A DNA stretch of 62,386 nucleotides, taken from IMG/VR virus record IMGVR_UViG_3300030451_003961, positions 1 through 62,386 of that record; one strand, 5' to 3'. Shown here one piece after another: positions 1 through 62,386 of this stretch (position 1 is its first letter; each line of letters begins with the position of its first letter). The notes beneath the pieces were generated by a model. The model had not been told where the DNA came from, did no database searches, and worked only from the letters and a program-made list of their open reading frames with translations. This DNA is from a virus. Both the position numbers and the translations under genes were made by a program.

Positions 1-2060
1 CTTTGTAATTTTCTTAGTTTAGTATACTTGTCAATAAATTTTTGTCGCTTAGTTGTACCTTCCCTAAAATCAAATAACTTTCCAAACCTAGTGTCTAAAA
101 ATTGATCTACTAAACCTCTTTCGTTTACTTCATTATTATTTTCTACATTGGAATCATAAACTGATGTGCCTGCTACATTCTCTGTACCACCCTCCTCAGT
201 ATCTACATCGCTCGAAATCTCTTCGTTTTCATTGATGTTTGTTTCTTCCCCACCCTTTCTGGTAGTGTCGACAGATTCGTTTTGTACTTCGTCAACCACT
301 CCTTCAGTAGTCGTGGATTCTCCCTCGCCAGATACCTCATCTGGGCTTTGCTCTTGATTGGCATTTTCTATAATTTTTTCTTGTTCTACAATTAATTCTT
401 GCTTCTTTTTAGCAATATCTTCAGGACTTGGATTAGTGTTTCCTTCCTCTTTTAGTTTCTCAACTACAAACTCATCAGTAAATTCTATCGTAGTAGTTTC
501 AGTTTCCTTATACTTATCCAATATAGAACTCATTTCTTGTTCCAGGACTTTAACCCTGGTCTTAGCTACACTACTATCCTTTCCTTTCAGAGCTGAAAGA
601 TCTTTTTCTATTTGTATCAATCGAGCTCTGTCTTCACCCTGAATGTTTTCAGGTATGAATTGTTCAGCTTTTTTTGTTGCTGCTACATCTCTCTTTGCAT
701 TTTCAAATCTTGCTTTTAATTCTGGATCGTTGGTGATTTCTAATTTAGCACCTGCTATTGCCTGGGGATCATTAGATTCTAAGATATTTAGTACATCTTG
801 TTTTGTCCTAACTTCTCCATTAATCTTGTATTGCCCTGGCAGAATTCTTTTCATACCACCCTCAACCAAGTTCATAGAGCCCCTTATGGGATCGATTCCT
901 GTGATTTCACTAGTTGCTTGAGCAACTGTTACAGGGCCACCACCAACTGCCTCTAATCCTATTTCTAAAGCATCCATTTCTTGTCCTACAACACCTCTAG
1001 CTGCAGCTTCACCTACACCACCACCTGTTCCCTCTATTACACCTGCTGTAGCTATCTTACCTAGAGAACTTTTAGGTACAACTTTTTGGAGTTTGGATAA
1101 TTGAGTTCCTACTTTGGCAGGTGCTCCCAAAAGTTTACCTGCAATACCACCTGATATAGCATCTACTCCACCGATTACCAAACCTCTTCCTGCTGCCCTA
1201 GCTCTGATTCTATTCAAAGCTTTAGGATCTTGAAGAACTGCTCTCACTCCCTCATCACCAAACTCTAGTCCTTTTTTTTGTACTTCTTCTTTTAGAAATT
1301 CTGTGAAAGACATGGCAGTTTCAAGAGCTCCACTAGCTCCTAATAAAAATCCTGGTAAAGCTAGAGTACCACCTGATACTGCAGCTCCACCTAATCCTGT
1401 AACTATACCTGTTTTTATAGCATCATCATCTACCATTCCTTTTACTGAAGAAACAAATACTTGTGGAGCAACACTTGGATTTTTAGCGATCGCTTGAATA
1501 AAACCCCAAACTCCACCACCATTCTCTTCCATTTCTTTTTGCATGGCTTTCATTTCATCTGAAGCACCCATGCTATCCATTCTTTGTACTGCCTCTAAAT
1601 AACTCGCTATATCTTCTTCGTCAGCTCCTGCTCCTGATGCAAATAAATTTAAGGCATCACCTATGGTATCACCTTGTGCATCACCAAGCTCGTAAGCTCG
1701 ATAGATATCTCCAAAAAAATCTGTTATGAAATTTTTACCAAAAGCTCTTTCAATCCCTGTGATTTTTTCTCCAGACTCCTGCCCAGATGACATGTCTGGC
1801 TCCTCTGTAATAGACTCCGTACTTTCCATTTGAGAAATGGAAGGAGATACTTCGCTTTCGTCTTTTTTTTTTAAGCCTGTGTTCGTAGACCAGGTGTCAA
1901 AATCGTTTTGAGTTAGCTTTTGTTCCACCAAATAGGTGTGTACATTCATTTGAACATTGGGATTATTAGATATATTAGACATCCATGTCTCAAAATCACT
2001 AGTGGTTTTGCCATCAGCAGTTAGTCTATTCCAAATATTTTTAAGTCTTTGTTCGTTCAT
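1..2060 (-). CDS. Giant internal virion protein, N-terminal part (partial at window edge)
   Basis: The frame starts at an ATG that overlaps the stop of the 650-residue gene upstream (TAATG junction) and stays open to base 1, giving about 686 codons. The N-terminus carries two similar short segments (TSDFETWMSNIS and TQNDFDTWSTNTG), followed by a Gly/Ala-rich, possibly membrane-active stretch and a long acidic Glu/Thr/Ser-rich tail. Large helical proteins at the end of the virion operon are commonly ejected or internal head proteins in podoviruses; this role is inferred. It probably continues into the frame at the right end of the window. No catalytic motif was recognised in this part. Confidence 0.75.
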   Translation of the reverse strand, partial: MNEQRLKNIWNRLTADGKTTSDFETWMSNISNNPNVQMNVHTYLVEQKLTQNDFDTWSTNTGLKKKDESEVSPSISQMESTESITEEPDMSSGQESGEKITGIERAFGKNFITDFFGDIYRAYELGDAQGDTIGDALNLFASGAGADEEDIASYLEAVQRMDSMGASDEMKAMQKEMEENGGGVWGFIQAIAKNPSVAPQVFVSSVKGMVDDDAIKTGIVTGLGGAAVSGGTLALPGFLLGASGALETAMSFTEFLKEEVQKKGLEFGDEGVRAVLQDPKALNRIRARAAGRGLVIGGVDAISGGIAGKLLGAPAKVGTQLSKLQKVVPKSSLGKIATAGVIEGTGGGVGEAAARGVVGQEMDALEIGLEAVGGGPVTVAQATSEITGIDPIRGSMNLVEGGMKRILPGQYKINGEVRTKQDVLNILESNDPQAIAGAKLEITNDPELKARFENAKRDVAATKKAEQFIPENIQGEDRARLIQIEKDLSALKGKDSSVAKTRVKVLEQEMSSILDKYKETETTTIEFTDEFVVEKLKEEGNTNPSPEDIAKKKQELIVEQEKIIENANQEQSPDEVSGEGESTTTEGVVDEVQNESVDTTRKGGEETNINENEEISSDVDTEEGGTENVAGTSVYDSNVENNNEVNERGLVDQFLDTRFGKLFDFREGTTKRQKFIDKYTKLRKLQ

Positions 2061-4012
2061 TAGCCCATGTCGTTAGGATCAACCATTATATCTTCAGTAA
2101 CATTTCTGTTATCATTTATAAACTTAAGAACTTCATCTTGTATAGTTACATTGTCTCCTAACACATTTATTTCAAATACTTTTTTATCTGGTGTAGTTAC
2201 TTTTAAAATGTATTGTGGATCTGTAGTTGTGGCTTTAAGTTTTTGTCTTTGTCTTCCTCTACTTTCAAATTGATTCTCAAAAGCATCATCCTCTACAAGT
2301 TCAAAATTAAACCCTTCGGCAGTTGGTACAATACTGTTGAAAGCAAAAAGATAATCCTTACCTATCTGTTGTATTTTTCCTCTATCTTGTAGGAAAGTTG
2401 CATCAGGATCACCTGGGGATTTGTACTCTGCTATACTTGCATCGTAATCAGGTATAGATAATATCCAGGATGCAAGACTTTGTTGTTTACCATCTGGATT
2501 ATTTACCTGTGCTGTTTGTGGATCTATCGACTCTTTGAATGCATCTATAGAGAAGTTGATATCATCTTGACTTTGTTGGAATTCAATCTCTGCCAGTCTT
2601 TTCACTTCTTCTTCGTTTAAATTAGGTTGTTTTGTTCTAATTTCTTCTTTAATCTCATCCAAGGTTCTAGGTGCTGCCACCTGTGCAAGCGTATTACCTT
2701 CAGCCCTGTATTCGTTTATCAATTGTTTGAAGTCTGGTATCGTAGATAAACCTAGTCTTTCTGCAACCGATAAATAATCTTGTTCTGTATTACCTGTGGT
2801 TTGAAAATCTCTAAACCCTTCTCCTGTAATAAATAATTTGCCATCTCTTCTTGTAATGTTTGTAATCCTTTTATTACTAGGTAAATTTTTATTGAAAGAA
2901 TCTAAAGTTTCTTGAGCTACTTGACCTGCTGCACTACCCTTGAGAGAGAAAATGTCTGTAATCAAGTCAATTTTACTGAATCTTTGAACTTTATTGTCTT
3001 GGAGAAGTTTGTTTTGTGTATTGATTTTTACCTCTCTGTCAATCTTAGCCATTAGATTATCTTCAACTATAGTTTTGACTGCTTGTCTTTGAGTATCAGT
3101 AAGATCTGGTTGCCAACTATTGTTGCTGTCTCTTGAAGCTAGAATATGGAATGGATTACTGCTATCGTATGCAATAACTTTTCCATCTGCATCTTTATTA
3201 GTTTGATCTTTATCACCTAAAAATACTTTATACTTAGTGTCGTATCCTGTTAAAACAGAACTTGCATTTCGTGCATCACCCAATATAGATTCTTGATATT
3301 GTGTTAAAGCGTCCTTAAATTTCGGATTATTAGTAATACTTTTGATAGTTTTTCCTCCATCTTTTGTAACAAAATCTACAATACCTAGAGTTTCTACTAA
3401 TTCTGATACATTACTATCAAGATCATATTGTTTTGCCAAATCAATCGCTTGATTACCCATGTTTTGAACAGGCATAATCTCACCTGTTTTTGTATTTCTT
3501 ATAACCAAAGCTCCTGTTGTAGGATCCACATTGATCACATTGTTTTTCATGTCGGTAAAACTCTTGAATGCATCAAAAGATTTTTCACCTAAAGCTGAAA
3601 GTTTGTCTTGATCTAATTCACTCTTTGCATTGGCATATAATTGATTGAATTGAGTGAACGAATTTTTTAATTGTGTCCAATCATCTCCAAGTTTTTGTCT
3701 AAACCTAGCGTAATCGTTTTGAGTGATCTCTCCATTTTTAAATAATCTATTTATGGTAAGTAAGGAGTTTGATGCTTGACCTGCACCTGCCATTATAAAG
3801 TCATTACCAGATTGGCTCTGACCAAGCTCGACATCTTGTATTGCTTTGTTAAGTTCGTTGGTTTGATTCTCTATTTCTTGTCTTTCTCCTATCCTTCTTT
3901 TTCTAACATCTCGAATCTCTTTTGTTATACCACTTGCAATCGTGCCCCAATCTACTAGATTTGAGCTATCTCTTTTTGCATACCCTAATTGATCTGGAAT
4001 ATTAACTGCCAT
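2060..4012 (-). CDS. Probable internal virion/ejection protein (650 aa)
   Basis: A long, mostly helical, Gln/Asn/Asp-rich protein without signal peptide or clear membrane segment. It sits between a 316-residue Gly-rich virion protein and the giant protein at the window edge, with a 1-base TAATG overlap downstream, so it belongs to the same late operon. Position and composition match the internal or ejected cargo proteins of podoviruses; no family was recognised and the role is inferred from context only. Confidence 0.6.
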   Translation of the reverse strand: MAVNIPDQLGYAKRDSSNLVDWGTIASGITKEIRDVRKRRIGERQEIENQTNELNKAIQDVELGQSQSGNDFIMAGAGQASNSLLTINRLFKNGEITQNDYARFRQKLGDDWTQLKNSFTQFNQLYANAKSELDQDKLSALGEKSFDAFKSFTDMKNNVINVDPTTGALVIRNTKTGEIMPVQNMGNQAIDLAKQYDLDSNVSELVETLGIVDFVTKDGGKTIKSITNNPKFKDALTQYQESILGDARNASSVLTGYDTKYKVFLGDKDQTNKDADGKVIAYDSSNPFHILASRDSNNSWQPDLTDTQRQAVKTIVEDNLMAKIDREVKINTQNKLLQDNKVQRFSKIDLITDIFSLKGSAAGQVAQETLDSFNKNLPSNKRITNITRRDGKLFITGEGFRDFQTTGNTEQDYLSVAERLGLSTIPDFKQLINEYRAEGNTLAQVAAPRTLDEIKEEIRTKQPNLNEEEVKRLAEIEFQQSQDDINFSIDAFKESIDPQTAQVNNPDGKQQSLASWILSIPDYDASIAEYKSPGDPDATFLQDRGKIQQIGKDYLFAFNSIVPTAEGFNFELVEDDAFENQFESRGRQRQKLKATTTDPQYILKVTTPDKKVFEINVLGDNVTIQDEVLKFINDNRNVTEDIMVDPNDMG

Positions 4013-4017
4013 ATGTA

Positions 4018-4968
4018 TTAATTATTTTTGCCAAATAGATTTAGATTACCAAAAAACTGTCCTAATATAGACTCATCAAATGGTTGTCCATCTCCTATAC
4101 CTGTGAAATCAGATAGTGCATCTAAACCCACATTGATTCCTTTACCTATTTTTTGTCCGAATGTAGGATCTTGTTGAGTAGGAAAAAGATTAGGGTTGCC
4201 AAATGTCATAGGTTGACCTGTTGTTAATCTAAATTGATCAGATAGTGACATACCCTGAAATTCTGGCAAAGCAAATTGATTACCAAAAGTAGCGTTACCT
4301 ATTCTAGGCCCTGTAGGTTTTTGACTATCCATAAAGTTTTTTACGAACGCAACAGTCTCTGGTGATGGTGGAGTTGTTTTGTTTCTGTTTTGTTTATACA
4401 ACTCTGATATATCATCAATAGCTCTAGCTCCTTCTAAACCACTTTTTAAAGCTCCTGTAAGAGCAGTAGCTCTATTTTGATCAGCTTGTGCTGCTGCTTG
4501 AGCTTGACCTGCACTCTCTGCTAACTTAATACTTGCGATTGTTTCATCATCACTCTTTGCTTCTTCAGCAATGGCTTCATCTCTTAATGTTAACTTATCT
4601 CCTACTGTATCTCTTATGTTTGCTCCCACTTGATTAAGTCTTTCAAATGTTGCTTGAGCTTGTAAGTTACGAGGATCAGCCTCTTGCTTGGCTTCTAACT
4701 CTTGTTTTGCCCCTCTTACTGCTACATCTTTTTGATCTTGTATACCTTCTAGATTTATACCTATTTCTTCTGCTCTGTTTTTTTGAACATCTTTTATTGC
4801 TGAAAATATAGATGACTTTGTTTCGGACTCTAACTCTCTCATTTTTCTCCTTTGTTCTGCTGCTTCAAAAAGTCCAATAACCAGGCCTGCTGCACTTACT
4901 GCTGCTCCTGCGATACCAAGTCCTTGCATTAGGCCTCCACCTCCACCTGTTAGTGCTTCTTCTCCCAT
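4018..4968 (-). CDS. Probable internal virion protein with N-terminal hydrophobic segment (316 aa)
   Basis: The N-terminus is a Gly-rich stretch followed by a hydrophobic helix (about residues 12-35), then a long charged coiled-coil-like region (about 36-190) rich in Glu, Lys and Ala, and a Phe/Gly/Pro-rich C-terminus. This architecture resembles small ejected core proteins that form part of a trans-envelope channel in podoviruses, a functional inference. It is the first gene after a TATATTTG promoter box at 4994-5001, so it may head a sub-operon with the two larger internal proteins. Confidence 0.6.
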   Translation of the reverse strand: MGEEALTGGGGGLMQGLGIAGAAVSAAGLVIGLFEAAEQRRKMRELESETKSSIFSAIKDVQKNRAEEIGINLEGIQDQKDVAVRGAKQELEAKQEADPRNLQAQATFERLNQVGANIRDTVGDKLTLRDEAIAEEAKSDDETIASIKLAESAGQAQAAAQADQNRATALTGALKSGLEGARAIDDISELYKQNRNKTTPPSPETVAFVKNFMDSQKPTGPRIGNATFGNQFALPEFQGMSLSDQFRLTTGQPMTFGNPNLFPTQQDPTFGQKIGKGINVGLDALSDFTGIGDGQPFDESILGQFFGNLNLFGKNN

Positions 4969-4993
4969 AAATATAGTATTAGGTTAATATATG

Positions 4994-5001
4994 CAAATAT
5001 A
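4994..5001 (-). promoter_or_regulatory. Candidate Bacteroidetes -7 promoter box (TATATTTG)
   Basis: On the minus strand the bases read TATATTTG, matching the TAnnTTTG -7 element of Bacteroidetes promoters, 25 bases upstream of the 4968 start codon and just after the preceding gene starts to its right. Short AT-rich leader, no other gene between. Confidence 0.5.
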
Positions 5002-5008
5002 ATAAAAA

Positions 5009-5749
5009 CTAAGGGAAGCTTTTAAAGACATCTGCTGTAACTGCAAAAAGTTCTACTGCGTTTGTCGAATCATTTTCTAATTCAAACTCACAAAAGTACC
5101 CCAAAATCCCTTGCGATTCTGCTACACTATTTTTCAAACTCAATATGAAATCCCCTCCTGCAGGTTGTTGATTATTGGTAGTATCTACTGTTATTGTTTT
5201 GGTATCAGCATTTATTGACAGGATCGGGCCTGCTTTATCTGGTGTTGAACCAAAGAAAATTGTATCACCTATACTTACTATTGGGGTAATAGGCACATTG
5301 AATTGAATTGTAGTAGCAGCTACTGTTCCACCTACTACCTGTGCTTGCCCTATCCCTGTGGCATATCTTAGGTTAAAGTTTTCTGTGCCTGCATTAGATC
5401 TAATAAAACTATAATATGCTCCTTCTTTTTTCTTGAATAAATCGCTTTGAATATTACCTGTTTGAAGATCTGTCAGTAAACTGGCTGTCCAGGCACTATC
5501 TGATTCTAACTCTAATGTTTTAAAAAATTTTGCTTGTAATGGATTTTGATTAAATATGCTAGTAATTTTTGAATTGTATTGAACACCATAATAGTTGTTT
5601 CTTAAATTGTTTGTGTTGTGCCTATAAAGCTCTCCATCTTTAAATGTATACAGATAATTGTTCATGCCTAACATAAAATCAGGAATGTAACTATAAAATG
5701 AAGGCCATCCTTTTTGTTCTGGGGTATATGATACTGTAAATTCTGACAT
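5009..5749 (-). CDS. Tail/virion structural protein, crAss-like type (246 aa)
   Basis: Begins MSEFTVSYTPEQKGWPSFYS and contains an aromatic-rich segment with YTFKDGELYRHNTNN, followed by a beta-rich C-terminus. Proteins starting with this EQKGWPSFYSY pattern occur in the tail-assembly block of crAss-like and marine flavobacterial podophages. It lies directly downstream of the Cys-rich tail protein and the tail hub, so a role in the distal tail (muzzle region) is inferred. No enzymatic motif seen. Confidence 0.6.
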   Translation of the reverse strand: MSEFTVSYTPEQKGWPSFYSYIPDFMLGMNNYLYTFKDGELYRHNTNNLRNNYYGVQYNSKITSIFNQNPLQAKFFKTLELESDSAWTASLLTDLQTGNIQSDLFKKKEGAYYSFIRSNAGTENFNLRYATGIGQAQVVGGTVAATTIQFNVPITPIVSIGDTIFFGSTPDKAGPILSINADTKTITVDTTNNQQPAGGDFILSLKNSVAESQGILGYFCEFELENDSTNAVELFAVTADVFKSFP

Positions 5750-5759
5750 AATTATTTAT

Positions 5760-7169
5760 TTAAGGTATTGTACACACACTAGTTTGAACTACGATTCCAC
5801 TACTTACTACTATGTAGTTGTTATTATCCATGATATAGAATCCATCGGCTAGAGCAGTAGATCCAAACTCATCTGTAAATACAAAATTGTAAAGTTCTGG
5901 ATATACATTGCTAGTATTTCCTCTATTCGAATAATCTCTAGCAAAATAAAATGTGTTTGGATAACTAGATGCACACTCGAAATCAAGTTGAGCATCACTT
6001 GCATTAAATGATGGTAAAGATTCTGGACAATCTACTATTAGATTAAATCCTGTACTAGGGCAGGGAGCTGCAACTTCTACCACAATATTTTGTGGCGTAG
6101 CATTAAGTTTAGGTACAACCATATATGCATAATCAAGTGTAGTATTTGCAGTTCTTGCATCGTCAGTTGTAGCAATACTAACCGAACTCGTTCCATCAGT
6201 TACCCAACCTGTGTTAGTTGCATTTGGAACATACTTAGTCAAAGTTCCAGAGAAAGGTAAGTTGGCACAATTATCATTAGGATTACCTAAGAAGGTGTAA
6301 CCATTACTATTTTGTGACGCAACCAATCCTTCACCAGGGAAAGATAAAACATTGTATGTATTTCCATCGTATATTACTCTTATACCATCTGGTATTGATT
6401 GAGGATTAAAATATATTACAATCGCTCCTACATCAGTTACAGTATTACCTGTATTATATGTAGCCACATATAAACCATCTGAGTTAGCTGAAGTTGAGAC
6501 AGATCCTGAACAAGCTACTCCACAAGTTGGACATCCTGCAGCGACAGCCAATACACCTGAAGTGCTTTCTCTGTATGTTGATGCACTTGGTATTCTGTAG
6601 AATCCATCTGGTGCTACAGTTCCTGCGTTGTCTAAATATAGATTACTTGCTGTGGCAAATGTTTCTCCTTGTAACACATACCTGGTTACTAAACTAGGTG
6701 TTAAACAACATAAGTCATTTGCTGTAGAATCAAACTCCAAACTTACTGCAACATAACATGTAGGACATGGAGTAAGAGTTGCATCTAAAGCAGTATTGAA
6801 CATTACTTTGTAACCACTAGCACTTTCTTCTTTATAAAAACCATTTGGTGCAGAAGTTGTCAATGATGGATTTGTGAACAAAGTAGTTGCAGTTGCAAAT
6901 GTTGAGCCTGTTGGTAAAAAATATTGAGTCGCAGGATCAGGTGTACAACACAAAGCATTGTTATCTGAAATATCATACAATAAATTTACAGACTGTGAAC
7001 AAGAATCGCACTCAAAAATATTTCCCAATACACCATTAACTTGCTCTCGATACTTACCATCAAAAGAATAATATCCATCAGCCGATATAATTAATAAATC
7101 AGCATCATCATATACACGAGTTGCTAATTCAAAACTTGTTGCGTCTATATATTTAGTTACTACTGCCAT
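5760..7169 (-). CDS. Cys-rich repeat tail protein (469 aa)
   Basis: The start is placed at the ATG at 7169, which forms a TAATG overlap with the tail hub stop; a start four codons earlier is possible. The first half contains tandem repeats of about 75 residues, each with a CC or CxxC pair, a TFATATxLF-like segment and a GFYxExSAS-like segment. The C-terminal half is beta-rich and ends with another GFYIMDNNNY-type module. The repeats suggest a disulphide- or metal-stabilised receptor-facing tail-tip protein; the 1604-residue neighbour has a related Cys cluster near its C-terminus. Function inferred. Confidence 0.6.
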   Translation of the reverse strand: MAVVTKYIDATSFELATRVYDDADLLIISADGYYSFDGKYREQVNGVLGNIFECDSCSQSVNLLYDISDNNALCCTPDPATQYFLPTGSTFATATTLFTNPSLTTSAPNGFYKEESASGYKVMFNTALDATLTPCPTCYVAVSLEFDSTANDLCCLTPSLVTRYVLQGETFATASNLYLDNAGTVAPDGFYRIPSASTYRESTSGVLAVAAGCPTCGVACSGSVSTSANSDGLYVATYNTGNTVTDVGAIVIYFNPQSIPDGIRVIYDGNTYNVLSFPGEGLVASQNSNGYTFLGNPNDNCANLPFSGTLTKYVPNATNTGWVTDGTSSVSIATTDDARTANTTLDYAYMVVPKLNATPQNIVVEVAAPCPSTGFNLIVDCPESLPSFNASDAQLDFECASSYPNTFYFARDYSNRGNTSNVYPELYNFVFTDEFGSTALADGFYIMDNNNYIVVSSGIVVQTSVCTIP

Positions 7170-10100
7170 TATGTACCACAATCATTATAGTTAAAAGTTA
7201 AAGTAAAATCCGAACCTGAAGCTCCTGAATAAGTTAGATCAGCAACATTCAATGGATCACTTAAGTTTGAACCTGTTAATAAATAATTTCTCACTCCAAT
7301 AGTTCCGAAATTTCCATTACCATTGTTCTGAATATTTTTCATAAATATAGTATTTGTACCACCCAACACTATATCTGGGTTGAAATAGTTTGTTGTCATA
7401 TTTGTAAGAGGACAAACAAAATCAGACGAAGTTATGGTTTCTGTATTGCTTGTACTTGCAATAAATACAGCACCGATCTGTGCGTTTTGATTTAGATTTA
7501 CTGTACCTATACTTACATTATTCAAGAATATTTCAAAATTATCATCAATCAAAGAATTAGAATTACATATTTGAAAAACTAATCTTCGGTCTGGACACGC
7601 AGGTGGAGAAACTCCACAATCACAACACGCATTTAGTTCTGAAGTTGCATCATAACAAAGTTCTATTTGTGTTGATTTTCTGTAATCCCATACCATATAA
7701 AGATAAGGATTTCCTGTGTTGTAAGTAAACGAAGCCTGGTATAAACCTGTTGAGGGGTTTGATATAGGTGTGGCTTGTTGTAATAATGGTATCAAAGTTT
7801 CTATATCGCTTGTATTGTTTTGATATAATGTTGCAGAAGATAGATAAGAAAAATTATCTTGAGCAGTATCAAAATCAAAATCATCAGACAATATTTTATT
7901 GGACTTCATAGTGACATTTGCACCATCAACAGGGAATACACCTATAGATTCAAAACCTGAAGTTGAAATGTAACTAGAAACCAAAGGTTGATCGCCACTT
8001 AAGAATAATATTTGCTCGCTTGATAAAGGGCTTATTGGATCTGATCCATTCTGCCATTCATATTGATTGTGAATAAATTTACCTGCGTCTTGTGCACTTG
8101 TCAAAGCTATTTGAATAATCTGAAGTGGAGTAGTAGCAACACATCTTGGCACTATAGTGTATGAGGTAGCTCCATTAGTTGGTCTAACTGTAAAAGTAGC
8201 TGTAGTGGGAAAGTTGAGTGGTTTGCTAAATGTGACAGTTTGTCCTGGAGCTGTAATACTTAAATCAACAACATCAACTCCATTGTATGCTATTGTTATA
8301 TCTATATCATTATCAGTTTGAATACCAACAGACGAATCTCCTATCGCAGTTCCATAATCTATTACAAAAGTATAACTTGAAGCTGCAGCCACTTGCGAAA
8401 TACTTTGATCACAAGTATAAACAGGAGGTGGTTTTGGTAATTCAGTATTATTAGAGGACAATACATATTCATTCATGTATGGATCGTAACCTCCGATTTT
8501 TTGTGTGTTAAATCCAGAAGTAAATTCATCTCTAAAAAAAGATCTCATACCTGCTTTAGATATTACTTCTAAAGTTTCTGAACTATACCCTGTTCCAGAT
8601 AGCTTTATTACTGCTCCTCTTTTGGCATCGGTAAAATATTTATCTGTTCCAAAAGTTGCAAAGCTTTCTGGATTAAAACTGTTTCCATATTCCTCTAATC
8701 TTGCTATTTGTTGTCCTAAAACCTCTGGTACTGAAGTCAAAGCTCCTGTACCTGATAGATCTGAAAGTAGGTTTTTTCCTGCTAACACATAAGATATTCT
8801 ATCTTCTTGTAATACTAGTATGTCTGTTTCCCTGGGACTTAAAACTTGGATAGCTCCATAATTTTTTTCTAGATTTTTAAAGTTGGCTAATCCTAAATTA
8901 AATTCATTAAGTCTATTTACATTCGATTCATTGTTAAATACACCACTATATGTTATACCTGCGAACCTGTCTGCTTTTTTGTAATCTTGTTCTGAAACAG
9001 AAGTAACTCTTACACCTAGATCAAATTTTCTTCCATCTAAGTTGTCTAAAATCTTGTAACTTTCTACTCCATTACCAAAACTAAAACAATCAAAGAAAGA
9101 TAAATCCACTATAGCAGCATCTGTTGCTGTTTGGTTTTGTATATTTCCCTCATGGAAACCATTTGTAATATTGTAATTTTTACTTCCCTCAAAATAAAGA
9201 TCTACATCTGCATCTTTTGGCACAGTTTCAAACACCATTAAATTAGCTGCTCTAATCGCTCGTATGTGAACTTGAAGGTAAGAAAATCTAGGGCCTATAC
9301 CACCACATTTTTGTGTTCCACTTCGGACTCCAAAAAACATTCTACCTCCACTAGGTTGTGTCTTAAAGAATTGATATTTATTTACTCCATTTGTAAAAAA
9401 CAATTCGTTTCCACCAACACCTTCACTAGATGAAGTAGCTAGAGTAGGATAAAATACATTTTGATTGGGCACTTCATCTCCTGTAACCCTGCTATCACCA
9501 CCTGTAAAAACTACATTTTCTCCCAACACCATTGAGTGTAGGTTTGGATAATCTTGAGTTGCTTGAACAGTAAAGTTTTTTTCATAAAACTCTTGACCAC
9601 AATCTGATCCCCTGTCGTTTCTATTAAACCTAATTTCAAATGTAACTAAACTACCTGCAGGTAAATCATAAGCTTCGTATAATGGATCTGCAGCATCAGT
9701 TAATGATTCAGGAAACACAGGATAGTCAACTCTAGGTTTGTTCGGTCTACTTCCTGCACTTTTTACACCATTATCGACTGAGGAGAATTCATCAGCTTCA
9801 TTTGTGCCTATAAAACCCCTGGGCTTTAACTCCATATAAAGTCCTGCAGGTTCTTCTACATCATCGGTTTGTGATTGATCACCCTCTATAAAATCTTCTT
9901 CCTTTGCTTCTATAGAAAGTATTTGTGTTTTTACTAAATTTTCTCTCGGCCCATTACCATCAGCTTTTACAATCAAAGTATCTCCTGTTTCTGCTTTTAC
10001 CTGGTTCTGACCAAGCAATTGATAGAACACACTACTTGTATTTTCTCCTTGAAAATATAAATTAGCATATAGAGTTTCATAAGTTGATTGCACTCTTTTG

Positions 10101-11983
10101 ACTACAAACTTATACTTAGTCGCCCAAAAAGGTGGAGGACTAGTCAAGGTTACTCTTATCTTGTTAAGTTTTACTGATGTTTGAGGTTGTGTGTATACTG
10201 CGTTAGTTTCACACACCAAGGCTGTTGAGCTTCTTAAATACTCATCCATGTAAACTATACCCACTTCATAGTCTCTGTTACTGTGTAAACTTTTTCTTGA
10301 TCCTATTTCTTGAAATTGAGAATTAGTAATATTCAAATCAAAGTATTCATAAAGAACATCGGCAGGATCTGAATTATCTACATATTTTATTGCAGGTATT
10401 TGTAATCCTATTGTGTCAACTCCTGGTATTGCAGTAATAATAAAACCTTGATTTAAAGAAGTAATACCAAAGTCAGTTTTTACCCAAGTAAAAGTATCAT
10501 CACTTCCTGGGCCAACTACTGAACAAACAAATTGATCAGTCAATGTTCCAGGTTGAGCTGCAGTTCCACAATCTGAAACTGTACCATGAGTAGGAGTTGC
10601 AGTTGTTGCTGCACCGATAGCTGCGATAAAAGCCTCGCTAGTTGCGAGTGCGTAAACACTCGTATAGTCTTGATCTAAAGTAAATATAAAATCTATTAAT
10701 ACCTGATCACTTGCGTTTGGATTACCAGAAGTATCTCCTGTAAACTGCACATGGTTTGCTGTACCACTAAAACCAAATTGTGAATTTTCTTTTAAATCCA
10801 CTCCATTTGGAAAATCAAATGTGATCATTGCAGTTGAGATTTGAGTTGGTGTATCTATAGTATAATCGACTCCATGGCTTATGGTAATAGGAACTTCTTG
10901 AATTTCTGGATCTTGAGAAACTATTTTCGCTACATATCTCACATCTATTGGAGAACCTGTATCGGTAACAATATCATAACCCTCCTCATAATTACCAAAC
11001 ATCAATCTATTACCCATAATAGTAAGGGCTTTAGCTTTTAATGGAACATTATCATAAAGCCTTAAGTTCTCATCTACTGCTAATGTGGTATATATTTTAC
11101 CATTTGTAAATTGAATTGTTTGTATAGAGTTGTCGGGAAAACCTGATGCTTCCTTATCTATTTTCTCAGCAACATTAATTACTGATCCATCAGTTAATCT
11201 AAAACAAATATCAATACCAACAACATTCTCACCACCTGTGTTATATCCTATGTTAACAGAGTTAAAACTGTTTTCCATGGAATCATTTGTCATGGTTGCA
11301 GCATTAAAATTAAAAAACTTAGGTTCAAACGCTATATCTGAAAACTGTGACAACGCTGAATATTCTCCATTCTTGTACTTATACCTGTAAGCAAAAGAAA
11401 TAAATCTAGATTCTAAATAATTCTCTTCGCCTGGTAATTTTTGTAATGTAACTGTAGGAGCTTCTAGTGGTGGTTGAACAATAACTAAGATATCTGAACC
11501 ACTAAACTGATCTACACCTGCGAGAGGGACAGGATAATTTTCGGTTATATTTATTCTTCTGGGAGGGTTTAAATTATCTGTAAAAAATAAAAGATCATCA
11601 ATCATATCTACTCCTGTGATCAGATATTGTTTATTAAAATTTAAAACTGTTGTGCTTTCTATATGTTTTACCAGGATATTATTTCTAACATCATAAGACA
11701 CTATCATATCGACAGAATCAGAAGTTACAAACCAATATATAGTATCGTTTTGTGTATCTGCATACGCACCAATACAAAGTGGATTAGATAAGGGGTTGCC
11801 ATTAAATGTAAGTGAGGTTAATTTAGTGTTACCTTTGGAATTTTCTACTGCACCAATTTCAGTACCTTCGGTTGATCCCAATCTTACATTAAGGGCATCG
11901 ATGTATTCGCCAGGTCTTATCAACCTTTCATCGACAGACTTATTCATCACGCCTCTAACAAAATTTTGTACTATTTTCGCCAA
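7169..11983 (-). CDS. Tail hub / muzzle-type stabilization protein (1604 aa)
   Basis: The N-terminus (NKSVDERLIRPGEYIDALNV, then LGSTEGTEIGAVENSKGN) is characteristic of the large tail proteins annotated as stabilization or muzzle proteins in crAss-like phages. It continues with beta-propeller-like repeats (DTIYWFVT, DDLLFFTDNLNPPRRINI). The middle and C-terminal parts are long beta-rich regions with many Thr/Asn/Gly and an ACCDCG...PACPDRR Cys cluster near the end. It follows the 321- and 242-residue ring-like proteins with almost no spacing. Known for the family: forms the tail barrel/muzzle; the precise role here is inferred. Confidence 0.7.
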   Translation of the reverse strand: MAKIVQNFVRGVMNKSVDERLIRPGEYIDALNVRLGSTEGTEIGAVENSKGNTKLTSLTFNGNPLSNPLCIGAYADTQNDTIYWFVTSDSVDMIVSYDVRNNILVKHIESTTVLNFNKQYLITGVDMIDDLLFFTDNLNPPRRINITENYPVPLAGVDQFSGSDILVIVQPPLEAPTVTLQKLPGEENYLESRFISFAYRYKYKNGEYSALSQFSDIAFEPKFFNFNAATMTNDSMENSFNSVNIGYNTGGENVVGIDICFRLTDGSVINVAEKIDKEASGFPDNSIQTIQFTNGKIYTTLAVDENLRLYDNVPLKAKALTIMGNRLMFGNYEEGYDIVTDTGSPIDVRYVAKIVSQDPEIQEVPITISHGVDYTIDTPTQISTAMITFDFPNGVDLKENSQFGFSGTANHVQFTGDTSGNPNASDQVLIDFIFTLDQDYTSVYALATSEAFIAAIGAATTATPTHGTVSDCGTAAQPGTLTDQFVCSVVGPGSDDTFTWVKTDFGITSLNQGFIITAIPGVDTIGLQIPAIKYVDNSDPADVLYEYFDLNITNSQFQEIGSRKSLHSNRDYEVGIVYMDEYLRSSTALVCETNAVYTQPQTSVKLNKIRVTLTSPPPFWATKYKFVVKRVQSTYETLYANLYFQGENTSSVFYQLLGQNQVKAETGDTLIVKADGNGPRENLVKTQILSIEAKEEDFIEGDQSQTDDVEEPAGLYMELKPRGFIGTNEADEFSSVDNGVKSAGSRPNKPRVDYPVFPESLTDAADPLYEAYDLPAGSLVTFEIRFNRNDRGSDCGQEFYEKNFTVQATQDYPNLHSMVLGENVVFTGGDSRVTGDEVPNQNVFYPTLATSSSEGVGGNELFFTNGVNKYQFFKTQPSGGRMFFGVRSGTQKCGGIGPRFSYLQVHIRAIRAANLMVFETVPKDADVDLYFEGSKNYNITNGFHEGNIQNQTATDAAIVDLSFFDCFSFGNGVESYKILDNLDGRKFDLGVRVTSVSEQDYKKADRFAGITYSGVFNNESNVNRLNEFNLGLANFKNLEKNYGAIQVLSPRETDILVLQEDRISYVLAGKNLLSDLSGTGALTSVPEVLGQQIARLEEYGNSFNPESFATFGTDKYFTDAKRGAVIKLSGTGYSSETLEVISKAGMRSFFRDEFTSGFNTQKIGGYDPYMNEYVLSSNNTELPKPPPVYTCDQSISQVAAASSYTFVIDYGTAIGDSSVGIQTDNDIDITIAYNGVDVVDLSITAPGQTVTFSKPLNFPTTATFTVRPTNGATSYTIVPRCVATTPLQIIQIALTSAQDAGKFIHNQYEWQNGSDPISPLSSEQILFLSGDQPLVSSYISTSGFESIGVFPVDGANVTMKSNKILSDDFDFDTAQDNFSYLSSATLYQNNTSDIETLIPLLQQATPISNPSTGLYQASFTYNTGNPYLYMVWDYRKSTQIELCYDATSELNACCDCGVSPPACPDRRLVFQICNSNSLIDDNFEIFLNNVSIGTVNLNQNAQIGAVFIASTSNTETITSSDFVCPLTNMTTNYFNPDIVLGGTNTIFMKNIQNNGNGNFGTIGVRNYLLTGSNLSDPLNVADLTYSGASGSDFTLTFNYNDCGT

Positions 11984-11984
11984 C

Positions 11985-12950
11985 TTATTTTATTGTTTTA
12001 TCTTGCCCTCTTAGGTTCATTAGCAATCTTCCTGGATGCATGTTGCTCAATCTAATCTTAGCATTTCTAAGTAAAGCTTGTTTATTTTTTTGTGCTCTCC
12101 TAACCACATATTCTTGTACTGCAAACTTGTTGTTGAGTATTGCATATTTTATGTAAGCATATATGTAATCTTCAAAAAGTTTATTGACAGTAATTTTAGA
12201 ATCATCTACTACTGTTTCATATCCTGACTCTGTTTGTACATATTGAACTTCATACATACCATCAGACACATACTCTAATACTATCGATTTACCTGTCATG
12301 CCTGAGCTAAAATTTATAACTCCTGCTTTTTTGTCTATTTTAAATGTTGGGTTTGAGTTGGCTGTTTCAGTATTCAGACCATATCTTGATCCGATTTGAT
12401 AATCAAAAAACCATTCTCCATTCAAGTTGAATCCCATCATTCCATCAAACACACTACCACTATTTAGATAAATGCTTGGTGATAAGTTTCGTAATCTATA
12501 AGAAGTGACCTCACCATATTCAGCTTCTAAAACTGCTCCCTTTTCGTCAAACAAAATATTGTATTGCTTGTCTTGTAGATAACCTGTGCTAAAGTTAGTT
12601 TGAATATTCTCTGTGAGTGGCATCAAAACACCATCGTTAAAATAAGAAACACGAACCCAATTGACATAATCAGGAGGTAAAATAAATTTTAACTGATCTG
12701 AAATTTCTAATTGTAAAACTTTTATTTCTTTGAAAGCATCATAGTTCAGTTCTTGTATTCCTCTTTTAGCATGAAATAAAACCTGGTATCTATTAATGTT
12801 ATTTATTAATTCATGGTTTCCCTGATACATCAACATAAAATTATTTACTATGTCTTTAAGAGAAACATATTGGTATGATCCCCAATTTTCGTCTCTAGGA
12901 GACTGATCATTGTTTTCATAATATTGATATGCTGTAATATATGTACTCAT
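11985..12950 (-). CDS. Head-tail ring/tail connector protein, crAss-like type (321 aa)
   Basis: Mixed alpha/beta protein with an aromatic Tyr/Asn-rich N-terminus (ITAYQYYENNDQSPRDENWG), a central QLKFILPPDYVNWVRVS segment, and a basic C-terminal helix (NKQALLRNAKIRLSNMHPGR). It sits between the 242-residue connector candidate and the tail hub; its start overlaps the upstream stop by four bases. Proteins of this order and size form ring layers under the portal in crAss-like virions. Assignment rests on context and general resemblance. Confidence 0.6.
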   Translation of the reverse strand: MSTYITAYQYYENNDQSPRDENWGSYQYVSLKDIVNNFMLMYQGNHELINNINRYQVLFHAKRGIQELNYDAFKEIKVLQLEISDQLKFILPPDYVNWVRVSYFNDGVLMPLTENIQTNFSTGYLQDKQYNILFDEKGAVLEAEYGEVTSYRLRNLSPSIYLNSGSVFDGMMGFNLNGEWFFDYQIGSRYGLNTETANSNPTFKIDKKAGVINFSSGMTGKSIVLEYVSDGMYEVQYVQTESGYETVVDDSKITVNKLFEDYIYAYIKYAILNNKFAVQEYVVRRAQKNKQALLRNAKIRLSNMHPGRLLMNLRGQDKTIK

Positions 12951-13675
12951 GTGGTTTGATTTTCTTGTTTGTCTTGCTCTATTTGTTCAGCTTGAGCAAA
13001 CTGATAAACTTCTTTTTCTCTAATAGATATACCTGCATACTGTAAAATTTTAGTAACTAAAGTATACATATCACTAATAGGCAATTCAAAATCCTGGAAG
13101 TCTGCTTGGTTCGGATCAAACAAAGCTTCACCTCCCGATAAAGTTTGGTAAGTCCACTTTGGTGTAAAAGGATATCTAATATATTGAGCTGAAATATCTG
13201 TAGCACCCTGTATACTGCTTGGATAAATGGTAACTTTGTTACCCTCTAATGTATATGCAGGAAACATTGTTGTGGGTGCAGTTAGATTAGAATATAATAA
13301 GTAAGTGATTTTACTTTGGTTTACTCTTTCAACTTCTGTGTTGTTATAAATAATTTTGTTTACCAAATAATACGCACCTCCTGGTGGTAAATTTTCTACA
13401 GGTAAAAGATATACATTGTTTGCGTCTTGTGTAAGGTTTGCAGTAACAGAAAAACCATCTATAACTTCTTCAATTCCTTTTTTAATATCTGCATAAGAAG
13501 AACCAGATCTTCTTGTGTTTTCTAAATTTACTGTAACATTGAATTGATAAAAATAATCCTCAAACAAATCTAATTGTGCTTGTTCGGCATATAGATTAAA
13601 ATCTGCAGGGGTTATGTACCCATAGTTATTTTTATTTACAATAGCTAGAACAGTATTTCTTACCTGATTTATCAT
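12947..13675 (-). CDS. Head-tail connector/ring protein (242 aa)
   Basis: Begins with a helical segment MINQVRNTVLAIVNKNNYGY followed by ITPADFNLYAEQAQLDLFED, then beta-rich central part and a charged C-terminal helix. This N-terminal pattern is shared by structural proteins of marine flavobacterial and crAss-like podophages located between capsid and tail hub, and resembles podoviral connector (gp4-like) logic. It is the first gene after an intrinsic terminator and a TATCTTTG box, so it likely heads the tail transcription unit. Confidence 0.6.
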   Translation of the reverse strand: MINQVRNTVLAIVNKNNYGYITPADFNLYAEQAQLDLFEDYFYQFNVTVNLENTRRSGSSYADIKKGIEEVIDGFSVTANLTQDANNVYLLPVENLPPGGAYYLVNKIIYNNTEVERVNQSKITYLLYSNLTAPTTMFPAYTLEGNKVTIYPSSIQGATDISAQYIRYPFTPKWTYQTLSGGEALFDPNQADFQDFELPISDMYTLVTKILQYAGISIREKEVYQFAQAEQIEQDKQENQTT

Positions 13676-13690
13676 TGTCTAAACTTTTTA

Positions 13691-13698
13691 CAAAGATA
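13691..13698 (-). promoter_or_regulatory. Candidate -7 promoter box (TATCTTTG) for tail operon
   Basis: Minus-strand TATCTTTG fits the Bacteroidetes TAnnTTTG element and lies 16 bases upstream of the 13675 start codon and immediately downstream of a terminator hairpin, a clean terminator-promoter-gene arrangement. Confidence 0.6.
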
Positions 13699-13700
13699 AT

Positions 13701-13731
13701 AAATAAAAAAAGCACCCTTCGGTTAGAGTGC
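13701..13731 (-). terminator. Intrinsic terminator after the 95-aa virion gene
   Basis: On the minus strand a 7-bp stem (GCACTCT pairs with AGGGTGC, one G-U pair; 13725-13731 with 13712-13718) with a 6-base loop is followed directly by seven T residues. It closes the unit that ends at 13758 and precedes the promoter of the tail operon. Confidence 0.8.
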
Positions 13732-13757
13732 CTTTTGTACTGCTATGATAAAAACAA

Positions 13758-14045
13758 TTAAGGAAGTAATGTTACTGTTAGAGACTGTACACTTACTCCA
13801 CTTGGTAATACAACAGGTATTACTACCCCTTGACCAACTGAAGATTTCGCAGCGTTTTGTAAAGCAACATTAATAGCATCAGCAAATCCATCTGTGAGAT
13901 TAGTGCCTGCTACAGCCAAGTGATGTGATCCATCACCTAGGTGAATTTTAGCCTCGCTACTAGTATCTACTTCTGAATACAGAATTTGACTTGCATTTAT
14001 TTGCATTTCTCCTTCATCTGTACTTAATAATATATAAAATGACAT
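13758..14045 (-). CDS. Small virion-associated protein of unknown family (95 aa)
   Basis: Short protein with alternating hydrophobic beta-like segments; contains LGDGSHHLAVAGTNLTDG and an Ala/Val-rich C-terminus. It stands alone between a TAACTTTG promoter box and an intrinsic terminator, a monocistronic unit in the middle of the capsid-tail block. This could allow high expression, as expected for a decoration or cement protein, but no family was recognised and that role is only a suggestion. Confidence 0.55.
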   Translation of the reverse strand: MSFYILLSTDEGEMQINASQILYSEVDTSSEAKIHLGDGSHHLAVAGTNLTDGFADAINVALQNAAKSSVGQGVVIPVVLPSGVSVQSLTVTLLP

Positions 14046-14059
14046 AACTTATTTTTTAG

Positions 14060-14067
14060 CAAAGTTA
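14060..14067 (-). promoter_or_regulatory. Candidate -7 promoter box (TAACTTTG)
   Basis: Minus-strand TAACTTTG, 15 bases upstream of the start at 14045; matches TAnnTTTG. The spacing would give a very short leader. Confidence 0.5.
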
Positions 14068-14073
14068 AGAAAT

Positions 14074-14811
14074 TTATTTAAGTAATTTTTCTAGCATTTT
14101 ATATGTCTCTACACCATCATCACTCGCTAAATATGTGCTAACAATATATGAAGCTGATTCACCTGGTGGAATCGACATAAGCTTGGTTTTGTTTTCTTTA
14201 AGGTTGAAATATACATCTCTACCTTTATTACGCATAGATAGTAATCCTTCATCAAAACATTTTACAACCATAGATTGAGTTGTTACAATAGGATCATTGG
14301 CTGAATTTATAAATTCACTTGGCCATGTTTTAGCATAAACCAATATATCTCTTTTTAATTCTGCACTTGTCATTCTATCTACATTCAATCCTAGTGCCAC
14401 TCTACCTATGTTTTCCATAGTTTGAATATCCATTTCTTTAGCCATGATTAATGCATCAACCTCGTCATTAATTTTAACAAGTTCTGCTTCTGCATCTCTT
14501 TCATAATCCACCTCAACATATGTCTTACCATTTTTGGGGTGAAGATCTAGAAACTTTTGTAGTACAGGATTTTCTGCACCCACAGTCAAGAAACCATCTT
14601 CAAATATGATCGGTTCTAGTATTGCATTTCCATCTTGCTCATCCTCGAAAGGAGATTTTTGATTTCTTGCATATCTTAAAGGCCTATTGCTTTCTCCATC
14701 GAAATGTAACAGGGGATTAAGTTTTGTGCTTTTGGATTGTAAAATGTAGGATAGTGGTGCTGCTTCTCTCGTAAGTCTATACACCTTTGTTTTTAATATT
14801 TTATTTTTCAT
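14074..14811 (-). CDS. Virion-block protein of unknown family (245 aa)
   Basis: A basic N-terminus with LNPLLHFDGESNRPLRYARN is followed by a LDLHPKNGKTYVEVDYERDA segment, a helical middle, and a C-terminal region resembling a small winged/helical domain. It lies between the capsid terminator and the 95-residue unit. Similar proteins accompany the capsid gene in marine Bacteroidetes phages, suggesting a structural or capsid-maturation role; this is inferred from position. Confidence 0.5.
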   Translation of the reverse strand: MKNKILKTKVYRLTREAAPLSYILQSKSTKLNPLLHFDGESNRPLRYARNQKSPFEDEQDGNAILEPIIFEDGFLTVGAENPVLQKFLDLHPKNGKTYVEVDYERDAEAELVKINDEVDALIMAKEMDIQTMENIGRVALGLNVDRMTSAELKRDILVYAKTWPSEFINSANDPIVTTQSMVVKCFDEGLLSMRNKGRDVYFNLKENKTKLMSIPPGESASYIVSTYLASDDGVETYKMLEKLLK

Positions 14812-14824
14812 TTGATTTAAATTT

Positions 14825-14851
14825 AAAAAAAGGGGAAGCCTAGACTCCCCC
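14825..14851 (-). terminator. Intrinsic terminator after the major capsid gene
   Basis: Minus strand: GGGGGAG (14851-14845) pairs with CTTCCCC (14838-14832), 7 bp including one G-T pair, 6-base loop, followed by seven T residues. Located just after the capsid stop codon at 14865, as is common for highly expressed capsid genes. Confidence 0.85.
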
Positions 14852-14864
14852 TTATAATTATCTA

Positions 14865-16340
14865 CTAGTTAAATAAGACAAAGTTATTTGCTCCTAAAGT
14901 ACATAGTGATCTTTCAGATAAGAAGTTCACTTGCATTGCGTCTAAAGAAGATGTTCTTGCACCACCTGCTGAACCTGTGATCCAAGTTTTATATCTTCTA
15001 TCTTCGCTTTCAGAAGCTCTATATCTTACATGTAAAAATGGTCTTTTAGCATTCTTACCTAAGATTTGATCGTATACAGTTGTAGAACCTGCAGGAACTA
15101 AAATTCCATTGATTTTACCACCGACTAGATCACCTCTCATTGTAGGATCATTTAAGTATTTCCAATCAGACTTATAGAAATCATATCCTAGTCTGAAACC
15201 GACAAAACCTAAATTTAAAGCCATCTCCTCATCATTGTCAAATAGTCCATAAGATGTACCACCTGCTCCATATGAGTTTTGAGCTGCTAAGAAATCATCA
15301 ATAGCAAAGCTGAAGGATCTGTTTAAGAAAATTACATTTTCTTCAATTGCTCCTTGCTTGTCTAATCTTTGTACAATAGTTTCAAATTCACCTTTGTCGC
15401 CTGGGATGCCATCATAGACATTACCTCTTTGCTCGACAACATAGAATAAACCTTGAGAACCTGCACCTGGATTTGCTTGGGCTGCTCTGTTTGGATTCGT
15501 TAGTGAAGCTGCTGCTCCAGAGTTTTGCTCTGCAGGTACTGCTTCTACCATCGCTGTTTCTAAATAGTCTTCGAATCTCAATCTTGTATCACTTTCGGAT
15601 TTCAAATACCATAGGTATCCATTCGCTCCATCTTCAGAAGTGATTTCGATCCATCCGATTTGAGCCATATCAGATCCAGAAACTTTGTAAGTATCTTTGA
15701 TGATGATTGGCTTGTTTTCGAAGATGAAGTCATCTGACTCTAGAGAGTTTTCCATTCCTTCAGTTCCTTTCATGAATTCTGAACCATAAATAAATACTGA
15801 ACATGCAGTCGCTTTACTTCCTGCACCACCATTAGCAGCCATAGTTTGACCACCACCTTCGTAGTATGCTACAGAAAACTTTTTGTTAGGATAGTCAACT
15901 GCTGTAACTACTGCTTTATTAGAAAAAGAAGAACCTGCAGAATTATCAGAGATCATTACTGTTTGTCCTACTCTAATTGCAATAGATCCATCACCACCTG
16001 TAGTTGTTCCTTGTCCAGGAATTACAGGTACTAATGCGTCTTTAACTTCCCACTCTGCAGTATCACTTGCAGCAGCGTCTGTTGTTACACAAAATTCGTA
16101 TTTAATATGTAATCTACCTTGCTCTGCCCATTTTAGTAAGTCAGAGTTAGTAGGCATCTCAGCTCCTACCATTCGTAGGAACGAAGATATACTTCTATTA
16201 CCATATCTTTCAAACTCTTTTTCATAAGTATCTGGTAGATACTGATTCAAAAAGTCAAAGTTGGTTATGTAGTTACCTGAAGTAACTACTCGCTCGGCAC
16301 TTGGTTGTAAATCAAAGCCTGGGGTTGCATTTAATGCCAT
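14865..16340 (-). CDS. Major capsid protein, crAss-like HK97-fold type (491 aa)
   Basis: The N-terminal region contains YLPDTYEKEFERYGNRSISS followed by FLRMVGAEMPTNSDLLKWAE, which resembles major capsid proteins of crAss-like and related flavobacterial podophages. Length (491) fits that family. The middle holds a variable Gly/Ala-rich beta domain, and the C-terminus contains GLFDNDEEMALNLGFVG and RPFLHVRYRASESEDRRYKT. It follows the scaffold-like gene and is closed by a strong intrinsic terminator, consistent with the most abundant structural product. HK97 fold is known for the family, not visible directly. Confidence 0.8.
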   Translation of the reverse strand: MALNATPGFDLQPSAERVVTSGNYITNFDFLNQYLPDTYEKEFERYGNRSISSFLRMVGAEMPTNSDLLKWAEQGRLHIKYEFCVTTDAAASDTAEWEVKDALVPVIPGQGTTTGGDGSIAIRVGQTVMISDNSAGSSFSNKAVVTAVDYPNKKFSVAYYEGGGQTMAANGGAGSKATACSVFIYGSEFMKGTEGMENSLESDDFIFENKPIIIKDTYKVSGSDMAQIGWIEITSEDGANGYLWYLKSESDTRLRFEDYLETAMVEAVPAEQNSGAAASLTNPNRAAQANPGAGSQGLFYVVEQRGNVYDGIPGDKGEFETIVQRLDKQGAIEENVIFLNRSFSFAIDDFLAAQNSYGAGGTSYGLFDNDEEMALNLGFVGFRLGYDFYKSDWKYLNDPTMRGDLVGGKINGILVPAGSTTVYDQILGKNAKRPFLHVRYRASESEDRRYKTWITGSAGGARTSSLDAMQVNFLSERSLCTLGANNFVLFN

Positions 16341-16362
16341 AACTTATTATTTTTTTTAAATA

Positions 16363-17511
16363 TTAAACTTTTTTTATACTCTTAATCTTTAACCCACGAC
16401 CAGAACTTTGATTGATTGCTGTTACTTTTAGACCATCTTTGTTAAAAGATTGTGGTGCAGATCTGACATCCATGTCTATATTCTTGGAACGCCTTGCATC
16501 ATTTTCGATTGCATCTGCCTTACCTTGATCATAAAAATAACGAGCAAACTTTTCTGGGTTCATAGCCACAGCTAAAGCTTTGTGGTATCCTGAAGCATCT
16601 GAAAGAACTCCCTCTTTATCTGTATACTTATTTATAAAGTTTAAGATATTAGATTGAGCTTTCTTAAGCTCATTTGTTTCACCAGGAGAATAGTTTAAAG
16701 TTTTATCCTCTATTTTGAAATCAAAACCTTTGAATTCAGAGTTAAAAACTTCATCTGTTTTTTTCAAAAACATGTTTGTTCTATCCTGCTGTTTCTTCAA
16801 ATTAGCTTCAGCTTGAGATACATAAGACTTGTAAGTTTCTAAATTTTGTTTCTCCTCTTCGGAAAGCTGCAACCCTGTTGACTCAACTAGTGGTGTTTTA
16901 TACTTTTCTTTGAGTTCGTTGAGATAATTTTTCGCCTTAGCAAGTTCTCGTTTTTTTGCTCTTTGAGTTTTCTTCACAAACTTTGAATCGTCTATATTCT
17001 CGTCATAAGAAAATCTATCTTCAATAAGATCTCTTATATCTTCAGGATCTAGACCGACCTCTGTCTGTGCGTAATACTCAGAAAGCAACTGATCGTCTGA
17101 TAGAGAACCATAATCTTTATTTAATTTTACATAGTCCTCGATCCCACGACCTGTTTCTTTTTTGTACTTAAAATACGCTGATACATCAGCAGGAAGTTCT
17201 TCGTTTTCTTTCTTTTGTGCAAACAATTCATCAACCGACTTAACTTCCTTTTTGTACCTTTTCTTTATATATGAAAGAACATCTTCCTCATTTAGCTCTG
17301 AGGTGGGAGCTATTTCTTGTGGTGTTTCAACCTCTGGTTCAACACTCTTTTCTTCTTGTGGAGGTTGTTCCTCTACTTGAGTTTCCACTTCTTTTACAGC
17401 AGTAGGTTCAGTTGGTGCATTTTCTTCTTCATGCTTTTCCAACAATTCTTTTTCTACTTCTTGTACTGATTTGTTAGATTCTTCATCTAACGCTCTTACT
17501 TTTATTTCCAT
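16363..17511 (-). CDS. Probable scaffolding protein (382 aa)
   Basis: The first ~100 residues are very acidic (Glu-rich, low complexity with Pro/Thr), followed by long charged helices predicted to form coiled coils (about 150-260) and a basic C-terminus ending GRGLKIKSIKKV. This composition and the position between portal and major capsid match phage scaffolding proteins. No protease motif was seen. A TAACTTTG promoter box lies 17 bases upstream of the start. Confidence 0.65.
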   Translation of the reverse strand: MEIKVRALDEESNKSVQEVEKELLEKHEEENAPTEPTAVKEVETQVEEQPPQEEKSVEPEVETPQEIAPTSELNEEDVLSYIKKRYKKEVKSVDELFAQKKENEELPADVSAYFKYKKETGRGIEDYVKLNKDYGSLSDDQLLSEYYAQTEVGLDPEDIRDLIEDRFSYDENIDDSKFVKKTQRAKKRELAKAKNYLNELKEKYKTPLVESTGLQLSEEEKQNLETYKSYVSQAEANLKKQQDRTNMFLKKTDEVFNSEFKGFDFKIEDKTLNYSPGETNELKKAQSNILNFINKYTDKEGVLSDASGYHKALAVAMNPEKFARYFYDQGKADAIENDARRSKNIDMDVRSAPQSFNKDGLKVTAINQSSGRGLKIKSIKKV

Positions 17512-17527
17512 TTGATTAAATTTTATG

Positions 17528-17535
17528 CAAAGTTA
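17528..17535 (-). promoter_or_regulatory. Candidate -7 promoter box (TAACTTTG) for scaffold-capsid genes
   Basis: Minus-strand TAACTTTG in the short gap between portal and scaffold genes, matching the Bacteroidetes TAnnTTTG element. Confidence 0.55.
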
Positions 17536-17561
17536 TTAATAATTTATTTCTCATTTTTTAG

Positions 17562-19997
17562 CTATCTTGGTTCAAACTCAGCCAGATCAAAACCATCTAA
17601 ACTATCCTCGTTAGATTCAAATTTAATTGGTGGTAGATCATTCTTACGCTGATTAATTAATTGAGATTGCTCAGAGTTTTGTTGACTAATTCTTTCTGAT
17701 TTGCCTTTTTCTCTTTTTTGTTCTCTTTCATTGATTTGTTTTTCCTCAACACCTTTAATTTGTAAGTTATATTGAAACTCTCTATCCATAAGTTGAGCTT
17801 TCAACATAGCTTCGTTTTTAAGTTTCTCTATTTCAAATGCTATTTCAGCTTGCTTGGACTGCATTTTAACTTGTCCTTCAGCTTGAATTTTTTGTATTGC
17901 AGTTTGTGCAGCCATTTGTTGTGACTGCATGTTTGCTTGATTCTGTTGAGCTTGAAGTTGCATTTTCATTTGCTGATCTTTCTCTTCTTTTTTAATTCTT
18001 TTTACTTTCAATAATTGATTTGCCATTTTAATATTTTTTACTTCTCTAATATCTATAGCATCTTCAAGATTGATATCGTTCTTTGATAAAGCCATTTGTA
18101 TATTGGCTTCAAGTAAAGCTTTCTGCTCCTCATCAGGTGATACCTCGATGAATATTCCAAAGTCATATATGTATAAATCTTTTATTTGTTCCAAGATAGA
18201 TACATTATACTTTCCGATTTGCATAGCAAACTCTTCTTTAAACTCTGAATATTCTAAGACATCAGCAATCCTGCATGATAAAGCTTCAGCTAAAGTTCGT
18301 GTCATAAACAGACTCCCATCTAGAATATGTCTTGTGGCTGTGTTTGAATTCAAAGCTGCAAGTTTTTGTAACCCAACCAAAGAATTTGGATCGGGTGTGC
18401 TTGCGTCTCTAGCTTCATTTAATCCTGTCACAGATCTTAACATCCCTAAATAATGATTATAATTATTTATTAATGCAGCCATCTTTGATTGACCTGTGTT
18501 TCCTACTAAAGGTTGTATCGGCATCTTGCCTGCGTTCTGCTCTCCCTCTTGTGTGTAACTCCTACCTACTACACTACCTGTTTGAAAATAAAGTCGTAAG
18601 GCATCCTCTGGATTGTATGCTTGACCTGTACCTAAATCTACTTCATTTAATCCATCAGCATCAATGTATACACCATCAGGAACCATTCGGTTTACTACTT
18701 GTTGTAATTTCAAATGCGTGATCTGTATCAGATCAGCGAAAGGAATCATTCTTCTTGTAAGAGATTCTATAACACCTTTGTACATACGAGGTGCAACAGC
18801 GATATAGTTTGACATGGCATGCTGAGAAGCCGACTGAGGTCTAACCATATTCTTTGCCATCTCCCATTTCAACATAATGTTTGTTCCCATAACCATAACT
18901 CCTTCATACCAAACATCGATAGTTTTTTCAAGCTTTTCGAAGTTTCCTTCTTGTTGCATTTCTTCTGGTGGATTAAAAGTATCTTCTTTTTCGATAACTC
19001 TAGATCCACCTGTTTCTAACTTTTTCTTTTTGTAAACAAACTTGTTAGTGGTTTTATAATTAAAATACAACAGGGTGGCTGTATCTTTATAAAACATACT
19101 GTTCTGATAATATTGTGCAGTATTCCAATACTGATACCATGTTTGACTGTATTGAGAAATTTTTTCTAAATCTTGATTTGTAAGTGTAGGATCTATTTTA
19201 ATTAATTCAGTTATAGGTACAGTCTTCAACTCACCCCAATAAAAACAATCTCTGAAGTAAGGATCTTCTGTATAACTATAAACAACATTGGCAGGATCTA
19301 CATAGTTTAGTGTGATTCCATTGCCTGGTAAAAATTCATGTTTTGCTATTGCTATTCCTAAAACTGCTAGATCATAATTAGTTCTTTTCTGAATATCTAT
19401 GTAGTGGTTCTCTTCAAATATTGTGCTTATCGCTTCTTCTTCTGCAATCTCAATCCCTGGTTTGTAATTAAGTTGCATATATAGATTGAGTTCTTCATCA
19501 GTATTAGGAAGATCATTAGGATCTCCAACAAAAGGATTTACACCAAAATCATTTTGAATTTGTGTTAATAAATCTTTTGAAACCATTTGAGCTTCTACTT
19601 GATCTTGAAATCTATTTCTGTTTTCAGCAGACAATGCATCTTGTGCGTATGCTTTTACACTAAACAAACGATCAGACATACCATTGACAACAATATCTAC
19701 AAACTTAGGTAAGATAGGAACAGGTGTCCAATCTAAATTTAAATATGATAAATCACCATCAATAGCTAATTCATTTTTATATTTACCAATAGGTTGTTCT
19801 GCTCTAGCGTATAATCTTAAACGCCAAAAGTCAGAGTATTGGTTGAAATATTTACAGCTACCTCCCTGTTTTCTAAACCATTCGTATTGTATAGCCTGTC
19901 CTATTTGTAACCCATACTCTTCAGTTTTTTTCTGTGCGTCTGGCACGAATTGAGTAGGGAAATAGACAGATGGAATGTTAATATTTACTTCTTTCAT
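17562..19997 (-). CDS. Portal protein, crAss-like type (811 aa)
   Basis: Large portal of the kind found in crAss-like phages. It has PVPILPKFVDIVVNGMSDR near the N-terminus, a central SLTRRMIPFADLIQITHLKL, a signature SVTGLNEARDASTPDPNSL followed by VGLQKLAALNSNTA, and a long Gln/Lys-rich coiled-coil C-terminal tail (about residues 680-790), ending in an acidic segment. Its start codon overlaps the stop of the terminase gene by one base. It forms the dodecameric DNA gate of the procapsid (family knowledge). Confidence 0.8.
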   Translation of the reverse strand: MKEVNINIPSVYFPTQFVPDAQKKTEEYGLQIGQAIQYEWFRKQGGSCKYFNQYSDFWRLRLYARAEQPIGKYKNELAIDGDLSYLNLDWTPVPILPKFVDIVVNGMSDRLFSVKAYAQDALSAENRNRFQDQVEAQMVSKDLLTQIQNDFGVNPFVGDPNDLPNTDEELNLYMQLNYKPGIEIAEEEAISTIFEENHYIDIQKRTNYDLAVLGIAIAKHEFLPGNGITLNYVDPANVVYSYTEDPYFRDCFYWGELKTVPITELIKIDPTLTNQDLEKISQYSQTWYQYWNTAQYYQNSMFYKDTATLLYFNYKTTNKFVYKKKKLETGGSRVIEKEDTFNPPEEMQQEGNFEKLEKTIDVWYEGVMVMGTNIMLKWEMAKNMVRPQSASQHAMSNYIAVAPRMYKGVIESLTRRMIPFADLIQITHLKLQQVVNRMVPDGVYIDADGLNEVDLGTGQAYNPEDALRLYFQTGSVVGRSYTQEGEQNAGKMPIQPLVGNTGQSKMAALINNYNHYLGMLRSVTGLNEARDASTPDPNSLVGLQKLAALNSNTATRHILDGSLFMTRTLAEALSCRIADVLEYSEFKEEFAMQIGKYNVSILEQIKDLYIYDFGIFIEVSPDEEQKALLEANIQMALSKNDINLEDAIDIREVKNIKMANQLLKVKRIKKEEKDQQMKMQLQAQQNQANMQSQQMAAQTAIQKIQAEGQVKMQSKQAEIAFEIEKLKNEAMLKAQLMDREFQYNLQIKGVEEKQINEREQKREKGKSERISQQNSEQSQLINQRKNDLPPIKFESNEDSLDGFDLAEFEPR

Positions 19998-22243
19998 TAC
20001 TTAATAAGTTCGCTTAACAACCCCTTGTTGTCGTATTTTGCAAAGTTAATCTTTATTTTTGACTCTTTTTTCTGTGGTAAGTATAGATGTTTTTGATTTG
20101 CCATGATTGCCAAACCTGAACTTATGGTTGCATCGTACTTAGTTCTATTGTTAATATCAAACTTAGCCCAATCCTCCAAAGTTCTGTTGAAAAACATAGA
20201 ACCCATTTCATCTGAATCTCTATAAGTACCCTCGAAATCTAATCCCACATGCTTCTCTATATAACTTTCTATAGCTGAAGCGTGAGCTTGTTTTACTTCT
20301 GTAGAGGTATTAGGTATGCCACCTAATTCTCTTTCAGATCCAGACAGTTTTGATCTCAACTTATCTGGTCTGTTTAAAGAGTATCCTCGATACCCTCTGT
20401 TTTTTAAATGATATAATAATCTAGGTTTATTGTTCTCTGCTAACACAGGCATTCCATAAAACACTAAAGCCATCAATACATCTTCAAAAAATATTTCTGC
20501 AGTTTGTGGTCTAGCAATATATTGTAAGAAAAATTCATTTACAGGTGCTCCTGTCATATTAAATTTAGTAAGACCATGCAAAGCTCCATTCGATCCTACA
20601 CCACCAACTGTGGCTGATATATCGTAAGAGTCACAACCAAAACTTCCCACATGTTCATTACCTGGGTACTTCAAACCTCTTTTTACAATCATACTATTTT
20701 GCATATGTGATGGTGGAGTCCATGAAACTAAAAACCTTCCACGATCATCAGGAGTCCAAATAACTTTGGTATCTTTTTTACCATCTTTCCAATAAAACCT
20801 TCCCCTAGTTAACACATGTTCTTTGATCAAACTATCATTGTAATCTATCTGCTGATATATTTTAGTTAAATTAAAAACAGACTGAGAACTTTCATCTCTA
20901 AATGCATGAGAGTGTGTTCTTGGAAACTGCCTATAATATTCGTTCAAAGCATCAGGATCACTTTTCAAAGAATCTACTTCGTTTTCCCAATAGCTAAGTG
21001 CACCTTGATAAATCTTTTCACCATCAATTCCAACCAGACTTGTCTCTGGATTTTTAAGTACAGGCATTCCATGTTTGTCTAAAAACCCTTCCATATTCCA
21101 TTCCATAGGTATAAATAAACTATACAATCCTGATTTAGTTTGTCCATTAGCATTTCTTTTTTCAATATTCGAATCTTCAAACAAGTGTTTAAAATTATCT
21201 CCACCTTTATCTAAAGCATTGGATGTACTACCCATCAAACATTTCCCAATAATTTTACTACCCAATCTCAAACAGGTTTTTGTAACCCTCCAATTGTTTA
21301 AAATATTATTAGGTCTTAACCATTTTCCTGATTCATCATGAACCAACAACAACAGCTTCTCTCCATCATAAGAGTTGTCATCTGTATTTTTCCAATCTAT
21401 AGTTGTATCCAATCCATCTAACATTTCTTCACCTGTTGTGTGCATGTTTTTCTTTGTAATTTTTGATGCAGGAACTCTATAAGCAAGTTCAGTTTTAGGT
21501 TTATCCATACCATCTTGAATAGGTTTGAAAAAGAAAGGATAGTTTATTGATATAGGTACGACTTTATCAGTAAACATTTTTTTTGCGTCTGCTCCTGTTT
21601 TAGATAATATACCAACTCTTGAATCTTTTGCTAAAGTTGCTGTACTTACACAAGCACTCGATCCCATGTATGAGAATCCTGAACGCCTGATTTTAAGATA
21701 GCACATACCAAAGCTTCTAGAGTCTGCTTTGCATGCCTCCCAGAATATATAAAACAATCTGTTTGCTTCTCTGAAATCTGGATATCCAACATCAATCTTG
21801 CTCCATTGTAAATACATATAATGATCGCCTGTCATATAGGTAGGTATACCATTATTGTAGAACCAATACCCTTCTTCACGCCTGTTAAACTCTTCTTCTA
21901 TGTAATCAATCCATTCGTTTTTGAAAGAATTAGATGTTTCATTCCATTGAAATATAGTTGGAATACGAGATAAAACTTTTGGATATTCTTTTCTTTCCCA
22001 ATATTGATTAGATTTATTTGAAGATCTTTTGTGAATTTTTTTTGGTGGTAAAGGTAACGCTATATTCAAACCAGAAATATTAATTACATCTCCTATCTGA
22101 CCTGTTTTAGATATAACTACAAAATCATATTTAGGATCATATCCATACCTCCAGGACTTATTCTTATTCTTTTTAGCTAACGCTGACTTAGATATATTTA
22201 CCTGGACTTTTTTCCAAATTCTATTTTGATCTTCTTTCTGCAA
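19997..22243 (-). CDS. terL: Terminase large subunit (748 aa)
   Basis: ATPase-nuclease that packages DNA. An N-terminal TGDHYMYLQW motif (138-147) precedes a KIRRSGFSYMGSS segment (about 184-196) at the Walker A position. The Walker B LLLLVHDE is at about 297-304. A C-terminal RNase-H-like nuclease region follows, with GSFGCDSYDIS (Asp at about 538) and TAEIFFEDVLMALVFYG (about 581-597). The pattern matches terminases of crAss-like and marine flavophages. The start overlaps the upstream 96-residue gene by 23 bases. The order small gene, terL, portal is the usual packaging module. Confidence 0.88.
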   Translation of the reverse strand: MQKEDQNRIWKKVQVNISKSALAKKNKNKSWRYGYDPKYDFVVISKTGQIGDVINISGLNIALPLPPKKIHKRSSNKSNQYWERKEYPKVLSRIPTIFQWNETSNSFKNEWIDYIEEEFNRREEGYWFYNNGIPTYMTGDHYMYLQWSKIDVGYPDFREANRLFYIFWEACKADSRSFGMCYLKIRRSGFSYMGSSACVSTATLAKDSRVGILSKTGADAKKMFTDKVVPISINYPFFFKPIQDGMDKPKTELAYRVPASKITKKNMHTTGEEMLDGLDTTIDWKNTDDNSYDGEKLLLLVHDESGKWLRPNNILNNWRVTKTCLRLGSKIIGKCLMGSTSNALDKGGDNFKHLFEDSNIEKRNANGQTKSGLYSLFIPMEWNMEGFLDKHGMPVLKNPETSLVGIDGEKIYQGALSYWENEVDSLKSDPDALNEYYRQFPRTHSHAFRDESSQSVFNLTKIYQQIDYNDSLIKEHVLTRGRFYWKDGKKDTKVIWTPDDRGRFLVSWTPPSHMQNSMIVKRGLKYPGNEHVGSFGCDSYDISATVGGVGSNGALHGLTKFNMTGAPVNEFFLQYIARPQTAEIFFEDVLMALVFYGMPVLAENNKPRLLYHLKNRGYRGYSLNRPDKLRSKLSGSERELGGIPNTSTEVKQAHASAIESYIEKHVGLDFEGTYRDSDEMGSMFFNRTLEDWAKFDINNRTKYDATISSGLAIMANQKHLYLPQKKESKIKINFAKYDNKGLLSELIK
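20041..20048 (-). promoter_or_regulatory. Candidate -7 promoter box (TAACTTTG) inside terminase 3' end
   Basis: Minus-strand TAACTTTG within the last codons of the terminase gene, 44 bases upstream of the portal start; fits TAnnTTTG. It may give the portal additional transcription. Confidence 0.4.
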
Positions 22244-22511
22244 ATCCTTGATTACTTATTGGTTTTGATATTGAACTTATGTTTTCTTTTTCTGCTTCTA
22301 TTCTTCCTAGTATTTCAAATGCATCTAATATTGCAAGTTTTTTTGTTGCTGCTGCATTTTTTAATCTGTCTGCTGCGAGCTCATCTTCTGGATCAGGTTT
22401 TATTACTTCTTCTTTTGCTATCTTTATAAGTTGCTTTACAGCCTGGTATCCTGCAGCTATAATATCTTCTCTTATCTTTTTTGATTTATCTTCTGTCATA
22501 ATGTTGCACAA
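22221..22511 (-). CDS. Candidate terminase small subunit (96 aa)
   Basis: Short helical, charged protein with AAGYQAVKQLIKIAKEEVIK and ADRLKNAAATKKLAILDAFE. The second Met (22499, MTEDKSKK) is the likelier start because the first lies in the overlap with the upstream gene. Position directly before and overlapping terL suggests a small terminase subunit or packaging adaptor, but no DNA-binding motif was recognised, so the assignment is by context. Confidence 0.5.
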   Translation of the reverse strand: MCNIMTEDKSKKIREDIIAAGYQAVKQLIKIAKEEVIKPDPEDELAADRLKNAAATKKLAILDAFEILGRIEAEKENISSISKPISNQGFAERRSK

Positions 22512-23062
22512 ATATTTTTTGTTTTCATTCTGTAAAGTATTTGATCATCTACAACAAACTCATACTCGGAGTCAGGTGTGAATATTACTTCATCACCCTC
22601 CTGCACACCTAGTTTGTCTAAACTATCATTACCATATTTTAATATACCTGTCAACTCTTCTTTTGTACCTGGTTTAAAATAAATAGAGTCTTTACTTTTT
22701 ACAGGTTCTACAAAACAAAAGTCTTTGTGAGAATGCCACTTGCCTTTATGTTTATACAAATAAAATTGATCAAAATCTATAAAAAACAAATCATCCATAA
22801 AGAAACTTCTTCCACTCTTTTCTCTACCTTTCATGTCAAAATAATATTTAAAAACATTATGATGAACCAAAAGAGTATCACCTACTTCAATAGGGCCTTT
22901 GTAATTAATAGGCAAAGCATACACTTCAGCATATCGGTTTGATACTGTGTGATCTTCTTTTGAAACACTAGTAATAAAATCGATACCACCTAAATTTTTT
23001 GTTGAATCATATCTTCTGTTTTTATGTGGCTTTACTATAAAATAAAAAGGTGATCGCATCAA
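22496..23062 (-). CDS. Protein with GroES-like segments (188 aa)
   Basis: Two regions read like 10-kDa co-chaperonin strands: YAEVYALPINYKGPIEVGDT (about 43-62) with a following FFMDDLFFID strand, and a C-terminal VQEGDEVIFTPDSEYEFVVD followed by DQILYRMKTKNI. The pattern V-x-E/V-G-D-x-V/L followed by a strand and an L-x-R-x-x-x-I ending is typical of GroES folds. It lies upstream of the packaging genes, overlapping both neighbours by a few bases. An assembly-chaperone role is inferred and uncertain. Confidence 0.45.
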   Translation of the reverse strand: MMRSPFYFIVKPHKNRRYDSTKNLGGIDFITSVSKEDHTVSNRYAEVYALPINYKGPIEVGDTLLVHHNVFKYYFDMKGREKSGRSFFMDDLFFIDFDQFYLYKHKGKWHSHKDFCFVEPVKSKDSIYFKPGTKEELTGILKYGNDSLDKLGVQEGDEVIFTPDSEYEFVVDDQILYRMKTKNICATL

Positions 23063-23286
23063 AAATTTATATTATATTCTATTGATATAGGCATGTTACT
23101 ATTAAATTCTTTCCATAAAATAATTTCTTCTTTAGTAGATTGAATCCATACTTTTATAGAATTGTTTGAATCATCAAGTTTAATTAAGTGAATATTGTGA
23201 GATCCTCCCAACACTTCTTGACCTACGATGTAATGCATGGCACTACTTTTATAGTCTGCACCTATTGATATTTTTCTTATATCCAT
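23059..23286 (-). CDS. Hypothetical protein (75 aa)
   Basis: Small beta-rich protein (HYIVGQEVLGGSHNIHLIKL) with no recognised family. It is flanked by the S74 tail fibre upstream and overlaps the next gene by four bases, so it is part of the same minus-strand operon. Confidence 0.5.
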   Translation of the reverse strand: MDIRKISIGADYKSSAMHYIVGQEVLGGSHNIHLIKLDDSNNSIKVWIQSTKEEIILWKEFNSNMPISIEYNINF

Positions 23287-23288
23287 AA

Positions 23289-26200
23289 TTAATTTAATTT
23301 ACTTTCAAGATCTTCAACTTTTTGTTTTAGTTCTTGAATTGATTTTAATAAAACAGGGACTATTTTCGAATAATCTACTCCCTGATGTTCTTCTCCATCT
23401 TTCTCTCCTGATACTGCATAAGGTAAATGAGGTTCAAGCTCGTGAGCTTTTACACCATAACTTCTTTCATCTAAATCTTTCCATTTAAAATCATACACAG
23501 GAATATTGCTTGCTATTTCAAGTCCATTGAAATCTTTGACATCTTCTTTCAATCTATAATCAGAAGTCGTTTGATATCTAGTTTGTGCGTTGTTTGATTG
23601 AATAGCACCAACTGTCAAGAAGTTGTTATTTTCAAATGTAATTTGATTTGCGTATGTACTACTTGATGCCCCTGCATGTCTAATATTTACTGCAGCTTCA
23701 GCAATACCTGTGCCCTGCTGATTCTGATTTATGTTTACTGCATGAACATTGTTGGTGTCCGAGAACACTTCAAATTGAGCTGTAGGAGATATGGTGTTTA
23801 CACCCACTCTGTTTACTGCTCCTGTACTTCCCTGTCCTTGTAAAATTAAATCACCATCTGCTTGTAAAATTATTTCTGCACCACCTGTATTTTCTCTTGT
23901 TATATAAAAACCCGATTGGTTTCCTGTTCCTTGGTAATGGAAGTTAACTTCATCATTTGTACCTGTACCTCCTGTTGGACTAATTCTTAAACCTTTATTC
24001 TGATTACTAGCGTTGACTATATGCAGCAAACCATTTTCATCAATATTCATTGCTTCTCCTACTGTATAATTTCCTGGACATGTCTGCGATGTGGTATGGA
24101 AAGACATCATGTGAGCTCCTGTTCCATTTCTTGTTTGTCCATGTATCCAAGCTCCAGGACAATTTCCTAATCCAAAAGCAATGATTCCCTGTGTTTGACC
24201 AGAGTTTATTCCACCCTGTAATATAATACCTGAAGCAGGCCCTGTGCTTGTATTGCTTGTGCCTAAACTTAAAATATTTCCAAAACCCCCTGGAGTAATA
24301 TCACCTGGTGTGGTTGTTCCAATACCTATCGCCCCTAGTGAAGCTCCTGATCCACTAGTTCCTTGATCAAAAATACTTGAGTTACCTAATGCTGTACTAG
24401 ATGTAAATTTAGGAACATAGCTTGTAGTTCCAGAACCTCCTATTGTTCCAGAAGGTGTAACCCAATCTAGTAATCCATTACTTGTAAGTTGTAGAACTTG
24501 ACCAATCGATCCATTGCTAGTTGGCATTCTCCAATAAAAGTTACCACTACTATCAGAAGCCGATAGTTCTGGGTTAGATCCTGTAAGTTGTAATCTACCA
24601 TCTCCATAAAGCTTCATAGTTAAGTCTTCTACTGTTGCAGAACTTGTAGAGTCTTTATACTGATTAATAAATCCAAGGAAATAATCTGCATTTGCACTTG
24701 AGCTTACTGTCCCTGGATGATAATAAATATCATTTTCTCTTGAACCACCAGAGTTGTTATAAGCAAAAGCTAACCCTTGAGTATAAATACTTGTATCAGG
24801 ATTTGTTGTTGCTGAGTTTCCTGTTATATATAGATATCCATCAGCACCACTACCTGTCATGCTAATTTTTTTATTTGTAGAACTTCCTCTAGAAGTTACT
24901 GTCTGTAAAGTATCTGCTTCAGTTGGTAGAGTTACTGTTGATACATCAACACTTGTAACATGACCTGTAGCATTCGTGGTTACGCTAGAAACTAAATCTA
25001 CTGTACCACCGAATCCTGGGGAATCACTCGAAGTTGTATCATTTCTATTAGTTCCAACATGATCTATTTCAATTGTATCTGGAGTGGAAGTGTCTGTTGT
25101 AATATACACACCACCTAATATTTTTAAAGTATCTCCATTAGATACTGTTTGATCATTACCTGAATCACCCTCAAGTGTAAAACTAAAAGTAGGAGAACTC
25201 GGTAAAGATATTGTTTTTACATTGACTGCAGTAACATGACCTTGACTAGTTGTGGTAGCACTATCAATTACTGTAAAAGAACCTCCGAATCCAGGGGATG
25301 ATGAAGATGTGGTATCAGTTCTAGAGACATCACTATGATTTATTGTTATAGTGTCTGTGCTTGAAACTACAGTTCCTATAACTGTTCCACCAGAAAAAGT
25401 TATTGTATTACCATCTCCAACAGATTCTGCAGTACCTGAGTCTGCATCAATTGAAAAACCGAAACTTGTTAGGTATCTTCCATCTAGATTAATTGTAGCT
25501 CCTACTGCTGCGTTATTACCTGTAATTTCTAAATCACCATTACTAGTATCAAAACTACCACCTGTTACAAAATAATTATTACCTGCTTCATCATCTCTCC
25601 ACGCAGGGTTTCCACTTGAATCTGTTTTCCAGACTTTATTATTCTGACCTGCTGCTGAGGCAACATAACCTGCAGAAGAAGAAGAGTTAGCTGAATTAGT
25701 TAAAGTAACTTTATCACTAGCTTGAGTAGCAGTTATAGTTCCTGCACCCTCAATTCTAACACTTGTTGTTCTAGTTCCATCACTCAATTGAATAGCTGTA
25801 TCAGAATTTACACTACCTATTCCTGTTAACGCATAATTAGGATCTGAATTAGGAGAGTTTATGTCTATAATAAATGGATCTGCAGAAGTTCCAGAACCAC
25901 TAATAGTTGTTCCATGAGAACCTAGAGATGAAGTAAATTTTACATACTCTAAATTATTAACTTGTACTCCTGATCCAGATTCTGCCTCTAAATTCCAACC
26001 AGACATAAAAGGAAGACTAGTTGCACTATTTCCTGTGTTTACTAACACAACACCATTTGAGTTATATAAAGCACCTGTTGGTATTCCTCCTGATGCAGCA
26101 GCACTCTCGCTATTAAAAGATAATCCTGGTAAAGTTGGCAGTATTATTCTAGGTATTTGTTGATCTCCTTGACCTCCTCTAGTTACTCCACCTTCAGTAA

Positions 26201-27260
26201 TTACAAGAGCATTAGCATTTGTTGTGTTTGTAGAACCTACACCCAACACAAATTTTACATTACCCAAACCATTTAAATAATCAGGACTAGGATAATCTGA
26301 TGTATTATTTCTAAAGCCAAGTGACATTTGTCCACCTTGCCCTGTCAAATTTCCACCAATCATAAAACAGTTTTGAGAAGTGGTATCGTTAGGGCCTGTA
26401 CAATTTTCACCGAAAGCAAAATGAGAATCGAATCCTTTAAGAACATGACTAAATCCTAAAGCAAATGCATTGTTGTCTGTGGTTACTTCATTTTGACCAC
26501 CTGCAACAAAACTTGAAAAAGATCCTGTGAGTGTATTTTCGTTTCCAAAAACCTGTGATCTAACTGTAGCACTTGCACCTGCTCCACTTATGGTATTTTT
26601 AGTTCCTATAGCACACGAACTATCTGCGTTATTATTTATTTGATTTCCTTGACCAACTATCAAGCAATGATCTGAACCAGAAATAATATCATTATCTCCT
26701 GCTCCGATAACCATAGATGTATTATCTACAGAAACGCCACCAGGATTACTTGATATAATAATACCATTTCGAAAAGCTGAAGGTGATTGTGATCCGACAT
26801 TAAGATTATAATTACTACTCGTGGTAGTATTAACTCCCAATCTATCTGTTCTTACATTTCCATTTAAAATACTATTTCCATTTCCTCTTATGACAGTTCC
26901 TCCACTCCAATTCAAAGCACCACCCTGTCCAAAAGTATATGTTTGGGTTGCTTGTCCTGAACCTCCTGCAATGATTTGTACATTGTTTGATACAGTACCT
27001 GATGGCTGCATAGTCACCTTTATTACTTTTGAATCTGCTAATACTCCATTAGCACCATCAGACCAAAAGGGTACTGTGTAAGTTGTTCCTGTTCCTGTAA
27101 CTATGTTTGATATTTCTATAACTTCACCACTTGAAGTTACGCCAAGACCAAAGGCTTCTGTTCCTGTTTTGCTTCCTGATCCATAGGCAGATAAAGTTAG
27201 GGTACTCCCAATTGTGAGTTCATCATTAAATGATCCTTGATTTAAAAACTGTAACGCCAT
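23289..27260 (-). CDS. Tail fibre/spike with C-terminal S74 chaperone (1323 aa)
   Basis: Receptor-binding fibre. The N-terminus (MALQFLN) resembles that of the neighbouring fibre gene. Residues ~190-290 show YadA-like head repeats ([40 protein letters not shown]). The middle carries two or three copies of a Gly/Ser/Thr-rich module with SPGFGG, GHVTAVN and LPS motifs. The last ~91 residues are an S74-type intramolecular chaperone: [10 protein letters not shown] with the expected Ser/Lys dyad (Ser at about 1233), then [32 protein letters not shown] and a coiled coil. Self-cleavage of that domain after trimerisation is known for the family. Confidence 0.88.
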
Positions 27261-27277
27261 GTATATTTAATTTAATT

Positions 27278-29089
27278 CTATGCCACCAATACAAGCAACA
27301 CTTCATATGCTCCATCAGCAGGTGCTGAAGGAAGCTCCGAAAATCCTACAGATAAATCACTAGCACTTCTTGTAATGTCAGCATAGACTGTTTGTCCACT
27401 TGAAGTTATTACTTCACACTTCACATCTATTGCTGCTGTAGATCCACCAAACACGCTATTATCACTTACATCTATGGTGAATGTTGTGACTCCCCCTGCA
27501 CTTGCTTTAGTGACATAGGAAAGACTACTATCTAAAGATATTCTTACTCCACTTGGGTTGCCTGATGTTGATACTGTTGCTACACCACTACTGTAACTTA
27601 CAGCGATACCTGTGCCTGGTGCAACTGTTACAATTCCTAGATCTGAAGAAGATGATTCTTTTAATGAAATTTTAGCTATACCATCTGATGGATTAGCATA
27701 TTCTACATTTAGAGAACCACCTGTTGCAGCACCTGAACCACTACCATGATATCCTGATTGAACAGAACTATTGTCTTGAACTTGTACTGAAAGTAATCCT
27801 GGTGCAGTATAAGTTGATAAATCTGTGTCAGATTGTACTACAACGAAATCTGCTTCTACAGCATTACCTGCAGTCGCATCATCAATTGCGTAAACTGAAT
27901 CACCTGGTGTTAAAGGCGTAGCAGCATTTCCAAAGAAATTACCTGCTACACTTACAACATATAAATCTCCTTTTACAACATCTACATTTGTATATAAATC
28001 TCCTCCTCCTGAACTAGGTGTGATTGCACCTGTATTTGCATTTAACGAACCTTTGAATTCTAGTAGACCTGTAACTGCATTTTGTAATTGCTGAAAGTTA
28101 ACAGCGTCTGCAGGATTAGATCCATCTGCTAGGTTTGTAAGCTTTTGACTACCTAATGATACATCTGATGATGGTGCACCCCAAGCATTTAGAGTTAGTT
28201 CATCACTATCTACAGTTGCTTGATTATTGCTTGCTCCATATAATCCAACTATCTTGTCTGTACCATCATTTTGTGGGGAAACATTAGTAGGTAATTCTGA
28301 CAAGTTTAATTGAACCTCAACTATGTCAGTCGACTTGGCTTCGGTATCAATACCTACACTTCCCTGAACCTTAAATGTATCTCCACTTTGTATTGTTTGT
28401 GCTGTACCTGAGTCACCATCTACATCGAAAGTAAAGTTTTCTGCAGAGGGTAAAGTAATTGTCAAAGTGTTTACTGCTGTTATATGACCTTCTGAACTTG
28501 AAGTTATAGAGTCTACTACATCAACTGTACCACCATATCCAGGACTGCTTGAAGAACTACTATTAGTTCTAGTAACATTATCATGTGATATCTCCAATAA
28601 ATAAGGAGATGAGTTTCCTGAAGTTGCTGTGCTAATTACAGTACCTGATTTGCCTGCAAAGTCTACTATATCTGTACTTTCAATATCTATATCACTACCT
28701 GAATCACCTCTTAACACCCATTTGTTATAGTTGTCTATAGGTGGAACAGCCCATTGATTATCTCCTCTTAAAAAAGTTGTGCTGTTTGCAGTACCTGTAG
28801 CATTTAAATCTACTGTACCAAAATTTACAGAACCTGTGACTTGATTAAAATTTGGGAAAGATATATATGTTCCTGCTGCACTTGAAATATCTGTTACACC
28901 ACCTCCTACTTCTGAATATACTGCAGCAGTTGTGCTTGCAGTAGTACATACTTTTAGAACTCCTGCTGTTGTGTTGAATATTAATTGACCAAGTACACCT
29001 GAAGCAGGATCAGCACTTACATTTTGAATAGCAGCATTATTCAGTTGATTCTGTGCTAAGTCAATGGTATTTAAAAATTGTATTGCCAT
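27278..29089 (-). CDS. Tail fibre-like protein sharing modules with the S74 fibre (603 aa)
   Basis: The N-terminus MAIQFLNTIDLAQNQLNNAA is followed by GQLIFNTTAGVLKVC, a pattern seen in fibres of marine phages. Residues about 125-255 contain the same module as the S74 fibre (GDSGT, QSGDTFKVQGSVG, SPGYGGTVDVVDS, EGHITAVNTLTITLPS). The C-terminus is beta-rich and lacks the S74 chaperone. The shared module suggests duplication or shuffling between neighbours. Probably a second adhesin or fibre subunit. Confidence 0.7.
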   Translation of the reverse strand: MAIQFLNTIDLAQNQLNNAAIQNVSADPASGVLGQLIFNTTAGVLKVCTTASTTAAVYSEVGGGVTDISSAAGTYISFPNFNQVTGSVNFGTVDLNATGTANSTTFLRGDNQWAVPPIDNYNKWVLRGDSGSDIDIESTDIVDFAGKSGTVISTATSGNSSPYLLEISHDNVTRTNSSSSSSPGYGGTVDVVDSITSSSEGHITAVNTLTITLPSAENFTFDVDGDSGTAQTIQSGDTFKVQGSVGIDTEAKSTDIVEVQLNLSELPTNVSPQNDGTDKIVGLYGASNNQATVDSDELTLNAWGAPSSDVSLGSQKLTNLADGSNPADAVNFQQLQNAVTGLLEFKGSLNANTGAITPSSGGGDLYTNVDVVKGDLYVVSVAGNFFGNAATPLTPGDSVYAIDDATAGNAVEADFVVVQSDTDLSTYTAPGLLSVQVQDNSSVQSGYHGSGSGAATGGSLNVEYANPSDGIAKISLKESSSSDLGIVTVAPGTGIAVSYSSGVATVSTSGNPSGVRISLDSSLSYVTKASAGGVTTFTIDVSDNSVFGGSTAAIDVKCEVITSSGQTVYADITRSASDLSVGFSELPSAPADGAYEVLLVLVA

Positions 29090-29095
29090 ATCTTT

Positions 29096-29791
29096 TTAGT
29101 TTAAAAAAGCCTCACCTGATTGAGGACTTGAAAATCTTATTATTATATTTTTATTATCTACATATTCCAACTCTCCATATATTTGTGTTAATCCTGTATC
29201 CACAGAAAACACCGATGGAAATTTATTAAGAGAATGACTTATATTCCAAGTTGAAGAAGGTATAGTCTGAGTAAAAATCTCAGTCTTATCTCCACTACTT
29301 AAAGGATCAGCCTCCAAATAATAATAATGTTCTGCCGAAATAAAACCATTACCTGAAACAAAATTCAGTTCAGCTTTATAAACTGTAGAACTTCCTATTT
29401 GCGTTAATGAAACTAACTCAAAAACAGCAAACGATTCTAAACTCTCTCTGTCTCTTATAGACACTTGCTCTCCTACAAGCGACAATAAATATGGTAATGA
29501 ACTAGATGCATTTACCATTGCAGTATTAAATTCTAGTTCTGTTATTGACGACCAATTAGTTCCTGCTCCTCCAAAATTTGAAAAGAACACAGAGCTCTTT
29601 GGTATCGGGCTAGGTGAGGGATCTTGTATTATAAACTCCCAACTAACCTTTGCAAAGTAATCATCAATAACCTTTTTAGATAAAGAAGCAACCTGAAAAT
29701 TTCGGGTTGCATTTGCATCTTCTTTGTCTGTTCCGATAATAATATCACTATCGGTGGGTAAGACGATTTGATATGTTTTTATTCTAGCCAT
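29096..29791 (-). CDS. Putative fibre-associated protein (231 aa)
   Basis: Residues ~1-45 (TDSDIIIGTDKEDANATRNF) match the N-terminus of the adjacent 461-residue fibre (IGTDHSDSNATKTF), which suggests a common virion-attachment domain. The remainder is a beta-rich domain ending in a SWNISHSLNKFPSV...IIIRFSSPQSGEAF segment, often found at the tips of phage fibres. Specific function not recognised. Confidence 0.6.
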   Translation of the reverse strand: MARIKTYQIVLPTDSDIIIGTDKEDANATRNFQVASLSKKVIDDYFAKVSWEFIIQDPSPSPIPKSSVFFSNFGGAGTNWSSITELEFNTAMVNASSSLPYLLSLVGEQVSIRDRESLESFAVFELVSLTQIGSSTVYKAELNFVSGNGFISAEHYYYLEADPLSSGDKTEIFTQTIPSSTWNISHSLNKFPSVFSVDTGLTQIYGELEYVDNKNIIIRFSSPQSGEAFLN

Positions 29792-29792
29792 T

Positions 29793-31178
29793 CTACTGTT
29801 TTACCATTAGAATCCCTGCAACATTTAAAGGTGCTGAACCTGTCCCATCTGTTTGATAAATCATTCCTGCAGTAAGTCCTGCTACTCCTGCTGCTGCATC
29901 ATCTGCATACTTATCTACTCCTGCTTTACTATTACAATCAATACCTGCTGCAGATCCTGTTAAAACATCAGTTGTCCAGAAAGCAAATTGATTGTTACCT
30001 AATGCTCCTTGAGGTGCACCTAATTTTAGTATTTGTCCAAACGCACCCTGTGTGGCAGTATCACTTGGATTGGTACTAGATGGTAGCCAATAAGCAGAAT
30101 TTGTACTTCCTACTTTTACTGCACCAAGATTGAAACTTACATCATACTGAGAACTTATTTCCATTTGCGTAATATTACGCTGTTTGATAAATATTGTATT
30201 TTCAGTAGTGCCTGTACCAAAAAAATCTGCCTCTAAAAATAGATTACCATGTGCTCGTACTCTACCTGTTTCAGGAAAACCTGTTTCAGCAAACGAACCA
30301 CCTAATGTTAAAGTTCCACCTAGCTGATTATCAACAAAAGTATTTATAAAAAGCCCTCCTCCTAAACTGCCATTTTTCACAATAGTTTGTCCTGAAGGAT
30401 TACCTCCACCATTGATTGCACCTAATAATTCTTTAGATCCTGATCCTCCATCTTCAAATGCATAAAACTCAATCTTTGCATAATCTTTATTTGATCCAGA
30501 GGTAGTCTGATATAAATCTATATCCAATAGATCTTCTCCTGCTGCTGTACCACTTTCTTTAGTCAGAACCACACTACTGCCTACTATATGTAAATCATGA
30601 AGGGGTTCAAGAATATTGATACCTACTCTTGCTGTACCTGGTTTTGCAGATAAGACAGGGACTGCAGGTGGTGTTATGTCACCCACAGTAAAGTCTAATA
30701 ATACAGAACCTGTACCTGAAATGTTTAAATTACCTGAACCTGTTATATTAGTTCCCGATATGTTACCTGCGACAGTAGCATCATTATCTACTTGCAGGTT
30801 GTTACCGATCGTTGCGTCAATACCAACAATTAAATCAGTACCCACATTAACTTGTTCTGAAACAACTAAATTTCCTTTACCTCCATTATCTATAGTTATT
30901 GTTGTACCTGATAAAGAAGTGCCTGAAGCTTGAGCTGTATCTTGTTTTATAATAGAGTCAACCAATAATTTTGAAGCTTGACCTGCACCTGATGCAGTAA
31001 AGACAGGTAATCTATAAGATGTACCATCACTAAAGTCATCTATGATGAATTCACTAATTGATTCTATGGAAAATGTTTTTGTAGCATTACTATCAGAATG
31101 ATCTGTTCCAATTAAATAATCCTGATCAGCTAATGGTACTGCTTGGGGGTATGCTATTTTATTGCTTATTCTCGCCAT
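29793..31178 (-). CDS. Tail fibre protein (461 aa)
   Basis: The N-terminal attachment-like segment is shared with the 231-residue neighbour. A repetitive beta region follows (VGTDLIVGIDATIGNNLQVD, ISGTNITGSGNLNISGTG) and then an RVGINILEPLHDLHIVG segment like those at fibre shafts. The C-terminus ends in a predicted-strand ILMVKQ. No S74 domain is present, so folding may not require self-cleavage. Inferred to be one of several fibres encoded in this block. Confidence 0.7.
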   Translation of the reverse strand: MARISNKIAYPQAVPLADQDYLIGTDHSDSNATKTFSIESISEFIIDDFSDGTSYRLPVFTASGAGQASKLLVDSIIKQDTAQASGTSLSGTTITIDNGGKGNLVVSEQVNVGTDLIVGIDATIGNNLQVDNDATVAGNISGTNITGSGNLNISGTGSVLLDFTVGDITPPAVPVLSAKPGTARVGINILEPLHDLHIVGSSVVLTKESGTAAGEDLLDIDLYQTTSGSNKDYAKIEFYAFEDGGSGSKELLGAINGGGNPSGQTIVKNGSLGGGLFINTFVDNQLGGTLTLGGSFAETGFPETGRVRAHGNLFLEADFFGTGTTENTIFIKQRNITQMEISSQYDVSFNLGAVKVGSTNSAYWLPSSTNPSDTATQGAFGQILKLGAPQGALGNNQFAFWTTDVLTGSAAGIDCNSKAGVDKYADDAAAGVAGLTAGMIYQTDGTGSAPLNVAGILMVKQ

Positions 31179-31416
31179 TTACTTGTTTTTCTTTAACCTC
31201 TCCAGACTTAAGATCGATCACTACATTGTCGCCATAAGCTTTGATTAGGTCTGCCTCTAGTTGTGCGAATTGAAGTTTCAATCCTTTTACTTGTTCTAGA
31301 AGATTGTGTTTACTAATCTCTAAATCTCCAAGTTGCAATTTAGCTCCTTGAAATTGGTTATTTAAACCTTGTAGTTTTTCTAACTCGTCTTTTTTTAATT
31401 TTTTAACTTTTGCCAT
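31159..31416 (-). CDS. Small coiled-coil protein (85 aa)
   Basis: Almost entirely heptad-like, Leu/Lys/Glu-rich from residue 1 to about 60 (KKLKKDELEKLQGLNNQF), with a short acidic/beta tail. It overlaps the downstream fibre start by 20 bases and follows a TATTTTTG promoter box. Could be a fibre chaperone or lysis-accessory protein; not recognised. Confidence 0.55.
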   Translation of the reverse strand: MAKVKKLKKDELEKLQGLNNQFQGAKLQLGDLEISKHNLLEQVKGLKLQFAQLEADLIKAYGDNVVIDLKSGEVKEKQVNGENKQ

Positions 31417-31439
31417 TTGATTTAATTTTAAAATTTATA

Positions 31440-31447
31440 CAAAAATA
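31440..31447 (-). promoter_or_regulatory. Candidate -7 promoter box (TATTTTTG) for fibre operon
   Basis: Minus-strand TATTTTTG fits TAnnTTTG and lies in the 40-base gap between holin and the 85-residue gene, 24 bases before its start codon. Confidence 0.45.
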
Positions 31448-31456
31448 CAAATTTAA

Positions 31457-31924
31457 TTATTGTACTTTTCGAATGGTTTGAAACTTTTCTGCACCCCTGC
31501 TTCCGAAGTATGCTACATAGACTGTAACAAGAAGTGTTTGAAGCAATGATACCCATCCCTCAGCGACATTGAATCCCCAATCAAAACTATCTAGTATTAT
31601 TAGCAATACCATAGACACAGTTAGAAATATCAAACTCATAGGTCTTGTATTTTTAGAGAGCCATGAATCTGATTTCATGTCTGACTCCCAACGCTTAGAA
31701 ACCTCTTGCATTTCAACCATGTCTAACTCTAGCAACTTCAAAGCTTTTTCTTTATCTTCTGGAGGTAATACTGTGTCTGGTTGTTTCTGTATTAGATTTT
31801 TTACAACACCAAGCACTCCCGAATCTGGAAGTACATCACCTACTGTACCCAACAGTCCTGGTGCAGCTTTACTTAAAAAAGCACCGACTTTAGTTTCAGA
31901 AAATTTTTTTTTAGGTTTACTCAT
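31457..31924 (-). CDS. Holin, 3TM family-like (155 aa)
   Basis: Resembles the 3TM holin family: an amphipathic N-terminal region (AKAAPGLLG-like, then GVLGVVKNLIQ), a KWESDxxSDSWLSKNTRP-type motif before the first strong membrane segment (about 92-112), a second hydrophobic stretch (about 122-142), and the YFGSRGAEKF ending typical of the family. It forms holes in the inner membrane to start lysis. The overlapping downstream partner gene 31921-32379 is the endolysin, as expected. Confidence 0.75.
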   Translation of the reverse strand: MSKPKKKFSETKVGAFLSKAAPGLLGTVGDVLPDSGVLGVVKNLIQKQPDTVLPPEDKEKALKLLELDMVEMQEVSKRWESDMKSDSWLSKNTRPMSLIFLTVSMVLLIILDSFDWGFNVAEGWVSLLQTLLVTVYVAYFGSRGAEKFQTIRKVQ

Positions 31925-32379
31925 ATCGTTTTGTATTTAGTTTTACCATCTTCTTTATACGCCTTCAAACATCTTCCTCTATTATCTTCTTTACTTACAT
32001 AAGATACATGAATCCAATTTGGAGACATATCAGTTCCAAACTCCCATATCAACTGATCGAAGTCAAGATTTTCTCTTATATATAAAAACATTTCTGCATT
32101 TGTCTTGTGACCATATACATCATCCAGGTCAATCGCCTGACCTTTACAATGTTGTGATGAGGATGCTCCACCAATGGCCTCATTTAATTTTGGAGATCTG
32201 AAAAACGAATTTACTTTTATAGGGCCTCCTACCCAAGATCTTAGTGGCTCGAAAACTTTTTCAGCCAACTCTTTCATGTTTTCTAAATGCTGAGAGTTAG
32301 GAGTATTGTCTATACCATCACGCTTTGCAGTATTTGAATGTATAGCTTCAGCATAAGTAATGTGTTTGCTTATATTCAT
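31921..32379 (-). CDS. Endolysin, peptidase M15 type (152 aa)
   Basis: A zinc peptidase that cuts peptidoglycan cross-links. Seen: FFRSPKLNEAIGGASSSQH (family FRS..LN..IGG..SSQH), zinc-ligand motif SSQHCKGQAID (His77, Asp84) and the second ligand region NWIHVSY (His124). There is no signal peptide, so access to the wall depends on the adjacent holin. The gene overlaps both neighbours by four bases. Confidence 0.88.
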   Translation of the reverse strand: MNISKHITYAEAIHSNTAKRDGIDNTPNSQHLENMKELAEKVFEPLRSWVGGPIKVNSFFRSPKLNEAIGGASSSQHCKGQAIDLDDVYGHKTNAEMFLYIRENLDFDQLIWEFGTDMSPNWIHVSYVSKEDNRGRCLKAYKEDGKTKYKTI

Positions 32380-33653
32380 AATCTAAAATTTAATCCAACA
32401 CTAGAGGTGTAAACTTCTGAATCCCAAAATTTAGTATACTCTCCTTCAATGAAGATACCTAAAGTTTTGCTGATTTTCCATCCTGCGATCAATCCTCCTT
32501 GATAATCATCCCATTGTTCTAGTTCTGAATCTTTTCTTAGTCCACCTTTACCCCAATTATTTCTATTTAAATAACTTACATTTTCATCTCCTTTGACATA
32601 GTGGTGATAGGGTAAAATCCAATTCGCATAAGCATGTAACCAAAAGTTTTTCTTGTAATGATAAAAATCAAAACCTACTATAGGTGCAACTTCAATAAAA
32701 GAATCTAACAAGTCCCATTGCTCTGCGTTGAATCGGTTCATCAGAGAACCAAATATACGATCCCGAAAGTCTCTATCACCATAGGCAACTATTTGTTCAT
32801 TAGGATCTTTCCAAATCCAATCATAAAAAACTTCACCTGTTTCAAAATCAGTATAAGAAGTATAATGATCAGAGAACCCATAAAGATATCCAAGGCTGTA
32901 CCAAGGATTTACAGGATACTCAAATGGATTTCCATCAGGATCTAAAATTGGATTGCCATCTGCATCTAAAGCTATTTGTGTTTCATTAAGCCATATTTCA
33001 ATTGGATTATATCCATATGGTTTTTGGTGAGATCTTGCAATAGCACCTAAAGATATACTTAGTTTTTTACCTATAGGCAATCTAAATCTTGCTTCTGCTG
33101 ATTGATATTCAAAATCAACATTTCCTTTTTTTCTTGACTCTAGTTTTACAATATGGTATTTACCTGTATGTCTAATAAAAAATCTTGAATTTATAAACTC
33201 TTCAGATCTTTCTCTTTGTTTTTCTATATGTAAAAGATATTCAAAACCTTTGACTGCTGCTGTAGGAGCTGATAGACCTACTAAATTTTCAGTACCATCA
33301 ATGTAGTTTTGTTTTATTTCGTAATCAAACCTTGCTAACTTACGAACTCCTATACCTGCACGAAAATCAAATGGGTGATAAACAGTTTCATCAACCACTT
33401 GTGGTATGTCATATAAATCATCAGGATTGGTTCTGATAAAATAATCAGGATACTTTGTTTGATATGCGTTATCAATATCTCCTGCCACATATACTGTAGC
33501 ATATTTAAATATGTTCTTGTATACGCCATCAAAAAACTTCTTGGCTTTGTATTTTTTAACAACTTTATTTTCAACCTTATCATCATTAGAGATGACTTGT
33601 GCTGATATAGTGAAACACATTAATAGTGTTATTAGTGATATAAGTTTCTTCAT
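32376..33653 (-). CDS. Exported outer-membrane-like protein (425 aa)
   Basis: The N-terminal signal peptide is clear (MKKLISLITLLMCFTISAQV, cleavage near SAQ as in flavobacteria). The mature part is rich in aromatic residues and alternating strands (RFRLPIGKKLSISLGAIARS, LIAGWKISKTLGIFIEGEYT) and ends in GLNFRL, resembling an outer-membrane barrel with a terminal hydrophobic residue. It lies in the lysis cassette between endolysin and a thioredoxin-fold protein. Possible roles are receptor masking, superinfection exclusion or outer-membrane disruption; none is proven. Confidence 0.6.
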   Translation of the reverse strand: MKKLISLITLLMCFTISAQVISNDDKVENKVVKKYKAKKFFDGVYKNIFKYATVYVAGDIDNAYQTKYPDYFIRTNPDDLYDIPQVVDETVYHPFDFRAGIGVRKLARFDYEIKQNYIDGTENLVGLSAPTAAVKGFEYLLHIEKQRERSEEFINSRFFIRHTGKYHIVKLESRKKGNVDFEYQSAEARFRLPIGKKLSISLGAIARSHQKPYGYNPIEIWLNETQIALDADGNPILDPDGNPFEYPVNPWYSLGYLYGFSDHYTSYTDFETGEVFYDWIWKDPNEQIVAYGDRDFRDRIFGSLMNRFNAEQWDLLDSFIEVAPIVGFDFYHYKKNFWLHAYANWILPYHHYVKGDENVSYLNRNNWGKGGLRKDSELEQWDDYQGGLIAGWKISKTLGIFIEGEYTKFWDSEVYTSSVGLNFRL

Positions 33654-33654
33654 T

Positions 33655-33996
33655 TTAAAATTTACTTTCTATGATTTCTTCGATATGTTCTTCAATTATT
33701 TCTAATGTATCTTCAGGTAGTTTCAATGTAATTCCACTTTCAACTCTCACAACTTCTTCACCATTGTGATACAATATAATGGTAGGAAGGTATTTAATGT
33801 TTTCTTCTTTAAACACCTCTGGTTTTTTATCTATGTAAAAGGTATATATATTATTATCATCGAAAGGTTTCAATGATATTTCTGCACTCTTTGTGAAAGG
33901 TGCACTAAACTGTACAACTGAGATATCGTCTTTAAACGATTGTGCGTTACATATTACAGAAAATACAAATAGGACAAGTGTTACACATAGTTTCAT
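33655..33996 (-). CDS. Exported thioredoxin-fold protein lacking CXXC (113 aa)
   Basis: A signal peptide (MKLCVTLVLFVFSVICNAQ) is followed by a thioredoxin-like pattern: VVQFSAPFTKSAEISLKPF at the place of the usual W-C-x-x-C helix, a strand with YTFYIDKK, and a cis-Pro loop KYLPTIILYHNGEEVVRVE. The redox cysteines are absent, so it is unlikely to be an oxidoreductase; it may act as a periplasmic binding or folding module. Overlaps the next gene upstream by four bases. Fold assignment is by pattern only. Confidence 0.55.
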   Translation of the reverse strand: MKLCVTLVLFVFSVICNAQSFKDDISVVQFSAPFTKSAEISLKPFDDNNIYTFYIDKKPEVFKEENIKYLPTIILYHNGEEVVRVESGITLKLPEDTLEIIEEHIEEIIESKF

Positions 33997-34304
33997 TTTT
34001 TTCTACTTATCTCATAGAGTCTTTCATCCATTTTCTCTAGAGATTGTTTAATTTCGTTTACATCCTCTTTAACTGTTGTTACATCTGATTCTATTTTCTC
34101 TATTGTTGATCTGACTAATTCGTCTTTATATTGAAATTCAATTGAACTTACCTCTGGCTTTGGCTCATCCATAGCGACCTGGATCTGTGCTTGCAAAGTA
34201 TAGTACATGCCAATAAGGGAAGCAAAGCCTATAGCTGCTGCTATCATTTCTTTTATAGATAAAGTAAATTTGCTTTCGCCACTAAGAGTTTGATCTTTGC
34301 TCAT
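33993..34304 (-). CDS. Membrane-anchored coiled-coil protein, inner-spanin-like topology (103 aa)
   Basis: One hydrophobic segment (about residues 20-41, AAAIGFASLIGMYYTLQAQI) is followed by a charged coiled coil to the C-terminus (SDVTTVKEDVNEIKQSLEKM). This matches the general layout of inner-membrane spanin subunits, and the gene lies in the lysis cassette, but no outer-membrane lipoprotein partner is seen, so the call is tentative. Confidence 0.5.
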   Translation of the reverse strand: MSKDQTLSGESKFTLSIKEMIAAAIGFASLIGMYYTLQAQIQVAMDEPKPEVSSIEFQYKDELVRSTIEKIESDVTTVKEDVNEIKQSLEKMDERLYEISRKK

Positions 34305-34380
34305 TTTTGTCTGCCTCTACTATTTCATAGATCACTTCAATATCTAGAAGTGCACTATTTGTTTGATAATATTCTACCAT
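34282..34380 (-). CDS. Very small ORF (32 aa) linking virion and lysis genes
   Basis: Starts at an ATG overlapping the stop of the 257-residue gene and ends inside the start region of the coiled-coil gene (a 23-base overlap). Sequence MVEYYQTNSALLDIEVIYEI continues to a polar end. It fills the only gap in the operon; translational coupling supports it weakly. Confidence 0.35.
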   Translation of the reverse strand: MVEYYQTNSALLDIEVIYEIVEADKNEQRSNS

Positions 34381-35147
34381 ATTGCTACACAACTATTGAT
34401 TGCCGAACTTGATGTTCCTGTCGAAAACAACTGAACAACTTGTACAGGCAAATAGTTACCGACTTTAAAACTTTTAAACACAACATCGTTACCTTGTGCT
34501 GTCTTAACTTTTACATCCACATACTCTTCATTGACTGCAGTAGGTATTGCTGAAGCACCAACATATAATAAGCATGAGCTAGCAATATCATATTTGATTC
34601 CTAAACTGCTGAATGAAGAATTTGGATCAGTATAGATTTTCCAATTGTCATTGTATGTATTGTTGTTACCAAATAGATCTGCACTTAATTTTAAACAGTT
34701 ACTACCTACTATCTCTAAAACTACAGCCACTTCGTTTGTGTCTGTATTCCAAATAATATTACCAGGTAAAACTCCTAATGCAGTAAAATCTACACTATTG
34801 TCTACCAAGTGATCAGGCTTTACAACTATATAATCTATTCCTGTTGATGAAAATAAATTACCATTTAAACTTAAAGTGTCTGAAGAATCTATTGCAGTTA
34901 TAACAGCGTTACCTGCAGGACTTATTGAAAAAACTTTGTCAGTAACCTCAATTGATGGTGAAGCAGTTTGAAAATCTACTTGATCATCTATCAATTTATT
35001 TGTATCGGTTGCTGTGTTAGTTGAAGTAATAACAGCTTCTCCTTGTCCTGTAAATGTTTTGTAAGCAGGATTAGGAATAGGACTACTATCGCTTGCGATA
35101 ACTTCCAATCCTTGCTGTGTATTAACTACAATTTTTTGATAACCCAT
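34374..35147 (-). CDS. Beta-rich virion protein of unknown family (257 aa)
   Basis: A Thr/Ser/Asp/Asn-rich protein with repeated short strands (DTLSLNGNLFSSTGIDYIVV, NCLKLSADLF) and a C-terminal segment EEYVDVKVKTAQGNDVVFKS resembling small phage capsid or head-fibre domains. It lies between the small basic proteins and the lysis genes, in the same late operon. Probably structural, but no family was recognised. Confidence 0.5.
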   Translation of the reverse strand: MGYQKIVVNTQQGLEVIASDSSPIPNPAYKTFTGQGEAVITSTNTATDTNKLIDDQVDFQTASPSIEVTDKVFSISPAGNAVITAIDSSDTLSLNGNLFSSTGIDYIVVKPDHLVDNSVDFTALGVLPGNIIWNTDTNEVAVVLEIVGSNCLKLSADLFGNNNTYNDNWKIYTDPNSSFSSLGIKYDIASSCLLYVGASAIPTAVNEEYVDVKVKTAQGNDVVFKSFKVGNYLPVQVVQLFSTGTSSSAINSCVAIW

Positions 35148-35151
35148 AATT

Positions 35152-35304
35152 TTATTGATAAGGGAAAATCCTGTTTAGTGTGTCTCTTCTTTGATCACAC
35201 CCACATGGTTTTCCTGTTACTTCACTTACTTTATTAACTACACTTTTGATTCCTGTAGCTTTTGTAAATTTTTCTATACTGTCTCCGAGACCTCTTGATT
35301 TCAT
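35152..35304 (-). CDS. Small Cys-containing protein (50 aa)
   Basis: Too short for ordinary ORF calling, but well framed between neighbours at 1- to 4-base spacing. It reads KSRGLGDSIEKFTKATGIKS, then a PCGCDQRRDTLNRIFPY ending. Small proteins with a GLGD-x-x-E-x-F-T...CGC-x-x-R-x-x-x-LN pattern occur in late operons of Bacteroidetes phages; the CGC suggests metal binding. Function unknown. Confidence 0.6.
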   Translation of the reverse strand: MKSRGLGDSIEKFTKATGIKSVVNKVSEVTGKPCGCDQRRDTLNRIFPYQ

Positions 35305-35305
35305 T

Positions 35306-35509
35306 TTATTTCTTTTTTTTCATTCTACAACCAAAGTTGTTTGCAAATACTGCTTGTTTTACAACTTTAGGGCTATACTTGCCCCCTTTGTTTTTCATGA
35401 CCTTTGAAGCTGCTGCACATACAGAAGATCCTGGCATGTTCTTTTTAACCCAAGCAGTAAAGTCGCCTTTATTTTTTGGATCAAGTTTTATTGGTTTTTC
35501 TTTCGCCAT
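35306..35509 (-). CDS. Small basic protein (67 aa)
   Basis: Lys-rich, with FTAWVKKNMPGSSVCAAASK and a KKKK C-terminus. It is one of a run of basic mini-proteins that may bind DNA or be packaged with it; inferred. One base separates it from both the preceding stop and next gene. Confidence 0.55.
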   Translation of the reverse strand: MAKEKPIKLDPKNKGDFTAWVKKNMPGSSVCAAASKVMKNKGGKYSPKVVKQAVFANNFGCRMKKKK

Positions 35510-35510
35510 C

Positions 35511-35729
35511 TTACTTGCTGAATAATTTTCCTAAGTGAGAGTGAACGCTAGAAGGATAATGCTTGTCTTCTTTCATTGAATGGTTTCCAGAATAAGCATG
35601 ACCTGTTTCTTTTTTCGCCATAGCTTTTGATTCGTCTCTTCTATCTTTCAAAGATTGAGAGTGTGGGCCTTTGTGTTTGTTCCCGATTGAATCATCGAGT
35701 CTTGCGTTATAACCTTGTGAATGTTTCAT
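35511..35729 (-). CDS. Small hydrophilic His/Lys-rich protein (72 aa)
   Basis: Highly charged, with seven or more His and repeats of SH/KH motifs (NKHKGPHSQSLKDRRDE, VHSHLGKLFSK); likely unstructured alone. First gene after the TATCTTTG box at 35764-35771. Role unknown. Confidence 0.5.
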   Translation of the reverse strand: MKHSQGYNARLDDSIGNKHKGPHSQSLKDRRDESKAMAKKETGHAYSGNHSMKEDKHYPSSVHSHLGKLFSK

Positions 35730-35763
35730 TCCTAAAATTTTTATTTGTTAAACTAATTTTTTA

Positions 35764-35771
35764 CAAAGATA
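35764..35771 (-). promoter_or_regulatory. Candidate -7 promoter box (TATCTTTG)
   Basis: Minus-strand TATCTTTG within the 46-base gap before the 35729 start, identical to the boxes at 13691, 36892 and 40879. Confidence 0.55.
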
Positions 35772-35775
35772 ATAA

Positions 35776-36066
35776 TTAATATTTTCCTCTTTTCGAAGCA
35801 GGAGAGCTTTTAGTAGATCCTCCTTTTCCTGCCCATAAATGCTTACATGCCCAATATTTAGCACTTAATTTGTTTGTCGCTGAATCACATTTGTGTCTTG
35901 CTCTAAAGCTTTTACGAGCAGCAGATGAATAGTTATGTCCATAACCTTTAGCACCAAAGTGTATAAGCTTCTCCTGTCCACCAGAACAAGCTTTTACCAT
36001 TTTCTTTTTCCCTGGTCTGTCGCTAGGTCTAACGACATTACATTTCATCTTAGATTTATCAGCCAT
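35776..36066 (-). CDS. Small basic Cys/His protein (96 aa)
   Basis: Basic protein with several Cys and His (CNVV, KACSGGQEKLIHFGAKGYGH, HKCDSATNKLSAKYWACKHL). The YSSAARKSFRARHKC segment is also seen in small phage proteins related to head assembly. Spaced Cys/His suggest possible zinc binding. Overlaps the EF-hand-like mini-gene by eight bases. Function unknown. Confidence 0.55.
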   Translation of the reverse strand: MADKSKMKCNVVRPSDRPGKKKMVKACSGGQEKLIHFGAKGYGHNYSSAARKSFRARHKCDSATNKLSAKYWACKHLWAGKGGSTKSSPASKRGKY

Positions 36067-36202
36067 TTTCGTTCATTGACTTTTGGATTGCCGAACCTCT
36101 TGCTTTTTCATAATCCGATAACACTCCATCTTTATTTAAATCAGCTTTCATACTAATAGTATTTCCACCTCTTTTTCTTTTGCTTTTATGCATTTTACTC
36201 AT
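36059..36202 (-). CDS. EF-hand-like mini-protein (47 aa)
   Basis: A 47-codon frame with a Lys/Arg-rich N-terminus and the loop DLNKDGVLSDYE (residues 21-32), which places Asp, Asn, Asp, Gly, Ser and Glu at the canonical calcium-loop positions 1, 3, 5, 6, 9 and 12. The ATG sits 11 bases after the next gene upstream ends, and the stop overlaps the following start (ATGGCTGA). Calcium binding is a family-based inference. Confidence 0.6.
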   Translation of the reverse strand: MSKMHKSKRKRGGNTISMKADLNKDGVLSDYEKARGSAIQKSMNENG

Positions 36203-36213
36203 AACAATTTATT

Positions 36214-36453
36214 TTAAGCGTTTCTAACTTTAGCAGCAGGAGTATTTGAAACAAATTGTTTTTTGCCCCCTGATGCTTTTTTCTTTTTTGCTGTAGCTGC
36301 TCTTTGGCTTTTAGTTAAGCTTCGAGCTTTCGCTAGTGGTAAACAACGATCTGGATTCTTTTTATTTTTACTAGTTCCACATGCACCTAATATAGATCCA
36401 TCAGTTCCAATACGAACCCATTTTTGTTCCCTCCATTTTTTTAGTTCACCCAT
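36214..36453 (-). CDS. DUF5872-like basic protein (79 aa)
   Basis: The sequence WVRIGTDGSILGACG followed by KNPDRCLPLAKARSLTKSQR, AATAKKKK and a Lys/Gly-rich end matches the pattern I know as DUF5872, small basic proteins of phages and some bacteria. Start overlaps the preceding stop (TAATG). Role unknown; probably nucleic-acid associated. Confidence 0.65.
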   Translation of the reverse strand: MGELKKWREQKWVRIGTDGSILGACGTSKNKKNPDRCLPLAKARSLTKSQRAATAKKKKASGGKKQFVSNTPAAKVRNA

Positions 36454-36575
36454 TACTTCTTTTTAGACATTTTCTGCATATCTTTTATATGCTTTTCAAT
36501 AATCTTAGATTGTGCCAAATGCATCTTAGAAGCTTTTTTTAATTGTGATACTACTGATCTTAAACTTTTATCCAT
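36453..36575 (-). CDS. Helical basic mini-protein (40 aa)
   Basis: Forty codons joined by TAATG overlaps on both sides, giving MDKSLRSVVSQLKKASKMHL and a Lys-rich end. A single amphipathic helix; function unknown. Confidence 0.55.
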   Translation of the reverse strand: MDKSLRSVVSQLKKASKMHLAQSKIIEKHIKDMQKMSKKK

Positions 36576-36721
36576 TATTTTTTACTTTTTTTTGCGTAGT
36601 TAGGATCTTTACAATATTTACTTGCAGCCATGTTTGCATAAGCTGAAGGATATTTATCAAATGTTCTTTTTGCCCAGGCTATTCCTGCAGGACAAATCTT
36701 ATTTCCTTTCTTCTTAGGCAT
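36575..36721 (-). CDS. Basic Cys-containing mini-protein (48 aa)
   Basis: Sequence KKKGNKICPAGIAWAKRTFD continues to YPSAYANMAASKYC. The pattern K-K-x-x-K-I-C-P-x-G...A-K-R-x-F-D-x-Y-P-S-A-Y-A-N is recurrent in small phage proteins. TAATG coupled to the next gene. Confidence 0.6.
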   Translation of the reverse strand: MPKKKGNKICPAGIAWAKRTFDKYPSAYANMAASKYCKDPNYAKKSKK

Positions 36722-36723
36722 GA

Positions 36724-36861
36724 CTATGATTTATATTCATTATATCCTGGATTATTTTTCTTTTTTCCTCCCAACATTTTAGCATGATAATCTGCTTTGG
36801 GTTTTCCTGTGGCTGTGTAAGGGAATTTCATTGTCATCCCATTTGCTTTTACTGTAGGCAT
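36724..36861 (-). CDS. Basic mini-protein, first gene of the late operon (45 aa)
   Basis: Starts 21 bases from the divergent promoter region. The sequence KFPYTATGKPKADYHAKMLG with a KKKNNPGYNEYK end is a recurrent pattern in small phage proteins. Function unknown. Confidence 0.55.
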   Translation of the reverse strand: MPTVKANGMTMKFPYTATGKPKADYHAKMLGGKKKNNPGYNEYKS

Positions 36862-36881
36862 AATTTAAATTTTTAAAAGAT

Positions 36882-36899
36882 TAATTTTGTACAAAGATA
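36882..36899. promoter_or_regulatory. Back-to-back divergent promoter region
   Basis: Plus-strand TAATTTTG (36882-36889) and minus-strand TATCTTTG (36892-36899) both fit the Bacteroidetes -7 box and abut around the palindrome TTTGTACAAA (36886-36895). The minus box would fire into the late region (start at 36861) and the plus box into the winged-helix gene (start at 36914). The palindrome could be an operator that couples both directions. Confidence 0.6.
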
Positions 36900-36913
36900 A
36901 TAAATACACTTAA

Positions 36914-37390
36914 ATGAAATTTGAAACTAAAATCAGAAAGAACTATGATCGTAAAGAACCTGGTTACGATTATATGAAATACTACAGGGTAATTCGTTAT
37001 TGGGTAAAGGCTAAGTATGGAGTTTCAACTCCAGATCTTGAAATGATGTTTTTCTTATACAGCGAAAGAATATTCAACAAAACTAAATTTAATGAGTTTG
37101 AAGAAATCATGTCTTGGGACAGAAATAGATTCGATAGATTACTTCGTGATGGTTGGATAGGAGTGTGGAGGAAAAGACACAAGTCTCAAACTACATTGTA
37201 CGAGCTTTCGTACAAGGGGAAACGACTCATAGATGTTGTATATAAGAAGTTGAATGGAGAAGAAATATCAGAAGAAAAGAATCCTTTGTTCTTACAGTCA
37301 GCTTCGTATTCAGATACAGTATATAGAAACATGATAATAAAATTAAATCAAGAAATTAGATTCCACAATAACCAGAATCACAATCAGTAA
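36914..37390 (+). CDS. Winged-helix-like protein, candidate late regulator (158 aa)
   Basis: Helical N-terminal half with a likely DNA-recognition unit (FNEFEEIMSWDRNRFDRLLR) followed by a beta-wing-like segment (KSQTTLYELSYKGKRLIDVV), the layout of MarR-type winged helices. Its promoter is divergent from and overlaps the late-operon promoter, a classic arrangement for an autoregulated switch. The 3' end overlaps the convergent PP-loop enzyme gene by 35 bases. Regulatory role is inferred. Confidence 0.6.
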   Translation: MKFETKIRKNYDRKEPGYDYMKYYRVIRYWVKAKYGVSTPDLEMMFFLYSERIFNKTKFNEFEEIMSWDRNRFDRLLRDGWIGVWRKRHKSQTTLYELSYKGKRLIDVVYKKLNGEEISEEKNPLFLQSASYSDTVYRNMIIKLNQEIRFHNNQNHNQ

Positions 37391-38198
37391 AATCAGTATC
37401 AAACAATTCTGTTTGTAGATTCCAATTTTTAATATCGTTATATCTCATGTGGTTTATCCAACCATCTTGTTTTTTTCTTCCTTGTTCTTGATCAGCGAAC
37501 CATTTCATTTTGTTCGGGTGTTTTGTAAACATCTTGTTTAGAAGAACAGGGTTTTTATGAAAACAACCAACGCAGTTATTCATCCAAGCAAACCTCACAG
37601 GTTTGTCTTTCCAAAACTTTTCTATGTTGTCTTTATAGATCTGATCCTCTATTAATGGAAATGTAGGAATCTGCCAGGGAATATTACCCCACTTTTTTCT
37701 TGTGCCATATTTACCTACTACAGCTTTATGCTCTAGGTATCCATCTTTATTTCTTTTTTCTAAAGTTCTTTTGGCTCTTCCTTGTTCGTTTGCTCTGAAT
37801 CCAATTCTAAACTGAACAGGTTCGTCAAAGTTTTCTCTCCACCATTCAAACATAGGTTCTAGTTTTAGATGAGTTGTACAATATCTATGTAGTTTGTTTG
37901 GAAGCCAACCACCTTTTGTTTTTATAACTTCATCAAAAGATATTCCTGAAACCCAGACTATTTCTTTGCCTATGTATTGTTCAAGATCAAAAATTGTGTG
38001 TATGATGATATCATCCTCAAGTGTACCAATAAATTCTTTTCCAATACGATCACTTACTTTTTGCCTGAGCGATTCGTCTTTGAAACGACATTCTTCGCTT
38101 TCTGTAGTAACTAAAGAAAAAAGGTTGTAATCAGAATCATAATTGGCTGCTATATAAGCTGAGGTCTTACCACCACTAACAGAGTTTATTGTGATCAT
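37356..38198 (-). CDS. PP-loop (PAPS reductase-like) enzyme (280 aa)
   Basis: Adenine-nucleotide alpha-hydrolase superfamily member: the N-terminal motif SVSGGKTSAYIAA (residues 6-18) is the PP-loop that binds ATP or PAPS. Further Cys-rich segments are YCTTHLK (about 107-113), NNCVGCFHKN (about 209-218) and a terminal CDSGYC. Phage members are annotated as phosphoadenosine phosphosulfate reductases, but the Lys/Thr in place of KDS and the C-terminal Cys cluster leave a tRNA- or DNA-thiolation role possible. It overlaps the GroES gene by four bases. Confidence 0.7.
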   Translation of the reverse strand: MITINSVSGGKTSAYIAANYDSDYNLFSLVTTESEECRFKDESLRQKVSDRIGKEFIGTLEDDIIIHTIFDLEQYIGKEIVWVSGISFDEVIKTKGGWLPNKLHRYCTTHLKLEPMFEWWRENFDEPVQFRIGFRANEQGRAKRTLEKRNKDGYLEHKAVVGKYGTRKKWGNIPWQIPTFPLIEDQIYKDNIEKFWKDKPVRFAWMNNCVGCFHKNPVLLNKMFTKHPNKMKWFADQEQGRKKQDGWINHMRYNDIKNWNLQTELFDTDFTDCDSGYCGI

Positions 38199-38452
38199 AA
38201 TACAACTACAACATCATTCTCATTAATAATAGAGTAAGGCTCATCTTCAATAAGCATTGTATGAGCTCTAACTTTGTCGTAGTATATTATATCTCCCTCT
38301 TTTACATTTAGAACTTTATCACCGATTTTATAAACTTCAGCTTTATTGTATCTAAATTTGTTTTCATCGTCTGGTGAAAGTAAAAGTCCTGAAGATGTTT
38401 TTACCTCTTCTTTTATTTTTTTAATTATTAATACTGTATTAATCGGTCTCAT
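38195..38452 (-). CDS. groES: Co-chaperonin GroES-like (85 aa)
   Basis: The start is placed at 38452 (MRPINTVLIIKKIKEEVKTS), where GroES homology begins, rather than the Met 11 codons upstream. Seen: TVLIIKKIKEE, SGLLLSPDD, then RYNKAEVYKIGDKV, VKEGDIIYYDKVRAHTMLIE and NENDVVVVL, the strand order and G-D spacing of 10-kDa chaperonins. It would cap the phage or host GroEL ring. Located four genes downstream of groEL in one operon with two mini-genes between. Confidence 0.8.
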   Translation of the reverse strand: MRPINTVLIIKKIKEEVKTSSGLLLSPDDENKFRYNKAEVYKIGDKVLNVKEGDIIYYDKVRAHTMLIEDEPYSIINENDVVVVL

Positions 38453-38567
38453 GTACTTTGTCCTTGTTGTATACAATATAACCATTATCTTCTAATAGTT
38501 TTATTGCTTCTTTTATTTTTTCTTTTTCGATTCTATAAGTGTCAAAAATTTGATTGTGTATTACCAT
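38439..38567 (-). CDS. Small charged protein (42 aa)
   Basis: Framed between the 44-residue basic gene and groES, overlapping the groES start by 14 bases. Sequence reads EKEKIKEAIKLLEDNGY, a single amphipathic helix with a beta end. No family recognised. Confidence 0.5.
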   Translation of the reverse strand: MVIHNQIFDTYRIEKEKIKEAIKLLEDNGYIVYNKDKVHETD

Positions 38568-38585
38568 TTTATTTATTTTAATTAA

Positions 38586-38720
38586 CTATCTTCCTTGTCC
38601 TCTGTATCTTTTGAGGTAGTTCTTACTTTGTTTACATTTACTGCTTTTAGTTTTAGCATGTATTCTTTTACGCTTTCTACTTTTGGTCTTGTAAACATTG
38701 ATATTTATTTTTCTAGCCAT
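38586..38720 (-). CDS. Arg/Lys-rich mini-protein (44 aa)
   Basis: Start overlaps the groEL stop by eight bases. Sequence has KSRKRKRIHAKTKSSKCKQS followed by a YRGQGR end; very basic proteins ending with this Y-x-G-Q-G-R pattern are common in Bacteroidetes phages. Likely nucleic-acid binding. Function unknown. Confidence 0.6.
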   Translation of the reverse strand: MARKININVYKTKSRKRKRIHAKTKSSKCKQSKNYLKRYRGQGR

Positions 38721-40338
38721 TCTTGTCTAAGCTTCTGGCCATGGTTACTATTGCATTTGTAGATAATATTGTTGTAGCAACTGATACTGCATTCTTCAAA
38801 GCATGCTTTGTAACTTTGAGTGGATCAATAATTCCTAGTTCATACATATCTCCATGCTTGTTATTCTTAACATCGTACCCATAGTTGTCCCAACTAAATT
38901 GTGGAGCACCTACAATAGGGCCTGCTTCAATTCCTGCATTGTCCAGGATTTGATATAAAGGGGCTTTCAATGCATTGATCATAATAGATAATGCTAACCA
39001 TGATTCATCTTTCTTGTCTGTTAGTGCGTGCTCAAAAGTATATTCATCATTTACTTGCCATAACGCAATCCCTCCTCCTGGCAATATTCCTTCTTCTAGT
39101 GCAGATCTAACAGCACACACCGAGTCATCGACTCGGTCGAATTTTTCTTTTTGCTCTATGTCTGAATCACCACCAACATAAATAACACCTACAGCTCCAC
39201 TAAGTCCTGCGATTCTTTCTAAAATGAAATCTTTGTCAGACTTTTTATTTGTATTGTCTGCAGCTTCTTGTAGTTCTTTTATTCTTTCTTGAATCAGATC
39301 TTCATTAGTGTGTTGAGGATTCTTAATTATAACAGTTTGTTCACGACCAACCACAATCTTTTCTGCATGTCCAAGATCTGCCATATTAATTAGTTCAAGA
39401 TTATCACCTGTCTTTTCGGAAAAGTATTTAGCACCAACTGACAAAGCAATATCCTGCATCAATTCGTTTTGTCTATACCCGAAGCTCGGTGGAGGTATAT
39501 TACAAAGCTTAAGATTATTCTTCACCACATTTGCAGCAAGAGTATTTATCACATTGGCTGTACATGAACCAATGATCAGTAATTTTTTATTAGCCTGGAT
39601 GATCGGTTTAAGAATATTTTCAATGGCAAGTATGCTTCCAATCTCTTGATCAGTAACCAAGATCAAAACATCTTCAAGGATACATTCGTCTTTCTTTTGA
39701 TTATTCACAAATAAGTTAGAAGCATACCCACGATTGATTTTTATACCCTGTGTGATTTCGGAATATGTAGCAGTAGTTTGAGATTTCTCAACTGCCACCA
39801 TTCCACCCTTACCAACCCTGTGATAAGCGTCTGCTATGATCTTTCCAAGTTCCTTATCATTATTGGCTGATATTGTAGCAACATCCACTAATGTCTTTTT
39901 AGTAAGTTTCTTGGCAGAATTTTTTAATCTTTCTACTATCTCATTGGTTATTCTTTGTATATGTCTTAGAACTTCTGTTTTGTTGTAAGATGGATCAATA
40001 TGTTCCATGCCTGACCTCACGATTGACTCAGCCAATACGATTGCAGTTGTAGTGCCATCACCTGCCTGTGTCGCAGTCTTGATTGCAGCCTCTTTCATCA
40101 TCTTAACTGCTAGATTTTCCACAGGATCTACTAAATCTATGCTTTTAGCTACTGTAACTCCATCCTTAGTGACTGTAATAGAGGAAGTTAGGTGTGGAGA
40201 TTCGATTAAAACTGTGTTTCCTAGAGGCCCAAGCGTACTTTTTACAGCTCTTGAGATAGTTTCTATGCCTTTTTGCAATTTTTCACGACCAGAATGGTCG
40301 AAATATATTTCTTTTGGTAGGTATCCTTGATTATTCAT
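38713..40338 (-). CDS. groEL: Chaperonin GroEL (541 aa)
   Basis: Full-length chaperonin. Seen: KSTLGPLGNTV near residues 34-44, VTKDGVTVA (Asp59), QAGDGTTTAIVLA (Asp94), equatorial/intermediate VATISANND, apical MQDIALSVGAK, RVDDSVCAVRSALEEG (Asp405) and PGGGIAL. These correspond to the ATPase and nucleotide residues Asp52, Asp87 and Asp398 of E. coli GroEL, so an active ATPase is expected. The Gly-Gly-Met C-terminal tail of bacterial GroEL is absent. Phage-encoded GroEL usually folds capsid or other virion proteins (family knowledge); it lies in one operon with groES. Confidence 0.95.
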   Translation of the reverse strand: MNNQGYLPKEIYFDHSGREKLQKGIETISRAVKSTLGPLGNTVLIESPHLTSSITVTKDGVTVAKSIDLVDPVENLAVKMMKEAAIKTATQAGDGTTTAIVLAESIVRSGMEHIDPSYNKTEVLRHIQRITNEIVERLKNSAKKLTKKTLVDVATISANNDKELGKIIADAYHRVGKGGMVAVEKSQTTATYSEITQGIKINRGYASNLFVNNQKKDECILEDVLILVTDQEIGSILAIENILKPIIQANKKLLIIGSCTANVINTLAANVVKNNLKLCNIPPPSFGYRQNELMQDIALSVGAKYFSEKTGDNLELINMADLGHAEKIVVGREQTVIIKNPQHTNEDLIQERIKELQEAADNTNKKSDKDFILERIAGLSGAVGVIYVGGDSDIEQKEKFDRVDDSVCAVRSALEEGILPGGGIALWQVNDEYTFEHALTDKKDESWLALSIMINALKAPLYQILDNAGIEAGPIVGAPQFSWDNYGYDVKNNKHGDMYELGIIDPLKVTKHALKNAVSVATTILSTNAIVTMARSLDKNG

Positions 40339-40356
40339 ATTAAATTAAATTATAGT

Positions 40357-40364
40357 CAAATATA
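40357..40364 (-). promoter_or_regulatory. Candidate -7 promoter box (TATATTTG) for chaperonin operon
   Basis: Minus-strand TATATTTG, 18 bases upstream of the groEL start, fits TAnnTTTG. The upstream region up to 40616 contains the TCGACA repeats, so those might regulate this promoter. Confidence 0.55.
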
Positions 40365-40478
40365 TAAAAAAAATGTTACAATATCTAGTGACGATATGTC
40401 GGAATTTGCAGGCAATAATACAATATATGTATAATTCTATCTATATATAAAAATATTTCTCTAGAATGGGGGAACATT

Positions 40479-40609
40479 TCGACATTTCGACATAGAAAAA
40501 ACTAAAAAAGTAGTAAAATACTGTAAAATAAGCAGTTACAAAGCAGATTTAAAGTGTCACTTTAGGTTTTTTTTCGACATTGAGTCGACATTTTCTAAAA
40601 AATTCGACA
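40479..40609. repeat. Cluster of five TCGACA repeats upstream of groEL
   Basis: Plus-strand TCGACA occurs at 40479, 40487, 40574, 40585 and 40604, mostly as TTTCGACAT; a related ATGTCGG lies near 40397. Two copies are 8 bases apart, and the copy at 40585 forms the palindrome GTCGAC. The 347-base stretch 40339-40685 otherwise holds only a promoter box, AT-rich sequence and a terminator. This looks like a binding-site array (operator or iteron), function unproven. Confidence 0.5.
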
Positions 40610-40610
40610 C

Positions 40611-40639
40611 AAAAAAGGGGAAAACTCGAAGCCTTCCCC
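40611..40639 (-). terminator. Intrinsic terminator after the 57-aa gene
   Basis: Minus strand: GGGGAA (40639-40634) pairs with TTCCCC (40622-40617) with an 11-base loop (which may pair further), followed by a run of six T. It stops transcription coming from the minus-strand gene at 40686-40859 before the groEL promoter region. Confidence 0.75.
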
Positions 40640-40685
40640 TTACAACAGAAGAGAGAAATAGTTGTCTATGAAGACAAATATGCTT

Positions 40686-40859
40686 TTATTTTTTAAATAG
40701 GTTTATATTAGCGTTTGCTAATTCATTAGCCTCTGCAATCACCTGAACTTTGTCAAATCTTTTGATTGACTTCTTCATCATGCAGAGTTTTGTAATGCCC
40801 ATTACTGGATCTGGTCTATTATTGATCAGTCTTCCATTTTTAATTTCTAATCCATCCAT
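40686..40859 (-). CDS. Small protein (57 aa) in its own transcription unit
   Basis: A longer reading frame begins at 40889, but the TATCTTTG promoter box lies inside it (40879-40886), so the ATG at 40859 (MDGLEIKNGRLINNRPDPV) is the likelier start. Ends LANANINLFKK, followed by an intrinsic terminator, giving a complete monocistronic unit. No family recognised. Confidence 0.55.
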   Translation of the reverse strand: MDGLEIKNGRLINNRPDPVMGITKLCMMKKSIKRFDKVQVIAEANELANANINLFKK

Positions 40860-40878
40860 GATCTTAGTTTTAATCCTA

Positions 40879-40886
40879 CAAAGATA
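40879..40886 (-). promoter_or_regulatory. Candidate -7 promoter box (TATCTTTG)
   Basis: Minus-strand TATCTTTG 20 bases upstream of the 40859 ATG; identical to the boxes at 13691, 35764 and 36892. Confidence 0.5.
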
Positions 40887-40929
40887 CAAAATAATCAGTT
40901 ACCTATATTGTTTAGGTTATATATATACA

Positions 40930-41195
40930 CACGCACGCATGGCTCTGTTGGAAATCGATTTTTTTTTCTGTGGGGGGGTTGTTTTTTTCGCTGATTTTTT
41001 GCAAAATTTTGGCGATTTTTCGCACCCCTCGGACACAGGACGAAGTCCTGTGATCCGAGAACTTCGATTTACCTCTGTTGGCGATTTTGAAAGTCCTTCC
41101 CTCGTTCCCTTCGGTACACCTCAAGAGCATTTACATAACACCCCCAAACTTGAAAATTTGACTAAACAAAACGAGGGGATAAAATAAATTTTTTT
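40930..41195 (+). ncRNA. Candidate structured RNA region with long hairpin
   Basis: This ~460-base gene-poor stretch (40890-41349) holds strong pairing potential. A 14-bp hairpin with one bulge spans 41028-41059 (CTCGGA with TCCGAG, CACAGGAC with GTCCTGTG, loop GAA). A GCGA-TTTT-TCGC hairpin lies at about 41012-41023. An 8-bp perfect long-range helix pairs CCCTCGTT (41099-41106) with AACGAGGG (41170-41177), followed by T-rich sequence like a terminator. Reading frames through it (e.g. from 40750) are T-rich and unlike proteins. A transcribed RNA is inferred; strand is uncertain because hairpins are symmetric. 41196-41349 is very AT/T-rich with nothing else seen. Confidence 0.4.
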
Positions 41196-41349
41196 TGAAT
41201 TTTTTTTTGTGTGATTTTCTTGAGTAAAAATTAAGAGCTCTGCAAGTTTTTTTTAATGCACTTTAAAAATTTTTTTGCAAAGTTTGTTTTTTTTTGTACC
41301 TTGTGAAAAATTTTCAGGGTTGTTCCCTGTTAATTATGCTCATTTACAT

Positions 41350-41784
41350 ATGAAGTCAATAACACACACTTCGAACAAGTCCAGTGCTAAACCTGTGAAT
41401 AATAGTAACAGAGTTGGCAAAGGCATAACCAAGTTATTAAACAGAAAAAAGTTATTAACTAAGAAAAAAGATAGAACACAAATGGATTCTATTTATCTGT
41501 TTAATGTTGCTTTTAAACTTGAAAATAAATCTCTTTCAAAAGTTTACAAAGATTTGAAAAATGCAACAGGCGAATTTTTGAAATATAGAGATGAAATACT
41601 TGGAAAATCAAAGTTCCCAAGTTTCAATGATTTTAAAGCAAAAGCGAGTAAAAAAAGAGGTCAATATCAACACTCAATTTATTCGGGGTTAATGATGCTA
41701 AAGCAATTCAATAAAATTGAAAAAACTTTGGCAAGAGTAAAGAGGCAAAATGCCAACGCAAAAAGAGTTAAATCGGTTGCGTAA
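41350..41784 (+). CDS. Small basic protein upstream of structured RNA (144 aa)
   Basis: The start at 41350 (MKSITHTSNKSS) is preferred over a longer T-rich extension beginning at 41275. The protein is Lys/Asn/Ser-rich, mostly helical (KKKDRTQMDSIYLFNVAFKL, SIYSGLMMLKQFNKIEKTLA) and ends with KRQNANAKRVKSVA. Its stop precedes the first tRNA-like element by nine bases. A nucleic-acid-binding partner of the adjacent RNA is conceivable but only inferred from charge and position. Confidence 0.5.
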   Translation: MKSITHTSNKSSAKPVNNSNRVGKGITKLLNRKKLLTKKKDRTQMDSIYLFNVAFKLENKSLSKVYKDLKNATGEFLKYRDEILGKSKFPSFNDFKAKASKKRGQYQHSIYSGLMMLKQFNKIEKTLARVKRQNANAKRVKSVA

Positions 41785-41793
41785 TTACTCAAA

Positions 41794-41836
41794 TGAATGT
41801 TTGGAATTTAGGGGGGTTCGAGTCCCCCCCATTCAT
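41794..41836 (+). ncRNA. tRNA-like element 1 (acceptor helix plus T-arm only)
   Basis: A T-stem of 5 bp (GGGGG 41812-41816 with CCCCC 41824-41828) encloses the loop TTCGAGT, which fits TTCRANY. The next seven bases CCATTCA (41829-41835) pair with TGAATG (41794-41799) as an acceptor-like helix. Only 11-12 bases link the 5' acceptor strand to the T-arm, so there is no room for D or anticodon arms. Followed by T-CTAACT. Confidence 0.6.
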
Positions 41837-42589
41837 CTAACTTCTGCAAATTTCAGGGAATGCAGTTTGAATATGATTTGAAACCTGATAAGCAGTACTG
41901 ACAGATGCGAAATGCACACAGGCGAAATGCCTATATCTGTACAGGAAGCCAAACAGAAGGGATTTTTAGGATTTTCGGGGCACGAGCCCTTGAGGATACA
42001 GAGAGCAATCTGTATAAGTCGGTAGTGATGTACGAAGATACATTAGTAAAACAACGCATCAGATAACCCAAAGTATGTCTATCCTATGTCTGAACAAGAC
42101 CGACAGCCGAGTGCTGAACAGGTAAGGTCTGCCCCTTCTCTATCGGGGGTAATAGGTAGAGGAACTATCGAGCCAAAAGCGAGATAAGACAGGTAGCGAA
42201 CTTATGTAAAATCTTGACGCACTTTGTAAAGTTGAATCATCAAACATACATATCGGTATGTACAAAGGGTAAACAGAGTACGGGCGACTTGTTCCCCTTT
42301 GTGTTTAAAAACTTGTGACATCAGGCAACCAACCTGATGAATATTGAGATTTCCCATCACCATGATGGGTTGTAAGGATAAGAAACTCGGTGGATTAGAG
42401 ATTTGTTTAGTTAGAGGTAAACTCGTAGACAATCGATCGAAACAGGTCGAGGCAAAACCAATTCACAAAATCAGTAATAATGTCGGGTTTGAAGTACACC
42501 TTAAGTGAGAGTCATGTGATACAGATGATGTAGCGATTTCGGAATGAAATGAGACTCAAAGGCATTACGGAAAAAACTTCAACACTACA

Positions 42590-42622
42590 GGTGGTGAGAG
42601 GGTTCGATTCCCTCCTCCACCC
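42590..42622 (+). ncRNA. tRNA-like element 2 (acceptor helix plus T-arm only)
   Basis: T-stem GAGGG (42598-42602) pairs with CCCTC (42610-42614) around TTCGATT. The following CTCCACC (42615-42621) pairs with GGTGGTG (42590-42596) except for one T-T mismatch, with a single unpaired A before the T-arm. Followed by C-CTAACT, the same CTAACT as after element 1. The D and anticodon arms are absent; a GGTGGA copy at 42389-42394 is an alternative, distant 5' partner. Confidence 0.6.
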
Positions 42623-42643
42623 CTAACTATAAATTAGTTAAAT

Positions 42644-42853
42644 ATGCGAAAGCGAATACTTAAAAAAGTCAATCTAACAAGGGAGGTTGAGAAAATTGAC
42701 AACAACCACACACGAAAAAGAGTAGTGTATGGAAAACTTGTTCATCACATGATGAAGGAGTATGGACTTGATTGGGAGTCAGCAAAGAAAAAGTTGAAAG
42801 CCCAACAAGTAGAAACATCAATCAAAAGAGAGTTTAATTTAATAAATCAATAA
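42644..42853 (+). CDS. Small basic protein, first gene of the early operon (69 aa)
   Basis: Lys/Arg-rich (MRKRILKKVNLTREVEKI, HTRKRVVYGKLVHHMMKEYG), helical. Begins 22 bases after the structured RNA. No family recognised. Confidence 0.5.
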   Translation: MRKRILKKVNLTREVEKIDNNHTRKRVVYGKLVHHMMKEYGLDWESAKKKLKAQQVETSIKREFNLINQ

Positions 42854-42855
42854 AA

Positions 42856-42936
42856 ATGGAAAAAGTTATTATCGCTGAATGGTGCGAAATCAAACAAGAC
42901 TTCGTACACCCAATAACAAGAGAAATAATAGAATAG
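42856..42936 (+). CDS. Mini-ORF (26 aa)
   Basis: MEKVIIAEWCEIKQDFVHPI and a short end; fits snugly between neighbours (2-base spacing on both sides), the only support for it. Confidence 0.35.
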   Translation: MEKVIIAEWCEIKQDFVHPITREIIE

Positions 42937-42938
42937 TT

Positions 42939-43106
42939 ATGAGAAAAATAGTTACTGAAATTACAGAACTTGAAAACGCACATCAATGGATCAGGCAATA
43001 TAGCCCAGACCATCACCTTTTCAAGTCAGCAAACAAGATACTGAACAAGACTTTTAGAAAGTATAAGACAGTAGATGTAAGTTTAATTAGAGAATTGATA
43101 AGATGA
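42939..43106 (+). CDS. Small protein (55 aa)
   Basis: The start at 42939 (MRKIVTEITELENAHQWIRQ) is preferred over a frame opening at 42879 because it does not overlap the preceding mini-gene. Helical, basic C-terminus. Overlaps the next start (ATGA). Unknown. Confidence 0.5.
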   Translation: MRKIVTEITELENAHQWIRQYSPDHHLFKSANKILNKTFRKYKTVDVSLIRELIR

Positions 43107-43453
43107 CTAGATACGAAAGTAATCAAATCAAACAAATGCTAAGAAGCCATGACAAAATGGTTGCTTGGCAATGCAATTTCAATGCTTGTATTCACTTACT
43201 TGAACGCAAGATTGATGACTTAGAGTTCAAGCCAGATGGAAAAATTTATGGGTTGAAGGATATCTATAAGTATGTTGATAAATTACGAGAATGGAATGAG
43301 AAGTTGAACAATGAAAGAAATCACATTTGGGAGAAAATAGCATTATTAGATAATCCTGATGCAACATTTTTGTTTGAACCAACAACCTCCACTTTTGAAT
43401 GGAGTGATATGCCTTATAAGAATTGGCACAAACATAAAAAACCTAAGGTATGA
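43103..43453 (+). CDS. Hypothetical early protein (116 aa)
   Basis: Helical, charged, aromatic-rich C-terminus (EPTTSTFEWSDMPYKNWHKH). ATGA overlaps on both sides show translational coupling. No family recognised. Confidence 0.55.
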   Translation: MTRYESNQIKQMLRSHDKMVAWQCNFNACIHLLERKIDDLEFKPDGKIYGLKDIYKYVDKLREWNEKLNNERNHIWEKIALLDNPDATFLFEPTTSTFEWSDMPYKNWHKHKKPKV

Positions 43454-43665
43454 ATGAATTAGAGAAAGAAAACCTCGCACTCAAAGGCGAGTTAGATAAA
43501 CTCAAAACCTTCCAATACTACTTTGAATACATGAAAAAGGAAAACTCAAAGCATAAGAATTGGGTAGCAGAGAAAGAGTTGGAGTTTATTAGTATGTCAA
43601 TACAACGAAAGAAGGCAGAGATACGAGCCTTAGAGAGAGTTAAAGAATTAATATTAAATAATTAG
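43450..43665 (+). CDS. Coiled-coil early protein (71 aa)
   Basis: Heptad-like from the start (MNELEKENLALKGELDKLKT) through a second Lys/Glu-rich helix. Coupled to the upstream gene by a four-base overlap. Probably an adaptor or regulator; unknown. Confidence 0.55.
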   Translation: MNELEKENLALKGELDKLKTFQYYFEYMKKENSKHKNWVAEKELEFISMSIQRKKAEIRALERVKELILNN

Positions 43666-43667
43666 AT

Positions 43668-44072
43668 ATGGGATTTTTTAGTTTTAAAACCACAGACACA
43701 GGTGAAAGTATACCGAACAAATATTCAGAGGAACTACCAATCCGAGTTGTCATGATAGATAACAAAGGAAACCATTGGGTTAGTGATGAAGACTATGAGG
43801 GATATGGGATATTCGGAGGTAAGGATATCTTTGAACTTATAGCCGAGATGAATGGAAAGACAACAAGAGATGAGGGAATAGATTTGTTCTATTCAAAAGA
43901 AAAGATACTCACACCCAACTTGTTGAGATATCCTCAATGGCACACCACCAAACGAAAATTTAAAAGTTGGAAAGATACAGAATGGGTAGATATAAGTTTA
44001 GTGGAATGTGAGTATCAAGGATATTTTTATGATGAAAGGCCTTATCGAGATGAGTATTATAATCAAGATTAA
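43668..44072 (+). CDS. Hypothetical early protein (134 aa)
   Basis: Acidic, Tyr/Trp-rich, with DNKGNHWVSDEDYEGYGIFG and a C-terminal YDERPYRDEYYNQD. Glycine-aromatic EDYEGYGIFGGKD patterns occur in small phage proteins. Unknown role. Confidence 0.5.
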   Translation: MGFFSFKTTDTGESIPNKYSEELPIRVVMIDNKGNHWVSDEDYEGYGIFGGKDIFELIAEMNGKTTRDEGIDLFYSKEKILTPNLLRYPQWHTTKRKFKSWKDTEWVDISLVECEYQGYFYDERPYRDEYYNQD

Positions 44073-44082
44073 TATATAAATT

Positions 44083-44361
44083 ATGAGTAGAAGTTATCCA
44101 ATTTGGAACACGATAAACAGTTGTGCTTATCGTAATTCCAACAAATCGTATGGTGTGAAAGAACACAGCGAGATCACCATGCATGTTGGTTCAAGTAGCA
44201 CCAACAGTAAGATTATGGCAACCATCAAACAAACAAAAAGAGACTTCGGCATTTGGAGAAGTTTCCGATTGTCTGTGAATGGTAAAGTCATAGAACAACT
44301 CTGGTACAATACCAGAAGTAAGAAGTATCAAAAACAAACCCCTAAAACTTTAGTTATATGA
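44083..44361 (+). CDS. Hypothetical early protein (92 aa)
   Basis: Basic, Ser/Asn-rich, reading WNTINSCAYRNSNKSYGVKE followed by a beta-type GIWRSFRLSVNGKVIEQLWY. No family recognised. Overlaps the next gene by four bases. Confidence 0.5.
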   Translation: MSRSYPIWNTINSCAYRNSNKSYGVKEHSEITMHVGSSSTNSKIMATIKQTKRDFGIWRSFRLSVNGKVIEQLWYNTRSKKYQKQTPKTLVI

Positions 44362-44498
44362 AACAAAACAAAAAATACATAGTATGGGTTGGTGGAACTC
44401 CAAATTATTTTGACACTTTAGATGATGCAGAATTTGAAAAATTCCTGTGGATTCGCAAAGGTTATGATGATATATCCATTGAAATAATAAATAAATAA
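44358..44498 (+). CDS. Small early protein (46 aa)
   Basis: MKQNKKYIVWVGGTPNYFDT followed by an acidic LDDAEFEKFLWIRKGYDD. ATGA-coupled to the upstream gene. Similar YIVWVGG-starting proteins are seen in phage early regions. Unknown. Confidence 0.5.
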   Translation: MKQNKKYIVWVGGTPNYFDTLDDAEFEKFLWIRKGYDDISIEIINK

Positions 44499-44499
44499 T

Positions 44500-44685
44500 A
44501 TGAAACAACAAATTAAATGGTGCGTCTATGATGATGACATGAATAGGGATAATTACATTAAAATAAAAATCTATTATACAACCTGTGAAGAGACAGGGGA
44601 TATAATAATAGACACCGATATGATGATAGATGAGTGGAATGAGGAAATGAATAATCTAATAAATTCAAATTATGGATCTAAGTAA
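44500..44685 (+). CDS. Small acidic early protein (61 aa)
   Basis: Asp/Glu-rich (CVYDDDMNRDNYIKIKIYYT, DTDMMIDEWNEEMNNL), no recognised family. Overlaps the next start by 14 bases. Confidence 0.5.
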   Translation: MKQQIKWCVYDDDMNRDNYIKIKIYYTTCEETGDIIIDTDMMIDEWNEEMNNLINSNYGSK

Positions 44686-44842
44686 TCAATTAATTAAAAA
44701 CATGACATGTTCATTGTATCAAGAGAGAGATGACCATGAGGAAGCGTTAGTAAAAATAGAGGAGTTCAGAATTCAAATGGTTTCTGTTCTGGACTTTTTA
44801 GATAAACAAGAAACCTTTTATTTAAACAGAAGAGATGAATAA
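44672..44842 (+). CDS. Small helical early protein (56 aa)
   Basis: MDLSNQLIKNMTCSLYQERD, then an acidic helix ending in NRRDE. Overlaps both neighbours; unknown. Confidence 0.45.
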   Translation: MDLSNQLIKNMTCSLYQERDDHEEALVKIEEFRIQMVSVLDFLDKQETFYLNRRDE

Positions 44843-44951
44843 ATTCAAATCAATTATTAGTAAAGTGATAACACTATATGTGCTATCGCTTGGAGTTTTA
44901 GTATTAGTATGCGTATGTGCTATCATATTTAAATACCTAATCATGTCATGA
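44835..44951 (+). CDS. Mini membrane protein (38 aa)
   Basis: One strongly hydrophobic segment (YVLSLGVLVLVCVCAIIF) with a basic N-terminus; a single-pass membrane peptide. Overlaps neighbours by eight and four bases. Could be a superinfection or host-envelope factor; unknown. Confidence 0.5.
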   Translation: MNKFKSIISKVITLYVLSLGVLVLVCVCAIIFKYLIMS

Positions 44952-45427
44952 GAGGGTGTGATGTATGGACAAAAATACAATTAGTCGAGAAACCTTTTTT
45001 GGGTAGTTGGTATGTCGGCTATGTCTATGTTCCACAGAGACACCCAATGTATGATGAAGCAGATGGAAATGTAAGTAATGATAGTCGCTTTATAGGTTTT
45101 GGAGAGTACGAACTTAGTTGGAGTGAAAAGATGGTTGATGATAGTGGCAAAAAATGGTTGAAACTAGGATTTAGTTTAATGGACGAATCAAAAGATGCAC
45201 TAAAAACTTCATATGAATTTGCCGAAATGATTGCAGAGTATGGCAAAGCACAAGTTGAACTGTATGAAGCAGAGTTCTTGCTTCAAGAAAGCACAGTCAG
45301 ATTGTTGGCAATGGAAGAGGATTTCAAGCAATCCACAGAGTCAGACAAAAGATTAGAAATAATCTGGAACGAATGGCTTAGTGATGAGGACAGAGAGAAA
45401 CTTAGAAAACAATTTAAAGATGAATAA
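44948..45427 (+). CDS. Hypothetical early protein (159 aa)
   Basis: An aromatic N-terminus (VEKPFLGSWYVGYVYVPQRH) precedes an acidic helical C-terminal half ending EDREKLRKQFKDE. No family recognised. ATGA overlap with the membrane peptide. Confidence 0.5.
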   Translation: MRGCDVWTKIQLVEKPFLGSWYVGYVYVPQRHPMYDEADGNVSNDSRFIGFGEYELSWSEKMVDDSGKKWLKLGFSLMDESKDALKTSYEFAEMIAEYGKAQVELYEAEFLLQESTVRLLAMEEDFKQSTESDKRLEIIWNEWLSDEDREKLRKQFKDE

Positions 45428-45563
45428 ACATGTATTAACAGCTATGTGTTGTGGGCACTCCATTCACCCACCCATAGTATTTGAGAGAATGGAAGAGGAG
45501 GGCTTTGATTGGTCAACAAAGACTCCTTCAGAATGTAATGACTATATAATAAATAATTTTTAA
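45420..45563 (+). CDS. Small Cys-containing early protein (47 aa)
   Basis: The start at 45420 (MNKHVLTAMCCGHSIHPPIV) overlaps the preceding stop; a longer frame from 45381 lies inside the upstream gene. Cys-Cys-Gly-His and HPP suggest possible metal binding. Unknown. Confidence 0.5.
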   Translation: MNKHVLTAMCCGHSIHPPIVFERMEEEGFDWSTKTPSECNDYIINNF

Positions 45564-45564
45564 C

Positions 45565-45837
45565 ATGAGTAAACACAATTTCAACGACTTCGATTTGGAG
45601 TCAACAATTCACATTTTAGAGGAACTCACATATTATCTTTCGGAAGAGGAAGATGATGCGTGGGCTTGTTTCTGGACAGATTATGAGATGACTGCATCAG
45701 GAATGGTAGACAAAAACTCAGACTACCAAGAGGACTTCGACAACTGGCTCGAACAATCCAGTCACATATACAAATATGTTGCGGCGTCTTTTAGATTAAT
45801 AACTAAATACAGAGAAGGCAATGGGAAAACCAAGTAA
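45565..45837 (+). CDS. Acidic early protein (90 aa)
   Basis: Asp/Glu/Trp-rich (YYLSEEEDDAWACFWTDYEM), helical; one-base gap upstream and 17-base overlap downstream. Acidic small phage proteins can mimic DNA, which is possible but unproven here. Confidence 0.5.
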   Translation: MSKHNFNDFDLESTIHILEELTYYLSEEEDDAWACFWTDYEMTASGMVDKNSDYQEDFDNWLEQSSHIYKYVAASFRLITKYREGNGKTK

Positions 45838-46057
45838 ATTAACAAGGGAGTTGTATGAACTAGCAAAGTTACCTCCTCCTATACCACGAGAAGTGATAAA
45901 TAAAAAATGGACATTAGATGTCCTGAACCATGCTTTTAATTGGATAGCAGAACAAGAGCAAAGCGATCTGGAGGGATTCAGACAGTCATGCAGTTTGCTA
46001 GATGATTTAGAGTATATAATAGAAACCTTAGAAAATAATAACAATAAAATTTTATAA
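45821..46057 (+). CDS. Small helical early protein (78 aa)
   Basis: MGKPSKLTRELYELAKLPPP then a helical region (LNHAFNWIAEQEQSDLEGFR) and an acidic end. No family recognised. Confidence 0.5.
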   Translation: MGKPSKLTRELYELAKLPPPIPREVINKKWTLDVLNHAFNWIAEQEQSDLEGFRQSCSLLDDLEYIIETLENNNNKIL

Positions 46058-46059
46058 TT

Positions 46060-46290
46060 ATGGGAAAACATGCACCTGAATACCTTGAAGACAAGGTACT
46101 CACACTAATTAAACTAATGGAAGCAAATGTTTCAAACAGCTGGACATTTGATTTAGAAATGACTCATGAATGTATCATTGTAGAGGATGGAGTAAACAGA
46201 CATGAGGATGATCAGTATACAGAAGTCTATACAGGGGCTAGGATTTGGGAGTTAGTTGAAGAGATTAAAAAAGAAATATATGGAAAATGA
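46060..46290 (+). CDS. Small acidic early protein (76 aa)
   Basis: MGKHAPEYLEDKVLTLIKLM followed by acidic stretch (ECIIVEDGVNRHEDDQYTEV) and a Glu/Lys C-terminus. Unknown; overlaps the next start. Confidence 0.5.
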   Translation: MGKHAPEYLEDKVLTLIKLMEANVSNSWTFDLEMTHECIIVEDGVNRHEDDQYTEVYTGARIWELVEEIKKEIYGK

Positions 46291-46639
46291 TTATTCAAAA
46301 TACATAGGCATGTATATGTCTACCTATAGTTTTGTAGGGCAGAACAAACTAGAGGATGTCGCAAACGAAGTCTTGGGATTAGGATGGGAGGCAGAGGATG
46401 ATGTAGTACAGATAGAGGCTATACTAGAGGCTCTATGTCCTAACATGTTTGTGGTAGAATTCATTGCTAACAGCAAGTTTGAGGATGATATTCGTGTTAG
46501 GATAAGGGATGAATATCAAGTCAGACATGAATTGAAAGAATTGGTAGACTTATTTAATTGGAGAAAGACTTCTACCAATGACAGTATACTGATGGTAGGA
46601 GATTTAAAAAAGTTGACTGAATTAGTAGATAAATTATAA
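46280..46639 (+). CDS. Hypothetical early protein (119 aa)
   Basis: The start at 46280 (MENDYSKYIGMYMSTYSFVG) overlaps the preceding stop (ATGGAAAATGA); an earlier in-frame Met lies within the upstream gene. Acidic and helical; C-terminus SNDSILMVGDLKKLTELVDK. Its stop codon lies in the first bases of the pseudoknot-like leader of the next gene. Confidence 0.5.
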   Translation: MENDYSKYIGMYMSTYSFVGQNKLEDVANEVLGLGWEAEDDVVQIEAILEALCPNMFVVEFIANSKFEDDIRVRIRDEYQVRHELKELVDLFNWRKTSTNDSILMVGDLKKLTELVDKL

Positions 46640-46668
46640 GGGGTAGCCGAAAACCTTACAGAGTAGGC
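46637..46668 (+). promoter_or_regulatory. Pseudoknot-like 5' leader, copy 1
   Basis: TAAGG (46637-46641) pairs with CCTTA (46654-46658), and GCC in the loop (46646-46648) can pair with GGC downstream (46666-46668), an H-type pseudoknot. The motif TAGCCGAAA...GAGTAGGCA and the following AATTTAATTTAATATT recur before the gene at 48849. It ends 24 bases before the ATG at 46693, so it may regulate translation. Confidence 0.5.
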
Positions 46669-46692
46669 AAAATTTAATTTAATATTTTAATT

Positions 46693-47184
46693 ATGGGACA
46701 ATACTATATTGTTGTAAACAAAACCAAGAAGCAATTCTTGAACCCCCATACATTTGGGGAAGGTGCAAAGTTGTGCGAGTTTTCATTTGGAAGTGGCACA
46801 ATACTCACAGGACTATCATTTCTACTTGCCAATGGCAATGGTCGAGGTGGTGGAGATCTACACTCTAACAATGATCTGATTGGTAGTTGGAGTGGAGATA
46901 AAATATCGGTCGAGGGGGACTATGCTGATGAGGACTATGAGCATGAGGGTAAGCCATGTAACCTATACATGTTAGCCTATGAGACATATGAGGACATCAG
47001 CAAAGCAACCTACAGGGTTCTCTTTGAAGATGAGTGGTACAGGCAGAGAAGGAGAGAGGAAATCTTAAAAATCAATAGAGATATGTGGTTGCCAGGTGAA
47101 CATGAAGTTCTGCATGATGAGTTTCCTGATCTTGTGTCTAAACCGATCAAGTTGGATTCTAAAGGCCATGTAACAGATGCCTAA
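46693..47184 (+). CDS. Conserved phage/bacterial hypothetical, GQYYIVVN family (163 aa)
   Basis: The N-terminus GQYYIVVNKTKKQFLNPH, then FGEGAKLCEFSFGSGT, GNGRGGGDLHS and GSWSGDKISVEGDYADE, is a well-conserved pattern shared by phage and bacterial proteins of unknown function. Acidic, probably beta-rich and cytoplasmic. It follows the pseudoknot-like leader and overlaps the Api92-like gene by eight bases. Function unknown. Confidence 0.65.
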   Translation: MGQYYIVVNKTKKQFLNPHTFGEGAKLCEFSFGSGTILTGLSFLLANGNGRGGGDLHSNNDLIGSWSGDKISVEGDYADEDYEHEGKPCNLYMLAYETYEDISKATYRVLFEDEWYRQRRREEILKINRDMWLPGEHEVLHDEFPDLVSKPIKLDSKGHVTDA

Positions 47185-47842
47185 TTGGGTATACAATACT
47201 TTGTCGGTTGAAAAAGAGTATGCCGACAAACTAAAAGAGATAGCCAAGAAGGGTGTATGTAGATACTACAAACCTATGCCTGAAGAGTATGAGGATAAAG
47301 ATGCTGATAAAGATTATCTAACCAAAAAGTATGGGTTTGATGATTGGTATGGGTGGTGCAATTATAATTGGGGCACTAAGTGGGGGTGTTGTGTTGATGA
47401 TGAACATAATGCAGTCATTCATGGTCAGAGTCAATCAATATACTACTTTGAAACTGCATGGAGTCCATTCAATCAAGACATCATTGACATGTTTGCTAAA
47501 GACATTCCTGATTTTGTTTGGAAGTATGTAGAGGAGCAAGGTTGGGGTGCTGAATTGACATTTGTCAATGGAGAGTGTGTGCATTATAGAGATTGGGATA
47601 TTCCTACTTGTGATACTGATGAGTTCAATGAGGTCTGGCAGAAAGGTAAGTATGCCGACAGACATTGGTGGACTATTGTAAGAGTACCTTTCAATCAGCA
47701 CTATGAAAATGGAGTTCTAGAAAAGGGTTACTATGCAGACTATGATTGGGAGCACCCAATGAAACATAATGATGGATCACCCATTACAAACTTCAAAGAT
47801 GCATGTAAATACATGGAAAATTGGTTTAATAAAAATAAATAA
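47177..47842 (+). CDS. Api92-like protein (ferredoxin-like N-terminal domain; 221 aa)
   Basis: Starts MPNWVYNTLSV, the hallmark of Api92/DUF1281-like phage proteins, and has KYGFDDWYGWCNYNWGTKWG and FETAWSPFNQDI as in that family. Such proteins occur in phages and mobile elements without assigned function. Coupled to the GQYYIVVN gene, the same neighbour pair is seen in other phages as far as I recall. Confidence 0.75.
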   Translation: MPNWVYNTLSVEKEYADKLKEIAKKGVCRYYKPMPEEYEDKDADKDYLTKKYGFDDWYGWCNYNWGTKWGCCVDDEHNAVIHGQSQSIYYFETAWSPFNQDIIDMFAKDIPDFVWKYVEEQGWGAELTFVNGECVHYRDWDIPTCDTDEFNEVWQKGKYADRHWWTIVRVPFNQHYENGVLEKGYYADYDWEHPMKHNDGSPITNFKDACKYMENWFNKNK

Positions 47843-47857
47843 CTTAAAATTAAAATT

Positions 47858-48037
47858 ATGAAAACAATGGAAATTTTTGTATTAAAATTCACAGAAAATG
47901 GTGGTAGAACTTACATTGAAGCAATCACAAATGATGTTGACAAATGGTTAGTTGACCACAATTCCGATAGGGAAGAGGAAGACCACGAAACTAGGTTAAC
48001 CTTTAACATAGAAACACACACTTTAAAATTATATTAA
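47858..48037 (+). CDS. Small early protein (59 aa)
   Basis: MKTMEIFVLKFTENGGRTYI followed by an acidic VDHNSDREEEDHETR stretch; ends just before the next ATG. Unknown. Confidence 0.5.
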   Translation: MKTMEIFVLKFTENGGRTYIEAITNDVDKWLVDHNSDREEEDHETRLTFNIETHTLKLY

Positions 48038-48199
48038 ATGGATAATCAAGAACTAAAACATGCCGTAAGCGTTCTAGATCAAGCTTATGCTAGCGTGTTA
48101 TCAATCGTCAGAAGTGATGATGATTGGGAAACTATAAACTTAATTCAACCTATACTAGATAAGATTGATGAAATTCAAAATGAAATAGAATCGATATGA
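48038..48199 (+). CDS. Small helical early protein (53 aa)
   Basis: MDNQELKHAVSVLDQAYASV and an acidic helical end; starts immediately after the previous stop and ends in an ATGA overlap. Unknown. Confidence 0.5.
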   Translation: MDNQELKHAVSVLDQAYASVLSIVRSDDDWETINLIQPILDKIDEIQNEIESI

Positions 48200-48369
48200 A
48201 AACAATCAAAGCATTCTCTGAAGCAGAGAAATTAAGTCTTGTCGTATTGGACAAGATGAAACTGACAGACATGAAAGAGTTCGTGTTTGCTCAGAAAGTT
48301 ATCTTTCAAACAATCATGGAAATGGAAAACCAAAATATAGAATTTAAAAATTGGCAACCATGGGAGTGA
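48196..48369 (+). CDS. Small helical early protein (57 aa)
   Basis: MKTIKAFSEAEKLSLVVLDK and a C-terminal NIEFKNWQPWE. ATGA-coupled. Unknown. Confidence 0.5.
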   Translation: MKTIKAFSEAEKLSLVVLDKMKLTDMKEFVFAQKVIFQTIMEMENQNIEFKNWQPWE

Positions 48370-48400
48370 GAAATAAATTTAATCAATTAATAAATAAACA

Positions 48401-48553
48401 ATGGAAAAACAAATAGAAAATTACGCAGAGTATATACTCGAATCAACAATGGATGGAGGGTATGAAGAAATTAAATACCTCATCCGAAAACTGTTACAAA
48501 CAGAATACAAACAAGAAATATTGTCTAACATTAAATACCTATGTGATGAATAA
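48401..48553 (+). CDS. Small early protein (50 aa)
   Basis: MEKQIENYAEYILESTMDGG then YEEIKYLIRKLLQTEYKQ; all helical. Supports a later start for the downstream gene, with which it overlaps by eight bases. Unknown. Confidence 0.5.
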   Translation: MEKQIENYAEYILESTMDGGYEEIKYLIRKLLQTEYKQEILSNIKYLCDE

Positions 48554-48827
48554 ACAAAAGCAATTTCAAGAATTAAATCTACAAAAGACATATGTCTTTG
48601 ATTACCTCGGAACTAGCGATGGTTACGAAGTGGGTTGGCTACATGAGGAAAGTCAACGAGAAATAGAAGATCCTGATAGTGAATTATTTTACGACAAGTA
48701 TGGGATGATGAGTGTAGCAGAGGAGATAGTGAAAGAAGGATATCATAATTACATAAACTATTGGTTGGATGACGAGGATATCGAAGCCTGGGAAGAAGAA
48801 AGGGATAGCCGAAACCCTGAAGAGTAG
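48546..48827 (+). CDS. Acidic early protein (93 aa)
   Basis: The start at 48546 (MNKQKQFQELNLQKTYVFDY) is preferred; a longer frame from 48453 would overlap the preceding gene entirely. Acidic, Tyr/Trp-rich (YGMMSVAEEIVKEGYHNYIN). Its last codons run through the second pseudoknot-like leader, so translation of its end may affect that structure. Confidence 0.55.
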   Translation: MNKQKQFQELNLQKTYVFDYLGTSDGYEVGWLHEESQREIEDPDSELFYDKYGMMSVAEEIVKEGYHNYINYWLDDEDIEAWEEERDSRNPEE

Positions 48828-48829
48828 GC
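48801..48829 (+). promoter_or_regulatory. Pseudoknot-like 5' leader, copy 2
   Basis: AGGG (48801-48804) pairs with CCCT (48815-48818); GCC (48808-48810) can pair with GGC (48827-48829). Compared with copy 1 the first helix keeps pairing although both strands changed (TAAGG/CCTTA versus AGGG/CCCT), a compensatory change. A shared AT-rich spacer leads to the ATG at 48849. Unusually, the motif is also coding for the end of the upstream gene. Confidence 0.5.
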
Positions 48830-48848
48830 ACAATTTAAATTTAATATT

Positions 48849-49115
48849 ATGAGTAAATCAATTAAAGAAGGGCCAAATACATTTTGGACAAACAATGCAA
48901 TCAAGCATCTAAGAGGTGCAAGAATTATGAAGGTGGAATACATGTCACCTAAAGAAGTAGAGGATAATATGTGGTACAAATCACCCTTGTGTTTATTATT
49001 ACAGAGACCAGATGGAACGCAGTTCTGGATGTGGAGTACAAGTGATGATGAAGGCAATGATGGTGGTGCATATCACACAACCTTGAAAGACTATCCTATA
49101 ATACCTGTGCTATGA
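48849..49115 (+). CDS. Hypothetical early protein (88 aa)
   Basis: Basic N-terminus (MSKSIKEGPNTFWTNNAIKH), then LQRPDGTQFWMWSTSDDEGN DGG-type segment resembling small nucleic-acid or nucleotide-binding domains, but no family recognised. Preceded by pseudoknot-like leader copy 2; overlaps the next gene by four bases. Confidence 0.5.
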   Translation: MSKSIKEGPNTFWTNNAIKHLRGARIMKVEYMSPKEVEDNMWYKSPLCLLLQRPDGTQFWMWSTSDDEGNDGGAYHTTLKDYPIIPVL

Positions 49116-49270
49116 ATCATTGGGAAATAGAAGAGATGAAAAAAGAGTTGGCTGATCTAAGAGATCTCGAAACATATATGATGAGAGAGCAACCTAGATC
49201 TTATGCTGCTTGGCATAGTAGTTACTATGAGGATGACGACATATATCAATGGGAGGAATTTAAAAAGTAA
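49112..49270 (+). CDS. Small acidic early protein (52 aa)
   Basis: MNHWEIEEMKKELADLRDLE then an aromatic-acidic tail (SSYYEDDDIYQWEEF). ATGA-coupled to the upstream gene. Unknown. Confidence 0.5.
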   Translation: MNHWEIEEMKKELADLRDLETYMMREQPRSYAAWHSSYYEDDDIYQWEEFKK

Positions 49271-49272
49271 TT

Positions 49273-49569
49273 ATGGAAGCAAAGGAAGTAACACAATACA
49301 TAACAGAAAATCATCCTATGCATGTGGATAGTCATGTGCATGAGGCAATGGCTTATGCAATTAGGATGGTTAAAGAGAAGTGTAGTCAAGGGTATTGCAC
49401 AAGTGAGGTCAATGGCATAGATATATTAAAATTTATGATTGATGATCAACCAATACCTAATATGCACACACACTCCTACGGATTCCACACAAGAGTTGGT
49501 AGGGAAGTGTACGGAGAATTCAAATATCAATACAATAAATATATAGAAAAATGGATAGAGACAACTTAA
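49273..49569 (+). CDS. Hypothetical early protein (98 aa)
   Basis: His-rich N-terminus (ENHPMHVDSHVHEAMAYAIR) with further DDQPIPNMHTHSYGFHTRVG; eleven or so His suggest metal binding or acid response. Overlaps the next gene by 19 bases. Unknown family. Confidence 0.5.
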   Translation: MEAKEVTQYITENHPMHVDSHVHEAMAYAIRMVKEKCSQGYCTSEVNGIDILKFMIDDQPIPNMHTHSYGFHTRVGREVYGEFKYQYNKYIEKWIETT

Positions 49570-49796
49570 GATTCTCAGTAGAACTGAGACGAAACATTGA
49601 GTGGGGAGAAGATTATACTGAAGACCACTATGAATTTGCAACCGAAGCCGAGGCAGTTGCCTTTGCTAAGGAGAATAGAAAACACCTGCACAGTATACTT
49701 GAGTATGCACCAGGCAAGAACTATGATCCTAAAGATATCACCTACAGGGCAGGTGGTAGTTTTGGTTACAATAATATACCCTGGCCAAGATTTTAA
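49551..49796 (+). CDS. Hypothetical early protein (81 aa)
   Basis: MDRDNLRFSVELRRNIEWGE and an ATEAEAVAFAKENRKHLHSI helix; acidic start and Tyr-rich end (GGSFGYNNIPWPRF). Unknown. Confidence 0.5.
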   Translation: MDRDNLRFSVELRRNIEWGEDYTEDHYEFATEAEAVAFAKENRKHLHSILEYAPGKNYDPKDITYRAGGSFGYNNIPWPRF

Positions 49797-49797
49797 T

Positions 49798-50409
49798 ATG
49801 AAAAATCTACTAACTCAAAATGCAAAACTCAAACAAACAAGTGATGCATTGGGAGTAAGGGTATTCAATTTTGGAATACCTGCATACAAGTCAGTATCGG
49901 GCAAAGTAATTTGTCCGATGGCTGACGAGTGTGTCAAGTTTTGTTATGCAAGAAAAGGGGCATACCGATGGAGCAATGTAGCAAGTGTCTTTGAAGAAAG
50001 ATATGAAGCAACCAAGCGAGATGATTTTGTAGAAGTGATGAGTGCTGAGATCAAAAAGAAAAGACCAGACTACATAAGGGTGCATGATAGTGGCGATTAC
50101 TATTCACCTGGGTACATACACAAGTGGCTAGAGATTGCTCGACAGCATCCAGAAATTAGATTCTACAGCTACACAAACATGGTGCAGCTGTTCAATAATT
50201 TAGATCTACCCGAAAACTATGATATTATATTTAGTGATTCAGGAAAGCAGAAACATTTGATCGATAAAAAGAAAGATCGACATAGCAAAATATTTGCATC
50301 TGCGACTGAACTATATGCTAGTGGATATATCAATGCAAGCAAGGTAGATTTGATGGCAACGAAATGGTACAATCCATGGAACAAAAAAGTCGGACTCATT
50401 TTTCATTAG
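49798..50409 (+). CDS. GP88-like protein with Cys motif (203 aa)
   Basis: The start at 49798 (MKNLLTQNAKLKQTSDALG) is preferred; a frame from 49597 only shadows the upstream gene. Conserved CPMADECVKFCYARKG (Cys39, Cys45, Cys49), RVHDSGDYYSPGYIHKWLEI, and RFYSYTNMV match the phage GP88 family, whose Cys cluster suggests an iron-sulphur or zinc site. The reaction is not known to me. Similar proteins are widespread in phages infecting different hosts. Confidence 0.75.
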   Translation: MKNLLTQNAKLKQTSDALGVRVFNFGIPAYKSVSGKVICPMADECVKFCYARKGAYRWSNVASVFEERYEATKRDDFVEVMSAEIKKKRPDYIRVHDSGDYYSPGYIHKWLEIARQHPEIRFYSYTNMVQLFNNLDLPENYDIIFSDSGKQKHLIDKKKDRHSKIFASATELYASGYINASKVDLMATKWYNPWNKKVGLIFH

Positions 50410-50462
50410 AAAAAATTTGCATAGAATATTTTAATTAATTATATTTAAAGACCATTTTAATT

Positions 50463-50720
50463 ATGAATCAATTTAAACCAGGAGACATAGTAACATACAA
50501 AAATGAAGGCGAATGGTTAGTCATTGCCAGGCATTTAGTAAGGTATACTTTGTACTTCGTGATAGACATTGAACCATCCTATACTAATGTGCCTTATAAG
50601 GATGAGTATGGTAATTGGCACAATAATCTTAGACCTTGTGATGATGTGTTGCAAGACACAGAGCCTATGCTTGTTCATCGTAAGGAACTTAAATTAAAAC
50701 AATATGAAACAGAAGAATAA
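50463..50720 (+). CDS. Hypothetical early protein (85 aa)
   Basis: FKPGDIVTYKNEGEWLVIAR resembles a small SH3-like or KOW-like beta domain. Acidic, Tyr-rich. Overlaps the next ATG by 17 bases. Unknown role. Confidence 0.5.
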   Translation: MNQFKPGDIVTYKNEGEWLVIARHLVRYTLYFVIDIEPSYTNVPYKDEYGNWHNNLRPCDDVLQDTEPMLVHRKELKLKQYETEE

Positions 50721-50847
50721 TCCATTGGAGGATATGTGGCATGAGCATGGCAGTATCATAATAGATCCTGGAATGCTACAACATGTATTCGACAATCCTC
50801 CATTCAAAAAAAGAGAACACAATGAGAAAGAGAAAAAATCTAACTGA
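50704..50847 (+). CDS. Small early protein (47 aa)
   Basis: MKQKNNPLEDMWHEHGSIII then a Lys-rich end. Overlaps the next start by 26 bases; supported only by the tight packing. Confidence 0.4.
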   Translation: MKQKNNPLEDMWHEHGSIIIDPGMLQHVFDNPPFKKREHNEKEKKSN

Positions 50848-51121
50848 ATATATCTTTGAAAAAGCATGGAGATCTGTGTGCAAGGATTTGAAAATCAAAA
50901 AGTCAGATCTGTTCAGTCCAAATCGAGCATATGAAAGTGTGAACAATAGGTATCTATTATTCTATGTGTGTTCAAAAAACCTTCTAAAGTTAAGGCAGAT
51001 AGAGGAGTTGAGCAACATGGAAGGTTTGGACATAGATCTGGCCACAATCTCAAGAGGGATTGCTAAAGTACAGGGATCCCCAGAGCTTCAGAAACAACTT
51101 AAAACAGAAATAGTTTTATGA
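50822..51121 (+). CDS. DnaA domain IV-like HTH protein (99 aa)
   Basis: The start at 50822 (MRKRKNLTEYIFEKAWRSVC) is preferred; an earlier in-frame Met lies inside the upstream gene. The C-terminal helix-turn-helix, with the sequence NNRYLLFYVCSKNLLKLRQI then GLDIDLATISRGIAKVQ, resembles the double-stranded DNA-binding domain IV of DnaA. No AAA+ ATPase part, so it may bind origin boxes or act as a regulator. Functional reading is inferred. Confidence 0.55.
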   Translation: MRKRKNLTEYIFEKAWRSVCKDLKIKKSDLFSPNRAYESVNNRYLLFYVCSKNLLKLRQIEELSNMEGLDIDLATISRGIAKVQGSPELQKQLKTEIVL

Positions 51122-51528
51122 GTTTAGGTTTAGAGGATGTATATTACCAAGCAAGTAATTCATACTACGCAGTCAATGTAAGTAATGCACAATACAATGC
51201 TTATGTTCTGAAAGGTATCTTGATCAAGAAGTATAAAGATACAGGAGACATTGAGATTTGTAACACAAAAAAAGGGGGTTACAAATATCCTGAAATATCT
51301 CCTGATGATTATCTTATATTTCGTGAGCATGGATTTGAACTAGGTTGTATAGAATTAAGTTTGAAAAATATAACTGAATCATTAGATATAGTAAAAGAAG
51401 TTATCCAATTAGAAATAACTAAAAGGAGAAACACAAAGGCATTGGCCTCTGCAAAGGGTAGGAGGGAAATGCTATTAAATAAGTATAACAAAACCCTTAA
51501 ATTAAAATCAAAATTAAATCATGAGTAA
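51118..51528 (+). CDS. Hypothetical early protein (136 aa)
   Basis: MSLGLEDVYYQASNSYYAVN; mixed alpha/beta with a C-terminal basic coiled helix. ATGA-coupled upstream and overlapping the annealing-like protein start by eight bases. Unknown. Confidence 0.5.
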   Translation: MSLGLEDVYYQASNSYYAVNVSNAQYNAYVLKGILIKKYKDTGDIEICNTKKGGYKYPEISPDDYLIFREHGFELGCIELSLKNITESLDIVKEVIQLEITKRRNTKALASAKGRREMLLNKYNKTLKLKSKLNHE

Positions 51529-52054
51529 ATTGAAAACCATTAACATTAAAGGTAAAGAGTATGTCGAGGTTCATGAAAGACTTAGATACTTTCGTGCTAA
51601 CTTTCCAGATCACTCTTTGATTTCAGAGGTCATTGAAAAGACAGAGAATTCTATCTTGATCATGGCTTATGTCATTGATGCTGATGACAACACTATTGCT
51701 ACAGGTTTGGCAGAGGAGGAAAAAGGAAGTAGTTTTATAAACAAAACATCCTATGTTGAGAACTGTGAAACAAGTGCATGGGGTAGGGCATTAGCAAACT
51801 TCGGTATTGGATTAGAAACTTCAGTCGCTTCGGCTGATGAGGTTGCCAATGCTATTGAGAATCAAAAGAGCACTAAAACAAAACTTACAAAGTCAAGTAA
51901 GAATTGGGGTAAGGTTAGTGAGTATGTTCAGCAACACAAGAAGTGGAAAACTGATTTCGACAAGATGATTGCAAACATAAAAACTAAATACGATTTACCT
52001 GTTCCTACTGTGACAGCAATTAAAAAGATCTATGAAGAATCAAACAGCAATTAA
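51521..52054 (+). CDS. ERF/Rad52-like single-strand annealing protein candidate (177 aa)
   Basis: KGKEYVEVHERLRYFRANFP, then IATGLAEEEKGSSFINKTSY, VENCETSAWGRALANFGIGL and SADEVANAI match a widespread family of phage single-strand annealing proteins related to ERF/Rad52. The C-terminus carries a variable basic tail. The neighbouring exonuclease (52032) supports an exonuclease-annealing recombination pair, as in lambda Red, by analogy. Confidence 0.7.
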   Translation: MSKLKTINIKGKEYVEVHERLRYFRANFPDHSLISEVIEKTENSILIMAYVIDADDNTIATGLAEEEKGSSFINKTSYVENCETSAWGRALANFGIGLETSVASADEVANAIENQKSTKTKLTKSSKNWGKVSEYVQQHKKWKTDFDKMIANIKTKYDLPVPTVTAIKKIYEESNSN

Positions 52055-52769
52055 AAAGTTAAAGGATGATAAGAATTATTATGGCGAATATGGTCGTCAG
52101 TTCTTATCCAACTCTGACATTGCTTCATTGCTTTGGAATCCACAAGAATTTAGAAAAAGTTCATTGGAAGGAAAGGCAATCGTAGAGGGCAGATATTTTC
52201 ATACCCTTATGCTAGAGCCAGACAAACTAAAAGAGTTTCCTATATGCTCTGCAAACATGCGTAGAGGCAAGGTTTGGGATGAATGTATAGAGGAGTTTGG
52301 GACTACAGACATCATACTACAAAAAGAAGCTGATGATATACAGAAAGCTGCAGATAAAATGAGATCGAATTTATATTTCTTTGAACAAATTTATCAAGAG
52401 GAAAACATATTCGAACAACCTGGCATTCTTGAGTTGTATGGAGAGAAGTGGAAAGGCAAAGCCGATGTCTTAACAAAAGATTTTGTGATAGATCTTAAGA
52501 CAACAAGTTCAATCAAAGATTTTAAAAAGAATTCTTATTGGTATTGTTACGATTCACAGTCGTATTTATACAGCCAAATCTTTGGAAAGCCTATGAAGTT
52601 TCTCGTTATAGATAAAAAAACTCATCAGCTTGGAGTCTTTGAACCTGGAGACCACATGTATGAAAGTGGTAAACAAAAAGTTATCAAAGCAGTTGAGGAG
52701 TATAGAAGGTTCTATGGATCTAATCCAACCGAGGATATAGAGAGTTACTTTATACATGAAATTATATAG
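52032..52769 (+). CDS. PD-(D/E)XK exonuclease (RecE/Cas4-like; 245 aa)
   Basis: Motifs of this nuclease class are visible: GRYFHTLML (about 53-61), GKADVLTKDFVIDLKTTSS with catalytic Asp145 and the D-L-K triad at 154-156, and QSYLYSQ (about 176-182) as the QxxxY helix. Phage members degrade double-stranded ends 5' to 3' and pair with an annealing protein. Overlaps the annealing gene by 23 bases. Confidence 0.8.
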   Translation: MKNQTAIKKLKDDKNYYGEYGRQFLSNSDIASLLWNPQEFRKSSLEGKAIVEGRYFHTLMLEPDKLKEFPICSANMRRGKVWDECIEEFGTTDIILQKEADDIQKAADKMRSNLYFFEQIYQEENIFEQPGILELYGEKWKGKADVLTKDFVIDLKTTSSIKDFKKNSYWYCYDSQSYLYSQIFGKPMKFLVIDKKTHQLGVFEPGDHMYESGKQKVIKAVEEYRRFYGSNPTEDIESYFIHEII

Positions 52770-52798
52770 AGTGGTTGAAAGTTCCACGACTACTCTAT
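52766..52798 (+). terminator. Possible terminator-like hairpin
   Basis: ATAGAGT (52766-52772) pairs with ACTCTAT (52792-52798) around a stop-adjacent loop that also holds GTGG/CCAC; only a short T run follows. Could slow transcription after the exonuclease gene. Confidence 0.4.
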
Positions 52799-52834
52799 TT
52801 ATAAAAGATGGAACATTAATTAATTTTTTTTATT

Positions 52835-53089
52835 ATGGATAAAAACAATAAACAAGATGAGAAAATCTTTGCAGATGGCTTCTCATTCAAAAGGAGAGAT
52901 GATGCACCTGACTTTGTTGTGGGAGAAATTAGTGTCAAGGTTGACAACGCAGTAAAATTTCTACAAAGCAACCAAAAGAATGGGTGGGTTAATCTCAAAG
53001 TAAACACAGCAAAGAGCACAGGCAAACCATACATCGAATTAGATACATGGGAGCCTACTAAAAAAGATAAAGTAGAACTAGACTTTTAG
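52835..53089 (+). CDS. Small ssDNA-binding-like protein (84 aa)
   Basis: KIFADGFSFKRRDDAPDFVV, then KFLQSNQKNGWVNLKVNTAK and a beta-type PYIELDTWEPTKKDKVELDF read like small OB-fold phage ssDNA-binding proteins. Adjacent to exonuclease and primase-helicase. Assignment by pattern and neighbourhood. Confidence 0.55.
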   Translation: MDKNNKQDEKIFADGFSFKRRDDAPDFVVGEISVKVDNAVKFLQSNQKNGWVNLKVNTAKSTGKPYIELDTWEPTKKDKVELDF

Positions 53090-53122
53090 TCAGTGTGTGT
53101 TGACTTCCTGGGACTTTAGTTA

Positions 53123-53173
53123 CCCTGCCATACGAGAGAATTCACAAGCTACTTGGGCAGGGGACTTGTCCCT
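53123..53173 (+). promoter_or_regulatory. Structured leader upstream of primase-helicase gene
   Basis: CCCTGCC (53123-53129) can pair with GGCAGGG (53156-53162), while the last G residues could instead join a GGGA-CTTG-TCCC hairpin (about 53162-53173) followed by T-rich sequence. The two structures share bases and would exclude each other, a possible on-off leader or terminator. The 100-base gap is otherwise empty. Confidence 0.4.
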
Positions 53174-53190
53174 TTAATATAATTTAATAA

Positions 53191-55617
53191 ATGATAACAA
53201 TATTTAAGAACATAAAAGAAACAGAAACCCCTTATCATAGAGAGATTAATTTTATATTGGATAGAATCAGAAATGGAAGTTCTAAAGAGAGAGTAAAGTT
53301 AATAAGACAAGAAAAAGATAAGACACTACGAAATAAAATCAAGCAAGATTTACCTGCTATATGTTTCTCTGGAAAGTTCAACAAAAGATCTGACACATCT
53401 TTGTTGGAGCATAGTGGTTTTATTTGTTTAGATTTTGATGGTTATAAAACCAAGAAGGATCTGATGAGTGCAAAGGAATCGTTGAGTAAAAATAAATATG
53501 TTTACTCTGTATTTGTTTCTCCTTCAGGAAATGGATTGAAAACTTTGGTTAAGATACCACAAGATTCTGACAATCATATCGGTTACTTTAGGGCTTTGGA
53601 AGAGTATTTCAAATCAGAATACTTTGATAAAGCATGTAAGAATATAAGCAGAGTCTGTTATGAATCCTATGATCCACTCATTTATGTGAATGAGAACAGT
53701 AGTTTGTGGGATAAAATAGAGGAGCATGAGTATAGGCCTATAGATAAATTTAAAGAGAGACCAACCATACCTATTACAGATGAGAATAAAGTAATCGAAA
53801 GATTGATGGCATGGTGGAAAAAGAAATATGGTTTTATAGAGGGAGAAAGAAACAACAATCTATATGTATTAGCAGCAGCTTTCAATGACTTCGGAATCAA
53901 CAAGTCTCTTGCTGAGTACATCATGTCTGACTTTCAATCCAAGGATTTTAGTTTATCAGAAATTAAAACCACTATTGATTCAGCATATAGACATGCTCAT
54001 AAGTTTGGCACAAAGTATTATGAGGATGAGGAAAAGGTTTTTCAGATCAGACAAAAAATAAAAAAGGGTGTGCCAAAAAAAGAAATTCGTTCTCAATTAA
54101 TCGACTCCAATATTGAGGATGATGTAGCAACACTTGTTATAAACCAAATTGAAGAGGATGAATCAAGCAGAAGGTTTTGGACAAAGTCAGATAAAGGAGT
54201 CATAAAGATTGTACATTACTTGTTCAGAGAATTCTTGGAAGAAAGTGGTTTCTTTAAGTTTTGTCCTGAAGGTGGAAAGAGTTTTGTGTTTGTAAAAGTA
54301 ACGAACAATCTTATAGATCATACAAACGAAACTGAAATCAAAGATCATGTCCTAGATTATTTAGAAAACAAAGTAGAGGACTTAGAAGTGTATAACTTTT
54401 TTGCCGACAAAACCAGGTTCTTTCGAGAGGACTTTCTTTCATTGCTTAATCCTGTCAATGCATTTTTTATTTCAGATGATAAGTATACATCTTATTTATA
54501 CTACAGAAATTGTGCAGTCAAAGTAACAAACAAAGGTGTAACTCAGATAGATTACATAGATCTTGATGGGTTTGTTTGGAAAGATCATGTTATCGATCGA
54601 GATTATATTGACTGTGAAATAGATGAGTGTGACTTTCAAAAATTTATTGGTAATGTTTGTGGTCAAGATAAAGTGAGAATCAAATCAATGGAAAGCACCA
54701 TGGGTTATTTACTACATGGTTTTAAAAATTTATCGTACTCGCCTGCAGTAATATTAAATGATGAAGTAATATCTGATAATCCTGAAGGTGGTACAGGCAA
54801 GGGAATATTTATGAATGCCATATCACAAATGAAAAAAGTAGTTGTGATTGATGGCAAAGGTTTTACATTTGAAAAATCATTTGCATATCAACTAGTATCG
54901 GCAGACACACAGGTATTAGTATTTGATGATGTTAAAAAGCATTTTGATTTTGAAAGATTATTCTCTGTGGTTACAGAGGGATTGACATTAGAAAAGAAAA
55001 ACAAAGATGCTATCAAGATACCATTTAGTAAATCTCCTAAGATTGCTATCACTACAAACTATGCAATCAGAGGTAAAGGTTCATCCTTTGAAAGAAGAAA
55101 GTGGGAACTTGAATTCAAGCAACACTATAACAGTATACACACACCATTTCAGGAGTTCGGTAAATTATTATTTGGAGATTGGAATGATGATGAATGGTGT
55201 TTGTTTGATAACTATATGGTTACTAACCTTCAGAACTTTTTGAAAACAGGATTGGTCAAAAGTGAATTCGTAAATCTTAAGATTAGAAAACTATCTGCTG
55301 AAACTTGCCACGACTTTATCGAGTGGTGTGGATTGATTGATGGATCTGAAAAGAACGAAAAGCTTGTAATCAACAAGGTAATTTTGAAAAAAGAATTGTA
55401 TTCAGAATTTATATTAGAAAACCCAGACTATGCACCTAGAGGTAAGATGTCTATATCAATGAATAAGTTTTATAAGTGGTTGAACTCTTATGGACAATTC
55501 ATGACAGGACTTGCACCTATTGAAGGTAGAAGTAGCGAGGGTAGATGGATAAAATTTATAGATGAGAAAGAAAAAGAAAAAAATAATCAGACAGATGCCT
55601 TCGACATTCCCTTCTGA
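53191..55617 (+). CDS. Primase-helicase (VirE/BT4734-like N-terminus; 808 aa)
   Basis: The N-terminal archaeo-eukaryotic primase-like half has FICLDFDG (Asp81, Asp83) and SPSGNGLKTLVKI (about 110-122). A PriCT-like helical region follows (IERLMAWWKKKYGF, YVLAAAFNDFGI). The C-terminal SF3-type helicase has Walker A PEGGTGKGIF (531-540), Walker B VLVFDDV (575-581) and sensor ITTNY (620-624). It may synthesise primers and unwind DNA, relying on the host polymerase, since no DNA polymerase gene is visible in the window. Confidence 0.8.
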   Translation: MITIFKNIKETETPYHREINFILDRIRNGSSKERVKLIRQEKDKTLRNKIKQDLPAICFSGKFNKRSDTSLLEHSGFICLDFDGYKTKKDLMSAKESLSKNKYVYSVFVSPSGNGLKTLVKIPQDSDNHIGYFRALEEYFKSEYFDKACKNISRVCYESYDPLIYVNENSSLWDKIEEHEYRPIDKFKERPTIPITDENKVIERLMAWWKKKYGFIEGERNNNLYVLAAAFNDFGINKSLAEYIMSDFQSKDFSLSEIKTTIDSAYRHAHKFGTKYYEDEEKVFQIRQKIKKGVPKKEIRSQLIDSNIEDDVATLVINQIEEDESSRRFWTKSDKGVIKIVHYLFREFLEESGFFKFCPEGGKSFVFVKVTNNLIDHTNETEIKDHVLDYLENKVEDLEVYNFFADKTRFFREDFLSLLNPVNAFFISDDKYTSYLYYRNCAVKVTNKGVTQIDYIDLDGFVWKDHVIDRDYIDCEIDECDFQKFIGNVCGQDKVRIKSMESTMGYLLHGFKNLSYSPAVILNDEVISDNPEGGTGKGIFMNAISQMKKVVVIDGKGFTFEKSFAYQLVSADTQVLVFDDVKKHFDFERLFSVVTEGLTLEKKNKDAIKIPFSKSPKIAITTNYAIRGKGSSFERRKWELEFKQHYNSIHTPFQEFGKLLFGDWNDDEWCLFDNYMVTNLQNFLKTGLVKSEFVNLKIRKLSAETCHDFIEWCGLIDGSEKNEKLVINKVILKKELYSEFILENPDYAPRGKMSISMNKFYKWLNSYGQFMTGLAPIEGRSSEGRWIKFIDEKEKEKNNQTDAFDIPF

Positions 55618-55852
55618 TTTCAGATGGTGTATTGAAAATGATTGGCAAGTTTATGTTGTACCTTATGGCAACCAGGCTAAGATCGGAATTAGAAAAGGTG
55701 GTATCAGTTCTCAAGGTAAAAATTACCATACAGAAAAGGGTATTGTATACAGAAGTACAGAACAGTTGGGAGAAAAAATTTATGACACACAACAAGAAGC
55801 AGGTGTTGAAGCTTGCTATGTAATGAAAAAACTTAAACAAAAATATGGATGA
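55562..55852 (+). CDS. Hypothetical early protein (96 aa)
   Basis: Basic N-terminus (MRKKKKKIIRQMPSTFPSDF), then GNQAKIGIRKGGISSQGKNY and a helical end. An internal Met at 55595 could be the start, which would reduce the overlap with the primase gene from 56 to 23 bases. Unknown. Confidence 0.5.
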   Translation: MRKKKKKIIRQMPSTFPSDFRWCIENDWQVYVVPYGNQAKIGIRKGGISSQGKNYHTEKGIVYRSTEQLGEKIYDTQQEAGVEACYVMKKLKQKYG

Positions 55853-56072
55853 CGAATTTGTAGTTCATGTAGCCATGCTGAACTCTTATGATGTTCTTGT
55901 TAATAAAGTATCTCCAAATGAATTTTTGGAAACAGATCTTCCATACTTTGCTCACAATGTAGGTATACCACCATCGAATGATGACATACTAAATCTGATT
56001 GATTACTTTTCTGATCAAGAGGATTATGAAAAATGTAAAGAGCTTACTAATTTAATTAAAGTAATATTATGA
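55845..56072 (+). CDS. Small early protein (75 aa)
   Basis: MDDEFVVHVAMLNSYDVLVN, acidic and helical; overlaps both neighbours by a few bases. Unknown. Confidence 0.5.
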   Translation: MDDEFVVHVAMLNSYDVLVNKVSPNEFLETDLPYFAHNVGIPPSNDDILNLIDYFSDQEDYEKCKELTNLIKVIL

Positions 56073-57301
56073 TAAAATTCAGAACATATCAACAAGCAAT
56101 CATAGATGAAGGATCCAAGATCTTACGATCCAATCGATTCCTTTACTTATCTATGGAAGTCAGGACAGGTAAAACTCTTACTGTGCTTGGCATAGCAGAT
56201 CGTTTGCAGTTTAAAAATGTATTGTTTGTTACAAAGAAAAAAGCCATATCATCTATCATGGATGATTACAATAGTCTCAAACCATCTTTTGATATACATG
56301 TAATCAACTACGAAAGTTTACATAAGATACCAAAAGTAAGTTGGGATATGATTGTGTGTGATGAAGCACACAGTCTAGGTGCTTTCCCAAAACCAAATAA
56401 AAGAGCTAAATTAGTAAAGGAAATTATTAAGACACATACACCATCTGTAGTGTTGATGTCGGGTACACCTACACCTGAGTCGTACAGTCAAATGTATCAC
56501 CAGGTGTTTGGTATACCTAATAATCCTTTCAAAGAGTTTGTAAACTTTTACAAGTTTGCTCGTAAGCATGTTTTTATAAGACCTAAAGTTATTAATGGTT
56601 ACACTATGAATGATTATTCAAAAGGTAATACATCCATTATAACTGCTATGAAACCATACACTATCAACTTTAGTCAGAAGGCAGCAGGCTTTGTTGTTGA
56701 TACCCAAGAAAAAGTTTTGACTGTTAAGATGTGTGAGCTCACCTATAGTTTGATATCCAAACTTAAAAAGCATTTAGTCCTGGAGGGAACTGATGAGGTT
56801 GTGTTAGCCGATACTTCAGTAAAGCTTATGAACAAGCTTCATCAAATGTATTCAGGTACAGTCAAGTTTGAAAGTGGTAATCACTTGGTATTAGATTATA
56901 GCAAGGCACAGTACATAGCAAAACATTTTGCTGATAAAAAGATTGGCATATTCTACAAGTTCAAAGCCGAGTTAGAAGCATTGAAAGATACCCTGGGCGA
57001 TCGACTTGTAACTAATTTGGAAGATTTCAAATCTAATGACAAGCATATTGCTTTACAAATACAGAGTGGTCGAGAGGGAATATCCCTGAAAGAAGCTGAT
57101 GCTTTGGTTTACTACAACATTGATTTCTCTGCCACTAGTTATTGGCAGTCAAGAGATCGTATGACTACCAAAGATAGATTAAAGAACAATATTTATTGGC
57201 TGTTTGCAGACAAAGGCATTGAGTCTCAGATCTATAAAGCTGTGACTAAAAAGAAGGACTATACATTATACCACTTCAAAAAAGATTTTATAATCAATTA
57301 G
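56069..57301 (+). CDS. SF2/SNF2-like helicase (410 aa)
   Basis: RTYQQAIIDEG starts the motif Q-like part; Walker A RTGKT (32-36), DEAH box VCDEAH (96-101), motif III SGTPTPE (131-137), GREGISL (334-340) and the arginine-finger region QSRDR (360-364) are present. Shorter than full SNF2 proteins, lacking extra domains. Unwinds or translocates on DNA, likely in replication or recombination. Confidence 0.8.
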   Translation: MIKFRTYQQAIIDEGSKILRSNRFLYLSMEVRTGKTLTVLGIADRLQFKNVLFVTKKKAISSIMDDYNSLKPSFDIHVINYESLHKIPKVSWDMIVCDEAHSLGAFPKPNKRAKLVKEIIKTHTPSVVLMSGTPTPESYSQMYHQVFGIPNNPFKEFVNFYKFARKHVFIRPKVINGYTMNDYSKGNTSIITAMKPYTINFSQKAAGFVVDTQEKVLTVKMCELTYSLISKLKKHLVLEGTDEVVLADTSVKLMNKLHQMYSGTVKFESGNHLVLDYSKAQYIAKHFADKKIGIFYKFKAELEALKDTLGDRLVTNLEDFKSNDKHIALQIQSGREGISLKEADALVYYNIDFSATSYWQSRDRMTTKDRLKNNIYWLFADKGIESQIYKAVTKKKDYTLYHFKKDFIIN

Positions 57302-57309
57302 TACCTTTG
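57302..57309 (+). promoter_or_regulatory. Candidate -7 promoter box (TACCTTTG)
   Basis: Plus-strand TACCTTTG right after the helicase stop and only four bases before the ATG at 57314; fits TAnnTTTG. If active, transcripts would start at about the ATG (leaderless). Confidence 0.4.
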
Positions 57310-57313
57310 TAGA

Positions 57314-57550
57314 ATGACTGAGCAGCAAATCCAATCTAAAAGAATTAAAGAACTTGAGTCAGAAGGTTACTATGTAATCAAACTTATCAAGACAAACAAG
57401 AATGGCATACCAGATCTATTGGCGATACCTCCTGGATCTGATGTGTTGTTTAGTGAAATCAAAACTGCTAAAGGGAAGGTATCAAAGTTACAAGAATATA
57501 GAATTAAAGAATTAAATAATTATGGATTTAGAACAGAAATTTTTAAGTGA
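57314..57550 (+). CDS. VRR-NUC domain nuclease (78 aa)
   Basis: The catalytic core of the VRR-NUC family is present: QIQSKRIKELESEGYYVIK, then GIPDLLAI (Asp34), FSEIKTAKGKVSKLQ (Glu48, Lys50, Gln60) and a following helix with a Tyr. These small phage nucleases resolve branched DNA such as Holliday junctions or flaps. Overlaps the next gene by 29 bases. Confidence 0.85.
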   Translation: MTEQQIQSKRIKELESEGYYVIKLIKTNKNGIPDLLAIPPGSDVLFSEIKTAKGKVSKLQEYRIKELNNYGFRTEIFK

Positions 57551-57896
57551 GTTGCAGTTTCATTTTGAAATGGAGGAAACATTCCTGGACAAAATGAGAA
57601 GTTGCGATGCAAGATTGGGATTGAGAATTGCCACACATATTGATAACTTAAACATCACAAATGTTCCGATCAAAGATGATTGGCAAATATATGGTGGTGT
57701 TGTAGTGTTCCAGGATGAACCCCACTTTTTTGCAGTTCAACTTTATCGTGATTGTTATTCAATCGTGATACTAGATGACATACTTACTATATCTTCTGAT
57801 CAATATTTAGATCTATACAATCTCAATAAAATAATATCACATGGTACTGACACCTCAAAATCTAAAACAAGTAATAAACAAAAAGCTACAGCTTAA
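57522..57896 (+). CDS. Hypothetical early protein (124 aa)
   Basis: MDLEQKFLSELQFHFEMEET then a beta-rich middle (GGVVVFQDEPHFFAVQLYRD) and a Lys/Thr/Ser-rich tail. No family recognised. Confidence 0.5.
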   Translation: MDLEQKFLSELQFHFEMEETFLDKMRSCDARLGLRIATHIDNLNITNVPIKDDWQIYGGVVVFQDEPHFFAVQLYRDCYSIVILDDILTISSDQYLDLYNLNKIISHGTDTSKSKTSNKQKATA

Positions 57897-58368
57897 TCTA
57901 GATATCAAGTCTAGACAAAAGCATATTACAGAAGCACGAAGCATCTATTGTTTTTTGTTGCGAAGTCTTTTTAAAATGCAATACATACATATCGCAGAAA
58001 CATTGGACTGTATTGAAAACCATGCGACTATTATAAACTCTATCAAAAGGTTCAAAGAGTGGCACGATACTGACAAAGATTTCAAAGAAAAATTTAATGA
58101 CATATTGAAACTAATATATAGCATAGATAAAAATTTAATATCTAACAATGTGCAGACAGGTGAACTATTAAATGCTGATAAATTGTTTCTTGAAAATCAA
58201 TTGTCTGGATATGAAAACACCATCATTGATCTGTCAGAAAAATTAAAACGATATGATAAATTCATAGACATCATAGAAAAAGTTCCTGAAAAAAATTGGG
58301 AAGAAATGTATCAGAAAATGGTGATGTTTTACAAATCTGTCCTGTGGAAAAGTAAAATACTAAAATAG
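57841..58368 (+). CDS. DnaA domain IV-like HTH protein (175 aa)
   Basis: The middle reads QKHITEARSIYCFLLRSLFK, then IHIAETLDCIENHATIINSI and KRFKEWHDTDKDF, matching the helix-turn-helix of DnaA domain IV (signature HAT-V/I..I-K-F). No AAA+ ATPase domain. A 10-base inverted repeat with DnaA-box-like cores lies directly after its stop (58368-58400). Initiator, repressor or host-DnaA competitor are possible. Confidence 0.6.
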   Translation: MVLTPQNLKQVINKKLQLNLDIKSRQKHITEARSIYCFLLRSLFKMQYIHIAETLDCIENHATIINSIKRFKEWHDTDKDFKEKFNDILKLIYSIDKNLISNNVQTGELLNADKLFLENQLSGYENTIIDLSEKLKRYDKFIDIIEKVPEKNWEEMYQKMVMFYKSVLWKSKILK

Positions 58369-58400
58369 TTATTAACAAAACAAAACAAAATGTTGATAAC
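58368..58400. repeat. Inverted repeat with near DnaA-box cores
   Basis: GTTATTAACA (58368-58377) and TGTTGATAAC (58391-58400) form a 9 of 10 inverted repeat separated by 13 bases; the cores TTATTAACA and TTATCAACA each differ from a DnaA box (TTATNCACA) by one base. An AT-rich stretch follows. Candidate origin or autoregulatory site. Confidence 0.45.
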
Positions 58401-58459
58401 TAATAATAACTTTTGTAATAATGCAAAATTATTTGTAGCTTTTATCAAAGACTAACCCT

Positions 58460-58669
58460 TTGACTTTAGAGAACAAAAATAAACAGCCACTAAATCACAA
58501 CAAAAACTCTCTGACTTTTATAAATTATGTCATGAGTCATATCAATGGCTTGACCGACAATGTGTATGAAGACTTGGTTGATCAAGATTATGATTCTTTA
58601 GATAAGAATATTAATGATCTTGTAGGTACTCTAAAGGAGTTACAACTTTCCTACCAAGATGAATTATAA
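58460..58669 (+). CDS. Small early protein (69 aa)
   Basis: Start is a TTG (58460); an internal ATG at 58532 (MSHINGLTDNVYEDLVDQDY) is an alternative. Acidic, helical. Overlaps the next gene by 11 bases. Confidence 0.45.
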   Translation: MTLENKNKQPLNHNKNSLTFINYVMSHINGLTDNVYEDLVDQDYDSLDKNINDLVGTLKELQLSYQDEL

Positions 58670-59378
58670 CGAGATAAGACCAAGATTAAATGGGAACAAA
58701 AAGCGTGCCTATGAAAATCTAACAACCAAAGAGAGAAGAATACTTGTTATAGGAGACATACATGCTCCATTTAATTTACCTGACTACCTAGATTTTTGTT
58801 ATGATAACTATGCCAAATGGAATTGTAACCAGGTTATATTTATTGGAGACATAATAGATAACCACTATTCATCTTTCCATACCACAGATCCTGATGGATT
58901 GGGTGGAGGAGATGAGTTAGATCTTGCAATCGAGGAGGTTGCTAAGTGGTATGAAGTATTTCCTAAAGCCGATGTGTGTATAGGAAACCATGATCGTATG
59001 ATTATGAGAAAAGCTTTTGATTCACAGATCCCAAAGAGATGGATTAAAAGTTACAATGATGTGTTGGGTACACCAAAATGGAAGTGGGTTGAGAATGTTG
59101 TATATGATGATGTGTTGTACGAACATGGAGAGGGATCACAAGCTGCAACTAAAGCCAGGAACAATATGATGTCGTCTGTATGTGGACATACTCACACGAC
59201 TGCATACTGTCAATGGTTTGTTGGAAAAAGATTTCGTGTCTTTGGAATGCAAGTAGGATGTGGCATAGACGCTAAGAGCTACGCAGCAGCGTATGCAAAA
59301 AATTTTAAAAGGCAAGCTATAGGATGTGGCGTTGTCCTAGGTGGCCATACTGCAATTAACTGTTTAATGAAATTATGA
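58659..59378 (+). CDS. Calcineurin-like metallophosphoesterase (239 aa)
   Basis: The five metal motifs are visible: GDIHAP (32-37), GDIIDNH (63-69), GNHD (109-112), HGEGS (156-160) and GHTH (176-179). These proteins hydrolyse phosphodiesters; phage members act on nucleotides or nucleic-acid ends. Start overlaps the upstream gene. Confidence 0.85.
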   Translation: MNYNEIRPRLNGNKKRAYENLTTKERRILVIGDIHAPFNLPDYLDFCYDNYAKWNCNQVIFIGDIIDNHYSSFHTTDPDGLGGGDELDLAIEEVAKWYEVFPKADVCIGNHDRMIMRKAFDSQIPKRWIKSYNDVLGTPKWKWVENVVYDDVLYEHGEGSQAATKARNNMMSSVCGHTHTTAYCQWFVGKRFRVFGMQVGCGIDAKSYAAAYAKNFKRQAIGCGVVLGGHTAINCLMKL

Positions 59379-59482
59379 GATCAAAAGAAAAATACGAAGC
59401 ATCAATGATTTGTTTCTGCATAAGTGTGTGTGGAATTATCATGGTTCTACTAATCGAACTAATAAAAGTACATTTACTTTGA
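59375..59482 (+). CDS. Mini membrane protein (35 aa)
   Basis: Basic N-terminus (MRSKEKYEASM) then one hydrophobic segment (ICFCISVCGIIMVLLIEL). ATGA-coupled upstream; its end overlaps the TTG start of the next gene. Unknown. Confidence 0.45.
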   Translation: MRSKEKYEASMICFCISVCGIIMVLLIELIKVHLL

Positions 59483-59778
59483 AAAAATTTACTGCCAAAG
59501 AAAGAAAAGAACGACCTGTTTTTACAGGTGTTTTGAAATACTTTCCTGATGCCTTGCTTGAAGTTGCACATGTATCTTACATGGGTAGTGAACAACATCA
59601 TCCAGGTAAACCGATCCATTGGGATCGTAAGAAATCTAAAGATGATTTAGATGCTATGCTTAGACATGCAATGGACGCAGGTAAAATAGATTCTGATGGA
59701 GTTAGGCATAGTGCTAAGGTTGCCTGGAGAGCTCTCGCTCATCTTCAAAAAGAAATAGAAAAGTCTAATCAAAAGTAA
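59479..59778 (+). CDS. dATP/dGTP diphosphohydrolase-like domain (DUF5664-type; 99 aa)
   Basis: The TTG start at 59479 is suggested by its overlap with the stop of the preceding membrane peptide; an upstream ATG at 59410 is possible. KERPVFTGVLKYFPDALLEV, HVSYMGSEQHHPGKPIHWDR, DDLDAMLRHAMDAGKID and SAKVAWRALAHLQKE match the phage DUF5664 family linked to dATP/dGTP diphosphohydrolases. No partner genes for base-Z synthesis are seen. Converges with the minus-strand gene, overlapping by 14 bases. Confidence 0.65.
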   Translation: MKKFTAKERKERPVFTGVLKYFPDALLEVAHVSYMGSEQHHPGKPIHWDRKKSKDDLDAMLRHAMDAGKIDSDGVRHSAKVAWRALAHLQKEIEKSNQK

Positions 59779-62386
59779 CTTCAGGATCTACAACAGAACT
59801 GTATTTTTTGAAGTAAGCGTTGTAAGTTTTATTGAATTCATCAAACAATTGATCTTCAGCTTGCTCTATGCTTTTTATATTATCATTATAAACTTCAAAA
59901 TTAATATCTGGTTTATACTTGTATAGTTTCTTTTTTGTATCTCTTAAGCGTTTTAGTTTTTTGTCTATTGATTTAGATAACTTAAGAAGTCTTTCAGCAG
60001 CGACATATGCTTTGTATTTTTCTCTGTTCTCTCCACCTTGTTTGATGCCTTCAAATTCTTTAGCTAGTGCTCTAACTTTTTGTCTATTATCATAATATAT
60101 ACCTTGATCAACAAATCTACTTTGCTCTCCACTAAATCTTTTTATTATTGGTTTATCACTCACAGTAATTTCTTCATTATCACCTATGTTTAATCCACTC
60201 TTTGATAAGTTTATTACATCTGTCATAAATTTAAAAGGCCCAGAGCCTAACAAATATTGATCAGCCAAGTATTGTGTAGTTTCTGGAGTAAAATCGGTTA
60301 TAGGGCCACTACTAACAAGTTCGCTACCACCAAAAGTAGAATTCAACCATTTACTTATTGCTTTATAAGTGTCTGGAGTAGTAGCATATCCTCTTTCACT
60401 ATCGGGAACAGTCTCTCCTGGATAACCTTCACTATAAATTTGAGATCCAAAAAAGTTTTCGTTTAAAGTTAAATCTGCTATAGGTTTCAAGACTTGTGGT
60501 GCTGCTGTTCTAATCATAGTACCTCCAATACTTTTACTTTTTCCAAAATTTATAGGAGAGAAAGCACCTATTAGTGATCTTATTGATTTACCTGTTACAT
60601 CAGGAAGATCTGCTTCTTCATTCATATATTCATGAGAGACTTGTCCTAAGTTCGCAAACAAACTATATCCATAAGGCATTGGAATCTTGTAATAATCCCT
60701 GCCATTCTGTTTCATTATTATTAAATTTCTTTCTTTTACTGCATCTGGAATTTTACTGTAAAATGTTTCGCCATCTTCATCTTCATCAGACATCTGTTCA
60801 TTGAGTGAAGCTAAAGCTAAAGCTCCCAAAAAAATACCTGCTGCCGATTGTTTTCCTTGTTTAGTTTTCATTGCACTTACAAATCTATCAGATCCTTGTA
60901 TACCTGCGTTCATAAAGAGATATAAACTATTTAGTAATGGGCCAAATGTTCCTGTTTGATTAAAGTTTACAGTCAAATCTTTAGCTAATGCTGCTGCTTG
61001 ATCTCTTGACAACCCTTGCTTTCTTGCTTCAATATATGCTGCTAATCTTGTTGCGTTTTCTGCTGCAGCATTTAAGGCTTGTCCTGTTTTTGTGACTGCG
61101 TTATTAAAGACTGCTCTCTTTATTTTAGTTGTAGCCCCTGGCTTCATGTCGGTAAGTTGAGTTAATTCAGCCTCTATATCGCTCATATCTTTCATGTATA
61201 TATAACCTGTCTTACCACCATCTTCTACAAACTCTCTATAGAATTGTTGAAACTCTGGATCAACTCCTGCTGTTTTACCTCGTTCCATTTGAGTTATAGT
61301 TTTTAAAGATTGTGCTGAATTCTTGGCTATTCTTTTAACAAAGCTTGGAAAATCTTTGATGTCTACATTAGAATCACCCAATGCATTTATCAATCCTGTT
61401 TGTAAATCTCTTACATAGTTGGTAGCAATAAAGTTTGGATCACCTGTAGTGTACATAACTCTAAACCAATTATTTAAAACATTAGCGTATTTTTGTATAA
61501 ATGTACCAACCTCTCCTAGCTTGGCAGGGCCTGCATCATTCAAGATTTCATTTAATGTATTGTCAGCGAACTTAATAAATGACTCTTTACCATTATCTTT
61601 TACTCTAACATAGTCCTTACTTCTTCTCAATTCAGGCATGCTCATTACTACATCAACTACTTGCCCATCTATTTCCCTTCTGGTTGTGGGTAAGTTTTGT
61701 TCTGTAATTATTATCGCACCACTTTCTGGATTATCGCTTACAAAATTTTTAAGCTTGAGCAACACAGCATTTTTTTCTACCCTCATTACAGCTCTTGTTC
61801 TAGCTTGTATTATGTTGGCTAAAATATTTGCAGCTTTTACTCCTCCTCTACCTAAAGCTTTTCTTGTCTCTCCTCCTTTTACAGCCAAACTGTTGTTGGA
61901 CTCATATAAAGGATTATAGTCAGGATTGTTTTCACGATCTACCTCAAAACCTGTCAATGGAACATAGTTTTCAAAGTTATTTTTTAAAGAATTGTACTCT
62001 GTTTCAGTTAACAAACCACCATTGTAAAGTATATCTAAAGTTTCTCGCTGAATTGCCTGGAACTTTTTTGTAATAGATTCAATGGCTTCTTTTTGTTTAC
62101 CTTTATATTTTCCTAGTATTTCATCGGCTTGTTTATCTGTCATTCCAGATCCTACCTCATCATCAGGATTTTTATTTTTTATATGCGAGTTTCTTTCTTT
62201 AGCATGTTGTGCGTATAGAAAATCGGATATGTCCTGAATGGTAAGGCCTGTTCCTTTGGCTTCACCCATGACATCTGTATATTGTTTCTCAAAATTATCT
62301 AACTTATTCCTGGTTTTTCCATACAAAAGTTTTTCAGCTTGATCAAAGTTCTGTTCGTCCTTGGTTTTTTTACCTGTTCTCTCTTC
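59765..62386 (-). CDS. Giant internal virion protein, C-terminal part (partial at window edge)
   Basis: The frame is open to the right window edge, giving at least 873 codons; a TTG at 62326 is not the true start. It is helical and Lys/Asn-rich, with NYVPLTGFEVDRENNPDYNP, NPDFNPxY-like repeats, DPNFIATNYVRDLQTGLINA, KDLTVNFNQTGTFGPLLNSL and YGYSLFANLGQ, resembling the large polyvalent protein-associated domain LPD38 and similar C-terminal domains of giant virion proteins. It probably forms the C-terminal half of the protein starting at 2060 if the molecule is circular. Confidence 0.7.
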   Translation of the reverse strand, partial: EERTGKKTKDEQNFDQAEKLLYGKTRNKLDNFEKQYTDVMGEAKGTGLTIQDISDFLYAQHAKERNSHIKNKNPDDEVGSGMTDKQADEILGKYKGKQKEAIESITKKFQAIQRETLDILYNGGLLTETEYNSLKNNFENYVPLTGFEVDRENNPDYNPLYESNNSLAVKGGETRKALGRGGVKAANILANIIQARTRAVMRVEKNAVLLKLKNFVSDNPESGAIIITEQNLPTTRREIDGQVVDVVMSMPELRRSKDYVRVKDNGKESFIKFADNTLNEILNDAGPAKLGEVGTFIQKYANVLNNWFRVMYTTGDPNFIATNYVRDLQTGLINALGDSNVDIKDFPSFVKRIAKNSAQSLKTITQMERGKTAGVDPEFQQFYREFVEDGGKTGYIYMKDMSDIEAELTQLTDMKPGATTKIKRAVFNNAVTKTGQALNAAAENATRLAAYIEARKQGLSRDQAAALAKDLTVNFNQTGTFGPLLNSLYLFMNAGIQGSDRFVSAMKTKQGKQSAAGIFLGALALASLNEQMSDEDEDGETFYSKIPDAVKERNLIIMKQNGRDYYKIPMPYGYSLFANLGQVSHEYMNEEADLPDVTGKSIRSLIGAFSPINFGKSKSIGGTMIRTAAPQVLKPIADLTLNENFFGSQIYSEGYPGETVPDSERGYATTPDTYKAISKWLNSTFGGSELVSSGPITDFTPETTQYLADQYLLGSGPFKFMTDVINLSKSGLNIGDNEEITVSDKPIIKRFSGEQSRFVDQGIYYDNRQKVRALAKEFEGIKQGGENREKYKAYVAAERLLKLSKSIDKKLKRLRDTKKKLYKYKPDINFEVYNDNIKSIEQAEDQLFDEFNKTYNAYFKKYSSVVDPEVTFD

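Follow-up and report, generated by a model that had tools for sequence, protein, structure and literature searches.

The DNA analysed here, hereafter the window, comes from IMG/VR, where it forms a viral record of 62,386 bases; its late structural genes lie on the minus strand and run leftward. Positions 41793-42622 of the window raise the question of whether a stretch with no apparent gene holds a structured RNA and, if so, to which class that RNA belongs and how it is made. The original prediction answered with a large structured phage RNA that carries T-arms at both ends, belongs or is related to the GOLLD/ROOL class, and sits between the early operon and the late/chaperonin block. The RNA and all of its parts are described below on the plus strand.

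Genome setting

The window encodes a GroEL homologue at 38713-40338 (Pfam Cpn60 match), and rightward early genes lie beyond it. The primase shares 63.6% identity with its counterpart in the podovirus MW202828. These sequences point to a groEL-bearing podophage whose host is probably a member of the Bacteroidetes, the host being deduced from the host annotations of the more distant hits in the primase search. The first gene of the early unit (41350-41784, plus strand) encodes a lysine-rich product of 144 aa that belongs to no known family and had no match in PHROG or Pfam. A TACCUUG box at 41297, which resembles the Bacteroidetes -7 element, suggests that the early unit probably begins upstream of gene 41350, with transcription probably starting just 5' of that gene. 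The next early gene (42644-42853, plus strand, 69 aa) starts 22 nt past the downstream tRNA-like element described below. The RNA is located inside the early unit, between its first two genes, and not between the early operon and the late/chaperonin block as first placed.

Other features were recorded in and around this setting. A small protein encoded at 40686-40889 (minus strand), with no Pfam match, has homologues directly upstream of groEL in most groEL phage loci. A DUF805b RNA match at 46637-46669 (plus strand, 43.6 bits, above the cut-off) lies at the end of gene 46256-46639, and a second is present at 48799-48830 (plus strand, 26.6 bits, below the cut-off). In MW202828 (locus L084, 10480-12200), the perfect palindrome GTGTCGTTAACGACAC is repeated before many small early genes.

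Structure predicted from the window sequence

Open reading frames within 41837-42589 reach at most 76 aa, and no convincing frame is common to the window and its two homologues (L086 and L146, below), whose own best-matching frames are interrupted by stops; the stretch has no credible gene, as had been stated. Its higher G/C content was likewise confirmed (G+C of 0.39-0.44 compared to 0.27-0.35 on either side). The many perfect hairpins reported were found again, with 12 non-overlapping hairpins of at least 5 bp against 6.05 ± 2.1 in dinucleotide shuffles (P ~0.01), and 5 hairpins of 6-7 bp against 1.6 in the shuffles. Four of the six hairpin intervals named individually contain perfect hairpins (41996-42015, 42244-42261, 42319-42339 and 42353-42369), while 42262-42302 pairs with interruptions in the minimum-energy fold. 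The claim of dense structure holds against the shuffles but not within the window, where 7 of 75 tiles of 830 nt match the count of hairpins with at least 5 bp and 8 of 75 match the count with at least 6 bp. Folding energy was modestly low for the whole stretch (z -2.6) and for the body of the RNA (z -2.05), and the adjoining gene 41350-41784 gave z -4.9. Hairpin count and folding energy were rejected as proof of a structured RNA, since other tiles or the neighboring gene do equally well or better, and one sequence therefore leaves RNA structure unproven. At the level of sequence comparison, the question is settled by homologues and not by single-sequence statistics.

Homologues and covariation

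Two other phage contigs carry a homologue of the RNA after a homologue of the upstream gene. In L086 (contig 3300030380_004215), homologues of both flanking genes are present with the RNA between them (nhmmer E of 3e-8, with few loci searched). In L146 (3300003264_000007), the upstream gene is followed by the 5' part of the RNA, which was detected at an E of 2.2e-26 with a profile of the window plus L086. The products of the upstream genes, which lie directly 5' of the RNA, are ~52-55% identical to that of 41350-41784. Homologues of the downstream gene, 42644-42853, follow a tRNA-like element in L086 (41%) and in L074/L087 (38%). L074 retains the downstream gene and shares the 3' tRNA-like element of L086, and its middle is either different or diverged past recognition. 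The same slot in L074 (8208-8808, minus strand; L087, 3380-3990) is occupied by ~600 nt of non-coding sequence with another middle, in which AAAGUGGUUAAUCCCU occurs twice.

Contig 3300030116_005646 is identical to the window over the region and adds no information. DNA-pattern scans of viral contigs returned this twin, L086 and, with the last pattern, L146, plus unrelated matches. A nucleotide search of annotated phages gave no match to the RNA, a covariance model of the RNA (R1) found no further copy in 41 whole phage records, and no recognisable copy is present in MW202828 (63% identical primase). Bacterial genomes were scanned with GAAGCCAAACNGANGGGA; among the matches listed, the contexts were different and none looked like the window RNA by eye, and the 16 bacterial GAAGCCAAACNGANGGGA loci that were checked had no Rfam match.

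The R1 model was built from L086 and L146 only, with the window left out, and it found window positions 41840-42016 with 46.5 bits (E of 2.7e-9). In the three-sequence alignment, which was fitted to R1 so that the counts lean towards the model, standard pairs fill 97.1% of base-pair cells, and 17 of the 35 pairs carry changes on both sides; the cells count sequences, three in all, and not independent events. None of 500 shuffles reached the observed pairing and covariation, a slide of one column cut pairing to 42-46%, and slides of 1-3 columns destroyed the signal. A hand count by helix, in registers chosen manually and so favoring structure, left no broken pair in the cells it covered and recorded changes on both sides in 18 pairs. 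The main helices also recur in separate minimum-energy folds of all three sequences. The original prediction of a large structured phage RNA had staked itself on covariation between homologues, and such covariation was found. These results indicate that 41793-42622 almost certainly holds a real, conserved structured RNA, with the covariation coming from the 5' domain only.

The body of the large RNA would span 41837-42589 (753 nt), its ends being placed by the tRNA-like elements on either side and its homologues being those of L086 and L146. The conserved 5' domain (41840-42016), defined by R1 and covariation, consists of an outer stem, a three-way junction with GAAAU-loop hairpins, the conserved GAAGCCAAAC, and two further hairpins. 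The outer stem follows the pattern CUUCnG/CnGAAG. In the window its 5' strand, H1 (CUUCUG, 41841-41846), pairs with CAGAAG at 41954-41959, and the equivalents are CUUCGG/CCGAGG in L086 and CUUCGG/CCGAAG in L146. An inner stem leads to two G(A/C)AAU-loop hairpins, and AAGnAGUA is kept along with GAAGCCAAAC. The 5' strand of H3 (41898-41906) pairs with 41935-41944, and 8 of its 9 pairs are changed on both sides. The GAAAU-loop hairpin AGGC-GAAAU-GCCU (41920-41932) is supported by both the alignment and the helix count. The most conserved stretch, GAAGCCAAACAGAAGGGA (41945-41962), is nearly identical in L086 and L146. The last of the two further hairpins has an AGAG loop; the hairpin AUACAG-AGAGCAAU-CUGUAU (41996-42015) has a stem that covaries, and the loops of its homologues are AGAGAUA and AGAGAUG.

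Conservation in the 3' half consists of short shared blocks and one hairpin, the MAFFT alignment of this half being of too low quality to use. The block AACUUAUGUAAAAUCUUG (42199-42216) is common with L086, where it reads AACUUAUAUAAAAUUUUG. A hairpin, CCCAUCA/UGAUGGG, followed by the conserved UUGUAAGGAUAAG (42353-42382), is also found in L086 with a different stem. The 3' extension (42400-42589, 190 nt) lies past the end of the nhmmer alignment, has no recognised counterpart in L086 or L146, and has no folding signal of its own (z +0.15).

Comparison with known RNA families

The proposed membership in, or relation to, GOLLD or ROOL was not borne out, as neither model matched the window, L086 or L146 down to E=10, and GOLLD was also absent from the window at the Rfam gathering threshold. 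The same three loci gave no match, to E=10, to full-length tmRNA, group I or II introns, or RNase P. With Rfam 15, the body scored at chance level only in all three homologues, with no riboswitch family match; low matches such as rli48 and S774 were far under their cut-offs and were taken as chance. A tmRNA was discarded as a candidate, since ARAGORN found none and only the 3' T-arm/acceptor end matches the tmRNA model.

GOLLD is an ornate phage RNA of >800 nt found near tRNAs, with unknown function, a conserved 3' region and a variable 5' region, and ROOL is a ~660-nt phage and prophage RNA that is often near tRNA islands and is nonessential in one host (PMC12286853). What the window RNA has in common with them goes no further than size class, phage origin and an association with tRNA (PMC12286853). 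These likenesses, along with a modular build of one conserved and one variable half, would fit a GOLLD or ROOL that has drifted beyond the Rfam models and forms an RNA cage as they do. Against such drift, neither model matched any of the three homologues at E<=10, and two of these are well diverged from the window sequence. The position of the conserved part also argues against it, being the 3' region in GOLLD (PMC12286853) and the 5' domain (41840-42016) in the window RNA, where it is the 3' end that varies. In addition, GOLLD lies near real tRNAs, whereas the window RNA is flanked by tRNA-like minihelices, and the window RNA differs from ROOL in sitting inside an early operon. We regard descent from GOLLD or ROOL as very unlikely. 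The window RNA is likely a separate family of large phage RNA with an unusual likely route of maturation; to our knowledge, this family has had no earlier report.

tRNA-like elements in early operons

The T-arms predicted at both ends are present, and each forms part of a whole acceptor/T-arm minihelix (tRNA-like element, TLS) that has no anticodon arm. TLS1 (41793-41836) has an acceptor of 6-7 bp, an 11-nt linker that contains UGG, a T-stem and the T-loop UUCGAGU, followed by CUAAC, and it scored 60.4 bits with the R2 model, which includes the TLS1 sequence and not that of TLS2. TLS2 (42590-42621) has the acceptor GGUGGUG/CUCCACC (6 of 7 pairs), a 1-nt linker and the T-arm GAGGG-UUCGAUU-CCCUC, followed by C-CUAAC (R2, 23.3 bits, E of 1.9e-4). 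TLS2 is irregular in its U-U mismatch and 1-nt linker, and it weakly matches the 3' ends of the tmRNA and mascRNA models (mascRNA E of 0.34). The two elements are the only R2 matches within the window at E<=10. Real tRNAs at the RNA ends were ruled out, since ARAGORN found no tRNA in the window and both elements are without D and anticodon arms. Each end closes on itself, so the stretch as a whole was also rejected as one split tRNA or tmRNA.

Similar elements recur in related phages. A strict TLS scan of 0.83 Mb (the window and related loci) found 12 elements, where ten shuffles gave 0-3 each; one element (L073) is a poor case on the other strand. The strong elements occupy intergenic gaps on the early strand, most of them ~20-57 nt 5' of the next start codon in the cases where such a codon could be placed. 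In a TLS alignment of six phages (A5), 94.4% of positions expected to pair do so, 10 of 12 pairs carry changes on both sides, and pairing falls to about half when the columns are slid. The linker keeps UGG, as the D-loop does, and the T-loop reads UUCRANU. RNase P contacts RCCA in the region of tRNA positions 74-76. In 9 of 13 TLS, a count over phages that include some close relatives (L031/L038, L061/L066 and L074/L086), bases 74-76 are C-U-A in place of the C-C-A of tRNA, compared to 1.5% in the background. The 3' TLS of L086 scores as a tRNA (31.5 bits against the Rfam cut-off of 29). There is little doubt that intercistronic tRNA-like elements are real and recur in the early regions of related groEL-bearing phages, and we read them as putative remnants of tRNA genes, pared down to the features that RNase P and RNase Z recognise. 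Searches of the open-licence literature found no description of such elements in phage operons.

Two further loci carry tRNA-like sequences. L069 has a 116-nt tRNA match in which the anticodon region is apparently replaced by a longer stretch. In MW202828 (locus L305, ~525-700), two unannotated, degenerate tRNA-like elements lie in tandem at the 3' end of the early unit and are followed by a terminator-like hairpin.

The tRNA-derived ends, the large structured RNA between them, and the variable content at the same site in L074 could also mean that a mobile intron or another ribozyme once inserted at a tRNA gene and left a remnant. Such an origin is barely credible: group I/II signatures are lacking, no endonuclease or reverse transcriptase gene lies inside, each TLS is complete alone and not half of a split tRNA, and the strong covariation reflects selection on structure.

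Self-cleaving ribozymes were found in the early regions of related phages. Six pistol ribozymes (58-62 bits) are spaced through the early region of two groEL phages, three in each, all on the minus strand (L061: 1170-1241, 2324-2393 and 3154-3223; L066: 1510-1581, 2507-2575 and 3165-3234). Type III hammerhead matches, also on the minus strand, lie just 5' of a gene in L082 (1000-1054, 42.6 bits, E of 6e-6) and L076 (997-1051, 39.4 bits, E of 5e-5), with scores under the Rfam cut-off of 48.5. Neither ribozyme was found in the window. The ribozymes resemble the TLS in their early-region location and differ from them in being self-cleaving catalysts, and their presence favors transcript cutting as a common theme. 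Hammerhead-like sequences were also noted by eye in L069 and L070.

The TLS might instead serve as decoys or regulators, such as bait for host defences that target tRNA or anchors for tRNA-binding proteins, with the large RNA as their carrier. The elements lack the anticodon arm and the CCA end, yet they keep the elbow elements (the UGG linker and the UUCRANU T-loop), as a decoy could. However, their consistent position close 5' of start codons and the self-cleaving ribozymes in the same early regions both point to transcript cutting, and loss of the anticodon arm removes the target of an anticodon nuclease. A decoy role is improbable, and cutting of the TLS by tRNA enzymes is, on the features above, reasonably probable.

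Proposed maturation and role of the RNA

RNase P cleaves model hairpins made of an acceptor stem, T-stem and T-loop at the canonical site (PMC11143913). These minimal substrates and the tRNA-like domain of tmRNA resemble the TLS in having an acceptor and T-arm with no anticodon arm, and the TLS differ from the tmRNA domain in carrying CUA in place of CCA. NEAT1 and MALAT1 are matured by RNase P and RNase Z at a tRNA-like structure and are stated to be alone among lncRNAs in relying on tRNA-processing enzymes for maturation (PMC12941219). By analogy, MALAT1/NEAT1 (mascRNA/menRNA) are the closest counterparts for maturation, as they too are large noncoding RNAs with an end set by a tRNA-like element, although the cutting in the phage is predicted here from sequence. 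They differ in being eukaryotic nuclear RNAs with the element at the 3' end only, and no homology is implied.

In the route that we propose, the large RNA would be co-transcribed with the early operon. Host RNase P would cut 5' of each TLS acceptor stem and host RNase Z 3' of each discriminator base, so that cutting by RNase Z after TLS1 and by RNase P before TLS2 would free the 753-nt multi-domain RNA (41837-42589) and also leave the upstream and downstream mRNAs with clean ends. The predicted new 5' end lies 4 nt from the start of the first conserved helix, a close fit that is suggestive only. Once freed, the RNA may serve in trans as a folded scaffold or sink during early infection. Action in trans by a released RNA is somewhat favored, and a trans-acting scaffold is our preferred guess for its role because of the size of the RNA, its several domains and its early position. 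For the account as a whole, in which transcription, cleavage, stability and action in trans are all deduced, the balance tips only just in favor.

A different reading is that the RNA stays in the mRNA as a cis-acting leader, a long structured UTR that controls the downstream early operon by attenuation, antitermination or translation control. The RNA opens the early operon and was found only beside the same genes, and in L031 and L038 a TLS stands alone between genes with no large RNA, all of which would suit a leader. Conversely, a multi-domain structure of 750 nt is large for an attenuator, no riboswitch family matched, and a TLS at both ends would sever the RNA from the mRNA if the elements work as tRNA mimics. 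A leader is rather unlikely on this evidence.

The proposed release draws on a double TLS bracket that, among the window, L086 and L146, is present in the window only. The 5' bracket of L086 and L146 is a long plain CCCCC...GGGGG hairpin, and the 3' bracket of L146 is a hairpin without a T-loop that is nonetheless followed by CUAAU. The double bracket is therefore not a defining feature of the RNA. We tentatively suggest, at somewhat less than even confidence, that these phages use tRNA mimics and self-cleaving ribozymes as punctuation of their early operons, that a pair of such marks can set free a large trans-acting RNA, not described before, whose two ends are matured by host tRNA enzymes, and that the slot can hold different RNAs, as in L074.

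Giant structured phage RNAs fall into few described classes, and GOLLD and ROOL have yet to be given a function. The family found in the window brings with it an explicit and testable clue to its own biogenesis. If the TLS are cutting signals, they would provide a compact, host-powered means of dividing a polycistronic phage transcript, and the way in which tRNA mimics recur together with pistol and hammerhead ribozymes would point to a broad reliance on RNA cutting in these early operons.
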